Below, piece by piece: positions 1 to 64,000 of a DNA stretch of 64,000 nt. The stretch's first letter is position 1. Every line of letters begins with the position of its first letter. The stretch spans positions 62,001-126,000 of the forward strand of contig NZ_JAJAGO010000004.1 of the NCBI RefSeq assembly GCF_025165795.1. Direction: 5' to 3'. Both the position numbers and the translations under genes were made by a program. The DNA is from Streptomyces gossypii (GTDB lineage Bacteria; Actinomycetota; Actinomycetes; Streptomycetales; Streptomycetaceae). Below the pieces are notes generated by a model. The model saw only the letters and a list, made by a program, of their open reading frames with translations. It did not search any database and was not told the origin of the DNA.

Positions 1-1078
1 GCTCGAACTTGGCGGGGTCGCGGTTGGCGGTGAGATAGGAGACGTGGACGACATCGCCCTCGCGGATGGTGACACCGCCCAACTCGACGTCCTCGGTGGC
101 GATCCGCGGAATTCCCACCCCCTTGCGGAAGGGGATGAACCGCAGCATCTCCTGGAGCGCGCGCGGCAGCAGCTCCGGGCGTTCGCGCAGTGCGGAGCGC
201 ACCTTTGGACGGGTGAGCACGGTGTAGGCCAGATTGCCGATCTCGTAAGTTGTGGTGTCCTGGCCGGTGATGAGCAGCACCATCGCCATGACGGCCAGCT
301 CCTGCTCGTCGAGGAGGTCCGCGCCGTCACGGGCGGTCGCCAGCGTACTGATCAGGTCGTCGCCGGGGGAACGGCGCCGCTGGGCCGACAACTCGGTGAA
401 GTATGAGCGCAGTTCGGCCTTGGCGACCACTGCGGCGTCCTTGCTCGCCGCACCGATGTTCATCATCGTCAGGGCGCGGGTGCGCAGGCCGGGCCGGTCC
501 GCCTCGGGGATGTCGAGGACTTCGCAGATCGTGGTCAGCGGCAGTGGCGCTGCCAACTGCGCGATCAGGTCGGGCTGTTCGCCGGACTCGGCAATGCGCT
601 CCAGCAGTGCGTTCACCACGCTCTGGGTGTGCGACCGCATGCGGTCGACCTGCCGGGCGGTGAACCCCTTGGCGACCAGGCCACGCAGGCGGCTGCTGAC
701 CGGCGGATCCATCAGATTGATCGCCTCGGACTGGACGATCGGCGCGGGCGTCATGCGCGGGAAATCCCGGCCGGCCACGGCGCTCCGGCTGAAGCGGCGG
801 TCCGTGGTGACGGTACGCACGTCGTCGTACTTGGTGACGAGCCACGCCTCACCCTCGCCGTACGGCATGCGGATACGGGCGACAGGCTCCTCGGTCAGCA
901 ACCTCTTGAGCAACGGGTCGAATTCGAGGGCCCGTGCGAAATCGAACGGACAGGACCACACGGCATCGGCGACATCCACGGCGGAGCTCCAGGACACAGG
1001 GACGGAGGGACGGAGACCGGCAAGCGGATCGGCCGGGCAGGCCCTTCCTCCCCACGCGGGAGCTGAACACTCACTCAT
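1..1078 (-). CDS. Cytochrome P450 (3' end beyond left edge)
   Basis: Heme monooxygenase of the soluble bacterial CYP type. The reverse strand reads open from ATG at 1078 to the window edge, giving 359 residues of a protein usually about 400 long. Visible: the I-helix oxygen-activation motif GQDTT at residues 272-276 and the K-helix ExxR motif (E310, R313). The Cys-containing heme-binding loop must lie to the left of position 1. A typical N-terminal CPFDF stretch lies near residue 43. The substrate cannot be told. A short upstream ORF ends in a 4-nt ATGA overlap with this start, which suggests possible translational coupling. Partner ferredoxin genes are not visible. Confidence 0.93.
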   Translation of the reverse strand, partial: MSECSAPAWGGRACPADPLAGLRPSVPVSWSSAVDVADAVWSCPFDFARALEFDPLLKRLLTEEPVARIRMPYGEGEAWLVTKYDDVRTVTTDRRFSRSAVAGRDFPRMTPAPIVQSEAINLMDPPVSSRLRGLVAKGFTARQVDRMRSHTQSVVNALLERIAESGEQPDLIAQLAAPLPLTTICEVLDIPEADRPGLRTRALTMMNIGAASKDAAVVAKAELRSYFTELSAQRRRSPGDDLISTLATARDGADLLDEQELAVMAMVLLITGQDTTTYEIGNLAYTVLTRPKVRSALRERPELLPRALQEMLRFIPFRKGVGIPRIATEDVELGGVTIREGDVVHVSYLTANRDPAKFE

Positions 1079-1323
1079 ACGCCACAATTAGCTGATTTGA
1101 GTGAATAGTCCGAGAGGATATTCGGCACCCGTGCCCGCCGCCCGGAGGGGGCGACGGCCGCGCCGGCCAACAGGCCGGTGGTGGGGATGCCCGAGCCGCC
1201 GGTGTCGGTACCACCGGTGTCCGTACCACCGGTATCCGTACCACCTGAACCGGCGCCCGGGAGCTGCGCGTTCTCGTCCACGGAGACGGTGGCGGTCGCC
1301 GGCCGGATCGCGCTGGAGGGCAC
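1075..1323 (-). CDS. Uncertain 82-codon ORF overlapping the P450 start
   Basis: Reading frame from GTG 1323 (GGAGGA three bases upstream, rather close) to a TGA that overlaps the P450 ATG (ATGA). It encodes three GGTDT repeats, then GIPTTG, then a tail ending in SANCGV. The last fifteen codons have unusually AT-rich third positions. There is no transmembrane segment or known domain. It could be a short leader or precursor-type peptide coupled to the P450, a decayed surface-protein C-terminus (the Gly/Thr repeat followed by IPTTG recalls a spacer and sorting motif), or a chance ORF. The frame also runs open upstream through the aldo/keto reductase, which weakens the coding case. Confidence 0.25.
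   Translation of the reverse strand: MPSSAIRPATATVSVDENAQLPGAGSGGTDTGGTDTGGTDTGGSGIPTTGLLAGAAVAPSGRRARVPNILSDYSLKSANCGV
1201..1245. repeat. Three 15-bp tandem repeats
   Basis: Three consecutive 15-bp units of the form GGTRTCSGTACCACC differ at only two positions. On the reverse strand they encode GGTDT three times inside the small ORF upstream of the P450. The unit length is a multiple of three, as expected if the repeat was expanded within a coding sequence. Confidence 0.8.
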
Positions 1324-1381
1324 GCTCCTCCGTGCCTGAAGGGGGCTGCCCCGAGCGCACGGGGTCTGCGAAGCTGGGCCG

Positions 1382-2359
1382 ATGAAGCCCGACGCACGCG
1401 TGACGCTCGGCCGCACCGGACTGCAGGTGACCCCGCTGGGGCTCGGACTGGCCTCCATCGGCGGCCTGTTCACCCCAGTCAGCGAGGAGCAGGCCCGCGC
1501 GACCGTCGACCGTGCCTGGGAGCTGGGCCTGCGCCTGTTCGACACCGCGCCGGTCTACGGATACGGACGCTCGGAGGCGCGCGCCGGCCGGGCGCTGCGG
1601 GCACGGCAGCGCGCGGAGATGGTGCTCTGCACAAAGGTGGGCAGACTGATCGAGCCGGGCGGGCCGGACACCCAGCCGATCTGGGCCGACCCGCCGCCGG
1701 GTGTCGGGCCCCGGCGCGACCACTCCTACGACGCCGTGCTGCGCTCGGTGGAGGAGAGCATGGAGCGGGTCGGCGTGGACCGCTTCGACGTTCTGCACAT
1801 CCACGATCCGGACGAGGACTACGCGACGGCGCTGCACGGTGCCTACCCCGCGCTCGCCGGGCTGCGCCGGCGGGGCGCGGTGCGCGCGGTGTCGCTCGGT
1901 GTCAATCACGCCGATGTCGCCGCCCGCTTCCTGCGCGAGGCACCCGAGCCCGGCCCCGACTGCGTGCTGCTGGCCGGCCGTTACAGCGTGCTCGACCAGT
2001 CGGGGCTGGAGGATCTGCTGCCGCTCTGCGAGGAGCGCGGTGTCGCCGTGATCGCGGCGGGTGTCTTCCAGGGCGGCCTGCTGACCGGCACCACGGCGGC
2101 GCCCCCCGCGCTCGCCGCGCGCATTCAGGCCCTGCGGGCGGTGTGTGAGCGCTACGGAACCTCGCCGCTCGCCGTGGCGACGCAGTTCCCGCTCGCCCAC
2201 CCCGCGGTCAGCACCGTGCTCGTCGGTGCCCGGACGCCCGCCGAAGTCAGCGCGAGCGCCGAATACTTCGCACACCCCGTACCCGACGCGCTCTGGGCCG
2301 CTCTCAAGTCGGAGGGTCTGCTCCCCCGGGAGGCGCCGGTTCCGGGCTCGGGCGGCTGA
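1382..2359 (+). CDS. Aldo/keto reductase (D-threo-aldose 1-dehydrogenase-like)
   Basis: NAD(P)H-dependent oxidoreductase with a TIM-barrel AKR fold, 325 aa. The catalytic tetrad is visible: D54 and Y59 in FDTAPVYGYG, K85 in CTKVG and H139 in the HIHD segment. The layout (RTGLQVTPLGLG start, late VLVGARTPAEV cofactor region) matches the aldose/L-fucose dehydrogenase branch of COG0667. The nearby GDP-fucose genes make a sugar substrate plausible, but this is inference. It stands alone, divergent from the P450 and convergent with the next small membrane protein gene, with 11 bp between the stops. Confidence 0.88.
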   Translation: MKPDARVTLGRTGLQVTPLGLGLASIGGLFTPVSEEQARATVDRAWELGLRLFDTAPVYGYGRSEARAGRALRARQRAEMVLCTKVGRLIEPGGPDTQPIWADPPPGVGPRRDHSYDAVLRSVEESMERVGVDRFDVLHIHDPDEDYATALHGAYPALAGLRRRGAVRAVSLGVNHADVAARFLREAPEPGPDCVLLAGRYSVLDQSGLEDLLPLCEERGVAVIAAGVFQGGLLTGTTAAPPALAARIQALRAVCERYGTSPLAVATQFPLAHPAVSTVLVGARTPAEVSASAEYFAHPVPDALWAALKSEGLLPREAPVPGSGG

Positions 2360-2370
2360 ATTGGCCCCGG

Positions 2371-2772
2371 TCACCCTTCGTGGGTGTAATGGATCGTTTC
2401 TCCGCCTCCGCAGTCGTCCCCGCCGGCACCACCGCGCCGACCCGCGCGCCCGTACGGCGGCCGGTGCCGCCCGTACGGCCGTTGCCGCCCGTATACCTCG
2501 GACCTCTTCCGGCGTCCGGTGACGACAGATGGCTCCCGAGGTGCCCAGCGCACCGAACCGGCCGCCGCCGCGCGGCTCTTCTCACTCCCTCGCAGCGGTA
2601 CCCACACCAGCAGGAACGCGCCCGCCGCGATCCATGGCACGAACCACGCAACCGACCACCACTCGGCCCCCGGTGCGAGCAGGGCCTCCACCCCGCTCGT
2701 CACCATCCCGGCCGCGACCATCCAGCAGACTCCCGCACCCGCCCACGCCCCACCACGCCGCACGCGACCCAT
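2371..2772 (-). CDS. Small membrane protein, unknown function
   Basis: 133-aa ORF from ATG 2772. Two hydrophobic helices lie near residues 9-32 and 39-60 (the second is WWSVAWFVPWIAAGAFLLVW), followed by a basic, Arg/Gly-rich tail of about 65 residues that should be cytoplasmic. I do not recognise a family. The hydrophobic pattern and position behind a long intergenic region support a real gene, but the tail composition is low-complexity and a shorter C-terminus or misreading is possible. Confidence 0.55.
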   Translation of the reverse strand: MGRVRRGGAWAGAGVCWMVAAGMVTSGVEALLAPGAEWWSVAWFVPWIAAGAFLLVWVPLRGSEKSRAAAAGSVRWAPREPSVVTGRRKRSEVYGRQRPYGRHRPPYGRAGRRGGAGGDDCGGGETIHYTHEG

Positions 2773-3182
2773 CGCCCACTCTCATCCTGGCCCGCCGGTG
2801 CGCCGCAGGCGAGCCTTCGTGTCACGGACGGCACAAGTCAGCCATCTCGCATATCACCCGCACATCGCACAGATGTCTGCATCTCGGAGGCTTTTCGTCA
2901 CTTCCCGCCCCGCACTCAAGCATCCCAGACACCAGGGCGAGCAAAAAGAACCAACCTATGACGGATCATGACCCCGAACTCCGGGCATGCAACCAGAAAT
3001 CACCCCAACTCCCCACCCGGAGCCCAGCCGGTCGACCCGCGCAACGTATCGGGCGAATTTTGAACAAACAGAGGTGGAACCACGCCGATATGACTTAAGG
3101 TCTCCTTCACATCAGGGGCGCGTCCCACTTGGGGAAGTGGACATGACGCCGTCTGGGGGTCTTCTCCGTACCTGGGGGGTAC
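2773..3182. other. 410-bp divergent intergenic region upstream of the polysaccharide locus
   Basis: No convincing gene. The left part is C-rich; from about 2880 the sequence becomes visibly more AT-rich (AATTTTGAACAAACA near 3056), as expected for a promoter region. It separates the small membrane protein gene (reverse) from the sugar-phosphate transferase gene (forward) and so probably holds both promoters. An inverted repeat at 3125-3140 lies close to the transferase start. Confidence 0.5.
3125..3140. promoter_or_regulatory. Inverted repeat upstream of the EPS initiating transferase
   Basis: CCACTT-GGGG-AAGTGG, a perfect 6-bp inverted repeat 43 bp before the start codon of the sugar-phosphate transferase. 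Its position fits either an operator or a leader hairpin. No regulator is identified. Confidence 0.35.
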
Positions 3183-4832
3183 ATGCGGCGCGACGCCATG
3201 TTTCTGTCCGGTGGCCAGAGACCCGTGGAGGAACCGGAGATCCCGGCCGGACCCGGGAGGGAGCTGCCCCCGATCCGGGACAAGGCAGTGTGGTACGTAC
3301 CTCTGGCTCTGGCCACGGACGTGATGGGGACCGGGTTACCGGTCCTTTTCGTGTTCCTGGCGACCGGCAGGCCGCACCCCGTCCTCGCCGCGGTGACCGC
3401 CACGGCCGTGTGGACGGCGGTCCAGCTCGCCCGCAAGCGCTACAGCACCCGGTCGCTGGGCGAGGCGCGCGGGCTGCTGTCCGCCACCCAGGACTGGCTG
3501 ACGCTGGTGGGCCTGCTGGCGGTGATCCGGGTCGCCACCTCCGAGAGCTCCGCGCCCGCACACGCGCTGCTGGCCCTGACGCCCGCGCTCGTACTCACGG
3601 CAGCATGCCGGGCGCTCACCCATCACCATCTGGGCGGGCAGCGGCGGGCGGCGCAGTCGGTGTGCCGGGCGCTGGTGGTCGGCGAGGCGCACCCGGTCGA
3701 CGAGGTGGTGGGGCAGCTCGCTGCCCGTACGGACCACGCGTATGTGGTGATCGGCGCGGTCGCGGTCGGCGAGACGGAGCTGCGCAGCGGGGTCCCCGAG
3801 TTCGGCAGGCTGACCGGCCGGCGCCCGTCGGCGCCGAGAGCGGCACCGCCGACGGCATCGCCGGCCGCACGTCCATCCCCGGCACCGGCCAATGGCCCCG
3901 CCGAGGAACCCGCCGGGGACGGCCGCGGCCTCCCGCCGCACAGCGAGATCACCCTGAACCTCAGCATCGCCGCGCACTGCGGACCCGGCCGCCAGGACGA
4001 CGGCAGCGCGGTGCTGGACGCCGCCCAGCGGCTCGGCGCCGAGGTGGTGCTGATCGTCCCCGGGGCCCGGCTCACCGGCGAACGGCTGCGGCAGCTTTCC
4101 TGGGCGGTACAGGACGCCGGGCTGCCGCTGGTGATCGCCTCCGGGCTGACCGAGGTGGCGCTGCGGCGGGTCCGGCTGGCCACCGCCGCCGGGCTGAACC
4201 TGCTGCACATCTCCCCGCCCGTCCGGCGGGGACCGCAGCTGGCGTTCAAGAACGTGCTGGACCGGGTGGGAGCCGGGCTCGGACTGCTGCTGCTGGCACC
4301 GCTGTTCGCGCTGCTCACGCTCGCCGTCCGGCTGGACTCGAAGGGCCCGGTCTTCCACCGGCAGGCCCGGATCGGGCAGCGGGGCACCCCCTTCCGGATG
4401 TGGAAGTTCCGCTCCATGGTGGCGGACGCCGAGTTGCTGCGGCCCCGGCTCGCGGCGGCGGACGAGCAGGACGGTCCGGCGTTCAAGATCCGCCGCGACC
4501 CCCGGGTGACCCGGGTGGGGCGGCTGCTGCGCCGCTCCTCGCTGGACGAGCTGCCGCAGCTGGTGAACGTGCTGCGGGGGGAGATGTCGCTGGTCGGCCC
4601 GCGCCCGCCGCTGCCCGACGAGGTCGCCGCATACAACGCCGTGGAGCTGCGGCGGCTGGGCGTCAAGCCGGGGATGACCGGGCCGTGGCAGGTGGGCGGG
4701 CGCTCGGATCTGTCCTGGGACGAGAGCCTGGCGCTGGATCTGCGGTACGCGGACAACTGGTCGCTGACCACGGACATGGATGTGCTCGCGCGTACGTTCC
4801 GCGCGGTCGTCGACGGACGCGGGGCGTACTAG
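3183..4832 (+). CDS. Polyprenyl-phosphate sugar-1-phosphate transferase (EPS initiation)
   Basis: 549-aa membrane enzyme of the WbaP/CpsE family. It loads the first sugar phosphate onto undecaprenyl phosphate to start a repeat unit. N-terminal hydrophobic helices lie around residues 38-60 and 100-140, then a variable middle domain. The catalytic C-terminal domain (about 350-549) has FKNVLDRVGAG, KFRSMV, DELPQLVNVLRGEMSLVGP and KPGMTGPWQVGGRS. The ATG at 3183 follows a GGGGGG ribosome-binding site; ATG 3198 is a possible alternative. It heads the polysaccharide locus. Its stop codon lies in the terminal inverted repeat of a ~165-bp repeat element. Confidence 0.93.
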   Translation: MRRDAMFLSGGQRPVEEPEIPAGPGRELPPIRDKAVWYVPLALATDVMGTGLPVLFVFLATGRPHPVLAAVTATAVWTAVQLARKRYSTRSLGEARGLLSATQDWLTLVGLLAVIRVATSESSAPAHALLALTPALVLTAACRALTHHHLGGQRRAAQSVCRALVVGEAHPVDEVVGQLAARTDHAYVVIGAVAVGETELRSGVPEFGRLTGRRPSAPRAAPPTASPAARPSPAPANGPAEEPAGDGRGLPPHSEITLNLSIAAHCGPGRQDDGSAVLDAAQRLGAEVVLIVPGARLTGERLRQLSWAVQDAGLPLVIASGLTEVALRRVRLATAAGLNLLHISPPVRRGPQLAFKNVLDRVGAGLGLLLLAPLFALLTLAVRLDSKGPVFHRQARIGQRGTPFRMWKFRSMVADAELLRPRLAAADEQDGPAFKIRRDPRVTRVGRLLRRSSLDELPQLVNVLRGEMSLVGPRPPLPDEVAAYNAVELRRLGVKPGMTGPWQVGGRSDLSWDESLALDLRYADNWSLTTDMDVLARTFRAVVDGRGAY

Positions 4833-4995
4833 TGCTGGGCCGCGCAAGTTCGTGGAGGGGGCCGCGGTGCCCGGTGCGGTCAGCTGCAAGGCGGAGGATC
4901 GCCCTCGTACCGGGCCGTACTCGGGCGGCTCCGACAACGCGGCAGATGGCCGTACCGGGCGCTGCGGCCCCCACGAACTTGCGCGGCGCAGCACT
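4831..4995. repeat. 165-bp inverted-repeat element, copy A
   Basis: Ends are a ~32-bp imperfect inverted repeat: the left arm 4831-4865 contains GCGCAAGTTCGTGG and the right arm 4964-4995 contains CCACGAACTTGCGC, with one mismatch and a 3-bp indel in the whole arm. The interior holds a core (GCAAGGCGGAGG at 4886, CCGACAACGCGGC at 4931) that recurs with similar spacing at 21817/21860 and, more degenerate, at 28513/28555. No ORF is convincing inside. It sits between convergent genes and could also act as a terminator. It looks like a MITE-type or other small interspersed repeat. Confidence 0.75.
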
Positions 4996-5027
4996 GGTGC
5001 TGTGCCGAGCAGCGCTGGTGCGGTGCC
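4988..5027. repeat. 19-bp direct repeat, 21-bp period
   Basis: GCAGCACTGGTGCTGTGCC at 4988 recurs at 5009 with two changes. It lies just outside repeat copy A and runs up to the stop codon of the fucose synthase gene. Function unknown. Confidence 0.7.
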
Positions 5028-5029
5028 CG

Positions 5030-5986
5030 TCAAGCCTGCTGCGCCTGCGCGTCGAGCCACCACCGGTAGGTGTCGCGGATGCCGTCCGCCAGCGGGACGC
5101 GCGGCGCGAAGCCGAGCGCGCGCAGCCGGGAGACGTCCAGCAGCTTGCGCGGCGTGCCGTCCGGCCTGCCCGTGTCGAAGGAGATGCCTCCCCCGAAACC
5201 GACGACCTCCCGCACCGTCTCGGCGAGTTCGCGGATCGTCAGGTCCTCGCCGCAGCCGATGTTGACGGGCGAGTCCTCGTCGTACTCGCGCAGCAGCAGG
5301 GAACAGGCCCGCGCGAGATCGTCCACGTGCAGGAACTCCCTGCGCGGGGTGCCGCTGCCCCACAGCACGACCTCGTCGCAGCCGTCCCTGGCGGCTTCGT
5401 GGAAGCGGCGGATCAGCGCGGGCAGCACGTGCGAGGTCTCCAGATCGAAGTTGTCCCCGGGGCCGTAGAGGTTCGTCGGCATCGCGGAGATGTAGGAGGC
5501 GCCGAACTGGCGCCGGTAGCCGCGGACCTGGGTGATACCGGCGATCTTCGCGAGCGCGTACGGCTCATTGGTGGGCTCCAAGGAACCGGTGAGCAGCGCC
5601 TCTTCGGGGATCGGCTGCGGCGCCAGCCTGGGGTAGATGCAGGAGGAGCCCAGGAACAGCAGTCTGTCCACCCCGGCAGCGTGTGCGCCGGCGATCACGC
5701 TGAGCTGGATGCGGAGGTTGTCCTCCAGGAAGGCGACCGGGAAGTTCTGGTTGGCCATGATGCCGCCCACCCGGGCCGCCGCCAGCACCACCGCGTCCGG
5801 ACGTGCCTCGCGCAGAAAACTGCCCGTGAGCCCGGAGTCGCGCAGGTCGAGTGCCGCGCGGTCCTGGGTGATCACCTCGTGGCCCTCGGCGGCGAGGCAC
5901 CGCGCCACCGCCGAACCGACGAGCCCGCGGTGGCCCGCGACGAAGATCCGGGCGCGGGGCGGCAGCAGCCGCTTCGGTGGGGTCAT
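5030..5986 (-). CDS. fcl: GDP-L-fucose synthase
   Basis: NADPH-dependent 3,5-epimerase/4-reductase that converts GDP-4-keto-6-deoxy-mannose to GDP-L-fucose, 318 aa, cytoplasmic. It is an extended SDR with GHRGLVG (residues 18-24), the GSSCIYP segment (S114, S115, C116) and YALAK (Y143, K147). Start chosen at ATG 5986, which places the Rossmann motif at the usual distance; the frame stays open to 6064. Divergent from gmd, the preceding step in the same pathway, with 98 bp between the starts, so the pair probably shares a promoter region. Confidence 0.95.
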
Positions 5987-6084
5987 GCCACCGGATTCTG
6001 CCAGCGTGCCGCGCCGCGCGGGCGAAGTATCCCGGCTCAGAAGCCGTTGTTTCACCCCACCCATCCGACACAGGGGCTCGACCT

Positions 6085-7098
6085 ATGAGCAAGAGTGCTC
6101 TCATCACCGGCATCACCGGCCAGGACGGCTCCTATCTGGCGGAACTGCTGCTGTCCAAGGGCTATACGGTGCACGGCCTGGTACGCCGCTCCTCGTCCTT
6201 CAACACCGCCCGGCTGGACCACATCTACCAGGACCCGCACGAGGCGGAGCGGCGGCTGATCCTGCACCACGCGGATCTGACCGACGGCGTCGCCCTGGTC
6301 AACCTGCTGCGCGAGGTCGGCCCCGACGAGGTCTACAACCTCGGCGCCCAGTCGCATGTCCGCGTCTCCTTCGACTCACCGCTCTACACCGGGGACGTCA
6401 CGGCGATGGGTGCACTGCGGCTGCTGGAGGCGATCCGGGCGAGCGGCATCGACACCCGCATCTACCAGGCGTCGTCCTCGGAGATGTTCGGCTCCGCCCC
6501 GCCCCCGCAGCACGAGCGCACCCCCTTCCACCCGCGCAGCCCGTACGGCTGCGCCAAGGTCTTCGGCTACTGGTCGACCGTCAACTACCGCGAGGCGTAC
6601 GGCCTCTATGCGGTGAACGGCATCCTCTTCAACCACGAGTCACCCCGGCGGGGTGAGACCTTCGTGACCCGGAAGATCACCCGAGCGGTGGCCCGCATCA
6701 GCCAGGGGCTGCAACAGCACCTGTACCTCGGCAATCTGGATGCGGTACGGGACTGGGGTTACGCCCCCGAGTACACCGAGGCGATGTGGCGGATGCTCCA
6801 GCACGACGAGCCGGACGACTATGTGGTGGCCACCGGTGAGGCGGCCTCCGTCCGGGACTTCCTGGGCGCCGCCTTCTCGGCCGCCGGACTGGAGTGGCGG
6901 GACCATGTGCGCTTCGACCCGAAGTACGAGCGGCCCAGCGAGGTCGACGCGCTGATCGGCGACGCGACGAAGGCGGAGTCGCTGCTCGGCTGGAAACCGC
7001 GGGTCCGATGGCCCGAGCTGGCACGGATCATGGTCGAGGCGGACATCAGCGTCCTGGAGGCCGAACTCACCGGGGCCACCGTACGGATCGACCGGTGA
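6085..7098 (+). CDS. gmd: GDP-mannose 4,6-dehydratase
   Basis: Makes GDP-4-keto-6-deoxy-D-mannose, the precursor of GDP-fucose and related deoxyhexoses; 337 aa, near the family norm. [10 protein letters not shown] (residues 9-18) is the Rossmann signature. SSSEMFG (130-136) carries the catalytic Ser and Glu133, and YGCAK (Y154, K158) completes the site. [16 protein letters not shown] is the conserved substrate segment. ATG 6085 starts exactly at the family N-terminus. The next ORF can begin at a GTGA overlap, so this is the first gene of an operon with secreted proteins and a glycosyltransferase. Confidence 0.97.
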
Positions 7099-7127
7099 AC
7101 GGCACGGCAGAGGGCACGGCAGCGAGC

Positions 7128-9278
7128 ATGGCAGGCAGCACACGGAAGCAGACGAGGTGGGGTTCGGTGAACGGTACGGCGGGAGTGAGCGGGGGGAAGG
7201 TGCGAGGAGCCAGAAGGACGGTCGCCTTCGGCGTCGCGTTCTTGGTAACCGTCGCGTCCTGGACGGGCGTGCAGTTGGTCAGCCCCACGGAGGCGGGCGC
7301 CGTGACCCCGCCGGTCGGCATCACGGCCGACGATCTGCCCACCTGGCAGACAAACGGCGTGGTCTGGGCCATGGCGCAGCACGAGGGTGTCGTCTTCGCC
7401 GGGGGCACCTTCTCGGCCATCCGCCCGCCCGGCGCGGCGGCGGGCAGTGACGAGCGGGACGCGCTCAACTTCGCGGCGTTCAACGCCGCCACGGGCGCGC
7501 CGACGGACTGTGAGCTGTCCTTCACCGTCGGGTCCGGCACCGCCACGGTCCGGGCCCTCGCCGTCTCCCCCGACGGCAGCACGCTCTACGCGGGCGGCCG
7601 GTTCGGCGCGGTCAACGGCACCTCGGTGAGCAACGTCGCCGCGGTCGACCTCGCCGACTGCTCGGTCAAGTCCGGCTTCAAGGTGTCGGTCTCGGCGACC
7701 GTGCGGGCGCTGGGCGTCACCGACGACACCGTCTATCTCGGCGGCGACTTCAGCACGGTCGGCGGCCAGAGCCGGGCCCGGTTCGCCGCCGTCAGCACCT
7801 CGGGCGCCGTCACCTCGTGGAACCCGAGGGCCGACGATGTCGCCCGTGCGCTCGAAGTCACCCCGGACGGCAAGAACATCGTGCTCGGCGGGGACTTCGA
7901 CACCATCGGCGGCAAGTCCTCGCACGCGCTGGCCGTCGTCAACTCCTCCTCGGGCGCGACCACCAAGACCTACGGCTCGACGTTCATCCACCGCTCCTCG
8001 GTGGTCAAGGGGCTGGCCGTCGACGCGAGCGGCGTCTACACCGCCAACGAGGGCACCGGCGGCGGGGTCTTCGACGGACGCATCGCCCTCGACCTGAGCG
8101 ACTTCAACCAGCGTTGGCGCGACACCTGCCTGGGCGCCACCCAGGACGTCACGGTCTACGACTCGGTGCTCTACAGTGCCTCGCACGCCCACGACTGCGG
8201 CAGCATGGGGCAGTTCCCGCAGATGAACGACCGCCAGCACCTGCTTGCCGAGTCGGTGGGCAACCCCAAGCCGCTGCTCTCCTGGTTCCCCGACACCGAC
8301 GACGGTCCCTCCGGCACCGAACAGATCGGGCCGCGCACGATGATCACCTCGTCCCGCTCGGGCACCGACTACATGTGGGTGGGCGGCGAGTTCACCCGGA
8401 TCGTCACCCACGGGAACATGCGGCAGCAGGGCCTTGTCCGCTTCGCCAGCGGCCCCGACACCGGCGCCCCGAGCGTGCCCGACCAGGTGACCGCCGCCAA
8501 CGTCACCGGCGGCAAGGTCAAGGTCAGCTGGCGCGCCGGCCTGGACGAGGACGACAGCAGGCTGACGTACCGGATCTACCGGAACGGCTCCAGCACACCC
8601 GTCCACACGATGACGGCGGACTCGGTGTTCTGGAAGCGGCCCACCGTCAGTTTCACCGACGCGGACGCCCAGCCGGGCACGAAGTACACCTACCGCGTCA
8701 CCGCGAGCGACGCGGGCGGCGCCAACACCAGCAGCCAGTCGGCGGGCGCCTCCGTGACGACCCCGGGCACGCCCGCGCAGACGACGGTGGAGCGCGCGGC
8801 CACGGCCGACGCCTATGTGAACGGCTCGGCCGCCACCTCCACCTACGGCACGCACCAGCAGCTGGCCGTACGCGGCAGCTCGGCGTACGAGACCTACGCG
8901 CGCTTCAGCCTGCCCGCCGCACCCAGCGGCATGAAACTGACCGGAGCGAAGCTCGCCGTCCGCACCAGCAGTGAGACCTACGCGGGCTCGGCGGACGACG
9001 CACGGGTACGGGCGGTCACCGGCGACTGGTCCGAGTCCGATGTCACCTACGCGACAAGGCCGGCGCTGGGCGGCACCACCCTGGGCACGCTGAGCGGGGC
9101 GTCCGGACCCGACAGCGAACAGTCGGTGACCCTGGACACCGCCGAGATCGCGGGATCGCTGAACGGCACCCTCGATCTCGCGCTGACCAGCACGGGCACG
9201 GACAGTCTCTGGCTGTGGGCGAGCGAGTCCGGTGCCGCCAAGGGGCCACGGCTGACCCTCACCTTCGAGGCGGCATGA
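7128..9278 (+). CDS. Secreted beta-propeller / FN3 / DNRLRE-type surface protein
   Basis: Exported protein of about 716 aa. After a basic stretch and hydrophobic signal (RRTVAFGVAFLVTVASW, cleavage probably after EAGA) there are at least five GG-F blades (AGGTFSAI, AGGRFGAVNG, LGGDFSTVGG, LGGDFDTIGG, VGGEFTRI) typical of DUF5122-like propellers. A fibronectin III domain follows (VPDQVTAANVTGGKVKVSW onward), then a C-terminal DNRLRE/CBM96-like module (ATADAYVNGS to the end). Starts at GTG 7095 (overlapping gmd), ATG 7128 and GTG 7167 (good GAGGTGGGG site) are all in frame. It overlaps the next lipoprotein gene by ATGA. Likely a cell-surface or polysaccharide-binding protein; ligand unknown. 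Confidence 0.85.
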   Translation: MAGSTRKQTRWGSVNGTAGVSGGKVRGARRTVAFGVAFLVTVASWTGVQLVSPTEAGAVTPPVGITADDLPTWQTNGVVWAMAQHEGVVFAGGTFSAIRPPGAAAGSDERDALNFAAFNAATGAPTDCELSFTVGSGTATVRALAVSPDGSTLYAGGRFGAVNGTSVSNVAAVDLADCSVKSGFKVSVSATVRALGVTDDTVYLGGDFSTVGGQSRARFAAVSTSGAVTSWNPRADDVARALEVTPDGKNIVLGGDFDTIGGKSSHALAVVNSSSGATTKTYGSTFIHRSSVVKGLAVDASGVYTANEGTGGGVFDGRIALDLSDFNQRWRDTCLGATQDVTVYDSVLYSASHAHDCGSMGQFPQMNDRQHLLAESVGNPKPLLSWFPDTDDGPSGTEQIGPRTMITSSRSGTDYMWVGGEFTRIVTHGNMRQQGLVRFASGPDTGAPSVPDQVTAANVTGGKVKVSWRAGLDEDDSRLTYRIYRNGSSTPVHTMTADSVFWKRPTVSFTDADAQPGTKYTYRVTASDAGGANTSSQSAGASVTTPGTPAQTTVERAATADAYVNGSAATSTYGTHQQLAVRGSSAYETYARFSLPAAPSGMKLTGAKLAVRTSSETYAGSADDARVRAVTGDWSESDVTYATRPALGGTTLGTLSGASGPDSEQSVTLDTAEIAGSLNGTLDLALTSTGTDSLWLWASESGAAKGPRLTLTFEAA

Positions 9279-9832
9279 GGCTGAGCACGGGCGGGGCACG
9301 GGGCACCATGACGGCCGTACTTCTGACGGCCGTCATGGTGCTCGGCGCGGGATGCAGCGGCGGTGGAGAGGGGGACGGCGAGGACGGCGACGGCAAGCCG
9401 GATGCGAGGGAGAACTCCCGGACCGCCTCCGACCCGGCGTCTCCGCTCCCTTCCTCACCGTCCACGTCAGCGCCGTCCTCCTCGTCCGTACCCTCGCCCT
9501 CGGACGGGCAGGGCGCCCCGGGCCCGGACGACGAGCCCGAGGACGCCGTCAAGGGCCCCAAGGTGCCCGCCGCCGAACTCACCCCCGCCACCGGCACGTT
9601 CACCAAGCGGCAGAAGGAGTACCTGGTCGACCGGGTCCCCCAGGGCACCGATCCGGCAGCCATCCTGGAGGCCGGAAAGGCCGCCTGCGACCGGATCGGA
9701 TCCACGGCCGACGGGGACCGCAAGGCGGCCGTCAGCGCCCTCAAGGCGGGCGAGATCGCCAACGCCGAGGACGCCGTCCGGCACCTGTGCCCCACATTCA
9801 AGCCGCTGCTCAAGGCCGCGGGCCTCGGCTAG
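9275..9832 (+). CDS. Lipoprotein with C-terminal DUF732-like domain
   Basis: 185 aa from ATG 9275, which overlaps the preceding stop (ATGA), so the two are translationally coupled. The lipobox VLGAGC puts the lipidated Cys at residue 27. A Gly/Asp/Ser/Pro-rich linker runs to about residue 95, followed by a compact domain with two conserved-looking Cys (AACDRIG and HLCPTF) resembling DUF732. It is presumably an exported partner of the propeller protein. Function unknown. Confidence 0.85.
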   Translation: MRLSTGGARGTMTAVLLTAVMVLGAGCSGGGEGDGEDGDGKPDARENSRTASDPASPLPSSPSTSAPSSSSVPSPSDGQGAPGPDDEPEDAVKGPKVPAAELTPATGTFTKRQKEYLVDRVPQGTDPAAILEAGKAACDRIGSTADGDRKAAVSALKAGEIANAEDAVRHLCPTFKPLLKAAGLG

Positions 9833-9873
9833 TGCTGCCGCCCTCCCACCCACCGCACGATCGGAGACACCTC

Positions 9874-10728
9874 GTGGAAGCCGCCGCCCTGCCCATCGTC
9901 GTCGCGATACCGACGAAGAACGAGGCCGAGAACATCACCTCGACGGTGCGTTCCGTCCTCGGCCACTTCGCGGCGGTCGTCGTCGTCGACTCGGACAGTA
10001 CGGACGACACCCGCGCCCTGGCGGAGAAGGCGGGTGCCGAGGTCGTGCCGTACACCTGGGACGGCGGCTACCCGAAGAAGAAGCAGTGGTGCCTCGACAA
10101 CGTGCACACCGGCACCGACTGGCTGCTCTTCCTGGACGGCGACGAGACGCCCAGTCCCGAACTGATCGCCGAACTGCGGCGGATCTTCACCGTCCCGGCG
10201 GGCAGGACGCTGCGGCCCGCCGCCTTCGACATCCCGCTGGGCTACTGGTTCGCGGGGCGGCGGCTGCGCCACGGCTACACCATCGTCAAGCGCGCGCTGC
10301 TGGATCGCACCCGCTGCCGCTTCCCCGAGCCGGACGACCTCGCCGCACCGGGGATGGGTGAACAGGAGGGCCACTACCAGCCGTTGGCCGATCCGGTCAT
10401 GACCCTCACGGCGCCCATCGAGCACCAGGACCTGGACCCGGTGCGCACCTGGTTCGACCGGCACAACCGCTACTCCGACTGGGAGGCATGGCTGGAGCAA
10501 CACCCGCTGGTGCGCGAGCAGATCCGGCAGGCGAAGACCCGGCAGGGGCAGCTGTTCCACCGGGCGCCGTTCAAGCCGCTGGTGTCGTTCGGCTACGCCT
10601 ATCTCTACAAGCGCGGCTTCCTGGACGGGCGGGCCGGTCTGGACTACGCGCTGGCGATGAGCTTCTACCGGTGGCAGATCGGGCTCAAGGCGAGGGAAGC
10701 CGCTGCCGCCGGGCGTGCTGCTCGATGA
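9874..10728 (+). CDS. Glycosyltransferase family 2 (WaaE-like)
   Basis: 284-aa GT-A glycosyltransferase without membrane helices. VAIPTKNEAENI (residues 10-21), VDSDSTDDT and the metal-binding DGD at 88-90 (FLDGDETPS) are visible. The C-terminal third resembles the KdtX/WaaE branch (HQDLDPVRTWFDRHNRYSDWEA). GTG 9874 was chosen because GGAG lies seven bases upstream; the frame is open far upstream inside the lipoprotein gene. It probably adds a sugar to the fucose-containing repeat unit. Its 3' end overlaps the convergent GT4 gene by 44 bp. Confidence 0.9.
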   Translation: MEAAALPIVVAIPTKNEAENITSTVRSVLGHFAAVVVVDSDSTDDTRALAEKAGAEVVPYTWDGGYPKKKQWCLDNVHTGTDWLLFLDGDETPSPELIAELRRIFTVPAGRTLRPAAFDIPLGYWFAGRRLRHGYTIVKRALLDRTRCRFPEPDDLAAPGMGEQEGHYQPLADPVMTLTAPIEHQDLDPVRTWFDRHNRYSDWEAWLEQHPLVREQIRQAKTRQGQLFHRAPFKPLVSFGYAYLYKRGFLDGRAGLDYALAMSFYRWQIGLKAREAAAAGRAAR

Positions 10729-11899
10729 CCTCGCCGTAGATCCCCCGCAGCGTGTCCACCACGCCGTCGATGGTGAAGCTCTCCTGGACCAGCCGCCACG
10801 CCGCCTCGGACGCCGCCGCGTTGGCGGCCGGGTCCAGCAGCTCCAGCACGGCCTGCCCGATCAGCTCCCCGTTGTCGGCGTCCGGGCGGCTGTCCACCAC
10901 CCGCCCCGCGCCCGCCGCCGCCACATCCGGTGAGAGCCCGCCGGTGCGCGCCACGACAACCGGAAGGCCCACCGACATCGCCTCCAGCACGGAAACCGCG
11001 AACGGCTCCACCACGGACGGCAGTACGTACACGTCGGCGCTCCGCAACCGCGCCAGCACCTCGCCGTGCTCCAGCGGCCCGGCGTACTCCAGCGCGTGCC
11101 CCACCCCCAGACCACGGGCCATCGCCAGCATGTCCTCCGCCATCGCCCCGGTGTCGGGGCCCGCCAGCACGAAGCGGGCGTCCGGGTGCTTCTGCAGCAC
11201 GGTGGGGATCGCCGTGACGAAATCCTGCGGACGCTTGCGCTCCTGCACCCGCGCCACGTACAGCACCGTCGGCGGCCGCCGCTCGCCCGCGCCGCCGCCC
11301 GCCCCACCGACGGCGCCGCGTACGGAGCGTCGCTCCTGCGGACGTACGCCGTTCACCAGCCGGTACGCGGGCGCCATCGGTTCCGGGGCCACCACCGCGG
11401 CCGTGTCCAGCCGCTCCTGCTCGGTCAGATGCAGCACCGCGTCGGCCCGCTTCAGCACCCGGCGCAGCCCCAGCACGTCCACCGCCTGGGCCACCCGCTT
11501 CTCGGTCGGATCGATCATGCCGTGCGTCTGCAGCACCAGCGGACGGCGGCACCGCAGCGCGGTCAGCGCCACCGGCAGCGTGATCAGATCGCGCATCAGA
11601 TGGACGTGCACGACATCGGCCGAGCGCACCATCCGCCCGGCGCCCGCCAGCAGCGCGGGTGAGGTGATGCCGCTGACCTCGAACTTCGGCAGCACATGCC
11701 GGGCCTGGAACAGCCGCACCGGCACGCCGTCCACCTCCCGGGGCAGCGGGCCCGGCCCCTCGAAGCCGTCGCCGAGCGCGACGACCACCGCCTGCTCCCC
11801 GCGTGCGCGCAGGCCGCGTGAGAGGTTCAGCGCGACCCGCGTCGGACCTCCGAAGTCATGGGTGGGCGTGTGCAGCGTGACGACATGCAGGACCTTCAC
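10685..11899 (-). CDS. Glycosyltransferase family 4
   Basis: 404-aa GT-B enzyme. N-terminal acceptor half with FGGPTRVALNLSRGL and DVVHVHLMRD. C-terminal nucleotide-sugar half with VLYVARVQERKRPQDF and the E-x7-E signature in EPFAVSVLEAM. It transfers a sugar during repeat-unit assembly on the cytoplasmic face; donor and acceptor cannot be told. It is transcribed toward the GT2 gene, with 44 bp of overlapping coding sequence, and diverges from the polymerase gene. Confidence 0.92.
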   Translation of the reverse strand: MKVLHVVTLHTPTHDFGGPTRVALNLSRGLRARGEQAVVVALGDGFEGPGPLPREVDGVPVRLFQARHVLPKFEVSGITSPALLAGAGRMVRSADVVHVHLMRDLITLPVALTALRCRRPLVLQTHGMIDPTEKRVAQAVDVLGLRRVLKRADAVLHLTEQERLDTAAVVAPEPMAPAYRLVNGVRPQERRSVRGAVGGAGGGAGERRPPTVLYVARVQERKRPQDFVTAIPTVLQKHPDARFVLAGPDTGAMAEDMLAMARGLGVGHALEYAGPLEHGEVLARLRSADVYVLPSVVEPFAVSVLEAMSVGLPVVVARTGGLSPDVAAAGAGRVVDSRPDADNGELIGQAVLELLDPAANAAASEAAWRLVQESFTIDGVVDTLRGIYGEVIEQHARRQRLPSP

Positions 11900-12010
11900 G
11901 GCGTTCCCCTCCCCTGGGCGTGCGGCTCAGCCTAGACGTGTCAGCGGGCTGCGGAGTGGTGATCGCGCGGGCCGTAGACTGCGATCCGGTCTCCGGGGAC
12001 GCGGAGGGGG

Positions 12011-13531
12011 GTGGCCCGGGTGAGCGTTGACATCCCGATGGGCGGCTCGCCCGCGCCCGTGCGGGAGCCCGTCGAACTGCGCGACGCCACGCCCCGCGCC
12101 CTGCTCTCCCGCGCCCTCGCGGTGCCGCTCGTGGTGGGCATGGTGGGGGTGCTGCCCGTCGCCGTCGCCTCCCAGGACGGGCCGGGCTTACGGGACGCCG
12201 CCTTCTGGCTCCAGCTCACCCTGTGCTGCTACGCGGGAGCCCGGCTGTCCGCCATGGTGCTGACCGCCCGGCGGCGCCTCGTACAGGGCTCCTTCTGGCT
12301 GTTCGTCTATATCGCGATGGGTATCGCGCCACTGGCTCAGACGGTGCTCGCCCGTACGCCGACGCCCGTCGTCGGCCCGGGCGAGCACACGGTGCTCGCG
12401 ATCGCGCTGGTGCTGGGCGGGGTCGTCGCCTTCGACGTGGGGGCGCTGCTCGCCCGGCACCGCCCCTCGCTGCACGGGCTCGGGCGCCGTGAACGTCCCG
12501 CCTCCACCGTGCACCGCCACCGGCTCTATCTGCTGGTGGCGCTCGCCTACGCGGGCAGCGCGGTGATGATCGTGCAACTGGGCGGGGTCGGCGTCTTCTT
12601 CAGCAGCCGGCAGGGCATCAGCGAGAGCCTTCAGGCCGCGACCGGTGCCGAGTCGGGCGGGGCAGCCGCCTCGCAGGCCGGCTCGGCCTTCCTGCGCGGC
12701 TTCGGCACGGTACCGGCGCTGCTGGCACTGCTCTTCCTCACCCGCTGGCTGGTCACCTCGCGGACCGCCCGGCGCAAGCCCTCCGTGGTGCTGATGTGGG
12801 CCGGGCTGCTCGGCCTGAACGTCATCGTCAACAACCCGGTCTCCAACCCGCGTTACTGGTTCCTGACGGTGCTCTTCGCGCTGCTGTTCACGGCGTTCCC
12901 GCGCAGCCCGGTGATGTACCGCAACGCGCTGGCGCTGGGCGTGGTGATCGCGCTGCTCGTCTTCCCCTTCGCCGACCGTTTCCGATACGAGGAGGACGGC
13001 GCGCGCCAGCCCGAGTCGGACTCCCTGCTGGCGCCGCTCACGCTCAAGGACTACGACCAGATCGGCATGTTCGCCAACACCATCTCCTTCGCGGAGGCGG
13101 GAACCGGCCACACCTACGGCGGCCAGCTCTCCTCCACGGTCCTGTTCTTCGTACCGCGGTCGCTGTGGCAGGGCAAGGCGGAGGACTCGGGGGTGCGGGT
13201 CGGCGAGTGGATGGGCATGAAGAACACCAACCTGTCCTCCCCGCTGTGGGCCGAACTCTGGCTGGACTTCGGCCCGCTGGGCATGCTGGGCGGCTTCCTC
13301 GGCATCGGCTACCTGGCGTCCCGCGCCGACCGCCGCTATGTCCGGCACACCCTGGACGACACCGGACCGGGCAACATCCCGGCGGTGGTGATCCCGCTCG
13401 TCGCCGGCTACAGCTTCATCCTGCTGCGCGGCCCCCTCCTCCAGGCTTCGGGCCGCATAGCCATCGCCGCCCTCTGCCTCGCCCTGGTCACGACCTTCCG
13501 CCACCAGCCGCAACGCAAGCGCCTGCGGTAG
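12011..13531 (+). CDS. Wzy-like polysaccharide polymerase (multi-pass membrane protein)
   Basis: 506 aa with about ten hydrophobic helices and a large loop before the late segment (PLTLKDYDQIGMFANTISFAEAG, then PRSLWQGKAEDSGVRVGEWM), the layout of O-antigen polymerase-type proteins that join lipid-linked repeat units outside the membrane. Start taken at GTG 12011 after GGAGGGG; GTG 12020 is an alternative. A -10-like TAGACT lies at 11975. Assignment rests on topology and locus context, since Wzy sequences diverge strongly. Confidence 0.75.
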   Translation: MARVSVDIPMGGSPAPVREPVELRDATPRALLSRALAVPLVVGMVGVLPVAVASQDGPGLRDAAFWLQLTLCCYAGARLSAMVLTARRRLVQGSFWLFVYIAMGIAPLAQTVLARTPTPVVGPGEHTVLAIALVLGGVVAFDVGALLARHRPSLHGLGRRERPASTVHRHRLYLLVALAYAGSAVMIVQLGGVGVFFSSRQGISESLQAATGAESGGAAASQAGSAFLRGFGTVPALLALLFLTRWLVTSRTARRKPSVVLMWAGLLGLNVIVNNPVSNPRYWFLTVLFALLFTAFPRSPVMYRNALALGVVIALLVFPFADRFRYEEDGARQPESDSLLAPLTLKDYDQIGMFANTISFAEAGTGHTYGGQLSSTVLFFVPRSLWQGKAEDSGVRVGEWMGMKNTNLSSPLWAELWLDFGPLGMLGGFLGIGYLASRADRRYVRHTLDDTGPGNIPAVVIPLVAGYSFILLRGPLLQASGRIAIAALCLALVTTFRHQPQRKRLR

Positions 13532-13534
13532 CTG

Positions 13535-13583
13535 GCGTGGGCCCCCTCCCGCGGGCGGAATGCCTGCGGAAGGGGGCCCACGC
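13535..13583. terminator. Bidirectional hairpin terminator
   Basis: Perfect 13-bp stem: GCGTGGGCCCCCT at 13535-13547 pairs with AGGGGGCCCACGC at 13571-13583, and pairing continues into the loop. It lies between the convergent polymerase and DUF1080 genes. No strong T-tract, which is common for actinobacterial terminators. Confidence 0.8.
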
Positions 13584-13614
13584 GCTCACGGAGCAAGAGC
13601 CTCCTGCTGCCTCC

Positions 13615-15891
13615 TTACAGCTCCTTGATCCTGATGTCGCGGTACGAGATGACGTCCGTGACTCCGTGGACCTGGAGGCCGACATAGCCGGAGGCATAGC
13701 GCCTGCCGTCGGTGCCCGGGTCGTCCCCGCGCGGCGGGGTGAACTCCTGGCCGCCGGTGTTGTCGAACTCGTTGATCAGGACACCGTTACGGAAGATCTC
13801 GTAGTGCTGGTCGACCACGCGGATCTCGTAGTCGTTCCAGGTGCCCTTCGGGGTGACCCCCGCGCCGCCGAGCCCGACACGGTCGAAGCCGTACACGGAG
13901 CCCGACTTGTACATGTCGCCGTCCGGGCGGTCCAGGATCTGGAGTTCATGCCCGTACTTGATGGCGACCCACTCGGGCCGTGACTCCTCCGGGTGGTCGT
14001 GTACCTGCGGGAAGCGGGCGAACACACCGGCGTTGGCGTTGCCGCTGCCCGGGGCGTCGTCGCGCCACTGGAGCTTCATCGAGAAGTCCCCGTACTTCCG
14101 CTCCGGGAACCACAGCATGCCCATGCCGTCCACCTCGGTGGAACTGGTCATCGAGCCGTCCTCGTTGAGCTCGAACTTTCCGCCGCCGACCTGCTCCCAC
14201 TTGGCGAACGTGTCCTTCGTGCCGTCGAAGATCTTGCGGTAGCCCTTGTTGTGCCCCGGCTTGCCGATGTCGGAGCGCTTGGCCGCCTTGGTGATCTTGC
14301 GGAACTCGCGCCGGTCGATCTCGCCGTCCTTGAGGAGCTTGTCCAGGACGCCGTCGACGTGCTTGAGGAAGAGGGCGCGGGAGGTCCACTCCTTCTCGTC
14401 CTCGATCAGCTCGTTGATCCGGCAGCGGTTGCCGGTGACCCGGTTGGGCACACCGGTGTCGACGTCGCCGACGATCACCGTGAGGCGCTCGTCGAACTCG
14501 GCGCACGACGGCGCCGGGACGCCGCCGCCCTCCGCGACGGTGAAGGAGACCTCCTTCGCCTCGGAGGTGTTGCCCGCCTTGTCGGTGCCCCGGTAGGCGA
14601 TCGTGTGCCGCCCCACGCGGTCGACGAGGACCGGATCGGCGTAGGCCAGGTACGGGCCGCCGTCCAGTGAGTACTCCGTGCCGGCCACACCCGAGTCGTC
14701 GTCGGTGGCGCTGAGCGTCACCTCGGCGCTGGTGATGTAGGCGCCGTCGGAGTTCTTGGAACCCTCGACCTTCGCCGTCACCTCCGGCGGTGTGGTGTCC
14801 TCGGCGGGCGGCGTGACCACCGCGAACTCCGCGCTCTTCTCGGCCGCCGCGTTGCCCGCCTTGTCGGTCGCCCGGTAGCGGACCACGTGGTCGCCCGGCT
14901 CGTGGATCATGACCGGGGCCGTGTAGGGCTGCCAGGCGCCGTCGGCACCCAGCGCGTACTCGATGGTGTTGACGCCGGAGCCGGTGTCGGAGGCCGTCAC
15001 GGTGACGGTCGCCATGTCCTTGTACCGGCCCTGGTCGTCCTTCTCACCGCTGACCGTCGCCGAGGTCTCCGGCGCGGTCGTGTCGTCCGTGGGCGGACTG
15101 ACGACCGTGAAGTCCTCCTGCTTCACCTCGGCCGTGTTGCCCGCCTTGTCGGTCGCCCGGTAGCGGATCGAGTGGGTCCCGACCTGGTCGACGACGACCG
15201 GGTCGGTGTACGGCTGCCACGCGCCGTCGGCGCCGTCCGTGTCGAGGGCGTACTCGACCTTGTCGACCCCGGAGCCCGCGTCGGTGGCCGTGACCGTGGT
15301 GGTCGCGGAACCGACATAGCCGCCGTCGGCGTTCTGCTGCCCCTCCACCTTCGCGGAGGTCTCGGGGGCGGCGGTGTCCTCGCCGCCGCCGCCCTCGGTG
15401 ACGACGAGGGTGCCCTGCATCGACCCGTGGCCCGGGAAGGCGCAGAAGTAACGGTAGGTGCCCGGGGTGAGGTTCACCTCGGCCGTGTACTTGCCGCCCT
15501 GCGCGTCACCGGGGTTGGCGCTGATGTTGAGGTCGACGTCCTGGTTGTACTCCGGGTTGCTGGTGTCGAACGTCAGGGTGTGGGGCATCCCGGTCGTGTT
15601 GCCGGTCGCCTCGCTGTTCTCGAAGACGATCGTCGCCGGCCCGGCGACGGCCGTGGTCGGCGCCGACTTGTAGGCGGTGATGCTGTTGTCAGCGGTCCAG
15701 GTCAGGGTCTGGTCGGCGGCGGTCTCGGCGGCGGCGGAGTCGCCCGACCGGGACTGTCCGGCGGCCGTGGTCGCCGTCAGTCCGACGAGCATGAGCAGTG
15801 CGGCGGTCAGCGCCGTCCACAGCTGCGTGGCCTTCCGCCGGGATCGCCGTCCCGCACTTCTCTCGTTCGCTGGTCTCGTTCCCGGGCTCAT
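13615..15891 (-). CDS. Secreted cupredoxin - Ig-like repeats - DUF1080 (3-keto-disaccharide hydrolase-like) protein
   Basis: 758-aa exported protein. A basic N-terminus and hydrophobic helix (residues 23-44) form the signal. Residues about 60-166 are a cupredoxin with ligands H104 (MPHTLTF), C150 and H155 (FCAFPGH) and M158. Three OmpL47-like beta repeats (about 172-263, 270-358, 366-452) each end in YRATDKAGN or a close variant. The C-terminus from about 553 is a DUF1080 beta-jellyroll (IFDGTKDTFAKWE onward, ending YRDIRIKEL), a family linked to 3-keto-glucoside cleavage. The start overlaps the stop of the upstream ThuA-PQQ gene, so the two are coupled. The copper domain next to a sugar dehydrogenase and a laccase suggests extracellular electron transfer, which is inference. 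Confidence 0.88.
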   Translation of the reverse strand: MSPGTRPANERSAGRRSRRKATQLWTALTAALLMLVGLTATTAAGQSRSGDSAAAETAADQTLTWTADNSITAYKSAPTTAVAGPATIVFENSEATGNTTGMPHTLTFDTSNPEYNQDVDLNISANPGDAQGGKYTAEVNLTPGTYRYFCAFPGHGSMQGTLVVTEGGGGEDTAAPETSAKVEGQQNADGGYVGSATTTVTATDAGSGVDKVEYALDTDGADGAWQPYTDPVVVDQVGTHSIRYRATDKAGNTAEVKQEDFTVVSPPTDDTTAPETSATVSGEKDDQGRYKDMATVTVTASDTGSGVNTIEYALGADGAWQPYTAPVMIHEPGDHVVRYRATDKAGNAAAEKSAEFAVVTPPAEDTTPPEVTAKVEGSKNSDGAYITSAEVTLSATDDDSGVAGTEYSLDGGPYLAYADPVLVDRVGRHTIAYRGTDKAGNTSEAKEVSFTVAEGGGVPAPSCAEFDERLTVIVGDVDTGVPNRVTGNRCRINELIEDEKEWTSRALFLKHVDGVLDKLLKDGEIDRREFRKITKAAKRSDIGKPGHNKGYRKIFDGTKDTFAKWEQVGGGKFELNEDGSMTSSTEVDGMGMLWFPERKYGDFSMKLQWRDDAPGSGNANAGVFARFPQVHDHPEESRPEWVAIKYGHELQILDRPDGDMYKSGSVYGFDRVGLGGAGVTPKGTWNDYEIRVVDQHYEIFRNGVLINEFDNTGGQEFTPPRGDDPGTDGRRYASGYVGLQVHGVTDVISYRDIRIKEL

Positions 15892-18368
15892 CGGCGCCCC
15901 TTCCTTGCCAGGTCCTTGACGGCGGGTGTGGCTCCGCCGCCCTCATAAGAGACACGCCACAGAGCAGACTTGGCGTCCGAGGTGAAGAAGCCGCGCCCGT
16001 AGTCGAGGACGTAGAGCGCGCCGTCCGGACCGAACTTCCAGTCCATGAGGTTCCTGATGCCGTCCTCACCGATCGGCACGATCTTCTTCAGGGTCTCGGC
16101 GTGCACCGGGATGCCGCCCTTGCCGACCGTCTCGGGATCCATGAGCACGGCGTGCCGCGGCTGGTCGGCGTCGTAGAAGTCACCGACGAACCACTTGCCG
16201 TCCCAGTACTGGGGCCACTTAGTGGAGCTGTCACTCTCGGCGTCGTAGCGGTACAGCGGTCCGTTCATCGCGGCCTGCCCGCCGCCCTTGAGCCACGGCA
16301 TCGAGTACGTCGCCTCCTCCGCCTTGTAGGAGGGGATGCCGTTCTCGTCGCGCGGGAAGTCCGCGCCACCGCCGGACGGCGAGTACCAGATGTTGTTGGC
16401 GCTGACGGGCGGCAGGTTCACCAGGCCGTCGTTGTTGGGGGATTCGTTCTTCGGTGCGTCGCAGTCGTACCAGCCGAGCGGCTTCGTCGGGTCCGGCAGA
16501 TTGCGGTCGCGGTAGGGCTGCTTGTTGCCCATGCAGTACGGCCAGCCGTGGTTGCCGGGCTTGGTGATGGCGGCGAAGGTGTCGTACTTCGCCGGGCCCC
16601 AGGTCGTCGAGGGCTCGGCCGCGTCAGGGCCGACCCAGCCCGCGTACAGCGTGTCGGTCTTCTCGTCGATCGAGATCCGGGCGGGGTTGCGCACGCCCAT
16701 CACATAGATCTCGCCACGGGTCTTGCCGCCGCCCTCGTCCGGCTCCTTGCCGGTGAAGAGGTTCCCGTCCGGCATCGTGTAGGTGCCGTCGTCCTCGGGG
16801 TGGATGCGCAGGATCTTGCCGTTGAGGTTGTTGGTGTTGCCCGCGGTGCGGCGGGCGTCGGCGAACGAGACGCCCTTGAAGTTCGGCTCCGGGTTGTTGC
16901 CCGAGTAACCGTCGCTGAACCGCGAGGAGTTGTTGTCACCGGTGGCGATGTAGAGGTTCTCGTCGGAGTCCCAGGCCATGCCGCCGCCCGCATGGCAGCA
17001 GCTGTGGATCTGGACCGGCCACTCCAGCAGCACCTTCTCGGAGTCCTCCGACAGCTTCGCGGTGGACTTGTCGAAGGTGAAGCGGGAGACCCGGCGCTCG
17101 GCCATGTGGGTCTCGCGGTTGATCTCCGAGTGCGGGGTGTAGTGGAGGTACACCCAGCCGTTGGCCTCGAAGTCCGGGTCCAGCTCGATGCCGAGCAGGC
17201 CCTCCTCGTTCTTGACCAGTTCGTCGCCGCCGCCCTTGTTGCCGAAGACCGTCAGGGAGCCCGCCAGGGACACCTTCTTCGTCTTCGGGTCGTAGACGTG
17301 GATCTGGCCCTGGCCCTTGCCGGTCTCGGGGTCGTCCCAGTCGGTGACCACCGGCTGCGAGGAGTCGGCCCCGCCGCGTCCGATGTAGAAGACCCGGCCG
17401 TCCTCGGCGGTGACCATGCCGTGCGGCTCGCCGATCTGGTCGTTCTGGCCCGGCTGGTTGGGCTCGGTGAGCCGCTCGGCCTTGTAGTTCGAGTCGATGG
17501 CGGCCTTGCAGTCGGCCTGGACGATCCTGCTCGTCCAGTTGAGCGCGCCGCGCAGATGCGTACGGAGGTCCGTCTCCGCGTAGCTCGACGCCGTGCCGCC
17601 CATGCCGGTGTAGAAGGAGCGGCCGCCGTCGTAGTCGCGGCACCAGGAGACCGGGTGGTCGGCGCCGTTGGCGCCCTCGCCCGGCTTGTAGGTGGACTCC
17701 CGCACCCTGGCGACTGTGTGCACGTCGCCGGACGGGTTCTCCTCCCAGTTCAGCCACTTGTCGGGCCGCTTCCACTCGAGCGGCAGGCTCTTGGTGGCCG
17801 GGTGCTTCCGGTCACCGACCTCGACGGTCGCCCGCTGGACGCTCGCCCCGCTGCCGTCCTTGGCACGGGCGCCGATCAGCTCCCCGAACCACTGCGAGTA
17901 CGGCTCGGTGCGGGCCGCGTCATGGAGGCCGACGAAACCGCCGCCAGCCTCCATGTACGCCTCAAGGCCCGCTTCCTGCTCGGGGTCGAGGACGTCTCCG
18001 CCGCCGGTCAGGAAGACGACGGAGTTGAAGCGTCCGAGCTTCTTCTCGTTGGTGAACACCGAGGCGTCATCGGTGGCCACCGTCTTGAAGCGCTGTTTCC
18101 GCGGACCGGAGTTGCCGATCTTCTCGATCGCCCGGATGCCCGCGTTGACGGTCGGCGGTTCGTCACCGGCCGAGCCGTGGAAGACCAGGACCCGCACATT
18201 GGACCCGCCCGGCGGGGAGGGGAGTGACATCGTTGTCGATACTCTGTCGGACGGATCCGGGTACGGCTGCGGCCGCGCCTCGGCCGTACCTCCCGCGAGC
18301 AGACCGGTGATCATGGCTCCGGCCAGCACCGCAGCGGCTCCGGCGCGCCGTCCGGCTTGTCGGGACAT
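15888..18368 (-). CDS. Secreted ThuA-domain / PQQ-type sugar (sorbosone) dehydrogenase
   Basis: 826 aa from ATG 18368, which gives a compact signal peptide (MSRQAGRRAG, then a hydrophobic run to TAEA). Residues roughly 50-280 are a ThuA-like domain (VLVFHGSAG, GGGFVGLHDAA, DHPVSWCRDY). From about 315 a GSDH-type beta-propeller follows, with GEPHGMVTAEDGRVFYIGRGG, LGIELDPDFEANGWVYLHYT, HSCCHAGGGMAWD, LNGKILRIHPEDDG and YVLDYGRG. The family oxidises sugars or carries PQQ-like cofactors outside the cell. An in-frame ATG at 18428 is possible. The stop overlaps the start of the cupredoxin-DUF1080 gene. Confidence 0.88.
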   Translation of the reverse strand: MSRQAGRRAGAAAVLAGAMITGLLAGGTAEARPQPYPDPSDRVSTTMSLPSPPGGSNVRVLVFHGSAGDEPPTVNAGIRAIEKIGNSGPRKQRFKTVATDDASVFTNEKKLGRFNSVVFLTGGGDVLDPEQEAGLEAYMEAGGGFVGLHDAARTEPYSQWFGELIGARAKDGSGASVQRATVEVGDRKHPATKSLPLEWKRPDKWLNWEENPSGDVHTVARVRESTYKPGEGANGADHPVSWCRDYDGGRSFYTGMGGTASSYAETDLRTHLRGALNWTSRIVQADCKAAIDSNYKAERLTEPNQPGQNDQIGEPHGMVTAEDGRVFYIGRGGADSSQPVVTDWDDPETGKGQGQIHVYDPKTKKVSLAGSLTVFGNKGGGDELVKNEEGLLGIELDPDFEANGWVYLHYTPHSEINRETHMAERRVSRFTFDKSTAKLSEDSEKVLLEWPVQIHSCCHAGGGMAWDSDENLYIATGDNNSSRFSDGYSGNNPEPNFKGVSFADARRTAGNTNNLNGKILRIHPEDDGTYTMPDGNLFTGKEPDEGGGKTRGEIYVMGVRNPARISIDEKTDTLYAGWVGPDAAEPSTTWGPAKYDTFAAITKPGNHGWPYCMGNKQPYRDRNLPDPTKPLGWYDCDAPKNESPNNDGLVNLPPVSANNIWYSPSGGGADFPRDENGIPSYKAEEATYSMPWLKGGGQAAMNGPLYRYDAESDSSTKWPQYWDGKWFVGDFYDADQPRHAVLMDPETVGKGGIPVHAETLKKIVPIGEDGIRNLMDWKFGPDGALYVLDYGRGFFTSDAKSALWRVSYEGGGATPAVKDLARKGRR

Positions 18369-18386
18369 CGTTCTCGTTCGGCTCAA

Positions 18387-18404
18387 CCCTTGTGGTGGCA
18401 AGGG
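18387..18404. promoter_or_regulatory. Small hairpin in the leader of the ThuA-PQQ gene
   Basis: CCCTTG-TGGTGG-CAAGGG, a perfect 6-bp stem 19 bp upstream of ATG 18368. It is followed on the forward strand by CTTTT. It could be a leader structure of the reverse-strand transcript or a forward-strand stop for stray transcription; the sequence alone does not decide. Confidence 0.3.
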
Positions 18405-18630
18405 CTTTTGATGCGGTGTGAGCCGCATGTGTTCACCCACCTCGTCGGTCGTAGCAACGGCGCGGCTGAAACTAGACCCCTTTCTTCGGTTCGCCAATAC
18501 CTATGGACGAAATCCATCGAACTTTGTCCTGCATGTGGATAAACGGAGAACCCGGGGCTACCGTGTGGGCCGTCCCCAGGGGTCACTCGTGGCCCGGCAA
18601 TCCGCTCAGGTTCCAAAGGAGTTCGGTGAG

Positions 18631-19635
18631 ATGAGTGAAGAGGCAGGCGCACTCGGCAGGCGGGGCTTCAACCGGCGCTTCCTCGCCGGCGGCGCAGTGG
18701 TTGCCACTTCCGGCCTGACAACGATGTCCACCGCCGAGGCCGCCCCCAAACCGGACAGTTCCGCGAAGACCGCTCGGCCGGGCGGCGAGGTCCGGCACCT
18801 CAAGATGTACGCCGAGAAGCTCCCCGACGGGCAGCTCGGCTACGGTCTGGAGAAAGGCAAGGCGTCGATTCCCGGCCCGTTGATCGAGATCGTCGAAGGC
18901 GACACCCTGCACATCGAGTTCGAGAACCTCCTCGACGTCGACGCCAGCCTCCACCCGCACGGCGTCGACTACGACATCGGCAGCGACGGCACCCGGATGA
19001 ACAACAGCCACGTCGAACCGGGCGGCACCCGCACCTACACCTGGCGCACCCACAAGCCGGGCCGCCGCAAGGACGGAACCTGGCGGGCGGGCAGCGCGGG
19101 CTACTGGAACTACCACGACCATGTGGTGGGCACCGACCACGGCACCGGCGGCGTCCGGAAGGGCCTGTACGGAGGTCTGATCGTGCGACGCAAGGGCGAC
19201 ATCCTCCCGGACAAGACGTTCACGATCGTCTTCAACGACATGTCGATCAACAACAGGCCCGCCCATGGGGGGCCCAACTTCGAGGCGACGGTCGGCGACC
19301 GGCTCGAAGTAGTGATGATCACGCATGGCGAGTACTACCACACGTTCCACATCCATGCCCACCGTTGGGCCGACAACCGCACCGGAATCCTCACCGGCCC
19401 CGACGACCCCAGCCAGGTCATCGACAACAAGATCACCGGCCCGGGAGACTCGTTCGGCTTCCAGTTCCTCGCGGGCGAAGGGGTGGGCGCGGGCGCCTGG
19501 ATGTACCACTGCCACGTCCAGAGCCACTCCGACATGGGCATGGCCGGCCTCTTCCTGATAGCCAAGAAGGACGGCACGGTCCCCGGCTACGACCCCGACC
19601 ACGACCATGGCGGCGACGACCCCGGCCACCACTGA
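18631..19635 (+). CDS. Small two-domain laccase (SLAC-type multicopper oxidase)
   Basis: 334 aa, the size of Streptomyces two-domain laccases that work as trimers. Tat signal [12 protein letters not shown] (residues 10-21). The copper motifs are all present: [19 protein letters not shown] and the terminal [10 protein letters not shown] with the type 1 site. It oxidises phenols and similar substrates with O2 outside the cell. ATG 18631 follows AAAGGAG and gives the family N-terminus. It ends with a His/Asp-rich tail ([14 protein letters not shown]). Divergent from the exported sugar dehydrogenase operon. Very close to the known SLAC sequence family. Confidence 0.95.
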
Positions 19636-19748
19636 TCCGGCGGCTCCCTGACGCGTGACGGCGGCCCGCCGCCGCGCGGGACGACTTCCCCCGCCCCGCG
19701 CGGCGCCGCCCGCCGTCCTCCGGGGCTGCGAGCCCGGAGAGTGCGCGT

Positions 19749-19783
19749 CAAGGGGGCCCGGTCCCCCGGACCGGGCCCCCTTG
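19749..19783. terminator. Strong hairpin terminator
   Basis: Perfect 16-bp stem with a CCC loop: CAAGGGGGCCCGGTCC at 19749-19764 and its complement at 19768-19783, followed by TTGCTGTTG. It lies between the convergent laccase and small secreted protein genes and probably serves both. Confidence 0.9.
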
Positions 19784-19860
19784 CTGTTGCGCACCCCACA
19801 CGGCCGTGGCCAGATGTTCAGCTGCGCGCAACTGCCATCAGGACGACGTCTGTTGTGCGC

Positions 19861-20283
19861 TCAGCAGCCGCCGTTCGTGTGGTATTCGACGCTCGAGCTC
19901 CACCCCGTGCTGCCGTATACCTGGAAGTAGATGTGGTACTTCTCGTACACATTGCGCTGCGTGCGGGTGTACCCGTCGGCTACTGCGATCGGATACTTCC
20001 ACGTGTCGTCGACGCCCTTGTAGTGGAAACGCGCACGGGCGTACTGGTTGTCGTTCACGTTGTCCCAGAGTTCCCACACGTCCCCGCAGGGCGTGAACTT
20101 CACCCCGGCGGCATTGCTGGGCGCCTGGTTCCAGTTGCGGTAGGGAGTGGCGGCTGCCGATTGCGGCGCCGTGCTGAGGACGAGACCTGCCGCCGCGGCG
20201 GCGACGGCCGCCGTCGTGAGGGCTCTCCGCCAACGGGTGCCACCCCTGCGTCCCACCTCATGCTGTGCCTCCTGAGCAGACAT
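19861..20283 (-). CDS. Small secreted protein, unknown function
   Basis: 140 aa from ATG 20283, chosen because AAGGGGGAG lies just upstream. The frame is open further upstream but without a ribosome-binding site. Signal peptide: RRGGTRWRRALTT, then an Ala-rich helix, with cleavage near SAAA. The mature ~95 residues are rich in Trp and Tyr, with two Cys (TPCGDVWELWD and the last residue) that could form a disulfide. The family is not recognised. The composition recalls small secreted Streptomyces proteins such as inhibitors or surface peptides, but no function is assigned. Confidence 0.8.
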   Translation of the reverse strand: MSAQEAQHEVGRRGGTRWRRALTTAAVAAAAAGLVLSTAPQSAAATPYRNWNQAPSNAAGVKFTPCGDVWELWDNVNDNQYARARFHYKGVDDTWKYPIAVADGYTRTQRNVYEKYHIYFQVYGSTGWSSSVEYHTNGGC

Positions 20284-20545
20284 CTGCTCCCCCTTCTTGT
20301 GTGATCGAAACTGCCACCGGCGCTCCGGCGCCGGCCTGGCTCGATTCACGATCCGTTTCCGTGGAGCACCCCGGTGGTTGCGCCCCGGCACGCGCTTCCC
20401 CATCAAGCACGTGCCGGTGTCTCCCACGCGTAGTGACTCAGTCTTCGCGTCGGCTGAGCCGGACATCGACGTGATTCGGTCTGGGGCGAACAACGGCATT
20501 CCCGGAGAATCGCCCCGACTGTTCCGCTCGGAGTTGGGGGAACTC

Positions 20546-21571
20546 GTGGTCTACCGCATTCATTTCACCGTTGAAGATCTGGCCAGAACGCGAGTGGGGC
20601 AGCCCCCGCCACTGCTGGAACTGAGCGCCGCGGTGCGCAGCCTGCAGAGTCGCAGCCACCCGGTGCGCTTCGACGCATGGCGACGCGCCGCCTGCGGCAG
20701 TCTGGATCCCAGGGCGCGCATGGTCCTCGACCTGATACCGCCCGAAGGCTGGGCACCCACGTTTCTTACCTCTGCCAGTGCCGGCGGCCCGCAGGAGTTG
20801 CTGGAGCAGGTGCGTGCCACGCCACAGTCCCGGATCCGCAGGGATCTGGCCCACGCGGCGGAGCGGCAGGCGTTCCCGCCGTGGGCGCGTCGGCTGGCCG
20901 ACGACTCCGGCCTGCTGCGGCAGCTCTGCGACAGCCTGGACCACGTCCACGCGGTGCTGCTGGCGCCCCACTGGGCGCACGTCACCAGCGAAGCGGCGGC
21001 AGACCGGGGGATACGGACACGGCAGGCGCTCACCGGCGGTGTGGAGCGCCTCCTCGCCTCGCTCCACCCGCGGCGGATCCGCTGGAATCCGCCCGTCCTG
21101 GAGTTCGCGATGGTCTCCGGCTTCGACGGTGACCTGTACCTCGAGGGACGCGGACTGCTGCTCGTCCCCTCGGTCTTCGGAGCCGGATCACCCGCCATCG
21201 ATGTCGACGCCGAGCCGCAGCCCGTGATGAGGTACCCGGTCGGCCACGATCAGCCCGCCGGCTCGCTGCCTTTCTGCGCCTCACCCGCGCTTCCGGCCCC
21301 GCCCGGGACCCGGTCGCCACTGGCCCTTCTCCTGGGCCGGACCAGGGCCGCCGTTCTCCACACCATCGCCGAGCACCCGGGGTGCTCGACCAAGGAACTC
21401 GCCACCTTCACGAGCCTCGCGTCTCCCAGTGCCAGTGAGCACGCGACCACCCTGCGCGGTGCCGGGCTGATCAGTACCATCCGGCACCACAACACGGCAC
21501 TCCACAGCCCCACCGCCCTCGGGCTCGCCCTGCTCAACACCCCGACCGCCGGTCCATCACCTGTCGGGTAG
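20546..21571 (+). CDS. Winged-helix (ArsR-like) transcriptional regulator
   Basis: 341 aa from GTG 20546 after GGGGGAAC. The N-terminal two thirds belong to an uncharacterised actinobacterial regulator type (YRIHFTVEDLARTRV start). The C-terminal 80 residues form a winged helix (RAAVLHTIAEHPGCSTKELA, then SPSASEHATTLRGAGLIS). No Cys metal site of classical ArsR proteins is evident. Divergent from the small secreted protein gene with 262 bp between them, so it may control that gene. A GntR/TetR identity is excluded by the C-terminal position of the HTH. Confidence 0.82.
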   Translation: MVYRIHFTVEDLARTRVGQPPPLLELSAAVRSLQSRSHPVRFDAWRRAACGSLDPRARMVLDLIPPEGWAPTFLTSASAGGPQELLEQVRATPQSRIRRDLAHAAERQAFPPWARRLADDSGLLRQLCDSLDHVHAVLLAPHWAHVTSEAAADRGIRTRQALTGGVERLLASLHPRRIRWNPPVLEFAMVSGFDGDLYLEGRGLLLVPSVFGAGSPAIDVDAEPQPVMRYPVGHDQPAGSLPFCASPALPAPPGTRSPLALLLGRTRAAVLHTIAEHPGCSTKELATFTSLASPSASEHATTLRGAGLISTIRHHNTALHSPTALGLALLNTPTAGPSPVG

Positions 21572-21908
21572 CCCCCGAGTTGGGGGCTTCTCCGGCAAGC
21601 GCCGCCACACGAAGTGGCCCCCGCCTCCTCCCACCCTTCGCGCGAGGGCGGCCTCGCCAGGGCACACCACAGATGCGTGGTGCTCTCCCGGCGCAGCGAT
21701 GCCTGCCGACAACCCGCAACTGCAGGGCGTTGCCGAGGTTGTTCAAAAGCCCTCAAGGTTAAGGGCTGTCCCGTGATCCCTGGTGGATCAGCGCGCGGCG
21801 TCAGATGCGGTGCTTCGCAAGGCGGAGGGGCGTCCTCATACCGTGCGTGTCCGGGCGTTCCGACAATGCAGCGAGGTGCCGTAGCTGTCGTCGTGCGCCC
21901 GCCAGGGA
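21572..21908. other. 337-bp intergenic region containing repeat copy C
   Basis: No gene-like ORF. Positions 21760-21908 lie within a 166-bp inverted-repeat element. The first 190 bp have nothing recognised apart from the end of the regulator gene's transcription unit. Confidence 0.5.
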
Positions 21909-21925
21909 TCACGGGACAGCCCTTA
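21760..21925. mobile_element. 166-bp element with 24-bp perfect terminal inverted repeats, copy C
   Basis: The left end 21760-21783 and right end 21902-21925 are perfect reverse complements over 24 bp (they include GGGCTGTCCCGTGATCCC). TTA occurs just outside or at both ends and could be a target duplication. The interior holds the shared core (GCAAGGCGGAGG at 21817, CCGACAATGCAGC at 21860). It is too small for a transposase, so a non-autonomous (MITE-like) element is the best reading. The right end overlaps the last codons of the downstream-strand oxygenase gene (stop at 21909), so the insertion has supplied that protein's C-terminus. Confidence 0.8.
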
Positions 21926-22709
21926 GATCCCCTAACAGAATGGGCGGCATCAGATCGCTCTCGCTGATGGTGTATGTCAGCAGGGGGTAGATGAAGTCCG
22001 ACTCATTGTTCTCACGGCGCCGTAGTCGGTAGAACTCGCGCCGCTGCTCATCGTCGGCCGACATGAGGCGCGCACCCTGCGGGAGGTATACATGTCCGTC
22101 GCGAAACCGAACGGAGGTCTTGGACGTTCGAAAGGTTACGCCCAACCATTGGTTGTCCGCCGTCTGGACGGGCGTGTCCAGTACGATTTTGTGCCTGAGC
22201 CGCCGATTCGAGTCGACGGAAAACGCGACGATACTGTTGTGGGCGAGAGGGATCTCGAGCTTCTCGCCACCGGATTCCTTTGATTCGAAGATCAGCTTCC
22301 TGGGCGGGCTCGCTTCGGGATGTTGGTAGCAGGAGAAGACGGCGATAAACGACTCGTCGGCCAGATCGAGGGCTTGGTCGGAATGGCTGCCCATGGTTGT
22401 GTAAGCGTTCGTGTAGCTCTCGATGAGAGCGCTGTTGAAGCCGACCGAAAGCGCCGCACGTTCTTGAATCTGCTGCGCCAGCCGTTCGTGCACCGCCCGG
22501 AAACGCTGCGGCGGGCTGCTGTATCGAGTGGTAGTACGTACGAGAGGCACACCACCCGCCTCGTCGCCCTTGGTAAGCGCGGCGCCTCGGCGGCCTTTTC
22601 CTACGTCTTCCAAACGAGCCGACGCAGACAGCTCCCCGAAGAGATTCTCCTCGGTTGGCAAAGCGCACGAGAGGATCTCATCCGAGATCCTAGACTCGGG
22701 GGGCAACAT
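21909..22709 (-). CDS. AlkB-like 2OG-Fe(II) oxygenase (second of a tandem pair)
   Basis: 266 aa. The iron/2-oxoglutarate site reads H109-S-D111, H173 (RLRHKIVL) and R194 (GVTFR), in the order and with the spacing of AlkB-type dioxygenases. The last residues (LGDLRAVP) are encoded by repeat element C, so the original C-terminus may be lost. ATG 22709 overlaps the upstream gene by 20 bp and has GGGAGA before it, so the two are coupled. Several segments match the upstream protein (for example RENNESDFIYPLLTYT versus EENSTSSFIDYGDGF). The substrate may be a nucleic acid, protein or small molecule; not determinable here. Base composition is less GC-rich than the surroundings. Confidence 0.75.
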   Translation of the reverse strand: MLPPESRISDEILSCALPTEENLFGELSASARLEDVGKGRRGAALTKGDEAGGVPLVRTTTRYSSPPQRFRAVHERLAQQIQERAALSVGFNSALIESYTNAYTTMGSHSDQALDLADESFIAVFSCYQHPEASPPRKLIFESKESGGEKLEIPLAHNSIVAFSVDSNRRLRHKIVLDTPVQTADNQWLGVTFRTSKTSVRFRDGHVYLPQGARLMSADDEQRREFYRLRRRENNESDFIYPLLTYTISESDLMPPILLGDLRAVP

Positions 22710-24033
22710 AGTCTCCCGTGTTCATACTGAAGAGAAATCCATCGCCGTAATCGATGAAGGACGAGGTGCTGTTCTCCTCGGCATACAGCCTGCGCAGCTC
22801 GTTCATGCCGGCCGGTGCGGGTTGCCCCAGCTCCACCAAATCTCCGGCCACTTTGAGGAACGTGTGGCCGTTCTTGTGAACGGCTTCGGCGCTCGAACAG
22901 CGCGCCACGTATCCCAGGCGGGTCGGGAGCAACTCGGCGTCCAACGTTGAGGGCCGGATTTCGTGCGTATACAGGCGGTTGGTGGACAGCGGCATGAAGA
23001 ACACGGAGCCGGGGTAGAGAGTCAGGGTGAACTGCGCGGGGAGCGCGACCCCGTCGCGTTCTTCGGTCGGCTCCTTGAGGCGAAAGTGGAGTCTGGTCAG
23101 CCCGCTGGCACCCTTCACGCCGTGGTCGAAGGCGTCTTCGGCCAGGGGCTGCAGCCTGTCGAGCCGGTCATAGAAGGTGCAGAAGGCCATGATGCCATTG
23201 ACGGGCATGTCCTTGGTCTTGTCGGCATGGGCCGAGATCTTGGCCTTGGACTGCTTGCGCTCGGCCGTGGCAAGGGTGTTGTGGTAGATCTGAGCGAGGA
23301 CGTGATTTAGCGGTGCCTGGTTCCGGAAGACGGCGGCGGCCTCGCGGTTCAGATCCTCGACGATGCGCGTGTCGGTCGGGCGAAAACTCTCGGTCGGCCC
23401 CGAGAGATTCGTGGAGCACCGGAGCAGGTGGAAATTTAGTTCATCACCGTTTCGTGTGACGGGCGTCAGATAGATTCCACTGCGATGGGCCGTTCCAGGC
23501 TTGGTGGACTCCGTCAGGGACTGGAACTCGTGCTCCGCACGGATCCGTTGGAAGTGATCGGCGCCGAGTCCGAAAAAGCGGCGATAGTACACGCCGACGC
23601 CGTGTACGCGGATGGGGACTCGGCCGAGGCCGACGAGGGTCCAAGATTTGCCGACGTCCTCGTGGTAACCGTGTGATAGCTCCCGGATAACGAATACCCG
23701 GGCAGCCGCATGCAGTTGGCGGCCGCTGATCCCGGATATATCGCCACACAGGTAGACGGTCTTCTGCACGAGGCTGGGAGAACCAGAAGCAAGGTCCTCC
23801 GGCGTGATTGTGGACCCGAAGAAGTCCCTGATCAAGTCATTATCTTGCAACATCGAAGGCGCAACCAAAATGTTGCTCGCATCCTCGATGCAGGCTTCTG
23901 CTGGCTCTGTTGTGTACGTCAAACGGTACCTGCCATTCACAGATCTTGATGGATTGCTCAAAACCGTGGACATGGCAACGGCCCGCACTCTTTCGTTTGC
24001 GTTGCGAAGCGCAAACGAAAGGATACGGACCAT
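22690..24033 (-). CDS. AlkB-like 2OG-Fe(II) oxygenase with N-terminal extension (first of a tandem pair)
   Basis: 447 aa from ATG 24033 (AAGG five bases upstream); ATG 23973 is an alternative that would leave a palindrome in the leader. The C-terminal half carries H269-A-D271, H357 (YTHEIRPS) and R378, with the same 21-residue H-to-R spacing as the downstream protein. The first 220 residues match no domain I recognise. Third codon positions and overall composition are less GC-biased than in neighbouring genes, which suggests horizontal acquisition. The pair forms a two-gene operon ending at repeat element C. Confidence 0.7.
   Translation of the reverse strand: MVRILSFALRNANERVRAVAMSTVLSNPSRSVNGRYRLTYTTEPAEACIEDASNILVAPSMLQDNDLIRDFFGSTITPEDLASGSPSLVQKTVYLCGDISGISGRQLHAAARVFVIRELSHGYHEDVGKSWTLVGLGRVPIRVHGVGVYYRRFFGLGADHFQRIRAEHEFQSLTESTKPGTAHRSGIYLTPVTRNGDELNFHLLRCSTNLSGPTESFRPTDTRIVEDLNREAAAVFRNQAPLNHVLAQIYHNTLATAERKQSKAKISAHADKTKDMPVNGIMAFCTFYDRLDRLQPLAEDAFDHGVKGASGLTRLHFRLKEPTEERDGVALPAQFTLTLYPGSVFFMPLSTNRLYTHEIRPSTLDAELLPTRLGYVARCSSAEAVHKNGHTFLKVAGDLVELGQPAPAGMNELRRLYAEENSTSSFIDYGDGFLFSMNTGDYVAPRV
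23990..24021. promoter_or_regulatory. 32-bp perfect inverted repeat at the start of the oxygenase operon
   Basis: CTTTCGTTTGCG (23990-24001), 8-bp spacer, CGCAAACGAAAG (24010-24021). It lies 12 bp inside the longest oxygenase ORF or 17 bp upstream of the shorter start at 23973. An operator or an mRNA hairpin over the translation start are both possible. Confidence 0.5.
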
Positions 24034-24099
24034 TGAACCTTGATGCTCTCACGGGGCTCGACAGCGGGCAACGGGTTCTGCTGTACGGGCGGGGTGCGG

Positions 24100-24678
24100 T
24101 CAGGGGGGAGGGTGGAGGTGGGTGCGCTGGCCGTCGTTGTCGAAGATGGCCAGGATCTCCGCAGGGCCGCCGTGGGCCCTCATGGCGTGGGGGGTCATGG
24201 TGGAGAACTGTGCCGCCTGGCCGGTCTCGACGAGCACGCGCCGCTCTCCGAGCAGCAGGAGGACGGTCCCCGACAGGACGGTGAACCAGTCCTTGCCCGG
24301 GTGGACCCCCAGCTCGTCGGTTCCGCGCGGATCAGCCTGCTGAGTGAGGCGGATCTTGGCGACGGTCATGCCCTGCGGTCCACCCTCGCCGCTCAGCAGC
24401 CAGGTGGTCAGGCCGCGCTCCTGGTCCCGATGCGGCCTGATCACCACGTCGTCGTCATCGGCCGACTCCACCAGCTGGTCCAGGGAGGTGCCGAGGGCGC
24501 GGGCGAGCGCGGTCAGCTGGTCCAGGCTGAGCCGCCGGTGGCCCGTCTCTATGCGGCTCAGGGTGGACGGGCTCAGATAGCAGCGTGCGGCCAGGTCATC
24601 GAGTGACCAGCCACGGGCCAGCCGCAGCCCCTTGATGCGCTGGCGCACGACACTGTCCACATCGCCTTCTTGCGTCAT
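24100..24678 (-). CDS. XRE-family regulator with C-terminal cupin domain
   Basis: 192 aa from ATG 24678. N-terminal helix-turn-helix at residues about 13-66 (LRLARGWSLDDLAARCYLSPSTLSRIE is the XRE signature; shown here only as position). The C-terminal half is a single cupin (HPGKDWFTVLSGTVLLLLGE, then QAAQFSTMTPHAM) that should sense a small ligand. Divergent from a methyltransferase gene with 47 bp between the starts, the usual layout for a regulator controlling its neighbour and itself. Confidence 0.92.
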   Translation of the reverse strand: MTQEGDVDSVVRQRIKGLRLARGWSLDDLAARCYLSPSTLSRIETGHRRLSLDQLTALARALGTSLDQLVESADDDDVVIRPHRDQERGLTTWLLSGEGGPQGMTVAKIRLTQQADPRGTDELGVHPGKDWFTVLSGTVLLLLGERRVLVETGQAAQFSTMTPHAMRAHGGPAEILAIFDNDGQRTHLHPPP

Positions 24679-24725
24679 ACGCAAGACCTTATGCCATCAC
24701 CGCAAACCGCCAGTACGGTCGGAGT

Positions 24726-25583
24726 ATGACGAACCAGGAACACCACCCGCACCACGCGGCGGCCGCGCCGAGCGAAGCAGCCATGGCCGAGGTTCTGGAC
24801 CTCGACGCCGAGGTACTGCACACATACCAGGCGGACGTGACCGCCTGGCTCGCCGACCTTTCCGACGGCAGCCCGCCCCGACGGATTCTCGATCTGGGCA
24901 GCGGGACCGGCACGGGCACCTTCGCTCTGCTGGAGCGTTTCCCGGAGGCCCACGCGACCGCGCTGGACGTTTCCCCCCAGATGCTGCACCGCCTGCGGGA
25001 CGGCGCCTGCGCGCGCGGCCTGGACGAACGGGTCCACACCGTCCTGGCGGACCTGGATGCACCATGGCCCTCCCTGGACCCCGCCGACCTGGCATGGGCG
25101 GCCTCGTCCCTGCACCACATGGCAGATCCGGACCACATCCTCACCGAGGCGTTCAGGACGCTGCGCCCCGGCGGGCTCCTGGCCATCGCCGAGATGGACT
25201 TCTTCCCCCGGTTTCTGTCCGATCACCTCGGCCTGGGCCGCCCCGGACTCGAAGCACGCGTCCACGCCGCCCTGAACGAGGATCACGGCGGTGACCTGAA
25301 CCCGGCGCTGCTGGATGCCGGATTCACCCTGGAGACGAAGCGTCCCTTCGTCATCGACTTGCAGCACCCCCTCCCGGCGGCCACCGGCCGCTACGCCCAG
25401 GCGTGCCTGCGGCGTCTGCGCGCGCACCTCGACGGCCTGATGGACGGCGAGGACCTGGCCACGCTCGACACCCTCATCGACAGCGACGGCCCCGACGGCG
25501 TCCTGCGACGCCAGGACCTCACCGTCCGCACGACCCGGACCGTCTGGGTGGCCAAGCGGCCACAACAACGCCCGTCGCAGTGA
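24726..25583 (+). CDS. Class I SAM-dependent methyltransferase
   Basis: 285 aa. Motif I is ILDLGSGTGTGTF (residues 54-66), followed by ALDVSP and the post-motif segment LAWAASSLHHMADP. FRTLRPGGLLAIAEMD is motif III. It resembles UbiE/type 11 small-molecule methyltransferases; the substrate is unknown. It is probably controlled by the divergent XRE-cupin regulator. It is followed after 83 bp by a separately regulated ATPase gene. Confidence 0.9.
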   Translation: MTNQEHHPHHAAAAPSEAAMAEVLDLDAEVLHTYQADVTAWLADLSDGSPPRRILDLGSGTGTGTFALLERFPEAHATALDVSPQMLHRLRDGACARGLDERVHTVLADLDAPWPSLDPADLAWAASSLHHMADPDHILTEAFRTLRPGGLLAIAEMDFFPRFLSDHLGLGRPGLEARVHAALNEDHGGDLNPALLDAGFTLETKRPFVIDLQHPLPAATGRYAQACLRRLRAHLDGLMDGEDLATLDTLIDSDGPDGVLRRQDLTVRTTRTVWVAKRPQQRPSQ

Positions 25584-25619
25584 CCTCAAGCCTCGCCAGA
25601 AGCGGTAAAGTAAGATGCA

Positions 25620-25646
25620 ATCTACGTAAGAATTTATCTACGTAAG
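25620..25646. promoter_or_regulatory. Direct-repeat regulatory site upstream of the DUF234 ATPase
   Basis: ATCTACGTAAG occurs at 25620-25630 and again at 25636-25646 (16-bp period). Each copy contains the palindrome TACGTA. The region is markedly AT-rich for this genome, with a -10-like AAGAAT between the copies. It ends 20 bp before the chosen start. Likely an operator overlapping the promoter. Confidence 0.5.
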
Positions 25647-25666
25647 CTGTGATCGAGGAGAGTAGC

Positions 25667-27106
25667 GTGGAGTTTCAGGGCCGCACTGGAGACCTCACGG
25701 TGCTGGCTGAGCAGTATCGCGCGGTCGCAGCAGGCGAGGGTGCCACGCGGGGGCGGGCGGTCACGGTGACAGGGCGACGGCGAGTGGGGAAGTCTCGGCT
25801 GGTCCAGGAGTTCTGTGATCGTTCGGGGGCGCCGTACGTGGTGTTCCAGGCCACCCGGGGACGTAGCCCGGTCACGGAGCGTGCTGACTTCATCGCGGCG
25901 ATGGCGCAGTCGGCCCTGCCCGGGGCGGCGCTGGTCGCGGGTCTCCAGGCGCAGGACTGGAATCAGGCCCTGCGCTCACTGGCGCTCGCAGTCCCCGATG
26001 ACTCACCCAGCATCGCGGTGATCGACGAGGTGCCCTGGCTGGTGGAGCAGGATCAGGAATTCGAGGGCGCACTCCAGACCGTCTGGGACCGTCATCTGTC
26101 GCCCAAGCCGGTGCTTCTGTTGCTGGTCGGCAGCGACATGCCGGTGATGGAGGCGTTGCAGTCGTACGGACGCCCCTTCTTCGGGAGGGCGGCGAGAATG
26201 ACCGTCCAGCCTTTGCATCTCGCAGACGTGCAGGCCATGACCGAGCTCGGTGCCGCAGACGCAGTGGATGCCCAGCTGATCACCGGCGGGTTCCCGGAGA
26301 TCGTGCAGTCGTGGCGGCCCGGGATGAGCCGGACGGACTTCCTGCGGGCCTCCTTCGCGAATCCCCTGTCCCCACTGCTGATGGCCGGTCAGCTGTCCCT
26401 GCTGGGGGAATTCCCCGAAACGTCGCATTCGCGGGCTGTGCTGGAATCAACCGGCAGCGGTGAGCGTACGTTCAGCACAATCGCCGCCCGGGCGGGTGGC
26501 AGCAGCGCGCTGCCGTCCGGCACGCTGTCCCCGCTGCTGACCATGTTGCAGGCGAAACGCGTCCTGGCTGCCGACCTACCGCTCTCCACCAAGCCGGACA
26601 GCAAGAACAAGCGCTACCGGATCGCCGACCCGTATCTGAGGTTCTGGCTGGCGTTCCTCCAACGCGGGATCCCGCTCATCGAGCGCGGCCGGGGCGATCT
26701 TGCGCTGGAACGCATCGAGCGGTCCTGGACGGCGTGGCGTGGCCGCGCGGTCGAGCCACTGATCCGCGAGTCCCTGCTGCGGCTGCTGCCCGATGACGAG
26801 TGGCCCGGGACCGAGGCAGTCGGAGGTTGGTGGAACCGCCAGAACAACCCCGAGATCGACCTGATCGGTGCGGACCGCGAACCGGTGGCCCGGCAGGTCC
26901 ACTTCGTCGGATCGGTCAAGTGGCTGGAGAACCACGCCTTCGGCCGTCATGAGTACGACGCCCTGGTGCGCGACATGCTCGCCGTCCCCGGTGCCACACC
27001 CGAGACGCCACTGGTCGCGGTCTCCCGTTGCGGGGTGGCCGACGACCTGCCGCTGGCCGCGCGCTGGGGCCCGGAAGATCTCCTCCGCGCCTGGCAACCC
27101 CTATAA
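25667..27106 (+). CDS. AAA+ ATPase with C-terminal DUF234 nuclease-like domain
   Basis: 479 aa from GTG 25667, chosen because GAGGAG lies six bases upstream; GTG 25649 is also in frame. Walker A GRRRVGKS (residues 36-43), Walker B SIAVIDEVPW. Then a winged-helix middle (FSTIAARAGGSSALPSGTLSPLL) and a C-terminal DUF234 region with NPEIDLIGAD and GSVKW, a PD-(D/E)xK-like arrangement. Family members are scattered among archaea and bacteria, often in mobile regions; their role is not established. A direct repeat immediately upstream suggests its own regulation. Confidence 0.88.
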   Translation: MEFQGRTGDLTVLAEQYRAVAAGEGATRGRAVTVTGRRRVGKSRLVQEFCDRSGAPYVVFQATRGRSPVTERADFIAAMAQSALPGAALVAGLQAQDWNQALRSLALAVPDDSPSIAVIDEVPWLVEQDQEFEGALQTVWDRHLSPKPVLLLLVGSDMPVMEALQSYGRPFFGRAARMTVQPLHLADVQAMTELGAADAVDAQLITGGFPEIVQSWRPGMSRTDFLRASFANPLSPLLMAGQLSLLGEFPETSHSRAVLESTGSGERTFSTIAARAGGSSALPSGTLSPLLTMLQAKRVLAADLPLSTKPDSKNKRYRIADPYLRFWLAFLQRGIPLIERGRGDLALERIERSWTAWRGRAVEPLIRESLLRLLPDDEWPGTEAVGGWWNRQNNPEIDLIGADREPVARQVHFVGSVKWLENHAFGRHEYDALVRDMLAVPGATPETPLVAVSRCGVADDLPLAARWGPEDLLRAWQPL

Positions 27107-27196
27107 GGGCGTGGCGATCTTCGCCGGTCGATGCTGTGGACATGATTTCGTCCTCACCATGTCAGTTCCGTCGACGGATGAAGATCAACCGGACAA

Positions 27197-28486
27197 TCAA
27201 CAGGCGCGGTCCGTAGTGCGGAGCACACTGCGGACGCGGAGCCAGGTGGCTGCCGCCTTGCAGGCGGAGCCGAGGCAGAGGCCCCAGGCCGCGCCCAGTA
27301 CGCCGCCCCAGGCGTAGCCCACCAGCAGGGCGCAGACGGAGAGCGCGGAGAAGACCAGCTGGAGGGGGAGCGTGGTGCGGGGGCGCAGCACGCGGAGGGT
27401 GAGGAGGCCGCAGGTGCCCAGGGCCATCACCGCGTACTGGCTGCCGGTGGCGGGCAGCAGGGCGGAGGCCGCCGTCCAGGTGTCACCCAGCAGCATGCGG
27501 CCGAAGCGGTCCGGGAGCAGGATGAGTACGGTCGCCCACAGGGCGGCGACGGCGGCCAGCACGCCGCCTGCCACCGCGGCGGTGCGGGCCGTACGGCGGT
27601 GGTCGCCGCCGCGGCGGTTCAGCAGCGGCGGGCCGAAGCCGGTCGCGGCGTTGTAGAGCACGTTCATCGGGCCGAACAGCGTGGTCGCGCCGCGCAGCGC
27701 GCCGACCGCCAGCGGGGTGGCCCACAAACCCAGTCCGATGACGGCGAGTTGGGTCCCGGCGTTGCCGACGGCGAACTCGACCGCGAAGCGTCCCCCGAGG
27801 TGCCCCCGGCGCAGGTAGCGCCGCGTCCCCGGCAGCGCGCCGCCCGACTGCGCGCGGCAGCCGCCCCGTACCAGCGGTGCCAGGAGGGCCAGCCCGAGGG
27901 CCAGGGCGGGCAGCGCCGACACGCCCCAGACCAGCACCAGCCGGTCCGCGCCCGCGCCGTGCGGCTGCACTGCCAGCAACGGCAGGGCGGCGGCGAGCCG
28001 CAGCAGGTCGGACGCGAGGGCCCGGTGCGGCGCACCGAGGGTGGAGAAGGCGTAGCGCAGGCAGTCCTGGGTGAGTACCAGGGGCAGTACGGCGGCCAGC
28101 GCCGCCAGCCCCGGGGCGAGTTCGCCGCGCAGTCCGGTGGTGAGCCACAGGGGCAGGAGAGCGAGGGCGCCCAGAGCGGAGGACGCGCAGCCGGTGAAGG
28201 CGACGGCGGACCGGCAGGCGGCGCGCACCTGCTGCGGCTCGCCTCGCTCCAGCACCAGCGCCTGGCCGACGTACGCCACGAACAGTCCGAGTGCCAGCGC
28301 GAAGACGGTGTAGACGACGGAGAAGACGGCGAACCCGGCGGCGGTGGACTGCCGGGCGGCGACCACCAGCACCGCGATGTTGGTGAGCGCCGCCACCCCC
28401 TGGTCCGCGACGGAGCAGAGCACGGCGGTGCGCGCCCGCAGCGGGGTCGGATCGGCTGGTGCCGCTTCAGGCATGGTTTGCCCCAT
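27197..28486 (-). CDS. Wzx-like polysaccharide flippase
   Basis: 429 aa from ATG 28486 (ATG 28474 also possible). About 12 hydrophobic helices with short loops, in the MOP/MATE-type polysaccharide exporter layout. It would flip the lipid-linked repeat unit made by the glycosyltransferases here to the outer face for the Wzy-like polymerase. Flippases vary greatly in sequence, so the call leans on topology and location. It is separated from the Wzz gene by 153 bp that contain repeat copy B. Confidence 0.78.
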   Translation of the reverse strand: MGQTMPEAAPADPTPLRARTAVLCSVADQGVAALTNIAVLVVAARQSTAAGFAVFSVVYTVFALALGLFVAYVGQALVLERGEPQQVRAACRSAVAFTGCASSALGALALLPLWLTTGLRGELAPGLAALAAVLPLVLTQDCLRYAFSTLGAPHRALASDLLRLAAALPLLAVQPHGAGADRLVLVWGVSALPALALGLALLAPLVRGGCRAQSGGALPGTRRYLRRGHLGGRFAVEFAVGNAGTQLAVIGLGLWATPLAVGALRGATTLFGPMNVLYNAATGFGPPLLNRRGGDHRRTARTAAVAGGVLAAVAALWATVLILLPDRFGRMLLGDTWTAASALLPATGSQYAVMALGTCGLLTLRVLRPRTTLPLQLVFSALSVCALLVGYAWGGVLGAAWGLCLGSACKAAATWLRVRSVLRTTDRAC

Positions 28487-28499
28487 AGCGAGGCGTCCT

Positions 28500-28623
28500 G
28501 GTGCGGTCAGGCGCAAGGCGCCTGACCGGCCTCGTAGTGGGCCTGCTCGGCCGATCGGGCAACGCGGCGCATGGCCGTGCCAGGGCGGCGAGGGGGGTGA
28601 ACCTTGCCTGACGCGGCACCGGC
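28500..28623. repeat. Degenerate ~120-bp inverted-repeat element, copy B
   Basis: The left end GGTGCGGTCAGGCGCAAGG (28500) and right end CCTTGCCTGACGCGGCACC (about 28602-28620) are imperfect inverted repeats. The interior aligns with copies A and C: GCAAGGCG at 28513 and CGGGCAACGCGGC at 28555, with ATGGCCGT after it as in copy A (position 4946). It lies in the gap between the Wzx and Wzz genes. Confidence 0.55.
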
Positions 28624-28639
28624 TCGTGGAGCTGCGCGG

Positions 28640-30433
28640 TCACGGGCGCGGGGTGGGCTCTTCGAGGTCGGCGGGGTCGACGATGCGCAGTCCGACGGTC
28701 TCGGAGCCGATGTCGCGGTGCGGTACCGGCGCGCGGTCCCATCCCGGTGGGCGCCCGCCGGCCGGCTCGTCGGCTGCCGGAGGCGGTTCGGAGCCGCGCT
28801 GGGAGCGCTTGGAGCCTTTGCGGCCCTTGCCGCCGCTGTCCTTGGCCTCCGCGTTGCCGTGGGAGTGGAGCACCGCGCCGAGCAGCACGCCCCCGGCGCC
28901 GACGATCAGTTCTCTTATACGGCTGAGGTCGTCCCGCCGTACGTCGCTGGGGTCGCAGACGACGAGCACGCCGTCGACCCGGTCGGTCAGCGCGATGGCG
29001 TCGGCGTAGGAGAGGACCGCGGGGGCGAGGACGACGACCACCGCGTTGCGGGCGTCGGCCTGGCTTATCAGCTGCGTCGCGGCCGAAGAGGTCAGCGCAC
29101 GCGGCACGTTGCGCACCCGGCGGCCGGGGACGAGGTCGAAGACACCGGACTCGCCGGCGTCGATGGGCACCCGCCGCCCCGTGGGCCAGCCTCCGGTGCC
29201 CTGCTCGGGCGCCCGCGCCCAGCCGGGCCGTACACCGTCCGCGTGGTGCAACTGCTCGGTCAGGGTGGGGGTGCGCAGGTCGGCCTCGATCAGCAGCACG
29301 TCCTTGCCCATCTCGGCGAAGGAGGCGGAGAGGTTGACGGAGGCGGCCAGTGCCGTCTCGATGGTGCCGCGCGGGGCGACGACCAGCAGCCTGCGGCGCT
29401 GGGCGAACTGTTCGTCGTAGGCGAGCCGGAAGGCGACGGACCGGTACTCCTCGGCGAGCCGCCCCTCCGCGAGCAGCACGCCCGGGTGTCCGCGCCTGCC
29501 GCGGGGCAGTGTGCCCAGCACGGGTGCGCGCAGTGCGCGTACGACGTCGCCGGAGGAGCGGACCGTCGGGTCGAAGACCAGGCGGACCCAGGCGGCGAGC
29601 AGTCCGATGCCGATGCCGACGGCGGCGCCGAGTCCGAGCAGCAGGGCCAGGCCCGGTCCGGTGGGTGAGGCGGGCGGGGTGGCGGCGGAGACGACGGTGC
29701 CGGGTGTGGTGTCGAGCGCTTCGAGCTTGCTGATGTTGCTGTCGATGTCGGCGATGCGGCCGAGGAGGGAGGAGTGGGAGGAGACGGAGGCGTCCAGGAC
29801 GCGTCCGTCGGGCAGTTCCCTGATCTCGGCGGCCAGCCGGTTCCGTTCCTCGACCAGCGGTGCCCGCTGCTCCTCGTAGGCGACGACAGTGTTGACGATG
29901 AGCCGGTCGGTGTCCTTCTGCCGGTGGTCCAGGTATGCCTGGGCGAAGGCGTTGGCCCGCTTGGCCGCCGTTTTCGGTGTGCCGGCGGTGTAGGCGAAGC
30001 GCAGCACCACGGTGTTCGGCGGATTGGTGACCTGGAGGTCGCGGGAGAGGGGGACGGCGCGGGTCGGGACGCCCAGTTCCTTGGCGGCGCGTTCGGCGAC
30101 GACGCGGCTGAGCGCGGTGCGGCGTTCCGATCCCATGCTGATCTCGGCCCTGGAGCCGCCGGAGTCGCCGAGGGGGTCGGCGGTCGTCGCCCGCAGGGTG
30201 ACCTCGGTGGAGGCGGCGTAGGAGTCGCCGCCGGAGACGCCGAGCCAGCCGCCGCCGAGCAGACCCGTCAGCAGCCCCAGGACGATGAGCGTCCGGTAGC
30301 GCAGCAGTTGCCGGAACTGCTCGCGCAGCAGGTCCGGTTCCTCGTACGCGGAGGAGGTCCGGCCGTCCTCGCGCGTGCCGCTCCCGGTGCCGGGCCCGGC
30401 TCCGGCGCCTCCTCCACTTCCGCCGTCCCTCAT
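28640..30433 (-). CDS. Wzz / BY-kinase-like chain-length protein with degenerate P-loop
   Basis: 597 aa. A Wzz domain lies between two membrane helices (about 49-67 and 259-283) with an extracytoplasmic coiled region between. The cytoplasmic part follows the bacterial tyrosine kinase layout (EEYRSVAFRLAYDEQF, then Walker A' LIEADLRTP at 381-389). The Walker A position reads APRGTIETA (353-361), lacking the GKS/T needed for ATP binding, and no Tyr-rich tail is present. It is therefore probably a regulator of chain length rather than an active kinase. ATG overlaps the stop of the GT4 gene (ATGA). Confidence 0.85.
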   Translation of the reverse strand: MRDGGSGGGAGAGPGTGSGTREDGRTSSAYEEPDLLREQFRQLLRYRTLIVLGLLTGLLGGGWLGVSGGDSYAASTEVTLRATTADPLGDSGGSRAEISMGSERRTALSRVVAERAAKELGVPTRAVPLSRDLQVTNPPNTVVLRFAYTAGTPKTAAKRANAFAQAYLDHRQKDTDRLIVNTVVAYEEQRAPLVEERNRLAAEIRELPDGRVLDASVSSHSSLLGRIADIDSNISKLEALDTTPGTVVSAATPPASPTGPGLALLLGLGAAVGIGIGLLAAWVRLVFDPTVRSSGDVVRALRAPVLGTLPRGRRGHPGVLLAEGRLAEEYRSVAFRLAYDEQFAQRRRLLVVAPRGTIETALAASVNLSASFAEMGKDVLLIEADLRTPTLTEQLHHADGVRPGWARAPEQGTGGWPTGRRVPIDAGESGVFDLVPGRRVRNVPRALTSSAATQLISQADARNAVVVVLAPAVLSYADAIALTDRVDGVLVVCDPSDVRRDDLSRIRELIVGAGGVLLGAVLHSHGNAEAKDSGGKGRKGSKRSQRGSEPPPAADEPAGGRPPGWDRAPVPHRDIGSETVGLRIVDPADLEEPTPRP

Positions 30434-31689
30434 GCTGTGGCCCCCCTCTGCCCGGTGTGCTCCGCCAGTGCCTCGTCCAGCAGTCCGGTGATCCGCGCGA
30501 GCCCGGCCCGGCGGCCGAGACGGGACTCCGCGTAGGCGGGCCCCCGGGCCCCCAGGGCGTCGGCGGCGGCCGGGTCGGCGGACAGCGCGCGGATCGCGCC
30601 GGCCAGTGCCGACGGGTCCTCCGGTGCCACGAGTCTGCCCGCACCGGAGCGCCGTATCTCCTGCGCGGTGCCGCCGCTCTCGGCGACGGCGGCGACGACG
30701 GGACGGCCCGCCGCGAAATAGGAGGTGAGCTTGGAGGGCACGCTCATGTCGAGTACGGCGGCGCGCTGGGTGACGGCCAACACGTCGGCGGCGGCGAGGA
30801 CATCGGGGAAGTCGGCCTCGTCGGCGGGGGGCAGGAACTGCACGTTGGCGAGCCCGGCGGCGAGCGTGCGCAGCCTGCGGTGCTGGTTGCCGTCACCCAT
30901 GAGCACGATGCGCAGTCCCGGGTCGAGCCTGGCGGTCTCGATCAGCACGTCGAGCCCCTGTTTGAGGCCCATGTTGCCGGAGTGCAGGACGACGGTGCGG
31001 TCCCCGGTCCAGCCGAGGCGCTGGCGGGTCTGCGCGCGTGGGGCCGAAGGGGCGGCGACATGCGACCAGTTGGGCACCAGTCTGACCCGCTCGCTCGGTA
31101 CGCCCATGGCGGCGACCTTGTCGACGAAGCTCTCGTGGATGACTCCGACCAGGGTGGCGGCGCGCAGCACCCGGCGCTCGACCGCCGCGGCGGCGTGGGC
31201 GGCACGGTCGCCGCCCCGGATTCCGCTCTGGGCTGCGGCGGCGCCCATCAAGTCCTGGACGACGGGCACGAAGGGCACCCGGTGGCGCCGGGCGAGCCGG
31301 GCGGCGAGCACGCCGCCCGCGAGACTGGGCAGTTGGGCCACCACGGCGTGCGGCGGGCCGCCGGTGCGGGGCGGTACCAGGAGGCCGTGCCCGAGAATTG
31401 ACGCCTCGTAGAGCGCGCGGCGCAGTGCGGTCTGCCGGGGCGGAACGGTGTGCCGTCTGCGGTGCACCCGTACGCCGGCGCGCAGTTCGGCCGTCCGCCA
31501 GTTGCCCCGGTAGGCGGGGTCGACGCGCCAGGAGGGATAGTGCGGCATGCCGGTGAGGACATGCATCTCGGTCTCCGGGTCGGCCGCCCAGTGTTCGGCG
31601 ATCTGAGTCGCGTACGGGCCGATTCCGGCCTGCTCCGGTGCGTAGTTCGTGGAAACCAGCAGTAATCGCCGTACCGGCAGCGCACCCAC
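30430..31689 (-). CDS. Glycosyltransferase family 4 (WbuB-like)
   Basis: 419 aa from GTG 31689. NYAPEQAGIGPYATQIAEHW, then MPHYPSW, are typical of WbuB/WcaI-type enzymes. The C-terminal half has VVLHSGNMGLKQGLDVLIE and DMSVPSKLTSYFAAGRPVV. A sugar transferase for the repeat unit; specificity unknown. First gene of a reverse-strand pair with the Wzz gene. Its start faces the cytidylyltransferase gene across a 195-bp promoter region. Confidence 0.9.
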   Translation of the reverse strand: MGALPVRRLLLVSTNYAPEQAGIGPYATQIAEHWAADPETEMHVLTGMPHYPSWRVDPAYRGNWRTAELRAGVRVHRRRHTVPPRQTALRRALYEASILGHGLLVPPRTGGPPHAVVAQLPSLAGGVLAARLARRHRVPFVPVVQDLMGAAAAQSGIRGGDRAAHAAAAVERRVLRAATLVGVIHESFVDKVAAMGVPSERVRLVPNWSHVAAPSAPRAQTRQRLGWTGDRTVVLHSGNMGLKQGLDVLIETARLDPGLRIVLMGDGNQHRRLRTLAAGLANVQFLPPADEADFPDVLAAADVLAVTQRAAVLDMSVPSKLTSYFAAGRPVVAAVAESGGTAQEIRRSGAGRLVAPEDPSALAGAIRALSADPAAADALGARGPAYAESRLGRRAGLARITGLLDEALAEHTGQRGATA

Positions 31690-31884
31690 GCGCGGTCCCC
31701 CCTCAATATCCCCCGATGGCGCACCTTACGTCCTGGTGCAGGATAGTGAGTGGTTACCGGCACATCGTCCACACAAGCTACCCCCATCCTCTCCGGGTTG
31801 TGGTTGGATCGGCGCCATCTGCGGCGTCGGCCGGGCCGGGGCCGGGGTCCACCGTGTTCGCCGAGTTCCGTGGGGGGATCGCGA

Positions 31885-32364
31885 ATGAGTCAGACCGTGG
31901 GTTACGCGCCGGGGGCGTACGACCTCTTCCATGTGGGGCATCTGAATCTGCTGCGCCACGCCCGCGACCGGTGCGACTACCTGGTCGCCGGTGTGGTGTC
32001 CGATGAGATGGCGGCCCGCGCCAAGGGGCGTCAGCCGGTGGTACCGCTGGTGGAGCGGCTGGAGATCGTGCGCAGCATCCGCTTCGTGGACGCCGCGTTC
32101 GTGGAGACAGTGCCGGACAAGCTGGACACCTGGCAGCAGATACGTTTCGACCTGCTCTTCAAGGGCGACGACTGGCGCGGGACGGCCAAGGGCGACCGAT
32201 TAGAGGCGGATTTCCGCACCGTCGGTGTGGAGATCGTCTACTTCCCGTACACCATGCACACCTCCAGCACCCAGCTGCGGCGCGCGCTGGACGCGCTGGA
32301 CGGACGCACGGCGGCGTCGCGCGTCAGCCCGCGTTCGGGGCGGACAGCTCCCGGAACCACTTGA
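31885..32364 (+). CDS. Glycerol-3-phosphate cytidylyltransferase-like nucleotidyltransferase
   Basis: 159 aa. HVGH at residues 16-19 is the nucleotide-binding HxGH. LFKGDDWRG and MHTSSTQLRR correspond to the conserved KGDDW and the ISTT-type motif of TagD-like enzymes. It should make a CDP- (or ADP-) activated polyol or alcohol phosphate. The convergent neighbour is a CDP-alcohol phosphotransferase, a logical user of the product, so the polysaccharide may carry a polyol phosphate. Its 3' end overlaps that gene by 41 bp. Confidence 0.87.
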   Translation: MSQTVGYAPGAYDLFHVGHLNLLRHARDRCDYLVAGVVSDEMAARAKGRQPVVPLVERLEIVRSIRFVDAAFVETVPDKLDTWQQIRFDLLFKGDDWRGTAKGDRLEADFRTVGVEIVYFPYTMHTSSTQLRRALDALDGRTAASRVSPRSGRTAPGTT

Positions 32365-33088
32365 CCAGGAAGGCGACGAGGAACAGCGCGTGGGCGGCGA
32401 AGAAGGCCGCGTAGCCGCCGAGGAAGGCCCGCTCGCTGCCCAGCAGCAGGAAGACGGCACAGAAGACGCCGTAGTCGACGGGCAGCAGGGCGACGGCGCG
32501 GAGCCGGGACGGCGGCGGTACGGCGGGCCGGGTCGGCGGCGCGGCAGCGCCCTGCCCCGCCGGCCCGCGCGGCTTCAGCTTGTCGGTGAGCAGACCGCCG
32601 AAGAAGATCAGCACCGCGGCGAACTGGAACGCGAGCGGCAGCAGCAGCCAGCCGGAGGAGGGCAGTTCGAAGAACCGGTGGAAGGAGACGAGCACCGCCG
32701 CGTGCAACGCGGTGATCTTGGCGCAGTCCACCACATGGTCCAGCCACTCCCCCGCCGCGCTGCTCTCGCCGCGCAGCCGGGCCAGTTGCCCGTCCGCGGA
32801 GTCGAAGGCGAAACCGACGGCGAGCGCGGCCCACACGCCCAGGGCGAGCGGCCAGGACGGGGAGAAGAGGGCGAGCGCGGCGATTCCGGCGAAGCTGCAC
32901 ACCGCGCTGATCAGCGTTACCTGGTTCGGGGTGAGCCGCAGCGGATAGGCACCCGCCGCCAGCACACGACCGGCGGGCCGGTTGAGATGGCGCGAGTAGA
33001 GCGACACTCCCTTCGCCGTCTTCTGCGCCCCGCGCAGTTCACGCATCGCCGTGCGGAACTGCCGCCGGTATTCCCCCCGGTGCGTCAC
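32324..33088 (-). CDS. CDP-alcohol phosphatidyltransferase family membrane enzyme
   Basis: 254 aa from GTG 33088, chosen for the GGGGG site just upstream; the frame stays open far upstream. The family signature D-x2-DG-x2-AR-x8-9-G-x3-D-x3-D is complete (FDSADGQLARLRG, then GEWLDHVVD). About six membrane helices. It moves a phospho-alcohol or phospho-sugar from a CDP donor to an acceptor. It lacks a typical phospholipid-synthesis neighbourhood and sits beside a cytidylyltransferase and GT genes, which fits polysaccharide decoration or lipid anchor synthesis. Confidence 0.88.
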   Translation of the reverse strand: MTHRGEYRRQFRTAMRELRGAQKTAKGVSLYSRHLNRPAGRVLAAGAYPLRLTPNQVTLISAVCSFAGIAALALFSPSWPLALGVWAALAVGFAFDSADGQLARLRGESSAAGEWLDHVVDCAKITALHAAVLVSFHRFFELPSSGWLLLPLAFQFAAVLIFFGGLLTDKLKPRGPAGQGAAAPPTRPAVPPPSRLRAVALLPVDYGVFCAVFLLLGSERAFLGGYAAFFAAHALFLVAFLVKWFRELSAPNAG

Positions 33089-33221
33089 CGAATCCCCCTG
33101 ACATCCACCCCGATCCGCCGCATGATCCCATACCGCCCCGCCTCGCCGGGTCCCGCCCTTCGCGGGCTTCCGGGCAGCGGTAGGGTTTCGAAGCCTGGAA
33201 TGCCTTGTGGGAGGACGCAGG

Positions 33222-34190
33222 ATGAGAGCCCGGTTGCTGACGGCGACGACCCTCGCGACGGTGCTGGCCACGACGCTGTCGGGGTGCCTCACCGTGCACG
33301 GCGAGACGGCCGTGGTCCCCGCCGTCGGCAAGTCCGAGGCGAAGAAGGTCCTCGAGAAGTTCGCCAAGACGCACAACAAGTCGAACAAGAACCAGGACGC
33401 GAAGCTCAACGCCACCATCGAGGGGGGTGCGCTCGGCGCGATCGACCAGGCGGGTCTGAAGGCCCGCAGGGAGGTCGACGGGGCGGAGAACAAGGACTTC
33501 AAGCCGCTCGAGCTGACCGACCCGCGCTTCCTCATACCCCAGCAGGCGGGCTGGCCGAAGTCCTTCGTCGCCGACACCGAGAGCAACCTCAGCCGCGGCG
33601 GACGCTGGCTGCTGGTCTTCCAGCGCAACAGCGTCGACGCGGACTGGAAGGCGACCTATCTCGGGGTGGTCCCGGACGGTGACATGCCGAAGTTCGCCAC
33701 CGACGAGGACGGTTACGCCGAGGAGGTGCCGGACACCTCCGGCTCGAAGCTGGCGGTCCCGCCCAGCAAGCTCAGCGCAGAGTACGTGCGCTACCTACAG
33801 GAGGGCGAGGGCGACTTCGCGCCCGGCCCGCACACCGACGCATGGCGCGACCAGCGGGAGAAGGCGGCGAAGCAGTCGGGCGTCCGCAGCGAGTGGGCCG
33901 ATCTCGCCGCCAAGCCGCCGCAGTTCGCACCCTTCGGGCTGCGGACCGAGGGCGGCGGCGCGCTCGTCTTCTTCGCCTCGCACCACCAGAAGAAGCAGAC
34001 AGTCGCCAAGGGGTACTCACCCAATGTCAAGGACCCGTACGTCAAGGCGCTGATGACCGGGACGCCGAAGCAGTCGATCACCTATGTGCGGGTCTCGGGG
34101 CAGGCGGTGACGGTGCCCACCGCGAAGGAGGGCGGCGACGTCGCCTTCGTCAGCCGGATCACCGGTCTGATCAGCGCCCGCGGCGAGTGA
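33222..34190 (+). CDS. Lipoprotein of unknown function
   Basis: 322 aa from ATG 33222 with GGAGG eight bases upstream. Short signal ending in the lipobox LSGC, lipidated Cys22. The rest is a soluble domain of mixed charge (RGGRWLLVFQRNSVDADWKA; late TYVRVSGQAVTVPTAKEGGD) resembling uncharacterised Streptomyces lipoproteins. Divergent from the CDP-alcohol transferase gene with 133 bp between the starts; probably monocistronic. Confidence 0.87.
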   Translation: MRARLLTATTLATVLATTLSGCLTVHGETAVVPAVGKSEAKKVLEKFAKTHNKSNKNQDAKLNATIEGGALGAIDQAGLKARREVDGAENKDFKPLELTDPRFLIPQQAGWPKSFVADTESNLSRGGRWLLVFQRNSVDADWKATYLGVVPDGDMPKFATDEDGYAEEVPDTSGSKLAVPPSKLSAEYVRYLQEGEGDFAPGPHTDAWRDQREKAAKQSGVRSEWADLAAKPPQFAPFGLRTEGGGALVFFASHHQKKQTVAKGYSPNVKDPYVKALMTGTPKQSITYVRVSGQAVTVPTAKEGGDVAFVSRITGLISARGE

Positions 34191-34206
34191 GCCGGCTGGC
34201 GCGGCC

Positions 34207-34944
34207 CTAGCGGGCGGGCCAGGGAGCCACGGTGTCCTGGTCCGGCTGCTCCCCCGCGTACACCGCGCAGGCATCCGTCAGGGGCTCCAGCAAGGTCAGC
34301 GGCTCGGGCAGTACGGCGCCCGGCACCGGCGGCCGTACCCAGCGCACCAGCGCCTCCGGCGCGTCGCCCGGCAGCCTCGCGGGCGGGACGAGTACATAGC
34401 TGCCCCGGCAGTGCCAGCGCAGCCCCGGATGCTCGTCCATCGTCTCCGGGTGGCAGTCCAGCTCACACGGCCACCACTCGTCCTCGTCCTCCGGCGTGCC
34501 CCGGGTGGCGGTGAAGAAGAGCATCCGGTCGCCGCCGGAGACGGCGACCGGCCCCGTGCCGGTGCCCTCGTCGTCGAACCGCTCCAGCGCCATCCGCCCG
34601 GCCGGAACCGGTACGTCCAGTACGTCGTGGGTGCGGCCCGTGGCGGTGATGAAGTTGGCCTCGGGCTGGCCCTGTGCCCAGCGCGCGATCTGTTCGGGGT
34701 CGGTCGTCGCCTGGGTCTGCCAGGCGAAGGAGACCGGGTGCCGTCCGGGGGTCGGACAGCCGATGCGGACGCAGGAGCAGCCGTACCCCTCCGGATACGC
34801 GGCGGGTGCCAGGGGGAACCCCGCTCCGGCCGCCGTCAGCAGCAGATCCTCGCGGGCCTGCAGGTCGCCCGCCGTGGCACCGCCGCTCGCACCGCTGCCG
34901 CCGCGCCGCCGCAGCCACCGGGAGAGTCTGCCCTCGCGTTCCAT
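34207..34944 (-). CDS. Prim-pol (bifunctional DNA primase/polymerase N-terminal-like) protein
   Basis: 245 aa. Segments GFPLAPAAYPEGYGCSC, GRHPVSFAWQTQATTDPEQIARWAQ and NFITATGRTHDVLDVP match the N-terminal part of actinobacterial prim-pol-like proteins (the GKxP-type opening followed by the D-x-D-containing strand). Here the second strand reads DVLDVP, so the usual catalytic carboxylate pair is not clearly intact. There is no helicase domain as in phage or plasmid replicases, so a chromosomal house protein of unknown job is more likely. Convergent with the lipoprotein gene. Confidence 0.72.
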   Translation of the reverse strand: MEREGRLSRWLRRRGGSGASGGATAGDLQAREDLLLTAAGAGFPLAPAAYPEGYGCSCVRIGCPTPGRHPVSFAWQTQATTDPEQIARWAQGQPEANFITATGRTHDVLDVPVPAGRMALERFDDEGTGTGPVAVSGGDRMLFFTATRGTPEDEDEWWPCELDCHPETMDEHPGLRWHCRGSYVLVPPARLPGDAPEALVRWVRPPVPGAVLPEPLTLLEPLTDACAVYAGEQPDQDTVAPWPAR

Positions 34945-35389
34945 CTACCGCCTCACTCTCGCGACCGGGACCGTGAATCCTGATCCCCGGAGGCGGATCC
35001 CTCGCCCCCGGATATGTCGAGGGTACGCAGCGAGGCGGCAGTGCAGGACCGAATCCGGGTCACGATCAGCGATCACGGGCAATGATCACTCTCGGCGCTC
35101 GGGCTCGCGGGCGGCTCCCGCCGGTCGTGATCTCGTCCCCGGCGGGCCCCGGTCTCCGGTTGTGATCGGTCCTGACCGGTCCTGATCTCCGGTCGCCGAC
35201 CCGGGACCAGGCCGGTTCCCGCCCGCTCGCAGCTCGCCTCTCGTTCACCTTCCTCTTCTTCGCACGTCAGCCGCGCGGCGGCGTGCGAAGCGAGACGCTG
35301 GCCTTCTTTCCGTCCGAATCCCGGCGAACGGGCTCCGCACAGTGGACTATGGCCACGACAGTGCACGGCGACCCCGTGAGGAGCTCTCG
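34945..35389. other. 445-bp divergent intergenic region with a GATC cluster
   Basis: No gene-like ORF. Between about 34980 and 35190 there are eight GATC sites, mostly within TGATC or GATCA, and a tandem GGTCCTGAYC repeat at 35168-35187. The region separates the prim-pol gene (reverse) from the dimethylargininase gene (forward) and should contain both promoters. Confidence 0.5.
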
Positions 35390-36199
35390 TTGTTCAGTGC
35401 CCGCCGCTATCTGATGTGCCCACCCGAGCACTTCCGTGTGACGTATTCCATCAACCCCTGGATGGACCCCGGCAAACCCGTGGATCTTCCGCTGGCGATC
35501 GCACAGTGGGAACATCTGCGCGACCGCTATCTCGAGCTCGGCCATACGGTCGAGGTGCTGGAGCCGCAACCGGACCTGCCGGACATGGTGTACGCGGCGA
35601 ACGGTGCGACCGTCGTCGACGGCCGGGTGCTCGGCGCGCGCTTCGCACATCCGGAACGCGCCGGTGAGGCGGTCGCCCACCGGGACTGGTACCTCTCGCA
35701 CGGCTTCGCGGACGTGCGGGAGCCGGAGCACATCAACGAGGGCGAGGGCGACTTCGCGATCACCGCCTCCTGGCTGCTGGCGGGGCGCGGCTTCCGCAGC
35801 AGCCCGCTCTCGCACGGCGAGGTCCAGGAGTTCTTCGGCCGCCCGGTGATCGGCCTGGACCTTGTCGACCCGCGCTACTACCACCTCGACACGGCGCTGT
35901 GCGTGCTGGACGACGCGGTGGACGGCGCGGTCATGTACTACCCGGAGGCGTTCTCGCCGGGCAGCCGGGCCGTACTCGCCCGGCTGTTCCCGGACGCGAT
36001 CGTCGCCGACGCGGCGGACGCGCGGGCGTTCGGCATGAACTCGGTGAGCGACGGCCACCATGTGCTGGTGCCGCAAGCGGCACAGGGCCTGTTCGAACCA
36101 CTCCGGAAACGGGGGTTCGAACCGGTCGGTGTCGACCTGGGCGAACTGCTGAAGGGGGGCGGCAGCGTGAAGTGCTGCACGGCGGAACTGCGGTCCTGA
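35390..36199 (+). CDS. Dimethylargininase (N,N-dimethylarginine dimethylaminohydrolase)
   Basis: 269 aa. Amidinotransferase-fold hydrolase that converts dimethylarginine (or a related guanidine) to citrulline and dimethylamine. Conserved features: RRYLMCPPEHF start, INPWMD, DMVYAANGA, the His in YYHLDTALCVL and the C-terminal nucleophile region SVKCCTAEL. TTG 35390 was chosen because GAGGAG lies six bases upstream and the protein then begins at the family N-terminus; GTG 35342 would add 16 residues. A terminator hairpin follows at 36251. Confidence 0.9.
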   Translation: MFSARRYLMCPPEHFRVTYSINPWMDPGKPVDLPLAIAQWEHLRDRYLELGHTVEVLEPQPDLPDMVYAANGATVVDGRVLGARFAHPERAGEAVAHRDWYLSHGFADVREPEHINEGEGDFAITASWLLAGRGFRSSPLSHGEVQEFFGRPVIGLDLVDPRYYHLDTALCVLDDAVDGAVMYYPEAFSPGSRAVLARLFPDAIVADAADARAFGMNSVSDGHHVLVPQAAQGLFEPLRKRGFEPVGVDLGELLKGGGSVKCCTAELRS

Positions 36200-36250
36200 G
36201 CGACCCGGCGCCCTAGTCCGGGCCCCTGGCACGGTCCGGCACGGCCCCAG

Positions 36251-36279
36251 CCCGGTCCCCGGAAGCTCCGGGGGCCGGG
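36251..36279. terminator. Hairpin terminator between convergent genes
   Basis: 13-bp stem with one G-T wobble: CCCGGTCCCCGGA (36251-36263), AGC loop, TCCGGGGGCCGGG (36267-36279). It ends directly at the stop of the Rsm22-like gene and serves the dimethylargininase gene and possibly both. Confidence 0.75.
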
Positions 36280-37371
36280 TCAGGGCTCGTCCGGGCCCTG
36301 CTCCGGCGGCCAGACGCCGCCCCACGCGGCCTCGCGGGCCTCGCGGTACAGCGCGCCGTGCCGCTTGCTGACGGTGGTACGGCCCATCACCTCGCCGGCG
36401 CCGCAGAGATCCAGCAGCACCTGCCCCTTGCGCAGCTGCGGTTTGCGTACGATGCGCGCCCCGGCGGGCGTGCCGTTCACCGCGCCGGGGCGCATCGCCG
36501 CGACATAGCTGAACTTCTCGTCCTCGTAGGGCAGCGAGCCGCCCTTCACCTGCCGGTGCAGCGAGGAGCGGCTGACCCGGGCGGCGAAGTGGCACCAGTC
36601 CTCGCCGGGGGTGAGGGGGCAGGCGGCGCTGTGCGGGCAGGGTGCCAGCACCGTCAGTCCGGCGTCGACCAGCAGGTCACGGGCCTCCCGGACGCGCAGA
36701 TAGCCGTCCGGTGTGCCGGGCTCGACGACCACCACGGCGCGCCCCGCCCGGGCGGCGGCGGCCACGGTCTCCCGCCGGTCCTCGGCGGTCAGCTCCCCCA
36801 GCACGTACGAGACGGTGACCAGCTCCACGGGGGGCGCGGGTGCGGGCGTGCGCTCCGTCCGGGCCGCAGCGGCGAGCGCCGTCGCGGACAGCTTCCCGGT
36901 CTCCCACCGCGCGGCGCGCAGCGAGGCGGACGCGGAGCCGCCCGCCAGTTCGCGCCCGAGCGCCAGCGCGGGCTGCGCCCAGTCGAGCACGGTGGTCCGC
37001 CGGACCGGCAAGACCTCGCCGGAATCCGCGCCCGGGCCGTCGCCCCACACCAGGGAAGCCGCCCAGACGGCCGCGCCCGTACCGCCGCCGACGTCCAGAT
37101 GGGAGGCGGGCGACCAGTGCGGCGCGCGGTCCGCGAAGGCGGTCAGCGCCGAGACCACCGCCTCGAAGGTGGCGGGCATCCGGTACGCCGCGTACGCCAC
37201 GACGTCGGCGTGGTCCCGCAGCACGGGGGTGTGGGTCGGCGTGGTCCCCCGGTAGTGGGCGATCAGACGGTCCACCGCGGTGGACGCCTGCCGCGCGGGC
37301 AGCCCGTCGACGAGCCCGGCCAGCGCGACGCGCAGCTGCTCTTCGACCGGTGGGGAGCTGATGTCGTGCAC
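36280..37371 (-). CDS. Rsm22-family (small ribosomal subunit) methyltransferase-like protein
   Basis: 363 aa. SAM-binding motif LDVGGGTGA at residues 92-100. The family's Cys cluster is present: C245, C251 and C260 in the CPHSAACPLTPGEDWC segment, plus a later Cys in LLDLCGAGEV, which in mitochondrial homologues bind an iron-sulfur cluster. Homologues act in small-subunit rRNA/ribosome assembly. The bacterial role is less clear. Stand-alone gene, start at ATG 37371. Confidence 0.9.
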   Translation of the reverse strand: MHDISSPPVEEQLRVALAGLVDGLPARQASTAVDRLIAHYRGTTPTHTPVLRDHADVVAYAAYRMPATFEAVVSALTAFADRAPHWSPASHLDVGGGTGAAVWAASLVWGDGPGADSGEVLPVRRTTVLDWAQPALALGRELAGGSASASLRAARWETGKLSATALAAAARTERTPAPAPPVELVTVSYVLGELTAEDRRETVAAAARAGRAVVVVEPGTPDGYLRVREARDLLVDAGLTVLAPCPHSAACPLTPGEDWCHFAARVSRSSLHRQVKGGSLPYEDEKFSYVAAMRPGAVNGTPAGARIVRKPQLRKGQVLLDLCGAGEVMGRTTVSKRHGALYREAREAAWGGVWPPEQGPDEP

Positions 37372-37553
37372 CAGTGCAGTCTAGTGCGCGTCAGGTGGTC
37401 CGCCCCGCTCGCCGCCCTGGCCCTGACGGCAGGGCGCCTGCCCCTCCCTCCCGCCCCACCCGGTCGTTCACCTGGCCCGACACGGCACGGGGGCGGTGAC
37501 CGGGAGGGTTGCCGGGGAGTTCGCGCCGGACGGTGCGGCGACGGCGGACGCCG

Positions 37554-38711
37554 TCACCGCACCGCGCGGGCCAGGTGGGTCGCCGCCGCCGCGCGGGGCG
37601 TCGAGTCGGCGGGGCGGCGGACGGGGTGCACGGTGTTCGCCAGCAGCACCAGGAACGTGTCCGTGACCGGATCGAGCACCAGGCTCGTCCCGGTGAAACC
37701 GGTGTGTCCCGCCGCTCGGCCCTCGCTCATCGGGCCCGCCAGCTCCCCCATGAACCAGCGCTGCCCGACGCCGAAGCCCAGTCCGGGCGGCGCCAGCAGC
37801 TGCGCGACCGAGGACGGTGCGAGGATGCGCGCGGGCCCGTACGCGCCGCCGCTCAGCAGCGTGCGGCAGAAGACCGCGAGGTCACCAGCCGTGCCGAAGA
37901 GGCCCGCGTGGCCCGCGACGCCGCCCAGCGCGTACGCGTTCTCGTCGTGGACACGGCCGTGCAGCATCCCCCGGTCGAGCTTGGCCCAGGGCTTGCGCTG
38001 ATCCTCGGTGGCGGCGATCCGCGGGCGCCAGCCGGGGGGCGGGCGATAGCGGGTGCGGCTCATGCCGAGGGGGCGGGTGATCCCCTCCTGTACGAGCACG
38101 TCCAGCGGCTGCCCGGTCACCAGTTCCAGCACGCCCTGGGCCAGCAGCAGGTTCAGGTCGGAGTAGCAGTAGGCACTGCCCGGCGGGGTGAGCGGCTCCT
38201 CGGCCCACAGCAGGTCCGTACGGTTCCGCGGCCCGTAGTCGTAGAGCGGCAGTTCCGGGCGCAGCCCCGAGGTGTGGGTGAGCAGGTGCCGGACGGTGAT
38301 GCCGTGCGCCGGAAGCTTCCGCCGTCCGAACTCCTGCGCGTAGCGGGCGATTTCCGCGTCCAGGTGGAGGGTGGACCGCTCGACCTGCTGGAGCAGCGCG
38401 ATGGTCGTGAAGAGTTTGCTGAGCGAGGCCAGGTCGAAGACGGTGTCGGGGCGGGCGGGCAGCTGCCGGTCGCGCGGCAGCTCGACCCCGCGGTCCTGCT
38501 CCGGGTCGTACGCGGCGTAGCGCACCGCCCACCCGGCGGCGTGCTCGAGGGCGACGTACGGGCCGCGCCCGGCCAGTACGACCGCGCCGGAGCACCAGCG
38601 GCCCGGCAGCCGGTCGACGCCGTGCGCCAGCGCCGCCAGCTCATCCGACCGCAGCCCCGCCCGCTCGGGCGAGGCCGCGTGTCTCAGTCTCGCGTACGCC
38701 ACGGGCGGCAC
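37554..38711 (-). CDS. Serine hydrolase of the beta-lactamase / class C-like family
   Basis: 385 aa from GTG 38711, inside the last codons of the exporter gene (28-bp overlap), so translation is coupled. Active-site SxxK is S96-L-S-K99. The second motif is Y183-S-D in YCYSDLN, and HTGFTGT near the C-terminus is the KTG-box equivalent. No signal peptide is evident, so it is probably a cytoplasmic esterase or peptidase rather than a true beta-lactamase. It shares an operon with a Bcr/CflA-type transporter. Confidence 0.9.
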   Translation of the reverse strand: MPPVAYARLRHAASPERAGLRSDELAALAHGVDRLPGRWCSGAVVLAGRGPYVALEHAAGWAVRYAAYDPEQDRGVELPRDRQLPARPDTVFDLASLSKLFTTIALLQQVERSTLHLDAEIARYAQEFGRRKLPAHGITVRHLLTHTSGLRPELPLYDYGPRNRTDLLWAEEPLTPPGSAYCYSDLNLLLAQGVLELVTGQPLDVLVQEGITRPLGMSRTRYRPPPGWRPRIAATEDQRKPWAKLDRGMLHGRVHDENAYALGGVAGHAGLFGTAGDLAVFCRTLLSGGAYGPARILAPSSVAQLLAPPGLGFGVGQRWFMGELAGPMSEGRAAGHTGFTGTSLVLDPVTDTFLVLLANTVHPVRRPADSTPRAAAATHLARAVR

Positions 38712-39985
38712 AGTCCCAGGAAACACGCCCCCGCCACAAGCAGCGACCCGAGCTGTACGAGAGCCATGGGTACCGCGGTCTCCTCGCCCGCGATGCCCAC
38801 CAGTGGCGAGGCGATCGCGCCGACGAGGAACTGCGAGGCGCCCAGCAGCGCCGAAGCAGACCCGGCGGCGTGCGGGGTGCGCATCAGTGCCTGCGAGTTG
38901 GCGTTGGGAAGGATCAGCGCCATGCCGGACATCAGCACGAACAGCCCGGCGGCGACGGGCACCAGTCCGGGCTCGCCGAAGATTCCCAGCGTCATCAGGA
39001 GCAGGGCGACGGCGGCGGCCGTGACCACCCACAGGCCGAAGTGGATCACCTTGTCCAGCGAGACCCGGCCCACCAGGATCTTGCCGTTGATCTGGCCGAC
39101 GCCGACGAGTCCGACGGAGTTGGCCATGAAGAGCAGGCTGAAGGTCTGCGGCGAGGCGCCGTAGATCTCCTGCATGACGAACGGAGAGGCGGCCACGTAG
39201 GCGAAGAGACCGGCGAAGGTGAAGCTTCCGGCCAGCAGGTAGCCGGTGAACACCCGGTCGGCGAAGAGGCCCCGCATGGTGCGCAGGGCGACGGGCACGC
39301 CACCCCGGGTGCGCTTCTGCGGCGGCAGCGTCTCGGGCAGCTTGCGGAGCACGACCGCCATCAGCACCAGGCCGATGGCGGTGAGGATCAGGAAGACGCC
39401 GCGCCAGTCGGTGAAACGCAGCACCTGTCCGCCCAGCACGGGGGCCAGGATCGGGGCCGCGCCGGAGATCAGCATCAGCGTGGAGAAGAACCGGGCCATC
39501 GCGAGCCCGTCGTACAGATCGCGTACGACCGCGCGGGCGATCACTATGCCCGCGGCCCCGGCGAGGCCCTGGACGAGGCGGAAGAGAGTGAGGGTGCCGA
39601 TCGTCGGCGCGAGCGCGCAGGCGGCGCTGGCAACCACGTAGACGGCCATCCCTGCGAGCAGCGGGCGACGGCGGCCGAACTGGTCGCTCATCGGGCCCAC
39701 CACGAGCTGGCCGATGGCCAGGCCGAGCAGACAGGTGGTCAGCGTGAGCTGGACGGACGCCGCCGGGGCGTGCAGGGCGGTGCCGACGTCGGGGAGCGCC
39801 GGGAGGTACATGTCCATCGACAGCGCGGGGAACGCGGTGAGGCTGCCGAGTATGAGGGTGACCAGCAGACCGGCCCGTTGCCGGGGGGTGAACTGTGGTT
39901 CGGTGGCGGGTCCCTCGATGGCGCTGGCGGCGACCGGGGAGCGGGCGGCTATGACGGCCGAAGTTGACGGGCCGGGGTTGGTCAT
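38684..39985 (-). CDS. Bcr/CflA-family MFS drug exporter
   Basis: 433 aa from ATG 39985 (GGAG upstream), 12 predicted helices. ALSMDMYLPALPDVGTAL and GPMSDQFGRRRPLLAG (motif A) are typical of the Bcr/CflA 12-TM drug:H+ antiporters. It pumps small hydrophobic or chloramphenicol/bicyclomycin-like compounds outward; the actual substrate is not known. First gene of an operon with the overlapping serine hydrolase. Confidence 0.93.
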   Translation of the reverse strand: MTNPGPSTSAVIAARSPVAASAIEGPATEPQFTPRQRAGLLVTLILGSLTAFPALSMDMYLPALPDVGTALHAPAASVQLTLTTCLLGLAIGQLVVGPMSDQFGRRRPLLAGMAVYVVASAACALAPTIGTLTLFRLVQGLAGAAGIVIARAVVRDLYDGLAMARFFSTLMLISGAAPILAPVLGGQVLRFTDWRGVFLILTAIGLVLMAVVLRKLPETLPPQKRTRGGVPVALRTMRGLFADRVFTGYLLAGSFTFAGLFAYVAASPFVMQEIYGASPQTFSLLFMANSVGLVGVGQINGKILVGRVSLDKVIHFGLWVVTAAAVALLLMTLGIFGEPGLVPVAAGLFVLMSGMALILPNANSQALMRTPHAAGSASALLGASQFLVGAIASPLVGIAGEETAVPMALVQLGSLLVAGACFLGLCRPWRTRD

Positions 39986-40067
39986 GCACCTCTCCAGGAG
40001 ATTGTTAACGGCAGACACATTCTCCCAGGGAAACCCACCCCGGCCCAACCATTTACATCCCGGAAGG

Positions 40068-41699
40068 TCAGGCGGGTTTGAGACCTGCGTCACCGGCCAG
40101 GGAGACGAAGGACGCGGCGGTGCTGACCGTACCGCCGGGGGTGGTGACCTTCGACACGACGCGGTAGTCAGCGCGCAGCCGCTGCTCGTCGAGGGTGACC
40201 AGCACATAGCCGCGGCGGCCGTCGTAGAACTTCATGTGCGCGTTGGCCGCGCGCATCTGCTCCCAGTTGCCCGGGTGTTCGGCGCCGTCCTTTCCGCTGG
40301 TGACGGAGGTGGTGACGATTTCGACGCCGCGGGTGCGGGAGCCGGGGTCGTCGAAGTCGTCCTTGATGTCCATCGCGTAGTGGACGTGGACGTCGCCGGT
40401 GAGCACCACCAGGTTCTCGACCCCCGCGGCGCGCGCGCCGTCGAGCACCCGCTGCCGGGATGCGGGATAGCCGTCCCAGGCGTCCATGGAAAGCGGGTAG
40501 GGGCCCTCGGTCCGGTTCCGGCGCCGGGAGAAGACGACCTGCTGCGGGACGACCTTCCAGAGCGCGTCGGACTTCTGCCAGCCCTCGGTCAGCCAGCGTT
40601 CCTGCGAGGTGCCGGTGAGGGTGCGGTCGGCGTCCTCGGATTCGGGGGTGGGCACCTTCCAGCCGTCGCCGTTCGCCTGGTTGTCGCGGTACTGGCGGGT
40701 GTCCAGTACGTCGAACTGCGCGAGCCGCCCGTAGCGCAGCCGCCGGTAGAGCTGGAGATCGGGGCCCTCGGGGCGCTGCGGGAGGCGCAGCGGCAGGTTC
40801 TCGTAGAAGGCGCGGTAGGCGGCGGCGCGGCGGATGAGGAAGTCCTCGGCGGGGCCGCCGCTCTCCGGGGTGTCGTCCGCGTAGTTGTTCTCGGTCTCGT
40901 GGTCGTCCCAGGTGACGATCCAGGGGTGGGCGGCGTGCGCGGCCTGCAGGTCCGGGTCCGCGTGGTAGAGCGAGTAGCGGAGGCGGTACTCCTCCAGCGT
41001 CTCGGTCTCCTTGTTGAAGTGGTCCGGCAGGACGGTGCCGGTGTACTTCCGCTCGCCGCCGGCGGAGTCGACCGCGTACTCGTAGAGGTAGTCGCCGAGG
41101 TGGAAGACCACGTCGACGTCCTCCTCGGCCGCGAGGTGCTTCAGGGCGGTGAAGTAGCCGTGGTGGTATGCCTGGCAGGAGACGGCGGCGAAGCGCACCG
41201 AGCCGGGCTGGTCGCCGTCGGCGGGCGCGGTACGGGTGCGGCCGACGGGGCTGGTCCACTCGCCCACCCGGAAGCGGTAGTAGTAGCGGCGGCGGGGCTC
41301 CAGGCCGTCCGGCTCCACATGCACCGAGTGGTGGAACTCCGGGTGTGCGGTGACCTCACCGCTGCGGACCGACCGGCGGAACTTCTTGTCGCGGGCGAGC
41401 TCCCACGTGACGGTGACCGGTTCGGCGGGCAGCCCGCTGTCCGCCTGGTACGGCTCGGGGGCGAGTCTGGTCCACAGCACCACGGAGTCGGGGAGCGGGT
41501 CACCGGAGGCCACGCCGAGGGTGAACGGGTCCTTGCCGATGCGGCGTGGATCGAGGGCGGGGGCGGCGTGGGCGGTGTTGGGGAGGTTCGTACCGAAGGC
41601 CAGCGCGGCCGCGGCACCCGTGACTGTGAGGAACCGGCGGCGGCCCAGATGACGGGCCGCGGCACGGAGTTCTCGGTCGGCGCTCACTGTGTGCGTCAT
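40068..41699 (-). CDS. PhoD-like alkaline phosphatase / phosphodiesterase, Tat-exported
   Basis: 543 aa from ATG 41699. Twin-arginine signal GRRRFLTVTGAAAALAFG with cleavage after AHA. An N-terminal Ig-like domain (GVASGDPLPDSVVLWTRL) precedes the metallophosphatase domain with the metal ligands in VSCQAY, FHLGDYLYEY, WDDHETENNY and VLTGDVHVHY. It releases phosphate from esters outside the cell, with Ca/Fe as metals in the family. Such genes are usually induced by phosphate limitation; no clear PHO box was identified by eye. Confidence 0.95.
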   Translation of the reverse strand: MTHTVSADRELRAAARHLGRRRFLTVTGAAAALAFGTNLPNTAHAAPALDPRRIGKDPFTLGVASGDPLPDSVVLWTRLAPEPYQADSGLPAEPVTVTWELARDKKFRRSVRSGEVTAHPEFHHSVHVEPDGLEPRRRYYYRFRVGEWTSPVGRTRTAPADGDQPGSVRFAAVSCQAYHHGYFTALKHLAAEEDVDVVFHLGDYLYEYAVDSAGGERKYTGTVLPDHFNKETETLEEYRLRYSLYHADPDLQAAHAAHPWIVTWDDHETENNYADDTPESGGPAEDFLIRRAAAYRAFYENLPLRLPQRPEGPDLQLYRRLRYGRLAQFDVLDTRQYRDNQANGDGWKVPTPESEDADRTLTGTSQERWLTEGWQKSDALWKVVPQQVVFSRRRNRTEGPYPLSMDAWDGYPASRQRVLDGARAAGVENLVVLTGDVHVHYAMDIKDDFDDPGSRTRGVEIVTTSVTSGKDGAEHPGNWEQMRAANAHMKFYDGRRGYVLVTLDEQRLRADYRVVSKVTTPGGTVSTAASFVSLAGDAGLKPA

Positions 41700-41960
41700 G
41701 AGGCCGACTGCATCGGCGCGGAACGGCGCCCTGTTGGCGCGTACGCGACAGGCATATGTCCATCCGATGGCAACATGCGTGCCCTCCCCACGCACCCGCG
41801 GGGCGGGCGGGGCCCTGCACGGCGGCACGCGCGCGCGACAAAGCCGACTTTATCGGGCAAGGAACGCGCACCGGTGCACGGCAGGCGCGTTGCCGGAGCG
41901 CGACACGCATGGCGCAGCGCGGCGCGGAATAGGGCCGGGGCGGGGGCCGTTGTGGGGGCC

Positions 41961-42911
41961 ATGACCATGAACGACGCCGCGAACGAGACGGCCGCCCCCG
42001 AAGCGGGCACCGCAGCTGCCACCGCCGAGCCCCTCCGCTACACCGCTTTCTCCAGCAGCCCGGAGGGCGGCAACCCCGCCGGAATCGTGCTGGACGCACG
42101 GGGGCTCAGCGACGAGGCGATGCTCGCGATCGCCGCCGAGGTCGGCTACTCCGAGACCGCCTTCCTCACCCCTCCCCCGCCCGGCCTGACCGGCGCGGAG
42201 CCCGGTCGCGCGTACACGATCCGCTACTTCAGCCCGGTCGCCGAGGTCCCCTTCTGCGGGCACGCCACGGTGGCGACGGCCGTCGCGCTCGCCGAGACCG
42301 CCGGTCTCGGGGAGCTGCTCTTCGCCTCGCCCGTGGGCACCATCCCGGTATCCGTCACCGAGAACACCGAGAACACCGAGGGCGCCACCGGCCCGCGCGC
42401 CACGCTCAGCAGCGTCGAGCCGCACTCGTCTCCGGTCGCTGACGCCGACCTCGCGGAGGCGCTGGAGGCGCTGGACTGGCAGCAGTCCGATCTGGACCAG
42501 GCGATTCCGCCCCGTATCGCCTTCGCCGGTGCGCGGCACCTCGTGCTCGCGGCGGCCACCCGCAGGCGGCTCGCCAGGCTGGACTACGACTTCGAGCGGG
42601 TCAAGGCCCTGATGCTGCGTCTGGATCTGACCACCCTCCAGCTGGTGTGGCGTGATCCGGCAGCCGAGTCGGGCAGCGTCTTCCACGTCCGCGACCCGTT
42701 CCCCGTCGGCGGCGTGGTGGAGGATCCGGCGACCGGCGCGGCGGCTGCGGCCTTCGGCGGCTACGCACGGGAGCTGGGCCTGGTGGCGGCGGATGCCACG
42801 CTCACTCTGCACCAGGGCGAAGACATGGGACGCCCCGGCGTCCTCACCGTCGAACTGCGCCCCGGCGACCCGCGCGTCCATGTCTCCGGTACGGCGGTCC
42901 GCATCGGCTGA
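41961..42911 (+). CDS. PhzF-family epimerase/isomerase
   Basis: 316 aa from ATG 41961 directly behind GGGGGCC. GGNPAGIV (36-43), the catalytic Glu65 in GYSETAFL, PFCGHATVAT and the repeated second half with VEDPATGAAAAA show the two-lobed DapF-like fold. Only one lobe keeps an acid residue, as in PhzF. A short acidic insertion (ENTENTEG) lies mid-protein. There are no phenazine genes nearby, so a general isomerase role is more likely. Confidence 0.93.
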   Translation: MTMNDAANETAAPEAGTAAATAEPLRYTAFSSSPEGGNPAGIVLDARGLSDEAMLAIAAEVGYSETAFLTPPPPGLTGAEPGRAYTIRYFSPVAEVPFCGHATVATAVALAETAGLGELLFASPVGTIPVSVTENTENTEGATGPRATLSSVEPHSSPVADADLAEALEALDWQQSDLDQAIPPRIAFAGARHLVLAAATRRRLARLDYDFERVKALMLRLDLTTLQLVWRDPAAESGSVFHVRDPFPVGGVVEDPATGAAAAAFGGYARELGLVAADATLTLHQGEDMGRPGVLTVELRPGDPRVHVSGTAVRIG

Positions 42912-42985
42912 CCCCGGCTGAGAAGCCGCCGGGCGGCGTACGGAATGCGGGTGCCGTTGTCAGTGCCGCCGCCTAGATTGAACTC

Positions 42986-43162
42986 ATGCCAAGCACCGCT
43001 CAGCCTCGCCCGCACCTTCCGTCCGCAGCTGAGGCGAACGCCGCGATCCGCGCGTTCGTCACCGGGCGGACGGCATGGTCGCCCGCCGCGCTCACGGAGC
43101 TGGACAGACTCCGCATGGTCTGGCAGGCGGCCGTCCGTGCGGAGCTGACGAAGGCCGCCTGA
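42986..43162 (+). CDS. 58-aa protein, unknown function
   Basis: ATG 42986 to TGA 43162. It reads MPSTAQPRPHLPSAAEANAA, then a helical stretch with AIRAFVTGRTAW and ELDRLRMVWQAAVRAEL. Amphipathic, no Cys, no signal. The codon use has high GC third positions like real genes here. Proteins of this size and type (short helix-rich, often next to XRE/GntR-controlled genes) are widespread in Streptomyces, with unknown function. It is convergent with two zinc-ribbon genes, with 21 bp between the stops. Confidence 0.65.
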   Translation: MPSTAQPRPHLPSAAEANAAIRAFVTGRTAWSPAALTELDRLRMVWQAAVRAELTKAA

Positions 43163-43183
43163 GAGCCTGTCGGGAGGCCCTCG

Positions 43184-43345
43184 TCATCTGTCGTCCGCGT
43201 GGGGCTGGCCCGGTGGGATCTTGGTGTGGAAGCACTGCGGGCACACGTATCCGCCCTGTGGCCCAGTCTGCACGTCGCCCCATCCGCAGTGGGCGCAGTT
43301 GAGTGTTGCCCGGTCGGAGATGTACCGGGGTGACTCTTTGCTCAT
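43184..43345 (-). CDS. 53-aa zinc-ribbon protein
   Basis: ATG 43345 to TGA 43184. Two CxxC knuckles, CAHC (17-20) and CPQC (35-38), spaced like a rubredoxin-type zinc ribbon: MSKESPRYISDRATL, CAHC-GWGD, GGYVCPQCFHTKIPPG. Its ATG overlaps the stop of the 27-aa gene (ATGA), so it is translationally coupled. It probably binds one zinc ion; function unknown (adaptor or nucleic-acid binding possible). Confidence 0.75.
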   Translation of the reverse strand: MSKESPRYISDRATLNCAHCGWGDVQTGPQGGYVCPQCFHTKIPPGQPHADDR

Positions 43346-43425
43346 CCGCTCGCTCCGCAGTTATTGCATGACCAGTCGCCGTTGGGCCCCTGAAGAACCG
43401 GGGCTCCGCACTTTGTACAGTTCAT
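43342..43425 (-). CDS. 27-aa zinc-ribbon micro-protein
   Basis: ATG 43425 to TGA 43342 with a strong GGGGGG site four bases upstream. It reads MNCTKCGAPVLQGPNGDW then SCNNCGASG, i.e. two CxxC pairs in 27 residues, nearly a minimal zinc ribbon. First gene of a two-gene unit under the palindrome at 43446. Too small for usual gene callers. The Cys pattern, ribosome-binding site and overlap with the next gene support a real gene. Confidence 0.7.
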   Translation of the reverse strand: MNCTKCGAPVLQGPNGDWSCNNCGASG

Positions 43426-43445
43426 GATCCCCCCACCTCATTATG

Positions 43446-43457
43446 TGGTCTGGACCA
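43446..43457. promoter_or_regulatory. Perfect GntR-type palindrome upstream of the zinc-ribbon genes
   Basis: TGGTCTGGACCA, a perfect 12-bp palindrome of the TGGTC-N2-GACCA class bound by many GntR-family regulators (close to the DasR dre core). It ends 21 bp before ATG 43425. A CATAAT, -10-like hexamer, lies between site and start. Binding by a specific regulator is inference; no gntR gene is adjacent. Confidence 0.6.
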
Positions 43458-43607
43458 CCGTACCGGCTGTAAAGGCCACGAAACCAGACCGTCGGCCCCC
43501 GCGCGTCACACCATCCGAAGCATCAAGGGTTTTCCCCTGTGCCGCCCTGGGCGCGTGCGGCGCTCACACCGGAGCACGGGGGCGCGCGGCAGCTCACGGC
43601 CCGCTGC

Positions 43608-44522
43608 TCACAGTCCGGCCAGCTGGCCACCGTCGACGACGACCGTCGTGCCGGTCTGGAAGCTGAGATCGGAGGAGGCCAGCGCCAGCGCGGCGGTGGC
43701 CATCTCCTCCGGCTTGGCCATCCGCTTCAGCGCGTCGACACCCGGGGCGGCGAATTCCTTCTTGGCCTCCGCCCACTCCTCGTCGGACAGGCCGCCGGGG
43801 CGGTGGACGTCCAGCATCGGCGTGTCCGTCGTGCCCGGGGCCAGCGCGACGACGCGGATGCCGTGCCCTCCGTTCTCGATGGCCGCCGCCTGGACCAGGC
43901 CCGACACGCTGTTCTTGCTCGCCGTGTAGGAGCCGAGGCCCTGCCGGGTGGCGAACTGGTTCGACGACCCGGTGACCAGGATCACCCCGCCGCCGTTGCG
44001 GCGCAGGTGGGGGATCTCGTACTTCATGGCCAGGAACACGCCGCGGGTGTTGGTGTGCGTGACGTCGTCCCAGTCCGCCACGGACACCTCGTGCAGATCG
44101 GTGAAGGGCTTCTGGATGCCCGCGTTGTTGAGAGCGACGTCGAGACCGCCGTACTTCTGCACCACGCGGTCGACGAAGGACTCCACCTCACCGGCACGCC
44201 GCACATCGGCCCTGATGTACGTCGCCTCGCCGCCTGCCTCGCGAATTGCCCGCTCCACCTCCCGGCCCAGCCGCTCCCGCCGCCCGCAGAAGCCGACCTT
44301 CGCGCCCTCGGCCGCGAAGGCCATGGCAGCGGCCCGTCCGATGCCCGAGGTGGCCCCCGTGACCAGCACCGTCTTTCCCCGGTAGCGGCGGCCTCTTCCG
44401 CCGCGTTCGGCGGACGGCGCCGCCGCGGCCGCCGGGCGGCCGAACGCGAAGCCCGCCGCCGTGGCGGCCGCCGCGCCGCCCAGCACCGTGCGGCGCCTGG
44501 TGGATCCGGTCCTGTCCTGCAT
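43608..44522 (-). CDS. Tat-signal short-chain dehydrogenase/reductase
   Basis: 304 aa from ATG 44522. N-terminus STRRRTVLGGAAAATAAGFA looks like a twin-arginine signal followed by an Ala-rich segment to residue about 40. Then a classical SDR: VTGATSGIGRA, NNAG, VTGSS and YTASK catalytic Tyr/Lys, ending with VVVDGGQLAGL. The combination of an NAD(P)-dependent SDR with an export signal is uncommon, since the cofactor would need to be folded in before export. The substrate is unknown. Divergent from a two-component system. Confidence 0.9.
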   Translation of the reverse strand: MQDRTGSTRRRTVLGGAAAATAAGFAFGRPAAAAAPSAERGGRGRRYRGKTVLVTGATSGIGRAAAMAFAAEGAKVGFCGRRERLGREVERAIREAGGEATYIRADVRRAGEVESFVDRVVQKYGGLDVALNNAGIQKPFTDLHEVSVADWDDVTHTNTRGVFLAMKYEIPHLRRNGGGVILVTGSSNQFATRQGLGSYTASKNSVSGLVQAAAIENGGHGIRVVALAPGTTDTPMLDVHRPGGLSDEEWAEAKKEFAAPGVDALKRMAKPEEMATAALALASSDLSFQTGTTVVVDGGQLAGL

Positions 44523-44690
44523 GCGTGTTCCTCCTCGTACTGCGGATACGCGCCCACTGTCCAACCGGGCGGCACCGCGTACATCCGCCACAAGTCGGCG
44601 GAGAAGAGCCGACGAACGGCGGTGGTACGGCACCGAACCATCGACTTTCGTCGCATGCGCAGGGCACTCCACGCTGCCTACGATGCGGGT

Positions 44691-45881
44691 ATGACCACCC
44701 CGGAACAGCCCCAGCGAGGCCGCTTGCTGACGCCATGGCAACGGAAGTCGCTGCTGGCCGCGGGGTTCGCCTTCGTCGTGTTCAAGTCGCTGCGCACCGC
44801 GCTGGACGGGCGCGAGGGGCTCATCGCGGACCCAGGGGTGAGCGGCCTCGTCACCGCCGGGCTGTGCGCCGTACTGCTGCTGTGCCACCGGCTGCCGGTC
44901 ACGGTGGCGCTGGTGACGATCACCGGATTCCTGCTGGAGAGCCAGATCTGGCCCGCGTTCGTCGCCCTGTACGCCGTGACCCTGTGGCGCCCCCGCGCCC
45001 TCGCGCTGGGCCTGACCGCCATCGCCTTCGTCCCCGCCGCACTCGACCCCTTCCGCACCCTGGTCAACATGCCGCAGGTCACCTTCCTGCCGTGTGCCGT
45101 GCTGGCCGTGCCGCTGGCCTTCGGGCTCGCCGCCCGCAGCCACCGCGACCTCGCCCTTTCGCTGGCCCGGCAGTTGGAGCACATCCGAGCCGCCCACCAA
45201 CTGCGCGACGACCAGGTGCGGCTGGCCGAACGGGCCCGCATCGCCCGGGAGATGCACGACGTGCTCGCCCACCGGCTGAGCCTGCTGGTCCTCCACACCG
45301 GGGTACTGCAACGGCGCGGCGAGGAGGTGCCGGAACCGGTGCGCGAGCGCCTCTCCCTGCTGCGCGACACCAGCGCGCACGCTCTGGACGACCTGCGGGA
45401 CCTGCTCGGCGCCCTGCGCGACCACGAGGGCCCGGCTCCCCTGGCACCCACATCCGACGATCTGCCCGCCCTGATCGCCGAGTCCGAGGCCGCCGGCATC
45501 CGGGTGCATGCCCGGCTCGGCACACTGCACGGGCTGTCCGCCGCCGTACGGCTGGCCGTCCACCGGATCGTCCAGGAGGCGCTCACCAACGCACGCAAGC
45601 ACGCCCCCGCGGCGCCGGTCGACCTCACCGTCACCGTGCGGCGCGGGCGGGTGGAGATCCGCGTGGAGAACGCCTGCCCGCCGCCCACCGCCCGGCACGG
45701 CGACGGCGCGCACCACGGCTACGGTCTGGTGGGCATCGCCGAACGCGTCTCGGCACTGCACGGTGAACTGACCACCCGCCGCACCGACGAAGGCCGCTTC
45801 GTCCTGCGGGCCGAACTGCCCGTACCCGCCCATCCGCTGGAAGAGACGGCACCGATGGCGGAAGCGGTGAGCCCGCGATGA
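44691..45881 (+). CDS. NarL-type sensor histidine kinase
   Basis: 396 aa from ATG 44691. About five N-terminal membrane helices without a large extracellular domain, so it senses within or at the membrane. The dimerisation/phosphoacceptor segment is ARIAREMHDVLAHRLSLL, with the phospho-His in EMHD. The HATPase_c domain shows IVQEALTNARKHA (N box) and GYGLVGIAERV (G box). It overlaps its response regulator gene by 4 nt. Confidence 0.95.
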   Translation: MTTPEQPQRGRLLTPWQRKSLLAAGFAFVVFKSLRTALDGREGLIADPGVSGLVTAGLCAVLLLCHRLPVTVALVTITGFLLESQIWPAFVALYAVTLWRPRALALGLTAIAFVPAALDPFRTLVNMPQVTFLPCAVLAVPLAFGLAARSHRDLALSLARQLEHIRAAHQLRDDQVRLAERARIAREMHDVLAHRLSLLVLHTGVLQRRGEEVPEPVRERLSLLRDTSAHALDDLRDLLGALRDHEGPAPLAPTSDDLPALIAESEAAGIRVHARLGTLHGLSAAVRLAVHRIVQEALTNARKHAPAAPVDLTVTVRRGRVEIRVENACPPPTARHGDGAHHGYGLVGIAERVSALHGELTTRRTDEGRFVLRAELPVPAHPLEETAPMAEAVSPR

Positions 45882-46519
45882 TCCGGGTGCTCGTCGTCGA
45901 CGACGACGCGTTCGTCCGCGCCGGACTCACCGACCTCATCGCCACCGACGACGGTCTCCAACTGGTCGCCGAAGCGGCGAACGGCCGCGAGGCGGTGGAA
46001 GCCGCCCGCAGGCACCGCACAGACGTGGCACTGGTGGACATCCGCATGCCCGTCATGGACGGCATCGCGGCCACCGGCGCGCTCCGGAAGCTCCCCGACG
46101 CCCCGGCGGTTGCCGTGCTGACCACCTTCGACCTGGACGAGTACGTGTACGGCGCGCTGGAGGCGGGCGCGGCGGGCTTCCTGCTCAAGGACACCCCGCC
46201 GGAGGAGATCCTCCGCGCGGTACGGATCATCGCGGGCGGCGCGGCCCTGCTCTCCCCCACCGTCACCCGTACGGTGATCAGCCGCTTCCACCGCCCCGAC
46301 ACGGCCCGCGCCCAGGCCGCGAGAGCGGCGGCGGCTAGGCTCACCCCGCGCGAACGCCAGGTGCTCGCGGCACTGGCGGACGGGATGACCAACGCGGACA
46401 TCGGCAGACTCCTGCACCTGCGCGAATCGACCGTCAAGGCCCACGTCAGCCGCATCCTCACCGAGCTGGGCGTCACCAACCGCGTCCAGGCCGCCATGGC
46501 CGCCCGCGACCTCGGCTGA
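45878..46519 (+). CDS. NarL/FixJ-type response regulator
   Basis: 213 aa. Receiver domain with acidic pocket VVDDD near residue 8 and phosphorylated Asp in ALVDIRMPVMDG; conserved LTTF and FLLKD. LuxR-type HTH at the C-terminus (LTPRERQVLAALADGMTNAD onward, ESTVKAHVSRILTELG). ATGA overlap with the kinase gene; 3' end overlaps the convergent acyltransferase gene by 47 bp. Targets unknown; the neighbouring Tat-SDR is a candidate. Confidence 0.95.
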   Translation: MIRVLVVDDDAFVRAGLTDLIATDDGLQLVAEAANGREAVEAARRHRTDVALVDIRMPVMDGIAATGALRKLPDAPAVAVLTTFDLDEYVYGALEAGAAGFLLKDTPPEEILRAVRIIAGGAALLSPTVTRTVISRFHRPDTARAQAARAAAARLTPRERQVLAALADGMTNADIGRLLHLRESTVKAHVSRILTELGVTNRVQAAMAARDLG

Positions 46520-47687
46520 CCTCGGGCGGCTGGGTGCGCGGGCGCGGGCGCGGGCGGGCGAAGCGGCGCATGAAGGGGCGCTCGACGGACACGTAGAGCA
46601 GCCATGCCATGAGCAGCGTGAGCGTCAGCGCCAGGGTGAGTGCGGGCCCGCGCGACCATCCGTGCTCGCTCGTGACGTGGTGGGTGAGGATGAGGATCTG
46701 GAAGTGGACGAGGTAGAGGGCGTAGGAGATCTCGCCGAGGAACACCGCCACCCGTGTGCGCAGCAGTGACCACTCTCCGCGCAGATCCAGCCCCGAGACG
46801 GCGTGGATCAGGAGGGCCAGGGAGAAGGTGGTGACCGCGGAGCACATGAAGGCGTCCGGCAGCCATGCGGAACCGGCCAGCAGCGTGACGGTCAGCAGCC
46901 CGCAGACACGCAGCACCCCGATCCGTGGCAGCTCGGGGGCCAGGACGGACAGCCGGGCCACCACCATGCCCAGAAGAAACTGAGGGAGCCGGGCTGCGGG
47001 CAGCACATACAGGAACCAGGAGGCGTCCGAGCCCTGCGGGATGCCGTCCATGGTGTGCGGGTCGATGAGGAGCGCGCAGAACAGGGGCAGGGACCACAGC
47101 ACCACCAGGGACACCGCCGCCAGGGCCAGGCAGCCTCGCCGGGTCAGCCGCAGGACGAGGGGGATCAGGGCGGGGAAGAGAAGGTAGAACAGTGCTTCGG
47201 CGGCCAGGGACCACGCGACGACGTTTCCGGCGAGCGCGTATTCGGGGCTGACCCAGGTATGCACCAGCAGCAGGGCCGCCACATCGGCCAGGGCTCCGGG
47301 GTCGCGGGGCGTCAGGGCCGTCCCGACGACCGCGGTGACGAGCAGGGCCCCGCCCCACGTCAGTACGTGGTTGGGCAGCACCTTGGCGGCCCTGCGCCGC
47401 CAGAACGCCCGTGCCGTGTCCCCCGGCCGCCAGGAGTGCGTGAGCACATAGCCGCTGAGGATGAAGAAGAGCGTCACCGCGCTCATGCCCAGCCAGCTGA
47501 CCACCTCCGGGGCAGGACCGTCCGCGCCGAACGTCATGGCGTGCGCGAAGACGACGCCGCTGGCGGCGAAGAAACGGACCCCGGTCAGGGAGTCCAGCCG
47601 CGCCGGGCGCCCCCTCCCGCCGCCGCCCGCCGGGACGGGCAAGGGGGTGGAATCCCGCCGCCTGCCCCCTACTTGTTCCTGAGCCAT
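46473..47687 (-). CDS. Acyltransferase 3 family membrane protein
   Basis: 404 aa with about ten helices. N-terminal RLDSLTGVRFFAASGVVFAHA contains the family's conserved R-x10-H region, and FFILSGYVLTHSW follows. Members O-acylate cell-surface or secreted sugars and lipids. It has an Arg/Pro-rich C-terminal tail. Start ATG 47687. Since several envelope-sugar genes lie in the window, polysaccharide acetylation is plausible but not shown. Confidence 0.92.
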   Translation of the reverse strand: MAQEQVGGRRRDSTPLPVPAGGGGRGRPARLDSLTGVRFFAASGVVFAHAMTFGADGPAPEVVSWLGMSAVTLFFILSGYVLTHSWRPGDTARAFWRRRAAKVLPNHVLTWGGALLVTAVVGTALTPRDPGALADVAALLLVHTWVSPEYALAGNVVAWSLAAEALFYLLFPALIPLVLRLTRRGCLALAAVSLVVLWSLPLFCALLIDPHTMDGIPQGSDASWFLYVLPAARLPQFLLGMVVARLSVLAPELPRIGVLRVCGLLTVTLLAGSAWLPDAFMCSAVTTFSLALLIHAVSGLDLRGEWSLLRTRVAVFLGEISYALYLVHFQILILTHHVTSEHGWSRGPALTLALTLTLLMAWLLYVSVERPFMRRFARPRPRPRTQPPEVSRGRGRPWRPGRGW

Positions 47688-47904
47688 CCGCCTGCCCCTC
47701 CGGTTCCGGCGCTGGCTGCGGGTGCGGGGAGGGAGCCCGTGCAGTCGGCCGAGTGGTGTCGTCGTGCCCGTACGGCGTGGACTGCCCAGCGGGAGCCCTC
47801 CGCCACCCGGCCCGAGAGGGAGCCACCCGATCTGGGGACGAAACGGAAGCAGGCAGGGGCGTGAGGGGCACCCGGGTACGCGTGGGGGCCCGCGTGGGGG
47901 CGGA

Positions 47905-47941
47905 CGAAAAAACGGCCCCGCCCCTGGTGAGGGGTGGGGCC
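47905..47941 (-). terminator. Rho-independent terminator of the RNase P RNA gene
   Basis: 12-bp stem on the reverse strand (GGCCCCACCCCT / AGGGGCGGGGCC with one wobble), 4-nt loop, followed by GTTTTTTCG. Forward coordinates: stem 47914-47925 and 47930-47941, T-tract 47907-47912. It ends six bases after the RNA's 3' end. Confidence 0.9.
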
Positions 47942-47946
47942 GGAGG

Positions 47947-48357
47947 CGAGCCGCGCTCTACGCCGGGTTCTGTCTCGGGCGGACCTCGCGGTCCGCCCGG
48001 AGGCGGTCATCCATCTACGGTCGCCGTCGCCGACGACCTCTAGCGGTCTACCCGCGGACTCGGGCGGGCCGCCCTCGGACATCCGCGCAGAGCCGCCGTC
48101 CCCTACGGAATGACGGCTCCTCTTGACCTTGCTCCGGGTGGGGTTTACCGAGCCGGCCAGGTCACCCTGGCCGCTGGTGGTCTCTTACACCACCGTTTCA
48201 CCCTTACCGGGCGCCTCGCGGCCCCGGCGGTCTGCTTTCTGTGGCACTTTCCCGTGGGTCACCCCAGGTAGGCGTTACCTACCACCCTGCCCTGTGGAGC
48301 CCGGACGTTCCTCGGCGGAACCCTTGCGGATCCCGACGCGACCGCCCGCACGACTCG
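47947..48357 (-). ncRNA. rnpB: RNase P RNA, class A
   Basis: 411-nt catalytic RNA that trims tRNA 5' leaders. The ends form P1: CGAGTCGTGC (5', 48357-48348) pairs with GCGCGGCTCG (3', 47956-47947). Conserved regions are visible: GAGGAACGTCCGGGCTCC and ACAGGGCAGGGTGGTAGGTA near the 5' side, the GGTGAAACGGTGGTGTAAGA stretch in the middle, and ACCCGGCGTAGAG close to the 3' end. A -10-like TAGGAT lies at 48370-48375 upstream. A terminator follows immediately. Confidence 0.96.
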
Positions 48358-48408
48358 TCTCCAACCCTCATCCTACCCGGACGGTCAGGCCCTCCGCGGC
48401 CCAGCCCG

Positions 48409-48987
48409 TCAGCCGAACGCGGAGGTGTCCAGGTCGAAGGAGAACGGCGCGGGCAGCGCGAGCGGCTTGCCGAAGGGGTGGGTGACCACGTCCCCGTAGT
48501 CGCCGTCCGTGGGGTCGCTGAACAGCGTGACCGCGCTCCGGCTGCGGTCCACCAACAGGTAGAGCGGGATCCTCCCCTGCGCGTAGCAGCGGCGCTTGGC
48601 CTCTCGGTCGCGGTCCGCGCGACTGGAGGTCACCTCGGCGACCATGGCAACCCCTTCGGTGGGCATCCATGACTCCGCCCCCCGGAAGAGGCGCCGGTCC
48701 GTCGGCGTCCAGGTCCCGTCCGGGATGACGCGGTGGGTGAGGCCCGACGGCCCGCGAGTCACCTTGAGACCCTTGTTGGCCGAGAAGTCCATATCCGTCG
48801 AGGATTCCCTGACCACCTGCTTGAGGATCAAGCTGATGTAGTCCTCGTGGTCGCCGTCCGGCGGTGGCGTCACGACAATTTCCCCCTCGATCAACTCGGC
48901 CCGGAAGCCTTCCGGCGTGTCCAGGGCCAAGAAGCCCTCCAGCAGGACTTCTTCCTGCGAAAGCGGCTCGTGTGCCATGACAGTCAT
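48409..48987 (-). CDS. Uma2-family PD-(D/E)xK protein
   Basis: 192 aa from ATG 48987 (ATG 48978 also possible). The Uma2 core is visible: FRAELIEGEIVVTPPP, RVIPDGTWTP (acidic ligand), MVAEVTSSRADRDREAKRRC (E-x-K-like motif) and YAQGRIPLYLLVDR. A restriction-endonuclease fold. Streptomyces carry many copies as single genes; biological role unsettled. Located directly upstream of the RNase P RNA. Confidence 0.92.
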   Translation of the reverse strand: MTVMAHEPLSQEEVLLEGFLALDTPEGFRAELIEGEIVVTPPPDGDHEDYISLILKQVVRESSTDMDFSANKGLKVTRGPSGLTHRVIPDGTWTPTDRRLFRGAESWMPTEGVAMVAEVTSSRADRDREAKRRCYAQGRIPLYLLVDRSRSAVTLFSDPTDGDYGDVVTHPFGKPLALPAPFSFDLDTSAFG

Positions 48988-49189
48988 GTCACGCCCTTTC
49001 CTTGGTCACGACCATGCTGAGGCGCCGAGGGGGTCGGCACCGCGTGCTGCGGGGTCTTTCACCCGATCGTGGCACACCAAGACAGGTGGCGTCAGGCGGG
49101 CGCGAGGGGGAGTCCTCGCGGGTCATCGCGGGTCGTAGGCTGCGGGGCGGGGCGCTGCCCCGTCCGACCCGCCTGTTGAAGGAGAGCCC

Positions 49190-49987
49190 GTGCTCGTGCT
49201 GCTGCCGCCGTCCGAGGGCAAGGCCGTGGTGCGGTCCAGGTCCGTGCTGGATCTGGCCGCGTTGTCGCTGCCGGGTCTGACGGAGACGCGCGCGTCGGTG
49301 CTGGCGGAGCTGGTCGCGCTCTGCTCCGGTGACGAGGGCAAGGCTCGTGAGGTGCTCGGTCTGAGCGAGGGGCTGCGGGGGGAGGTCGCCAGGAACGCCG
49401 GGCTGCCGACCGCGCCGGTGCGGCCCGCCGGGGAGATCTACACCGGCGTGCTGTACGAGGCGCTGGGCCTGTCGGCGCTGAGCCCGGCGGCCAAGCGGCG
49501 TGCGAACCGTTCGCTGCTGGTCTTCTCCGGGCTGTGGGGTGCGGTGCGGCCCAAGGACCCGATTCCCGCCTACCGGTGTTCCGGCGGCGTGCGGCTGCCG
49601 GGGCTGGGTGCGCTGGCGGCTCACTGGCGGCCGCCGATGGCGGCGGTGATCCCGGAGGCGGCGGGTGACGGCCTGGTGCTGGATCTGCGTTCGACTGCCT
49701 ATGCGGGGATGTGGAAGCCGGAGGGCGCGCTCGCGGAGCGGACGGCGACGGTACGGGTGCTGCAGTCCCGGATGGTGGCCGGTGCGGAGAAGCGGAGTGT
49801 GGTCTCGCACTTCAACAAGGCGACCAAGGGCCGCCTGGTGCGGGACCTGCTGGAGGCGGGCGCCGCACCGCGCGACCCGGCGGCGCTGGTCCGTGCCCTG
49901 CGGGAACTTGGTTACACGGTGGAGGGCGATGCCCCGGCGGGGCGGGGGAGGCCCTGGTCGCTCGATGTGATCGTGCGGGATCTCTGA
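49190..49987 (+). CDS. yaaA: Peroxide stress protein YaaA family
   Basis: 265 aa from GTG 49190 (AAGGAGA upstream). MLVLLPPSEGKAV start, LVFSGLWGAVRPKDPIPAYR and VVSHFNKATKGRLVRDLL are the family hallmarks. E. coli YaaA lowers free iron and DNA damage under peroxide stress and has a DNA-binding fold. In this setting it stands alone, 78 bp ahead of the KDPG aldolase gene and possibly co-transcribed with it. Confidence 0.94.
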   Translation: MLVLLPPSEGKAVVRSRSVLDLAALSLPGLTETRASVLAELVALCSGDEGKAREVLGLSEGLRGEVARNAGLPTAPVRPAGEIYTGVLYEALGLSALSPAAKRRANRSLLVFSGLWGAVRPKDPIPAYRCSGGVRLPGLGALAAHWRPPMAAVIPEAAGDGLVLDLRSTAYAGMWKPEGALAERTATVRVLQSRMVAGAEKRSVVSHFNKATKGRLVRDLLEAGAAPRDPAALVRALRELGYTVEGDAPAGRGRPWSLDVIVRDL

Positions 49988-50065
49988 GGCGCCACCCATT
50001 CCTCGCGGTTGCACGAAGCGCAACGCTCGTTGCGGATAACGCACCCCAGGGGGAGGATGGCCGCC

Positions 50066-50722
50066 ATGACCACCTCGTCGCACCCGCCGCAGCACCCCCT
50101 GCCGTCCGTGCTGGATCTCGCCCCCGTCGTCCCGGTCGTCGTCCTCGACGCCGTCGAGGACGCGGTGCCGCTGGCGCGGGCGCTGGTGGCGGGCGGGCTG
50201 CCCGCGATCGAGGTCACGCTGCGTACGGACGCCGCGCTGGACGCGATCACGAGGATCGCGGCGGAGGTGCCGGAGGCAGTAATCGGCGCGGGGACGCTGC
50301 TCACGCCCGAGCAGGTACGTGCCGCTGTGGACGCCGGCGCCCGCTTCCTGGTCAGCCCCGGCTGGACCGACCGACTGCTGGACGCGATGCGTGCGCCGGG
50401 CGTGCCGTTCCTGCCCGGGGTCTCGACGACCTCGGAGGTCGTCGCACTGCTGGAGCGAGGGGTGACCGAGATGAAGTTCTTCCCGGCGGAGGCCGCGGGC
50501 GGGGTGCCGTATCTGAAGTCGCTGGCGGCGCCGCTCCCCCGGGCACGGTTCTGCCCCACCGGCGGCATCGGCGCGGCATCGGCCCCGGACTATCTCACGC
50601 TGCCCAACGTGGGGTGTGTCGGCGGCACCTGGATGCTGCCCTCAAACGCGCTGGCGGCGAAGGACTGGTCACGGGTGGAGCGTCTGGCCCGTGCGGCTGC
50701 GCAGTTGCGCGTCTCCGCCTGA
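50066..50722 (+). CDS. eda: KDPG/KHG aldolase
   Basis: 218 aa from ATG 50066, nine bases after GGGGGAGG; ATG 50057 abuts that site and is less likely. Class I aldolase with catalytic Glu in LPAIEVTLRT, GAGTLLTPEQ and the Schiff-base Lys in VTEMKFFPAEAAGG. Splits 2-keto-3-deoxy-6-phosphogluconate to pyruvate and glyceraldehyde 3-phosphate. No Entner-Doudoroff dehydratase lies next to it. Confidence 0.95.
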   Translation: MTTSSHPPQHPLPSVLDLAPVVPVVVLDAVEDAVPLARALVAGGLPAIEVTLRTDAALDAITRIAAEVPEAVIGAGTLLTPEQVRAAVDAGARFLVSPGWTDRLLDAMRAPGVPFLPGVSTTSEVVALLERGVTEMKFFPAEAAGGVPYLKSLAAPLPRARFCPTGGIGAASAPDYLTLPNVGCVGGTWMLPSNALAAKDWSRVERLARAAAQLRVSA

Positions 50723-50778
50723 CGCGGGCGTGGGACATCAGGCGCGGGACATCAGGCGCGGGGCATGAGGCGTCACGG

Positions 50779-51471
50779 TCAGGGTGTGCCCGGTACCGCG
50801 TGACCGTGCTCCCAGGCCCAGGCGGCGATGGCGACCCGGCTGGAAACGCCCAGCTTTCCCTGGATGTTGGCGAGGTGGGTCTTCACCGTGCCCGCGCTGA
50901 TGAAGAGTTCCGTGCCGGCCTCGGCGTTGGTGAGGCCGCGGGCGACCAGGCGGACGATCTCCATTTCGCGGCCGGTGAGCGGGTTCGGCTGCGGCACGGC
51001 CGCCCCGGCCGCACCCGCCCCGGGCAGCTTCCCCGCCGACGCTCCGCCCGTGGCGGAGAGTTCGCGCAGCAGGCGGACGGTGATCTGCGGGCTGATGAGC
51101 GTGTCCCCGGCCATCGCGGCGCGTATCCCCTCGATCAGCAGCGTCGGCCCCGAGCGCTTGAGCAGGAAGCCGCAGGCGCCGTCGCGCAGCGCGGTGCGCA
51201 CATAGTCGTCCATGTCGAAGGTGGTGACCACGACGACGCGGGTGGTCGGCGCGAGCCGCCGGGTCACCTCCAGTCCGTCGAGGCGCGGCATGCGGATGTC
51301 GGCGAGGACGACATCGGGCTTCAGCTCGTGGGCGAGGGCGATGGCCGCTTCGCCGTCGGCGGCCTCGCCGACGACGGTCATGTCCGGCTGCGAGTCGAGG
51401 ACCAGCCGGAAGCCGCTGCGGATGTCCTCCTGGTCGTCGGCGATCAGGATGCGTGTGGTCACCCCGGCCAT
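50779..51471 (-). CDS. NarL/FixJ-type response regulator
   Basis: 230 aa from ATG 51471. Receiver: IADDQED at the N-terminus, phospho-Asp in VVLADIRMPRLDG, VTTFD and FLLKR. An Ala/Gly linker, then LuxR HTH (LTGREMEIVRLVARGLTNAEA, GTVKTHLANIQGKLGV). The gene overlaps the kinase gene upstream by 13 bp. Frame remains open far upstream inside the kinase gene. Confidence 0.95.
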   Translation of the reverse strand: MAGVTTRILIADDQEDIRSGFRLVLDSQPDMTVVGEAADGEAAIALAHELKPDVVLADIRMPRLDGLEVTRRLAPTTRVVVVTTFDMDDYVRTALRDGACGFLLKRSGPTLLIEGIRAAMAGDTLISPQITVRLLRELSATGGASAGKLPGAGAAGAAVPQPNPLTGREMEIVRLVARGLTNAEAGTELFISAGTVKTHLANIQGKLGVSSRVAIAAWAWEHGHAVPGTP

Positions 51472-52670
51472 GATGCCGCCTCGGGCGATGGCCGGGCGGA
51501 CGCCTCGGGGAACACGGCAGCGACCCGCCAGCCGCCGCCCTCGGAAGCGGCGGTGAGCCTGCCGCCCGCCGCCTCGACGCGCTCGCGCAGCCCGGCGAGC
51601 CCGCTCCCGCCGCGCCGCCGCAGCGGTGAGGGCCCCGCACCGGCCACCCCCCGTGGTGCGTCGTTGGTCACCCGGACTTCGACGGCGCCGGACTTGGTGG
51701 ACCGCCCCAGCGTCACCTCGACGCGGGCGCAGCCCGGTGCGTGCCGCCGGATGTTCGTCAGCGCCTCCACGACCAGCCGGTAGGCGGCCACCCCCGCCTC
51801 GCGGGAGAGTGCTTCGGCCGCGCCGGACTCGGCGGCGAACCGGCAGTCGGCGTCCCGCTCGGCCGCGAACCGCTCCACCAGCTGCGGCAGTTGACCAGCC
51901 CCCGGCGGCGCGGACGCGGCCACGGTCCGGCCGTCTGCTTCGTGCAGCGTCCGTACCGTCCGGTCCATCGACGCCAGCGCGCTCAGCCCCGCCTGCTCGA
52001 TGCGCTCCAGCGCGAGGACGGCCTGCCGTGGGTCGCTGTCCGCGACGAAGCGCGCGGCCTGCGCCTGTACGACGATCGCGCTCACGTCGTGTGCGACGAA
52101 GTCGTGCAGATCGCGGGCGAGTTCGAGCTGCTGCAAGCGACGGGCATCGGTGACGGCCAGCCGCGCCCGGCGAGCCGCCCAGCGGGGGTATCCCCCGGCC
52201 ACGACGGCCGCCAGCGCGGGCAGCGACCACAAAAGCGCGGCACCGGCACGCTCGAGCACGGACGGGCCGACCAACGGCACGGTCCACAGGGCGACCGCCG
52301 CGAGGGCCGTCCCGGCGCCGAGCACGGCGGGCCGCCGGGGCGACCGCCGCACGACCATGAGCAGCACGGACAGCAGTGCGAAGACCTCGATCAGCTTCCA
52401 CCCCGCCTCGTCCGCCACGTCGGACGGCTGGAGGAAGGTAGTGAGCAGGGAGAGCGCGGAGGCCCCGGCGAGCGGCCACGCCAGACGGCACCGGGAGTAC
52501 GGCCAGCAGCCGAGCGCCCATACGGCCACGGCCACCGCGACGGCGGCGGACAGCATGCCCGACGGGCTCGGCCCGTCGACCGTGAGCACGGTCCCCAGCG
52601 CCGCGAGCCCGGCCGCGGCGCCGACTCCGTACTCCCGCACCGGACGTCTTTCTCCGCAGGTTGAAGGCAT
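51459..52670 (-). CDS. NarL-type sensor histidine kinase
   Basis: 403 aa from ATG 52670. Five or six N-terminal helices, then the phosphoacceptor helix LELARDLHDFVAHDVSAIVV (His in DLHD), and a HATPase domain with VVEALTNIRRHA and GSGLAGLRERVEAAGG. First gene of the pair with the response regulator. Divergent from a membrane protein gene (167 bp) that may be its target. Stimulus unknown. Confidence 0.94.
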   Translation of the reverse strand: MPSTCGERRPVREYGVGAAAGLAALGTVLTVDGPSPSGMLSAAVAVAVAVWALGCWPYSRCRLAWPLAGASALSLLTTFLQPSDVADEAGWKLIEVFALLSVLLMVVRRSPRRPAVLGAGTALAAVALWTVPLVGPSVLERAGAALLWSLPALAAVVAGGYPRWAARRARLAVTDARRLQQLELARDLHDFVAHDVSAIVVQAQAARFVADSDPRQAVLALERIEQAGLSALASMDRTVRTLHEADGRTVAASAPPGAGQLPQLVERFAAERDADCRFAAESGAAEALSREAGVAAYRLVVEALTNIRRHAPGCARVEVTLGRSTKSGAVEVRVTNDAPRGVAGAGPSPLRRRGGSGLAGLRERVEAAGGRLTAASEGGGWRVAAVFPEASARPSPEAASWPG

Positions 52671-52837
52671 GGAAGCGAGACTAAGCGCTGTCCCCACTCG
52701 GCGGCATAGCCCGATCGGCCGGGGCGGGGGCGGGTGCGGGCGGCATGATCCGCCGATCGGCAGATGGTCCGGGAAGCCGGTGGCGACAAGGCTTAGGCCA
52801 TCGCACCGATCCACTCCTTCCGGACAGGGGACCACCC

Positions 52838-53428
52838 ATGACGCTCACCGCGACCGGCGCACCGGCCACCACCGCAAGCAGCCCCGAGACCCAGCTGCGG
52901 GCCGAACTCCCGGACAGTACGCATCTGGTGTCCCGTCCGGTCAGATGGGCCGCCACGGCCGCCGCACTCACCGTGCTGCCCACCGGGTTGTGGCGGGTCT
53001 CCATCGCTCTGGGCGCACCGTCGGGCTTCGCCGAGCCGAACGCGATGCACGACGTCCAGCCCGGCAGCTTCTTCTCGTGGTACATGATCGTGCTCAGTCT
53101 GGTGGCGGAGTGCTTCGGGGTGCTGGCGCTGGGGCTCGTCCAGCGCTGGGGAGAGGTGCTGCCGCACTGGGTGCCGCTGCTGGGCGGTCGCCGCGTTCCC
53201 ACCTTGGCGGCCGTGATCCCGGCCTCGGCCGCCGCGCTGTTCCTCACTCCGTTCACGATCCTGTGCGCCCTGCGCTGGAACGAGCCGGACACCATGGGCT
53301 CCCCCGATGCGCCCACGGGTACGGCCGCGACGATCATGAACGCCTGCTACGCCCCGATGCTGCTGTGGGGCCCGCTGCTGGCGGTGGTCACGATCGCCTA
53401 CTACCGGCGCCGCCGAGCTCATGGGTGA
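52838..53428 (+). CDS. Four-helix integral membrane protein, unknown function
   Basis: 196 aa from ATG 52838. Four hydrophobic helices (around 38-56, 78-98, 125-147, 168-187) with a conserved-looking first loop (ALGAPSGFAEPN) between helices 1 and 2. Resembles small actinobacterial membrane proteins without assigned role. Divergent from a two-component system. The 3' end overlaps the MarR gene by 41 bp. Confidence 0.8.
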   Translation: MTLTATGAPATTASSPETQLRAELPDSTHLVSRPVRWAATAAALTVLPTGLWRVSIALGAPSGFAEPNAMHDVQPGSFFSWYMIVLSLVAECFGVLALGLVQRWGEVLPHWVPLLGGRRVPTLAAVIPASAAALFLTPFTILCALRWNEPDTMGSPDAPTGTAATIMNACYAPMLLWGPLLAVVTIAYYRRRRAHG

Positions 53429-54014
53429 CTGGCTCACGGCGGGCTGGTTCACAGCCGGCCGGTTCACGGCTGACGGACGGCCGTGCCCCGTCCTCCGCGG
53501 CGCGCCGGTCCAGCGTGCCGTGGAGGATTCGGCTGACCTCCTTGAGGGTTTCCAACTGCTCGGAGGTGAGCCCGTCGAACAAGCAGGCCCGTACCTCGGC
53601 GACGTGGCCGGGCGCGGCGGACTCCAGAGCGGCGAACCCGGCGTCGGTCAGCTGGGCGACGGAGCCGCGCCGGTCCCCGGCCGTCGCGCAGCGGCTGACC
53701 CAGCCCTCCTTCTCGAGAGCGGCGACCGCGTGCGAGAGGCGGCTGCGCGAGGAGTTGCAGACCTCGGCGAGGCGGCTCATGCGCAGTGAACGGCTGGGGC
53801 TCTCGGAGAGCATCGCGAGAATCTCGTAGTACGCGACGGGCATTCCCGCGTCGATGCGGAGCCGGCGGTCGAGATGTGCCTGGAGCTTGAGGTGGGCCGT
53901 CATGTACGAACGCCACAGCTCCTGTTCACCGTCTGTCAGCCATTCGTTCTGCTGAGACCGCCGAGCTTGCTCAGGTTTCCGCAGGTGTTGTTGCTGGGGG
54001 TCGTACACCGACAT
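53388..54014 (-). CDS. MarR-family transcriptional regulator
   Basis: 208 aa from ATG 54014. Winged helix at residues about 60-140: ILAMLSESPSRSLRMSRLAE, SSRSRLSHAVAALEKEGWVSR and the wing RCATAGDRRGSVAQLTDAG. No ligand-sensing Cys is prominent. Divergent from yceI with a TTGAGCACTCAA palindrome in the gap; probably represses itself and yceI. The C-terminal ~35 residues are an extra Arg/Glu-rich tail that overlaps the neighbouring gene. Confidence 0.93.
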   Translation of the reverse strand: MSVYDPQQQHLRKPEQARRSQQNEWLTDGEQELWRSYMTAHLKLQAHLDRRLRIDAGMPVAYYEILAMLSESPSRSLRMSRLAEVCNSSRSRLSHAVAALEKEGWVSRCATAGDRRGSVAQLTDAGFAALESAAPGHVAEVRACLFDGLTSEQLETLKEVSRILHGTLDRRAAEDGARPSVSREPAGCEPARREPVTHELGGAGSRRS

Positions 54015-54033
54015 GCAGCCAGTGTACAAGTAG

Positions 54034-54045
54034 TTGAGCACTCAA
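54034..54045. promoter_or_regulatory. Palindromic operator in the marR-yceI gap
   Basis: TTGAGCACTCAA, a perfect 12-bp palindrome 20 bp upstream of the marR start and about 70 bp upstream of yceI. Its symmetry and AT-flanked position fit a MarR-family operator. Confidence 0.6.
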
Positions 54046-54115
54046 TACGAAGCTGATACTTTCACACCGAGATCCATCACTGAGTGTGCAACCACCGTCA
54101 TTCTGGGAGATTTCT

Positions 54116-54652
54116 GTGTCTGTTTCTGTCCCTCCCGGCTACACCGCCGGTACCTGGAACATCGACCCGATCCATTCCGAGGTTTCCTTTTCCGTCAAGC
54201 ACCTGGGCATAGCCAAGGTCCGCGGCCGGTTCGACTCCTTCGAGGGCCAGATCGTCACCGGTGAGAACCCGCTGGACTCCTCGGTCACGGCGACCATCCA
54301 GGCGTCCTCCGTCTCCACCCGCAGCGAGCAGCGCGACGCGCACCTGCGCACCGCCGAATTCCTGCACACCGAGGAGTTCCCGGAGATGAAGTTCACCTCC
54401 ACCGGCGTACGCGCCAATGGAGACGCGTTCCTGGTCGACGGAGATCTCTCGCTGCGCGGCGTCACCCGGCCCGTCACCCTCGCCCTGGAGGTGAACGGCT
54501 TCGGGAAGGGCTACCAGGGAGGTGCCATGGCTGGCTTCTCGGCGTCCACCGAGATCAGCCGCACGGAGTTCGGCATCACGGGCGGTCCCGCCGGCTCGAT
54601 GATCGGCGAGACCATCACCATCACGCTGGAGGCCGAGGCCACCCAGCCGTGA
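54116..54652 (+). CDS. YceI-family lipid/isoprenoid-binding lipocalin-like protein
   Basis: 178 aa from GTG 54116 after GGGAGA. TWNIDPIHSEVSFSVKHLGI, RGRFDSFEG, SEQRDAHLRTAEFLHTEEFP and LRGVTRPVTLALE are family signatures. The fold is a beta-barrel that binds polyprenoids or similar lipids. No signal peptide, so cytoplasmic as in most actinobacterial copies. Often induced by membrane-active or oxidative agents through MarR regulators, in line with the divergent gene here. Confidence 0.95.
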   Translation: MSVSVPPGYTAGTWNIDPIHSEVSFSVKHLGIAKVRGRFDSFEGQIVTGENPLDSSVTATIQASSVSTRSEQRDAHLRTAEFLHTEEFPEMKFTSTGVRANGDAFLVDGDLSLRGVTRPVTLALEVNGFGKGYQGGAMAGFSASTEISRTEFGITGGPAGSMIGETITITLEAEATQP

Positions 54653-54674
54653 AGGTGACGGTCCCACGCCCCCT

Positions 54675-55868
54675 TCAGCGCAGGTGCGCCGTGTCGTTGA
54701 GCAGGCGCAGGGAGGCGTTACCGTCCGCGTAGTAGGCCACCGCTGACAGGGAGGCGGCGGCGAGCTCCATCCGGAAGACGGATTCCGGCGGAGCGCCCAA
54801 TGCCAGCCGGGCCAGTGTCTTGACCGGGGTCACATGCGTGACCAGCAGGACCGTACGCCCCGGATGGCGGGCAAGGACCTTGTCCCGGGCACGCGCGACC
54901 CGGCGAGCCACCGCCGCGAAGCTCTCGCCGCCCCCTGTCGGTTCGGCCTCCGGCGAGGCGAGCCAGGCATCGAGATCCTCCGCAAAGCGCTCCCGCACCT
55001 CCGCGAAAGTCAGCCCCTCCCAGGCCCCGAAGTGCGTCTCGCGCAGGCCGTCCTCGGTGCGGACCTCCAGGCCCAGACGACCCGCGACAGCCGCCGCCGT
55101 CTCCTGGCAGCGGCGCAGCGGCGAACTGACCACCACCTGCACGGTGCCGCGCGCGGCGAGCGCCGACGCGGCGGACTCCGCCTGGCGGCGGCCCACTTCG
55201 GAGAGTTCGGGATCGGTACCGCCACTGCCCGAGAACCGCTTCTCGGGAGTGAACACGGTCTCCCCGTGCCGCAGCAGGACCAAGGTGGTGGGCGGCCCGA
55301 GGTCGGGGCCCCAGCCGGCGGCCGGCGCGGGCGGCGCCGAGGGCTCCGAGAGGGCGGACGGCGCGGGCACGGACGGCGCGGCCGCAGCCGCCGTCGCCAC
55401 CGGAACGCCCGCGTCCAGCTCAGCAGTCGACCCGCCCGGTGACCACTCCTCGCCCCGCTTGCCCGCGTCCATCGCCTCGTTGGCGAGCCGGTCGGCGTGC
55501 TTGTTCTTCTCTCGGGGGAACCACTCGTAGCTCACCGCCCCCACCGGGAAGATCTGCTGTGCCTCGGCCGCCAGCGGCCGCATCGCCGGGTGCTTGATCT
55601 TCCAGCGGCCCGACATCTGCTCGACCACCAGCTTGGAGTCCATCCGGACCCGCACCGCCGCCGAGGCGTCCAGCTCGTACGCCGCCCGCAGCCCGGCCAC
55701 CAGACCCTTGTACTCGGCGACGTTGTTCGTCGCGCGCCCGATGTACGCGGCCGTCTCCACCAGCGTCTCGCCCGTGGACGCGTCCTTCACCACCGCGCCG
55801 TACCCAGCCGGGCCGGGGTTGCCGCGCGACCCGCCGTCGGCCTCGACGACAAAGCTGCGCGCCGCCAT
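54675..55868 (-). CDS. Bifunctional RNase H / acid phosphatase
   Basis: 397 aa. N-terminal RNase HI domain (residues 1-140): VEADGGSRGNPGPAGYG, NNVAEYKGLVAGL and DSKLVV supply the catalytic acids, with HADRLANEAMD at its end. An Ala/Pro linker (about 165-200). C-terminal histidine phosphatase (LLRHGETVFTPEKRFSG, SSPLRRCQETA, LLVTHVTPVKTL), similar to the CobC-like domain fused to RNase H in mycobacteria. The ATG at 55868 overlaps the previous stop by one base (TGATG). Confidence 0.95.
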   Translation of the reverse strand: MAARSFVVEADGGSRGNPGPAGYGAVVKDASTGETLVETAAYIGRATNNVAEYKGLVAGLRAAYELDASAAVRVRMDSKLVVEQMSGRWKIKHPAMRPLAAEAQQIFPVGAVSYEWFPREKNKHADRLANEAMDAGKRGEEWSPGGSTAELDAGVPVATAAAAAPSVPAPSALSEPSAPPAPAAGWGPDLGPPTTLVLLRHGETVFTPEKRFSGSGGTDPELSEVGRRQAESAASALAARGTVQVVVSSPLRRCQETAAAVAGRLGLEVRTEDGLRETHFGAWEGLTFAEVRERFAEDLDAWLASPEAEPTGGGESFAAVARRVARARDKVLARHPGRTVLLVTHVTPVKTLARLALGAPPESVFRMELAAASLSAVAYYADGNASLRLLNDTAHLR

Positions 55869-56611
55869 CAGAGGCCGGACTCGGGCGTACGGACCAGGAT
55901 CCGGCGGCAGTTCTCGCACCGCAGCACCGTGTCCGCAGCCGCCGCCCGTACATCATTGACCTCGGTGATGTTCAGCTCCAGACGGCAGCCCTCGCAGCGG
56001 CGCTGGAAGAGCTTGGCCGCACCCACGCCGCCCTGCTGCTCACGAATCTTCTCGTACAGCTTGAGCAGGTCGGCGGGCAGCGAAGCGGACACGATCCCGC
56101 GCTCCTTGGCCAGCGTCCCGGATTCGGCGTCCAGCTCCGTCAGCACCGCATCCCGGCGCACGAGCGCGTCGTCAGCCCGAGCCTGCACCGACTCGACGCG
56201 CTCGGTGAGCTCGGCCGCCCGCTCCTGCGCGGACTCGCGGCGCTCCATGACCTCCAGGACCACGTCCTCAAGATCCCCCTGCCGCTTGGCGAGCGAAGCG
56301 ATCTCGCTCTGCAGGCTCTCCAGGTCCTTGGGGTTGGTGACCATCCCCGAGTCGAGACGCTGCTGATCGCGGGCGGCGCGCTGACGCACCTGGTCGACGT
56401 CCTGCTCGGCCTTCTTCTGCTCGCGGGCGGTGTCGCTCTCCTCAGTCTGCGCGGCCACCAGCAGGTCGCGCAGCTGGTTGAGATCGGCCTCCAGCGTCTG
56501 GATCTCCTCGTGCTCGGGCAGGTTCCGGCGCCGGTGAGCGAGCTGCGCGAGCCGTGTGTCGAGGTCCTGTACGTCGAGGAGGCGGATCTGGTCGGCGGGG
56601 GCGGCGTTCAG
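55868..56611 (-). CDS. Coiled-coil zinc-ribbon protein (COG1579)
   Basis: About 247 aa. Long coiled coil (residues 10-170, heptad-like Leu/Glu/Arg/Gln pattern), then a C-terminal zinc ribbon with CEGC and CENC. The family N-terminus (NAAPADQIRLLDVQDLDTRL) follows a CTG codon at 56611 whose TGA overlap with the Nif3 stop suggests coupled initiation at CTG. GTG 56695 is the nearest standard in-frame start, adding 28 residues inside Nif3. Likely a scaffolding or nucleic-acid-associated protein. Always next to Nif3 and RNase H in actinobacteria. Confidence 0.88.
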   Translation of the reverse strand: MNAAPADQIRLLDVQDLDTRLAQLAHRRRNLPEHEEIQTLEADLNQLRDLLVAAQTEESDTAREQKKAEQDVDQVRQRAARDQQRLDSGMVTNPKDLESLQSEIASLAKRQGDLEDVVLEVMERRESAQERAAELTERVESVQARADDALVRRDAVLTELDAESGTLAKERGIVSASLPADLLKLYEKIREQQGGVGAAKLFQRRCEGCRLELNITEVNDVRAAAADTVLRCENCRRILVRTPESGL

Positions 56612-57495
56612 TTGGGGGCTCCAGAGGTTGTCGAGTTGGCGGCGGAGAGGGCGGGGCGGGCGGAATCCGGGGAGGAAGCCGCGTGCGCCGTCCACGGGTC
56701 GGTGACCATACGGGATACATGCGTGCGCAGGCCCCAGCCGTGCCGGTCCGAGATCGCGTCCAGCTGCGCCGCGGCCTGCTCGCACCACGGCCATTCGGTG
56801 GCGAAGTGGGCGGCGTCCACAAGCGCCAGCGGCGACTGCTCGCGTGCCTCGGAGGCGGGGTGATGCCGCAGATCGGCCGTGACATAAGCGTCCACGCCCG
56901 CAGCCCGCACCTGATCGAAGAGGCCGTCCCCGGAACCGCCGCAGACCGCCACCGTACGCACCGGACGGGCCGGGTCTCCGGCAGCGCGGACCCCCTGGAC
57001 CGTCGCCGGAAGCCGCTCGGCGGCGAGCCGGACGAACTCCTCCAGCGGTACGGGCCGGTCCAGTTCGCAGATCCGGCCCAGGCCGCGCCGCTCCTGCGAA
57101 TCATCCGGATCGGGCACCAGGGGACCCACCACCCGCAGGCCGAGGGCGCCCGCGAGGGCGTCGGAGACGCCGGGAGCAGCCCGGTCGGCGTTGGTGTGCG
57201 CAACGTACAGCGCGATGTCGTGCTTGATCAACGTGTGCACGACCCGGCCCTTGAAGGTGTCGGCAGCCACGGTCGTCGTCCCGCGCAGATAGAGCGGGTG
57301 ATGAGTGACGAGCAGTTGGGCGCCCAGCTCGACGGCCTGCCCGGCGATCTCCTGGACCGGATCGACAGCGAAGAGAACACTGGTCACCTCGGTGCCCGGA
57401 TCACCGCAGACCGTCCCGACCGCATCCCACTGCTCGGCCCGCTCACGTGGCCAGAGGCCGTCGAGCGCGGAGATGACTTCGGAGAGAGCTGGCAC
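56608..57495 (-). CDS. Nif3-like dinuclear metal-centre protein
   Basis: 295 aa from GTG 57495. Metal ligands in LLVTHHPLYLRG and VAHTNADRA at the N-terminal side and in DAAHFATEWPWCEQAA near the C-terminus. The toroidal hexamer family binds two metals and has been linked to GTP cyclohydrolase-like and DNA-binding activity, but the true role is open. First gene of the three-gene operon with the zinc-ribbon and RNase H proteins. Confidence 0.93.
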   Translation of the reverse strand: MPALSEVISALDGLWPRERAEQWDAVGTVCGDPGTEVTSVLFAVDPVQEIAGQAVELGAQLLVTHHPLYLRGTTTVAADTFKGRVVHTLIKHDIALYVAHTNADRAAPGVSDALAGALGLRVVGPLVPDPDDSQERRGLGRICELDRPVPLEEFVRLAAERLPATVQGVRAAGDPARPVRTVAVCGGSGDGLFDQVRAAGVDAYVTADLRHHPASEAREQSPLALVDAAHFATEWPWCEQAAAQLDAISDRHGWGLRTHVSRMVTDPWTAHAASSPDSARPALSAANSTTSGAPN

Positions 57496-57516
57496 AAGTG
57501 AAGGCTACCTTTCTTA

Positions 57517-57615
57517 TGCGCTCGGCTCGCCTCCGCGGGCTCGTACCCGATGCCGACACTCCTCCTGTGCGCTCGGCTCGCCTCCGCGGGCTCGTACCCG
57601 GTGTCGACACTCCTC
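57517..57615. repeat. 48-bp direct repeat, two copies
   Basis: TGCGCTCGGCTCGCCTCCGC begins copies at 57517-57564 and 57568-57615; 46 of 48 bases agree and the period is 51 bp. The second copy is part of the left arm of the large inverted repeat. Confidence 0.85.
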
Positions 57616-58036
57616 AGCGCTGCACTCGCTCGTACCTCGCTCACTTGGCTTCGTCACTTTCGACACCGGCGCCCGCTTCGACTCGCTCGCTGGGGCTCAC
57701 TACGTTCGCGAGCCGGTACCGCACCGTCTCCACGTGCGGGCTTTGACAGTCACCCCGGCCCCGTCCGTGAGCCACACGGCACCCGCCTTGCCTCGCTGCG
57801 TGCGCATGCCGGTACCGCGCCGTCCGCGCCTGCGGTACCGGTGTCCGATTGCGGCCGCGCAGAACCGCCCTGGGCAGCGGTGTCCCGAGGGAGCGAAGCG
57901 AGTGAGGCTCAGCGAGTGAGCCGGAGGGCGCGCCGGTGTCGAAAGTGACGAGACCCAGTGAGCGAGGTACGAGCGAGTGCAGTGTCGAGGAGTGTCGCCT
58001 CCGGGTCCAAGCGCCCGGAGGCGAACCGAGCGCACA
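57566..58036. repeat. Large imperfect inverted repeat, ~110-bp arms
   Basis: The left arm 57566-57675 and right arm 57930-58036 are reverse complements with scattered mismatches. They share TGTGCGCTCGG/CCGAGCGCACA at the outer end, GCACTCGCTCGTACCTCGCTC in the middle and CGACACCGGCGC at the inner end. The 254-bp spacer has further short complementary runs (CTCACT, GCTTCG). The transcript could fold into a long cruciform or RNA hairpin. No transposase or ORF. Confidence 0.8.
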
Positions 58037-58127
58037 AGAAAAGCCACTCATACGCGTGAAGGCACCCAACTCGCTCTGTTCGACCCGACGCATGGCGCAT
58101 AGCTTCCTCACTGGAGGTGATCGCTTC

Positions 58128-59345
58128 ATGACTGTTTGCGCCAGTGAGATTGTCGTGGGCAAGGCAGCACCGGTGGTGCGTGCCGGTTGTGTGATCTCGG
58201 CCGACGGTGCGTACGCGGCGCGGCTCACCAGGGCGTCTGGTGCGGTGCGCGGCTGGTATCCGGAGCGCTGGACGCTCGACGGGCCCGAGCCGTATGCGGT
58301 GCCCCTGCCGGGCGACCGCCCGGAGGAGCCTGCCAGCCAGGTGCTCCCGCTGTCCGACGGACGGGTGCTCATCGCCCGCCACCGCCGGCGCGGGCGGTAC
58401 GAGCTGGCGCTGCTCTACCCGACCGGCCCGGACACCGGGCAGGTGGCGCTGGGCAGCCTCGATCTCGCCGCCCTCGGCGCCACCCGGCTGAGCCTGCTGC
58501 CGCCCTCACCGGGCGGGCAGTTGGCGTACGCACTGGCCTGCGGGCCGCGCACCAGCACGGTCTGGCTGGTGGCGGGCGGTACCGCTGCCGGGCCGCAGCG
58601 GGTCGCCACCGTGCGGGGCCGCTGCTCGGGTGGCGCCTGGCTGGACCAGGAGGGGCGGCTGCTGTCGCTGGACCGGACGGCGCCAGGGGTCGGCGGAGCG
58701 CCTGCGCCGGTCAAGAGCGTCGTCGTCGACCTGCTGCGCGGCGGCGAGGTGACTCCGCTGCTGCAGATCACCGAGCACAGTGACGACCGGCTGCTGCTGG
58801 CGAGTCCTGCGAGCGGACTGCTGCTCGTCCGGTCCGATGCGGCGGGCACGGACCGGCTGGGCTGGGGCGTGCTGGGGAGCCACCGGCCGGTTCGTTTCCC
58901 GGAGGCACTGTGCCCGGCGGGTGTCCGGCTGACGCCGTTCGCCCTTCAGCCGGGGCAGATGCTCCAGCCGGAGAACTGCTCTGTCGCCCTGCGCGCGGAC
59001 GGACCGAACGGCACCTGGGTCGCGGTGTGGCGGCCGGGCCGCAAGGCACTTGCACACCTCCCGGCGCCGGAGGGCTGGCTCGCGGGCACGGGGCTCTGGA
59101 CGCCGGGCGGGGAACTGCGGCTGCCGTACGCGACGGCGCAGACGGCGTGCGGGGTGGCGACGCTGCGGGCGTTCAGGCCTGCGGTGCGGCAGGCACCCAT
59201 GGCGGAGGCGGCAGACGACGCGGAACCCCCGGACGCGATGCCCCTGCGGGAGGGACCACCGCCCGGCGCCGCAAGGGGAGGACGGGCACCCACATCGGCG
59301 CCCGTCCTGCCCCTGCGCCATGCACCCATGGCACGGGGCGCCTGA
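58128..59345 (+). CDS. Hypothetical WD/DPP-like propeller protein
   Basis: 405 aa from ATG 58128, eight bases after GGAGGTGA; upstream in-frame starts lie in the repeat region. Repeating segments of about 45 residues (SADGAYAARL, LSDGRVLIARHRR, PGGQLAYALACG, DQEGRLLSLDRT, LLASPASGLLLVRSD, GELRLPYATAQ) suggest a beta-propeller. No signal peptide, a Pro/Ala-rich C-terminal tail. Conserved type in Streptomyces, function unknown. Confidence 0.8.
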   Translation: MTVCASEIVVGKAAPVVRAGCVISADGAYAARLTRASGAVRGWYPERWTLDGPEPYAVPLPGDRPEEPASQVLPLSDGRVLIARHRRRGRYELALLYPTGPDTGQVALGSLDLAALGATRLSLLPPSPGGQLAYALACGPRTSTVWLVAGGTAAGPQRVATVRGRCSGGAWLDQEGRLLSLDRTAPGVGGAPAPVKSVVVDLLRGGEVTPLLQITEHSDDRLLLASPASGLLLVRSDAAGTDRLGWGVLGSHRPVRFPEALCPAGVRLTPFALQPGQMLQPENCSVALRADGPNGTWVAVWRPGRKALAHLPAPEGWLAGTGLWTPGGELRLPYATAQTACGVATLRAFRPAVRQAPMAEAADDAEPPDAMPLREGPPPGAARGGRAPTSAPVLPLRHAPMARGA

Positions 59346-59408
59346 CCCCACCGGTATCCGCTCCCGTGCCTCTGGCACGGTCTGCGGGGGCGGAGGTGGG
59401 ATATCCGG

Positions 59409-60338
59409 GTGCGCGCGGTGGTGCGGGTGGCGCAGGCTGGCGGGGTGACTCTGTCGACCGCCGATGTCGGGCTGCCGCCCTCTGCCGTAGTCGCCGCCTT
59501 CGGGCTCACGGGGCGCCCCGTGCGCTTGTCCGGAGGCCAGGGCCACAGCGTGCGGGTGGGCGACGCCGTGCTGAAGCCCGCCGAGGGGGGCGATGAGAGC
59601 GAGTGGGCAGCGCGGCTGGTGGAAGGGCTGCGGCAGGGCGAGGGGCACGGGTTCCGGGTGCCGCGGCCGCTGTGTTCGGTCGGCGGGAAGTATGTGGTCG
59701 AGGGCTGGGCGGCTTCCCGTTTCGTCTCCGGCGCGCCACGCCCGGCGGGCGACTGGGCTGCCCTGCTGAACGCCGGGCGGGCCTTTCACCGGGCCCTGCG
59801 GCAGGCGCCACGCCCCCGTCTGCTGGACGCGCGGCGGCATCCGTGGGCGGTGGCGGACCGGGTCGCCTGGGGCGGGCGCTCCCGCTTGGCACCGGCGGGC
59901 GGCGTGCCGTCCGAGGCCCGGCGGCTGCTGCTCCGGATCCTGTCGCTCCGGCAGCCGGTCGAGGCACCCTGCCAGCTGGTCCATGGTGACCTGACCGGCA
60001 ATGTGCTTTTCGCGGCCGGTCAGGTGCCCGCCGTCATCGACTTCTCGCCGTACTGGCGGCCGGTGGCATACGCCGACGCGATCGTGGCGGTGGACGGGAC
60101 GCTGTATCACGGCGCCGGGCCGGAGCTGCTGGAGCGGGCCGCCCCGGGTGCCGAGGGCGCCCAACTGCTCGTGCGGGCGCTGGCGTTCCGGCTGGCGGTG
60201 CTGGTACGGCAGCCGGAGCCCGGAGCGGCATCATCTGCGGCGGACGAGGTGGCCGGGGACGAGCTGGCCCGGTTCGCCCGTGTCACCGAGCTCGTCCAGG
60301 AGCGGATCGACGCGGGACGGCAGCGCCGGACGCGCTGA
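59409..60338 (+). CDS. TIGR02569-type aminoglycoside phosphotransferase-fold protein
   Basis: 309 aa from GTG 59409 (GGAGGTGG nine bases upstream); GTG 59445 is an alternative. Kinase-fold features: GGQGHSVRVGDAVLKPA (nucleotide loop and Lys), LVHGDLTGNVLF (catalytic Asp/Asn loop) and AVIDFSPYWRP (metal Asp). Members resemble APH/choline kinases; substrate unknown. Separated from the propeller gene by 63 bp, perhaps one transcript. Confidence 0.88.
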   Translation: MRAVVRVAQAGGVTLSTADVGLPPSAVVAAFGLTGRPVRLSGGQGHSVRVGDAVLKPAEGGDESEWAARLVEGLRQGEGHGFRVPRPLCSVGGKYVVEGWAASRFVSGAPRPAGDWAALLNAGRAFHRALRQAPRPRLLDARRHPWAVADRVAWGGRSRLAPAGGVPSEARRLLLRILSLRQPVEAPCQLVHGDLTGNVLFAAGQVPAVIDFSPYWRPVAYADAIVAVDGTLYHGAGPELLERAAPGAEGAQLLVRALAFRLAVLVRQPEPGAASSAADEVAGDELARFARVTELVQERIDAGRQRRTR

Positions 60339-60369
60339 TCCGGGGCACCGCGTGGCCGGCGCGCCGGGT

Positions 60370-60396
60370 GGCCGGGATGGCCGGGATGGCCGGGAG
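60370..60396. repeat. Three 9-bp tandem repeats
   Basis: GGCCGGGAT, GGCCGGGAT, GGCCGGGAG in a short gap between convergent genes. Simple-sequence repeat with no evident function. Confidence 0.7.
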
Positions 60397-60421
60397 CCCA
60401 ACGGCCCCGCCCCGCCATGCG

Positions 60422-61279
60422 TCAGCCGTGTTCCACCCACGTGTCCGCGAGCACCGGCGCGCCCGCGCGCTGGGGTGCCGTGGCCTCCAGCCGGATGCGG
60501 CCCCGCCCCTGCCGCCACATCGCCAGACGCAGCGTCTCGCCCGGATAGGCGACCCCGGCGAAGCGTGCGGCGTAGCTCCGTACCTTCGCCACCTCGCCGT
60601 CCAGAAGCGTGTCGACGACCGCCTTGAGGGCGATGCCGTACGAGCACAGGCCGTGCAGGATCGGCCGTTCGAAGCCCGCGCGCCGGGCGAACCCGGGGTC
60701 GGCGTGCAGGGGATTGCGGTCGCCGGAGAGCCGGTAGAGCAGCGCCTGGTCCTCCCGGATGCCGCGTTCGACGACCCGATCGGGCTCGCCTTCGGGCGGC
60801 GGCAGCCGGACGGAGGGGCCGCGAGTGCCGCCGAAGCCGCCCTCGCCGCGTACGAACAGCTGGAAGTCGCTTGTCCACAGCGGCCCGTGGGCGTCGGCGG
60901 TCTCGGATCGCAGCGCGATCACGGCGGCCGTGCCCTTGTCGTGGACGGCGGTGACGGCCGTGGTCTGGACGGCCTCGCCGTGTACGGGGATCGGCCGGTG
61001 CAGCGTGAGCGTCTGGCCACCGTGCAGTACGGCGGCGAGGTCGACATCGATGCCTGGCGCGTCCAACTCGCCGACGACCCCCGGTCCGCCGCCCGCGACG
61101 GTGGCGAACGCGGGCAGCACCCGCAGCTCGTTCTCCAGCGTGTAGCGCAGCTCGGCGGGGTCGGTGGCCGGGATTCCGGCGCCCACTCCGAGGTGGTAGA
61201 GCTGCACGTCTTTCGGCTCCCAGGTGATCCCGGTACGGCGCGGTGGGGCGGCCAGGGCCTTCGCGGGATCGATCGGCAT
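60422..61279 (-). CDS. MaoC-type enoyl-CoA hydratase (double hotdog)
   Basis: 285 aa from ATG 61279. N-terminal hotdog half (YHLGVGAGIPATDPAELRYT), C-terminal half with the hydratase 2 motif: YRLSGDRNPLHADPGFAR (catalytic Asp/His) and ILHGLCSYGIA. This is the layout of HSD17B4-like (R)-specific enoyl-CoA hydratases in fatty-acid or steroid oxidation. Stand-alone; the SDR gene upstream could supply the next oxidation step, but this is conjecture. Confidence 0.93.
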   Translation of the reverse strand: MPIDPAKALAAPPRRTGITWEPKDVQLYHLGVGAGIPATDPAELRYTLENELRVLPAFATVAGGGPGVVGELDAPGIDVDLAAVLHGGQTLTLHRPIPVHGEAVQTTAVTAVHDKGTAAVIALRSETADAHGPLWTSDFQLFVRGEGGFGGTRGPSVRLPPPEGEPDRVVERGIREDQALLYRLSGDRNPLHADPGFARRAGFERPILHGLCSYGIALKAVVDTLLDGEVAKVRSYAARFAGVAYPGETLRLAMWRQGRGRIRLEATAPQRAGAPVLADTWVEHG

Positions 61280-61489
61280 GGGACGCGCTCCTGGTGAGGG
61301 CAGGGTGAGGATGCGGGGGAACGTCCTCGGTGCTGGCGACTACGGTAGGCGTGGTGCCCCTGCCATGGGCAACGGCCGATGGCGATCGCGGGCGACAGGT
61401 CGCCGTAGCCGCCTGGACGAACTGACCGCCGCCTGTGCCCCGCTGGACGCCAGCAGCGCCGGTGGGGGCCGGGTCAGATGCGGGCCGGG

Positions 61490-62257
61490 TCAGGTGCGCA
61501 GGTACGAGGCGCCGTTGAGGTCGAGCACCGTGCCCGAGCTCCACTCCGCCGCCGGGGAGGCGAGCCACAGCACCGCCTCCGCGATCTCCTCCGGCTGGGC
61601 GACCCGCCCGTACGGGCTCTGCGCGCGGATTGCCGCCCCCTCGTCGCCGGTCAGCCGGTGCGCGACCCGCTCCGTCTCGAAGAAGCCGGGTGCGACGGAG
61701 GCGACCGCGATGCCGTGCGGTGCGAGCGCCACCGCCAGCGACTGGCCGAGCGCGTGCACGGCAGCCTTGGTTGCGGCGTACGCGGGGTGGTCCGGCTCGC
61801 CGCGGAAGGCGCCGCGCGAACCGATGTTGACGATGCGGCCGCCCCTCCCGGCGGCCATCTGCCGGGCCGCCTGGTGCGAGAGGTATGCGGCGCCCAGCAG
61901 GTTCACCGCGGTGTGCTGCTGGAAGGCGGCGGCCCACTCCTCGTAGGAGGTGCTCAGCGGCGGATGCGCGACGTTCGCCGCGGCGTTGTTCACCAGGACG
62001 TCGAGGCCGCCCAGCGCTCCGGCGGCCTCGGCCACCAGCCGCTTCGCGTCCCCTGGCTCGGTGATGTCCGCCTCGGCGAGGGTGTGCCCCTCCCCGGGCA
62101 GCCCGGCGAGGGTCTCCTCCGCCTCGGCGCGGCGTGAACGGTAGTGGACGGCGACGTGGTCGCCGTTTGCCGCGAAGGCATGCGAGAGGGCGCGGCCGAG
62201 GCCGCGCGAGGCGCCGCTGACGAGCACCCGGCGGCCGGTCGAAGGAAAGTCACTCAC
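61490..62257 (-). CDS. Short-chain dehydrogenase/reductase (FabG-like)
   Basis: 255 aa from GTG 62257, whose codon overlaps the end of the exporter gene by 8 bp. VLVSGASRGLGRALSHAFA, NNAAAN, NIGSRGAF and YAATKAAVHAL (Tyr/Lys pair), C-terminal LDLNGASYL. Typical classical SDR using NADPH judging by the R-rich loop HYRSRRAEAEE. Cotranscribed with an MFS exporter, which hints at processing and export or resistance. Substrate unknown. Confidence 0.93.
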   Translation of the reverse strand: MSDFPSTGRRVLVSGASRGLGRALSHAFAANGDHVAVHYRSRRAEAEETLAGLPGEGHTLAEADITEPGDAKRLVAEAAGALGGLDVLVNNAAANVAHPPLSTSYEEWAAAFQQHTAVNLLGAAYLSHQAARQMAAGRGGRIVNIGSRGAFRGEPDHPAYAATKAAVHALGQSLAVALAPHGIAVASVAPGFFETERVAHRLTGDEGAAIRAQSPYGRVAQPEEIAEAVLWLASPAAEWSSGTVLDLNGASYLRT

Positions 62258-63833
62258 CGTGGGCACCCCGCTCCTTGACGGCGCGGTTCCCGCTCCGTTC
62301 GAAATTCTCCGCATGCGGGTCTGCTCCCGTATGCCGGTCCTCTCCCGCCTGCGGGTCCTCCTCCGCGGGCGGGTCCTGGTCCCGCTCGCGGCCGCCCGGC
62401 AGCGTGAGCATCATCAGCAGCGCGCTGCCGATCAGTATCCACCCGCCCGTGCGGAAGGCGAGCGCGTGGCCCGATGCTTCGGCGACCGGCCCTGTCCGGT
62501 CGCCGATACGGGAGGCGGCGACGGTGGAGAGCGCGGCGAGGCCCAGTGCGCCACCCATCGTGCGGGAGGTGTTGATCAGCCCGGAGACCAGCCCGGCGTC
62601 GCCGGGGGCGGCACCGGAGGTGGCGATGGAGGCCAGCGGGGTGGCCGACAGCCCGGCGCCGAGCGCCATCAGCAGGCCGGGGCCCAGCACGCTGTCCAGA
62701 TAGCCGCCGTCCGCCTGCATGCCGCTCTGCCAGAAGTAGCCGGCGGAGGCCGTCAGGGTGCCCGCGATGGCGAGGTTGCGGGCGCCGACCCGCTGCATCA
62801 GCGGGGGTGCGAGCTTCGATCCGAGGACGATGGCCAGCGACTGCGGCACGAAGCCGAGCCCTGCCTGGATCGGCGTGTAGTCCAGCACGTTCTGCATGTA
62901 GAGCGACATGAAATACCACATGCAGAACATGGCCGCGCCGTTCACGAACATCGCCACGTTGGCCGCCGAGACCGACCGCATGCGGAAGAGCTTCAGCGGC
63001 ATGAGCGGCGCCCGCGTACGCGCCTCCACCGCGACGAAGGCTGCCAGCAGCAGGATCCCGCCGAACAGCGGCAGCAGCGCGCCCGCCCCCGTCCAGCCCT
63101 TCGACTCCGTCTCCACGATGCCGTACGCCAGCGATCCGAGCCCGGCTGTCACGAGCAGCGCACCCGGTACGTCCAGGCGCCGCCGCTCCCCCGCCCGGCT
63201 CTCCGCCAGCCACAGCCATGCCGCGAACAGCACGACGGCACCGACCGGCACGTTGATCAGCAGCACCCAGCGCCAGGACAGTGCGTCCGTCAGCACCCCG
63301 CCGACGAAGCCGCCCGCGGCACCGCCGCCCGCCCCGACCGCCGTCCAGGTGCCTATCGCTCTGGTACGGGCCGCGCCCGTCGGGAAGGTGGTGGTCAGGA
63401 TCGTCAGGGTGGCCGGGGAGAGCACCGCGGCGCCGACGCCCTGCGCGGCGCGTGCCGTGACCAACTGCCAGCCTTCCTGGGCCAGGCCACCCGCCAGGGA
63501 GGCGACGACGAAGAGCCCCAGGCCGACGAGGAACATGCGCTTGCGCCCGAAGAGGTCACCGGCCCGGCCGCCGAGCAGCATGAAACCCGCGAAGGTGAGG
63601 GTGTAGGCGTTCAGCACCCACTGCAGCCCCGGTCCGCTCAGCCCCAGGTCCGACCGCATCGACGGCAGCGCCACATTGACTACCGACACGTCGAGTACGA
63701 CGAGGAACTGCCCCGCGCACGCGGCGAGCACCACCGCCCAGAGCCGGGGGGCGGGGCGCCGGTCACGCGCCTCGGGCGAAGCTTCAGCTGAGGGAGGGGT
63801 CTGGGCCATGCCCGCCATGCTCCCACCCGCCAC
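62250..63833 (-). CDS. DHA2-type 14-helix MFS drug exporter
   Basis: 527 aa from ATG near 63833 (several in-frame ATG codons: MAGGSMAGM). Fourteen helices. LDVSVVNVALPSMRSDLG (motif D1), GRAGDLFGRKRMFLVG (motif A) and TWTAVGAGGGAAGGFVGGVL (motif C antiporter signature). Its C-terminus is a charged tail of about 55 residues. The family exports drugs and natural products. The TetR gene at the right edge is a likely regulator. Confidence 0.95.
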   Translation of the reverse strand: MAGGSMAGMAQTPPSAEASPEARDRRPAPRLWAVVLAACAGQFLVVLDVSVVNVALPSMRSDLGLSGPGLQWVLNAYTLTFAGFMLLGGRAGDLFGRKRMFLVGLGLFVVASLAGGLAQEGWQLVTARAAQGVGAAVLSPATLTILTTTFPTGAARTRAIGTWTAVGAGGGAAGGFVGGVLTDALSWRWVLLINVPVGAVVLFAAWLWLAESRAGERRRLDVPGALLVTAGLGSLAYGIVETESKGWTGAGALLPLFGGILLLAAFVAVEARTRAPLMPLKLFRMRSVSAANVAMFVNGAAMFCMWYFMSLYMQNVLDYTPIQAGLGFVPQSLAIVLGSKLAPPLMQRVGARNLAIAGTLTASAGYFWQSGMQADGGYLDSVLGPGLLMALGAGLSATPLASIATSGAAPGDAGLVSGLINTSRTMGGALGLAALSTVAASRIGDRTGPVAEASGHALAFRTGGWILIGSALLMMLTLPGGRERDQDPPAEEDPQAGEDRHTGADPHAENFERSGNRAVKERGAHGE

Positions 63834-63880
63834 TGACGCCGCACACCGGGATTCCGACCCAGGGGCGGGGTGCTCCGGTC

Positions 63881-64000
63881 CTAGGCCCTGCGGTCCGGCC
63901 GCCGCACGGCGTCGAGGACGAGGCCGAGCAGCCGATCGGGTTCCTCCAGGTCGTCGCCACGCGCCGTGGACAGGGCGATGCCGGTGACGAGCCGGAGGAG
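63881..64000 (-). CDS. TetR-family regulator, C-terminal fragment (cut by right edge)
   Basis: The reverse strand from 64000 is open for 39 codons to TAG at 63881: LLRLVTGIALSTARGD, then LEEPDRLLGLVLDAVRRP. This is the end pattern of TetR regulators (final helices of the ligand domain). It lies 47 bp upstream of the exporter gene and is transcribed in the same direction, fitting local regulation of the MFS/SDR operon. The HTH domain is outside the window. Confidence 0.6.
   Translation of the reverse strand, partial: LLRLVTGIALSTARGDDLEEPDRLLGLVLDAVRRPDRRA

Follow-up and report, generated by a model that had tools for sequence, protein, structure and literature searches.

We identified, on the minus strand of a 64,000-nucleotide stretch of Streptomyces gossypii DNA (the window), two overlapping genes, A and B, that we read, tentatively and with a little less than even confidence, as an accessory two-part system of AlkB-family Fe(II)/2-oxoglutarate (2OG) dioxygenases, probably heteromeric and acting as a nucleic-acid dealkylase or hydroxylase. 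Computation supports the predicted fold of B, the paralogy of A and B, their pairing in every sample, the invariance of the catalytic residues, the dispersal of the pair to unrelated sites, the presence of transposase relics in some loci and covariation in a leader hairpin. By fold and active site the proteins are of the AlkB kind; what is new is the obligate paired form, the extra parts and the mobile life. A horizontally spread AlkB set that is strictly paired and comes on top of the AlkB native to the cell would suggest an alkyl lesion or nucleic-acid modification specific to filamentous actinobacteria, the principal producers of antibiotics. A literature search found no publication on the pair, a result that does not in itself show its absence in print.

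Organization of the A-B locus

The preliminary description placed two coupled open reading frames at 22690-24033 (A) and 21909-22709 (B), and both were confirmed on the minus strand, with the start of B overlapping the end of A. The features of the locus, in window coordinates, are as follows:

21737..21758: conserved right end of the A-B unit, CCTTGAGGGCTTTTGAAYAACC in the direction of B, now beyond the MITE
21760..21925, no strand: MITE with 27-nt terminal inverted repeats at the 3' end of B, a later insertion outside the unit
21909..22709, minus strand: gene B (AlkB family, PF13532, ALKBH2-like predicted fold; paralogue of A), its last ~9 codons contributed by the MITE
22690..23922, minus strand: gene A (AlkB-like Fe(II)/2OG dioxygenase, predicted); frame open up to 24033, start probably TTG at 23920-23922
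23976..24037, minus strand: predicted 5' leader hairpin upstream of A, with covariation; 62 nt, 26-nt arms with 8 nt between them
24038..24075, minus strand: conserved block upstream of the hairpin, promoter-like by eye in the direction of A (TTGCCC at 24071-24066, 17 nt, GAGCAT at 24048-24043)
24030..24098, plus strand: 23 codons, divergent from A, 91% identical to the start of the transposase relic in locus L001

Both genes are less GC-rich (61% in A and 60% in B) than the window as a whole (71%), and the 500-base intervals of lowest GC between 15000 and 32000 are those from 21750 to 24249. The lower GC relative to the neighbours, noted beforehand, was borne out here and also in the best 80 of 162 relatives, the sample behind all locus counts out of 80: A and B average 65% and their flanks 72%, and in every one of the 80 loci the pair has the lower value.

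The ATG of the 447-residue frame first assigned to A sits inside the leader hairpin and is common to 1 of the 22 relatives aligned there. In 58 of 80 relatives an ATG lies 7-9 codons before the counterpart of window residue 47, and in 34 of 80 an in-frame stop lies at most 39 codons upstream of that residue. The window counterpart of the relatives' ATG is ACG, preceded by the TTG at 23920-23922 behind GGCAGG. Based on the position of the relatives' ATG and on this TTG, the first ~37 codons of the long frame are probably 5' leader, and A would start near 23922 and comprise ~410 residues. Stops were flagged in 2 of the 12 copies of A recovered from the genus, at long-frame residues 36 and 29, which fall in the leader; none of the 12 had a stop flagged inside A proper. 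Homology to B begins in A at residue ~165-184, which leaves approximately residues 39-165 as the A-specific N-terminal part. At ~125 residues, it is shorter than the ~220-residue extra N-terminus of the preliminary description, and the 447-residue version of A was ruled out because its start falls within the leader hairpin. The ~125-residue part matched no Pfam family.

The pair had also been described as lying between a MITE-like element and a palindrome. Both are real, but the palindrome is part of the unit's own leader (arms at 23976-24001 and 24010-24035) and the MITE is a later-inserted member of a genome-wide family. The MITE is ~166 bp long, with 27-nt arms (21760-21786 and 21899-21925) that are 96% complementary, and is present genome-wide in 32 near-full copies, counting this one, which the rest match at 89-97% identity; the 98 matching pieces in the genome count many arms twice. 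It is short, ends in terminal inverted repeats, has many dispersed copies and carries no gene, as expected of a MITE. The element replaces the region of B's original stop codon and encodes the last ~9 residues of the protein.

Predicted folds and active sites

We predict with good confidence that B is an AlkB-family Fe(II)/2OG dioxygenase nearest to ALKBH2. Window B matches PF13532 (2OG-FeII_Oxy_2, the AlkB family) with E 1.3e-6 and 29.2 bits, just under the gathering score of 31.2. In alignments of 34 members each of A and B, chosen from 81 sequences, the family is matched by 33 of 34 B members (E up to 0.1; best E 4.1e-9); the B of genome G541 lies above the cut-off, as does, with neighbours in frame, that of G543. 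PHROGs returned for B a weak match only, to an alkylated-DNA-repair family (E 0.078). The structural model of B (pLDDT 80) has ALKBH2 as its best Foldseek match (E 6.8e-10) and superimposes on it over 176 residues (VIA Z 18.8, rmsd 2.6), followed by ALKBH3, FTO and AlkB (Z 15.6-16.0 for AlkB). A sequence profile also leads from B to ALKBH2 (E 0.011), with HxD and H aligned.

For A, window searches matched no Pfam family even at E 10, and PF13532 was matched by 23 of the 34 chosen members (E up to 1; best E 1.9e-4). Its model is poor (pLDDT 52), and on that model A looks AlkB-like too, with an AlkB match over 173 residues within 137-383 (VIA Z 10.9, rmsd 3.8). The preliminary description had called both proteins AlkB-like and had proposed a search of predicted structures for a double-stranded beta-helix; an AlkB-type fold was indeed found in B, while the match of A carries the uncertainty of its model. 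Neither NCBIfam nor PADLOC models matched A or B. A profile search of the PDB with A gave as its sole result the phage baseplate protein Gp6 (E 0.06-0.15, positions 131-193), which was treated as chance.

The two proteins had been proposed as paralogues, and profile-profile comparison agrees: hhalign of the 81-row alignments joins A184-427 to B40-240 (95.1% probability, E 3.2e-8, 27% identity), and tblastn with B also matches the stretch of A in 13 of 80 loci, with E values from 2e-7 to 1e-3 against a small database. Judged from these alignments, the similarity is beyond chance, and the profile alignment takes in the C-terminal extension noticed in the preliminary description. In six loci (L034, L046, L048, L056, L069 and L071) the match range of the A query is ~600-700 bases longer, probably from a second segment landing on B, a further sign of paralogy.

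The proposed active-site plan, an H-x-D followed by a His and then by an Arg 21 residues later (H357/R378 in A, H173/R194 in B), holds in 81 of 81 sequences: H269, D271, H357, R372 and R378 are invariant in A, and H109, D111, H173, W188 and R194 in B, so that the HxD...H iron triad of the AlkB family is present in both proteins throughout. In AlkB the RxxxxxR motif is R204/R210; R372 and R378 of A have the same spacing and may correspond to it. B differs from AlkB in that its invariant Trp188 presumably occupies the position of the first 2OG Arg. AlkB and ALKBH2 use an acidic residue after HxD to read methylated bases; it is absent from A and B, so their substrate may differ from 1meA or 3meC.

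With ALKBH2, ALKBH3 and E. coli AlkB (PF13532), B shares the predicted fold, the HxD...H and the C-terminal Arg, as A does at lower confidence. The pair differs from them in being an obligate two-gene unit of sporadic, mobile distribution, in a C-terminal extension after the barrel that is common to both proteins and in the extra N-terminal part of A. Bacterial ALKBH groups beyond AlkB appear in an earlier classification (PMC3265494); they include ALKBH2_HighGC (Burkholderiales and Actinomycetales) and, of groups 9-16, ALKBH13 and ALKBH14.

An AlkB-type fold, here a predicted one, would not by itself prove a nucleic-acid substrate, since small molecules or proteins are the substrates of several 2OG families. 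We consider it unlikely that A and B oxidise a small molecule or a protein and have in common with AlkB just the fold of the clan. Such a role would suit the failure of either window protein to reach a Pfam gathering score and the Trp of B in place of the first 2OG Arg of AlkB, but the 50 structure matches listed for B are AlkB-family entries, with ALKBH2 and ALKBH3 first, and no pathway partner is conserved around the pair.

In 10 pairs of our choosing, dN/dS was 0.16-0.51, in line with moderate constraint on both genes, and the unit may be kept by moderate purifying selection; values up to 0.5 mean modest constraint only.

Pairing, distribution and neighbourhood

In all 80 loci, the best of 162 relatives, B comes after A, and in 79 of them the stop of A falls inside B, by 17, 20 or 29 nt; the exact length of the overlap depends on the starts, which are our own choice. 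Gene calling picked up A in 78 of the 80 loci and B likewise in 78. The relatives belong to Streptomyces, Kitasatospora, Embleya, Streptacidiphilus, Actinomadura, Actinocorallia, Catenulispora and one further actinobacterium. Of 150 Streptomyces genomes, 12, among them the window's own, have full A, and these 12 also have B, each as a single copy; two weak A hits from that search (G107 and G023; E ~1e-3, N-terminal part only) were set aside, B being absent there. An order-wide sample had A in 25 of 197 genomes, and a phylum-wide sample in 2 of 396, each belonging to the genus of the window. The same three records of a plasmid collection match A and B; the A match in a Nonomuraea record spans residues 35-413 only, and that copy may be damaged. 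No match was found in phages, nor in viral contigs, which were queried with two peptide patterns per search. The pair is thus obligate in all samples examined, and sporadic: where the preliminary description had called for a search for the adjacent pair, homologues turned up together in every sample in which both were searched for.

The overlap of the two genes and their obligate pairing suggest that A and B are coupled in translation and form a heteromer. We infer that the two proteins would be halves of one accessory dioxygenase system with both subunits catalytic, each holding iron with its HxD...H and anchoring 2OG with its C-terminal Arg, and that the heteromer would oxidise an N-alkyl or methyl group on nucleic acid, by dealkylation or hydroxylation, beside the cell's ordinary AlkB. 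A stronger PF13532 match (164.6 bits) elsewhere in the window's genome argues that the pair provides an extra function. To our knowledge, AlkB enzymes known so far act as single proteins, and we know of no heteromeric one in bacteria that would precede this.

At the criteria used, every gene family other than A and B is limited to 8 of 80 loci or fewer, which rules out a conserved pathway partner and matches the earlier remark that none was obvious. Of the 145 nearest neighbours, 130 were scanned, and the commonest Pfam families among them (short-chain dehydrogenase, TetR and HTH_31) reached 4 of 130 each, against 5 of 129 for the commonest in background genes (129 scanned of 130 sampled). Beside A, at 24100-25583 of the window, lie what look by eye like an XRE and cupin regulator gene and a divergent methyltransferase gene; G019, a relative that lacks A-B, matches this region with 74% DNA similarity across 1.4 kb. 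In L045 and L049 (~6986-7000), the ATG of A overlaps the stop codon of the upstream gene, as if A-B had been captured into an operon; by eye that gene resembles DUF397.

Alkylation by streptozotocin is directly reversed by AlkB and AGT homologues, according to a passage of PMC9040887. By that precedent, A and B could be a specialised repair pair against a particular genotoxin, for self- or cross-resistance, and their sporadic presence in antibiotic-producing genera, the mixed-genus tree of A and their addition to another AlkB would all fit. The Streptomyces self-resistance enzymes named in that passage (AlkZ, YtkR2 and AlkB for streptozotocin; PMC9040887) are likewise accessory genes of the alkylation-repair type in antibiotic producers. 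A and B form a dioxygenase pair rather than a glycosylase, however, and the neighbour counts given above, no higher than background, reveal no conserved biosynthetic company; we regard this role as improbable. More improbable still is an anti-phage or anti-plasmid system that modifies or unmodifies RNA or DNA: a sporadic, isolated two-gene unit would suit it, as would neighbours that match 22 PADLOC models against 8 in a background set of about equal size, but this excess is slight, consists of 1-2 proteins per model, by name largely AAA-ATPase models able to match one protein (AAA_21 was found in 2 scanned neighbours), and neither PADLOC nor the phage and viral searches matched A or B, leaving a defence island unsupported.

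Mobility of the unit and transposase relics

Genome G039, which lacks A, shares the L049 flanks, separated by ~50 bp where L049 has the 1,994-bp unit (6987-8980), an empty site that, as aligned, would represent gain or loss of just A and B. L045 and L055 align at the G039 site as L049 does; L067 has no left-side alignment near the unit. The window and G019 have only the 24107-25541 side in common, so no empty site was read there. The tree of A mixes genera, with 20 label changes against a minimum of 6 but below the 27.3 in shuffles, and with 33 of 78 inner branches open; this mixture suits transfer and is no proof of it. DNA similarity to the window ends at the MITE on the B side and at varying points on the A side. 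By eye, the other loci diverge within ~25 nt after the B stop. The leader breaks off at many different positions. The right-end motif was found once, at the A-B locus, in 121 genomes.

On the strand opposite the leader, L001 carries 111 codons of a transposase N-terminus (PF13613, HTH_Tnp_4; E 9e-8). L126 matches PF13613 likewise (E 1.9e-7), and L002, L003 and L008 have shorter or broken transposase stretches. In these five loci similarity extends beyond the leader, and the transposase is linked to the unit as decayed relics only. L002 also has a stretch that by eye resembles part of the C-terminal portion of the transposase, with no Pfam match. DNA similarity in this left part covers 228 bp between L001 and L126 and 62 bp between L001 and the window, whose 23-codon remnant overlaps the promoter-like block and would not on its own identify a transposase. 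No intact transposase was found at E 1e-8 in 61 genomes, a search that shows little without a positive control, and no left end matching the conserved right end was found.

Decayed HTH_Tnp_4-type relics adjoining the leader in several loci, together with the one empty site, make the unit look like stripped transposon cargo. The simplest history would be an element in which a transposase and A-B were transcribed divergently, the transposase then decaying; with that transposase as the putative carrier, the unit (promoter, 5' hairpin, A and B) would have spread among filamentous actinobacteria, probably by transposon. Insertion sequences with passenger genes (HTH_Tnp_4) compare well in the divergent transposase N-terminus by the leader of several loci and in the unrelated insertion sites; they differ in that no intact transposase was found for A-B, with neither terminal repeats nor target duplications established.

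The leader hairpin

Comparison of 23 sequences, the window and 22 loci picked by eye (L023, with an altered centre, was left out), indicates that the palindrome is a hairpin in the 5' leader of the A-B unit. The folding energy of the 62 nt is -38.8 kcal/mol for the window; the lowest value among the 23 is -58.3, in L057. In the alignment, 89.1% of cells pair, and pairing falls to 38-56% when partners are slid by 1-3 columns, a comparison that favours the unslid structure, the sequences having been picked as leader-bearing and the structure taken from one of them. The RNAalifold covariation term is small (-1.16 of -17.62 kcal/mol). A search of Rfam with a cut-off of E 1 returned two miRNA-family matches to the hairpin, both far under their gathering scores. 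The same 23 sequences underlie the leader profile. A model of the hairpin had strong matches (E 2e-15 or better) in 5 of 61 genomes, each at the start of A, which rules out a dispersed element; weaker ones (E 5e-6 to 3e-3) came from 7 further genomes, and in G042, which has A-B, the match is on another contig.

The hairpin may regulate the unit through its mRNA, but a competing account has a substantial chance, somewhat under even, of being right: the palindrome would be an inverted repeat that lay between the divergent genes of the lost transposon, its arms kept alike by palindrome template switching, and not an RNA regulator. It does sit between the transposase remnant and A, and the other strand of its left arm has, by eye, an AAAGGAG-like site before a TTG. 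The whole leader is kept in 24 of 81 loci, which also counts for a transposon repeat and means that the hairpin is not essential. Against template switching, double-sided changes occur in 24 cells compared with 9.3 in shuffles (0 of 500 as high), and three pairs (9-66, 13-62 and 15-60) are mostly U-G, a state that template correction would remove and RNA tolerates. Should the mRNA hairpin be regulatory, it might serve as an expression-tuning sensor or substrate of a heteromeric AlkB, spread as transposon cargo, whose two active sites, having diverged, oxidise a nucleobase in succession or in dependence on each other; we think this fuller scheme quite unlikely as a whole. In L024 (5480-6990), an insertion of ~1.5 kb, IS-like by eye and with a transposase-like gene, splits the arms of the leader hairpin.
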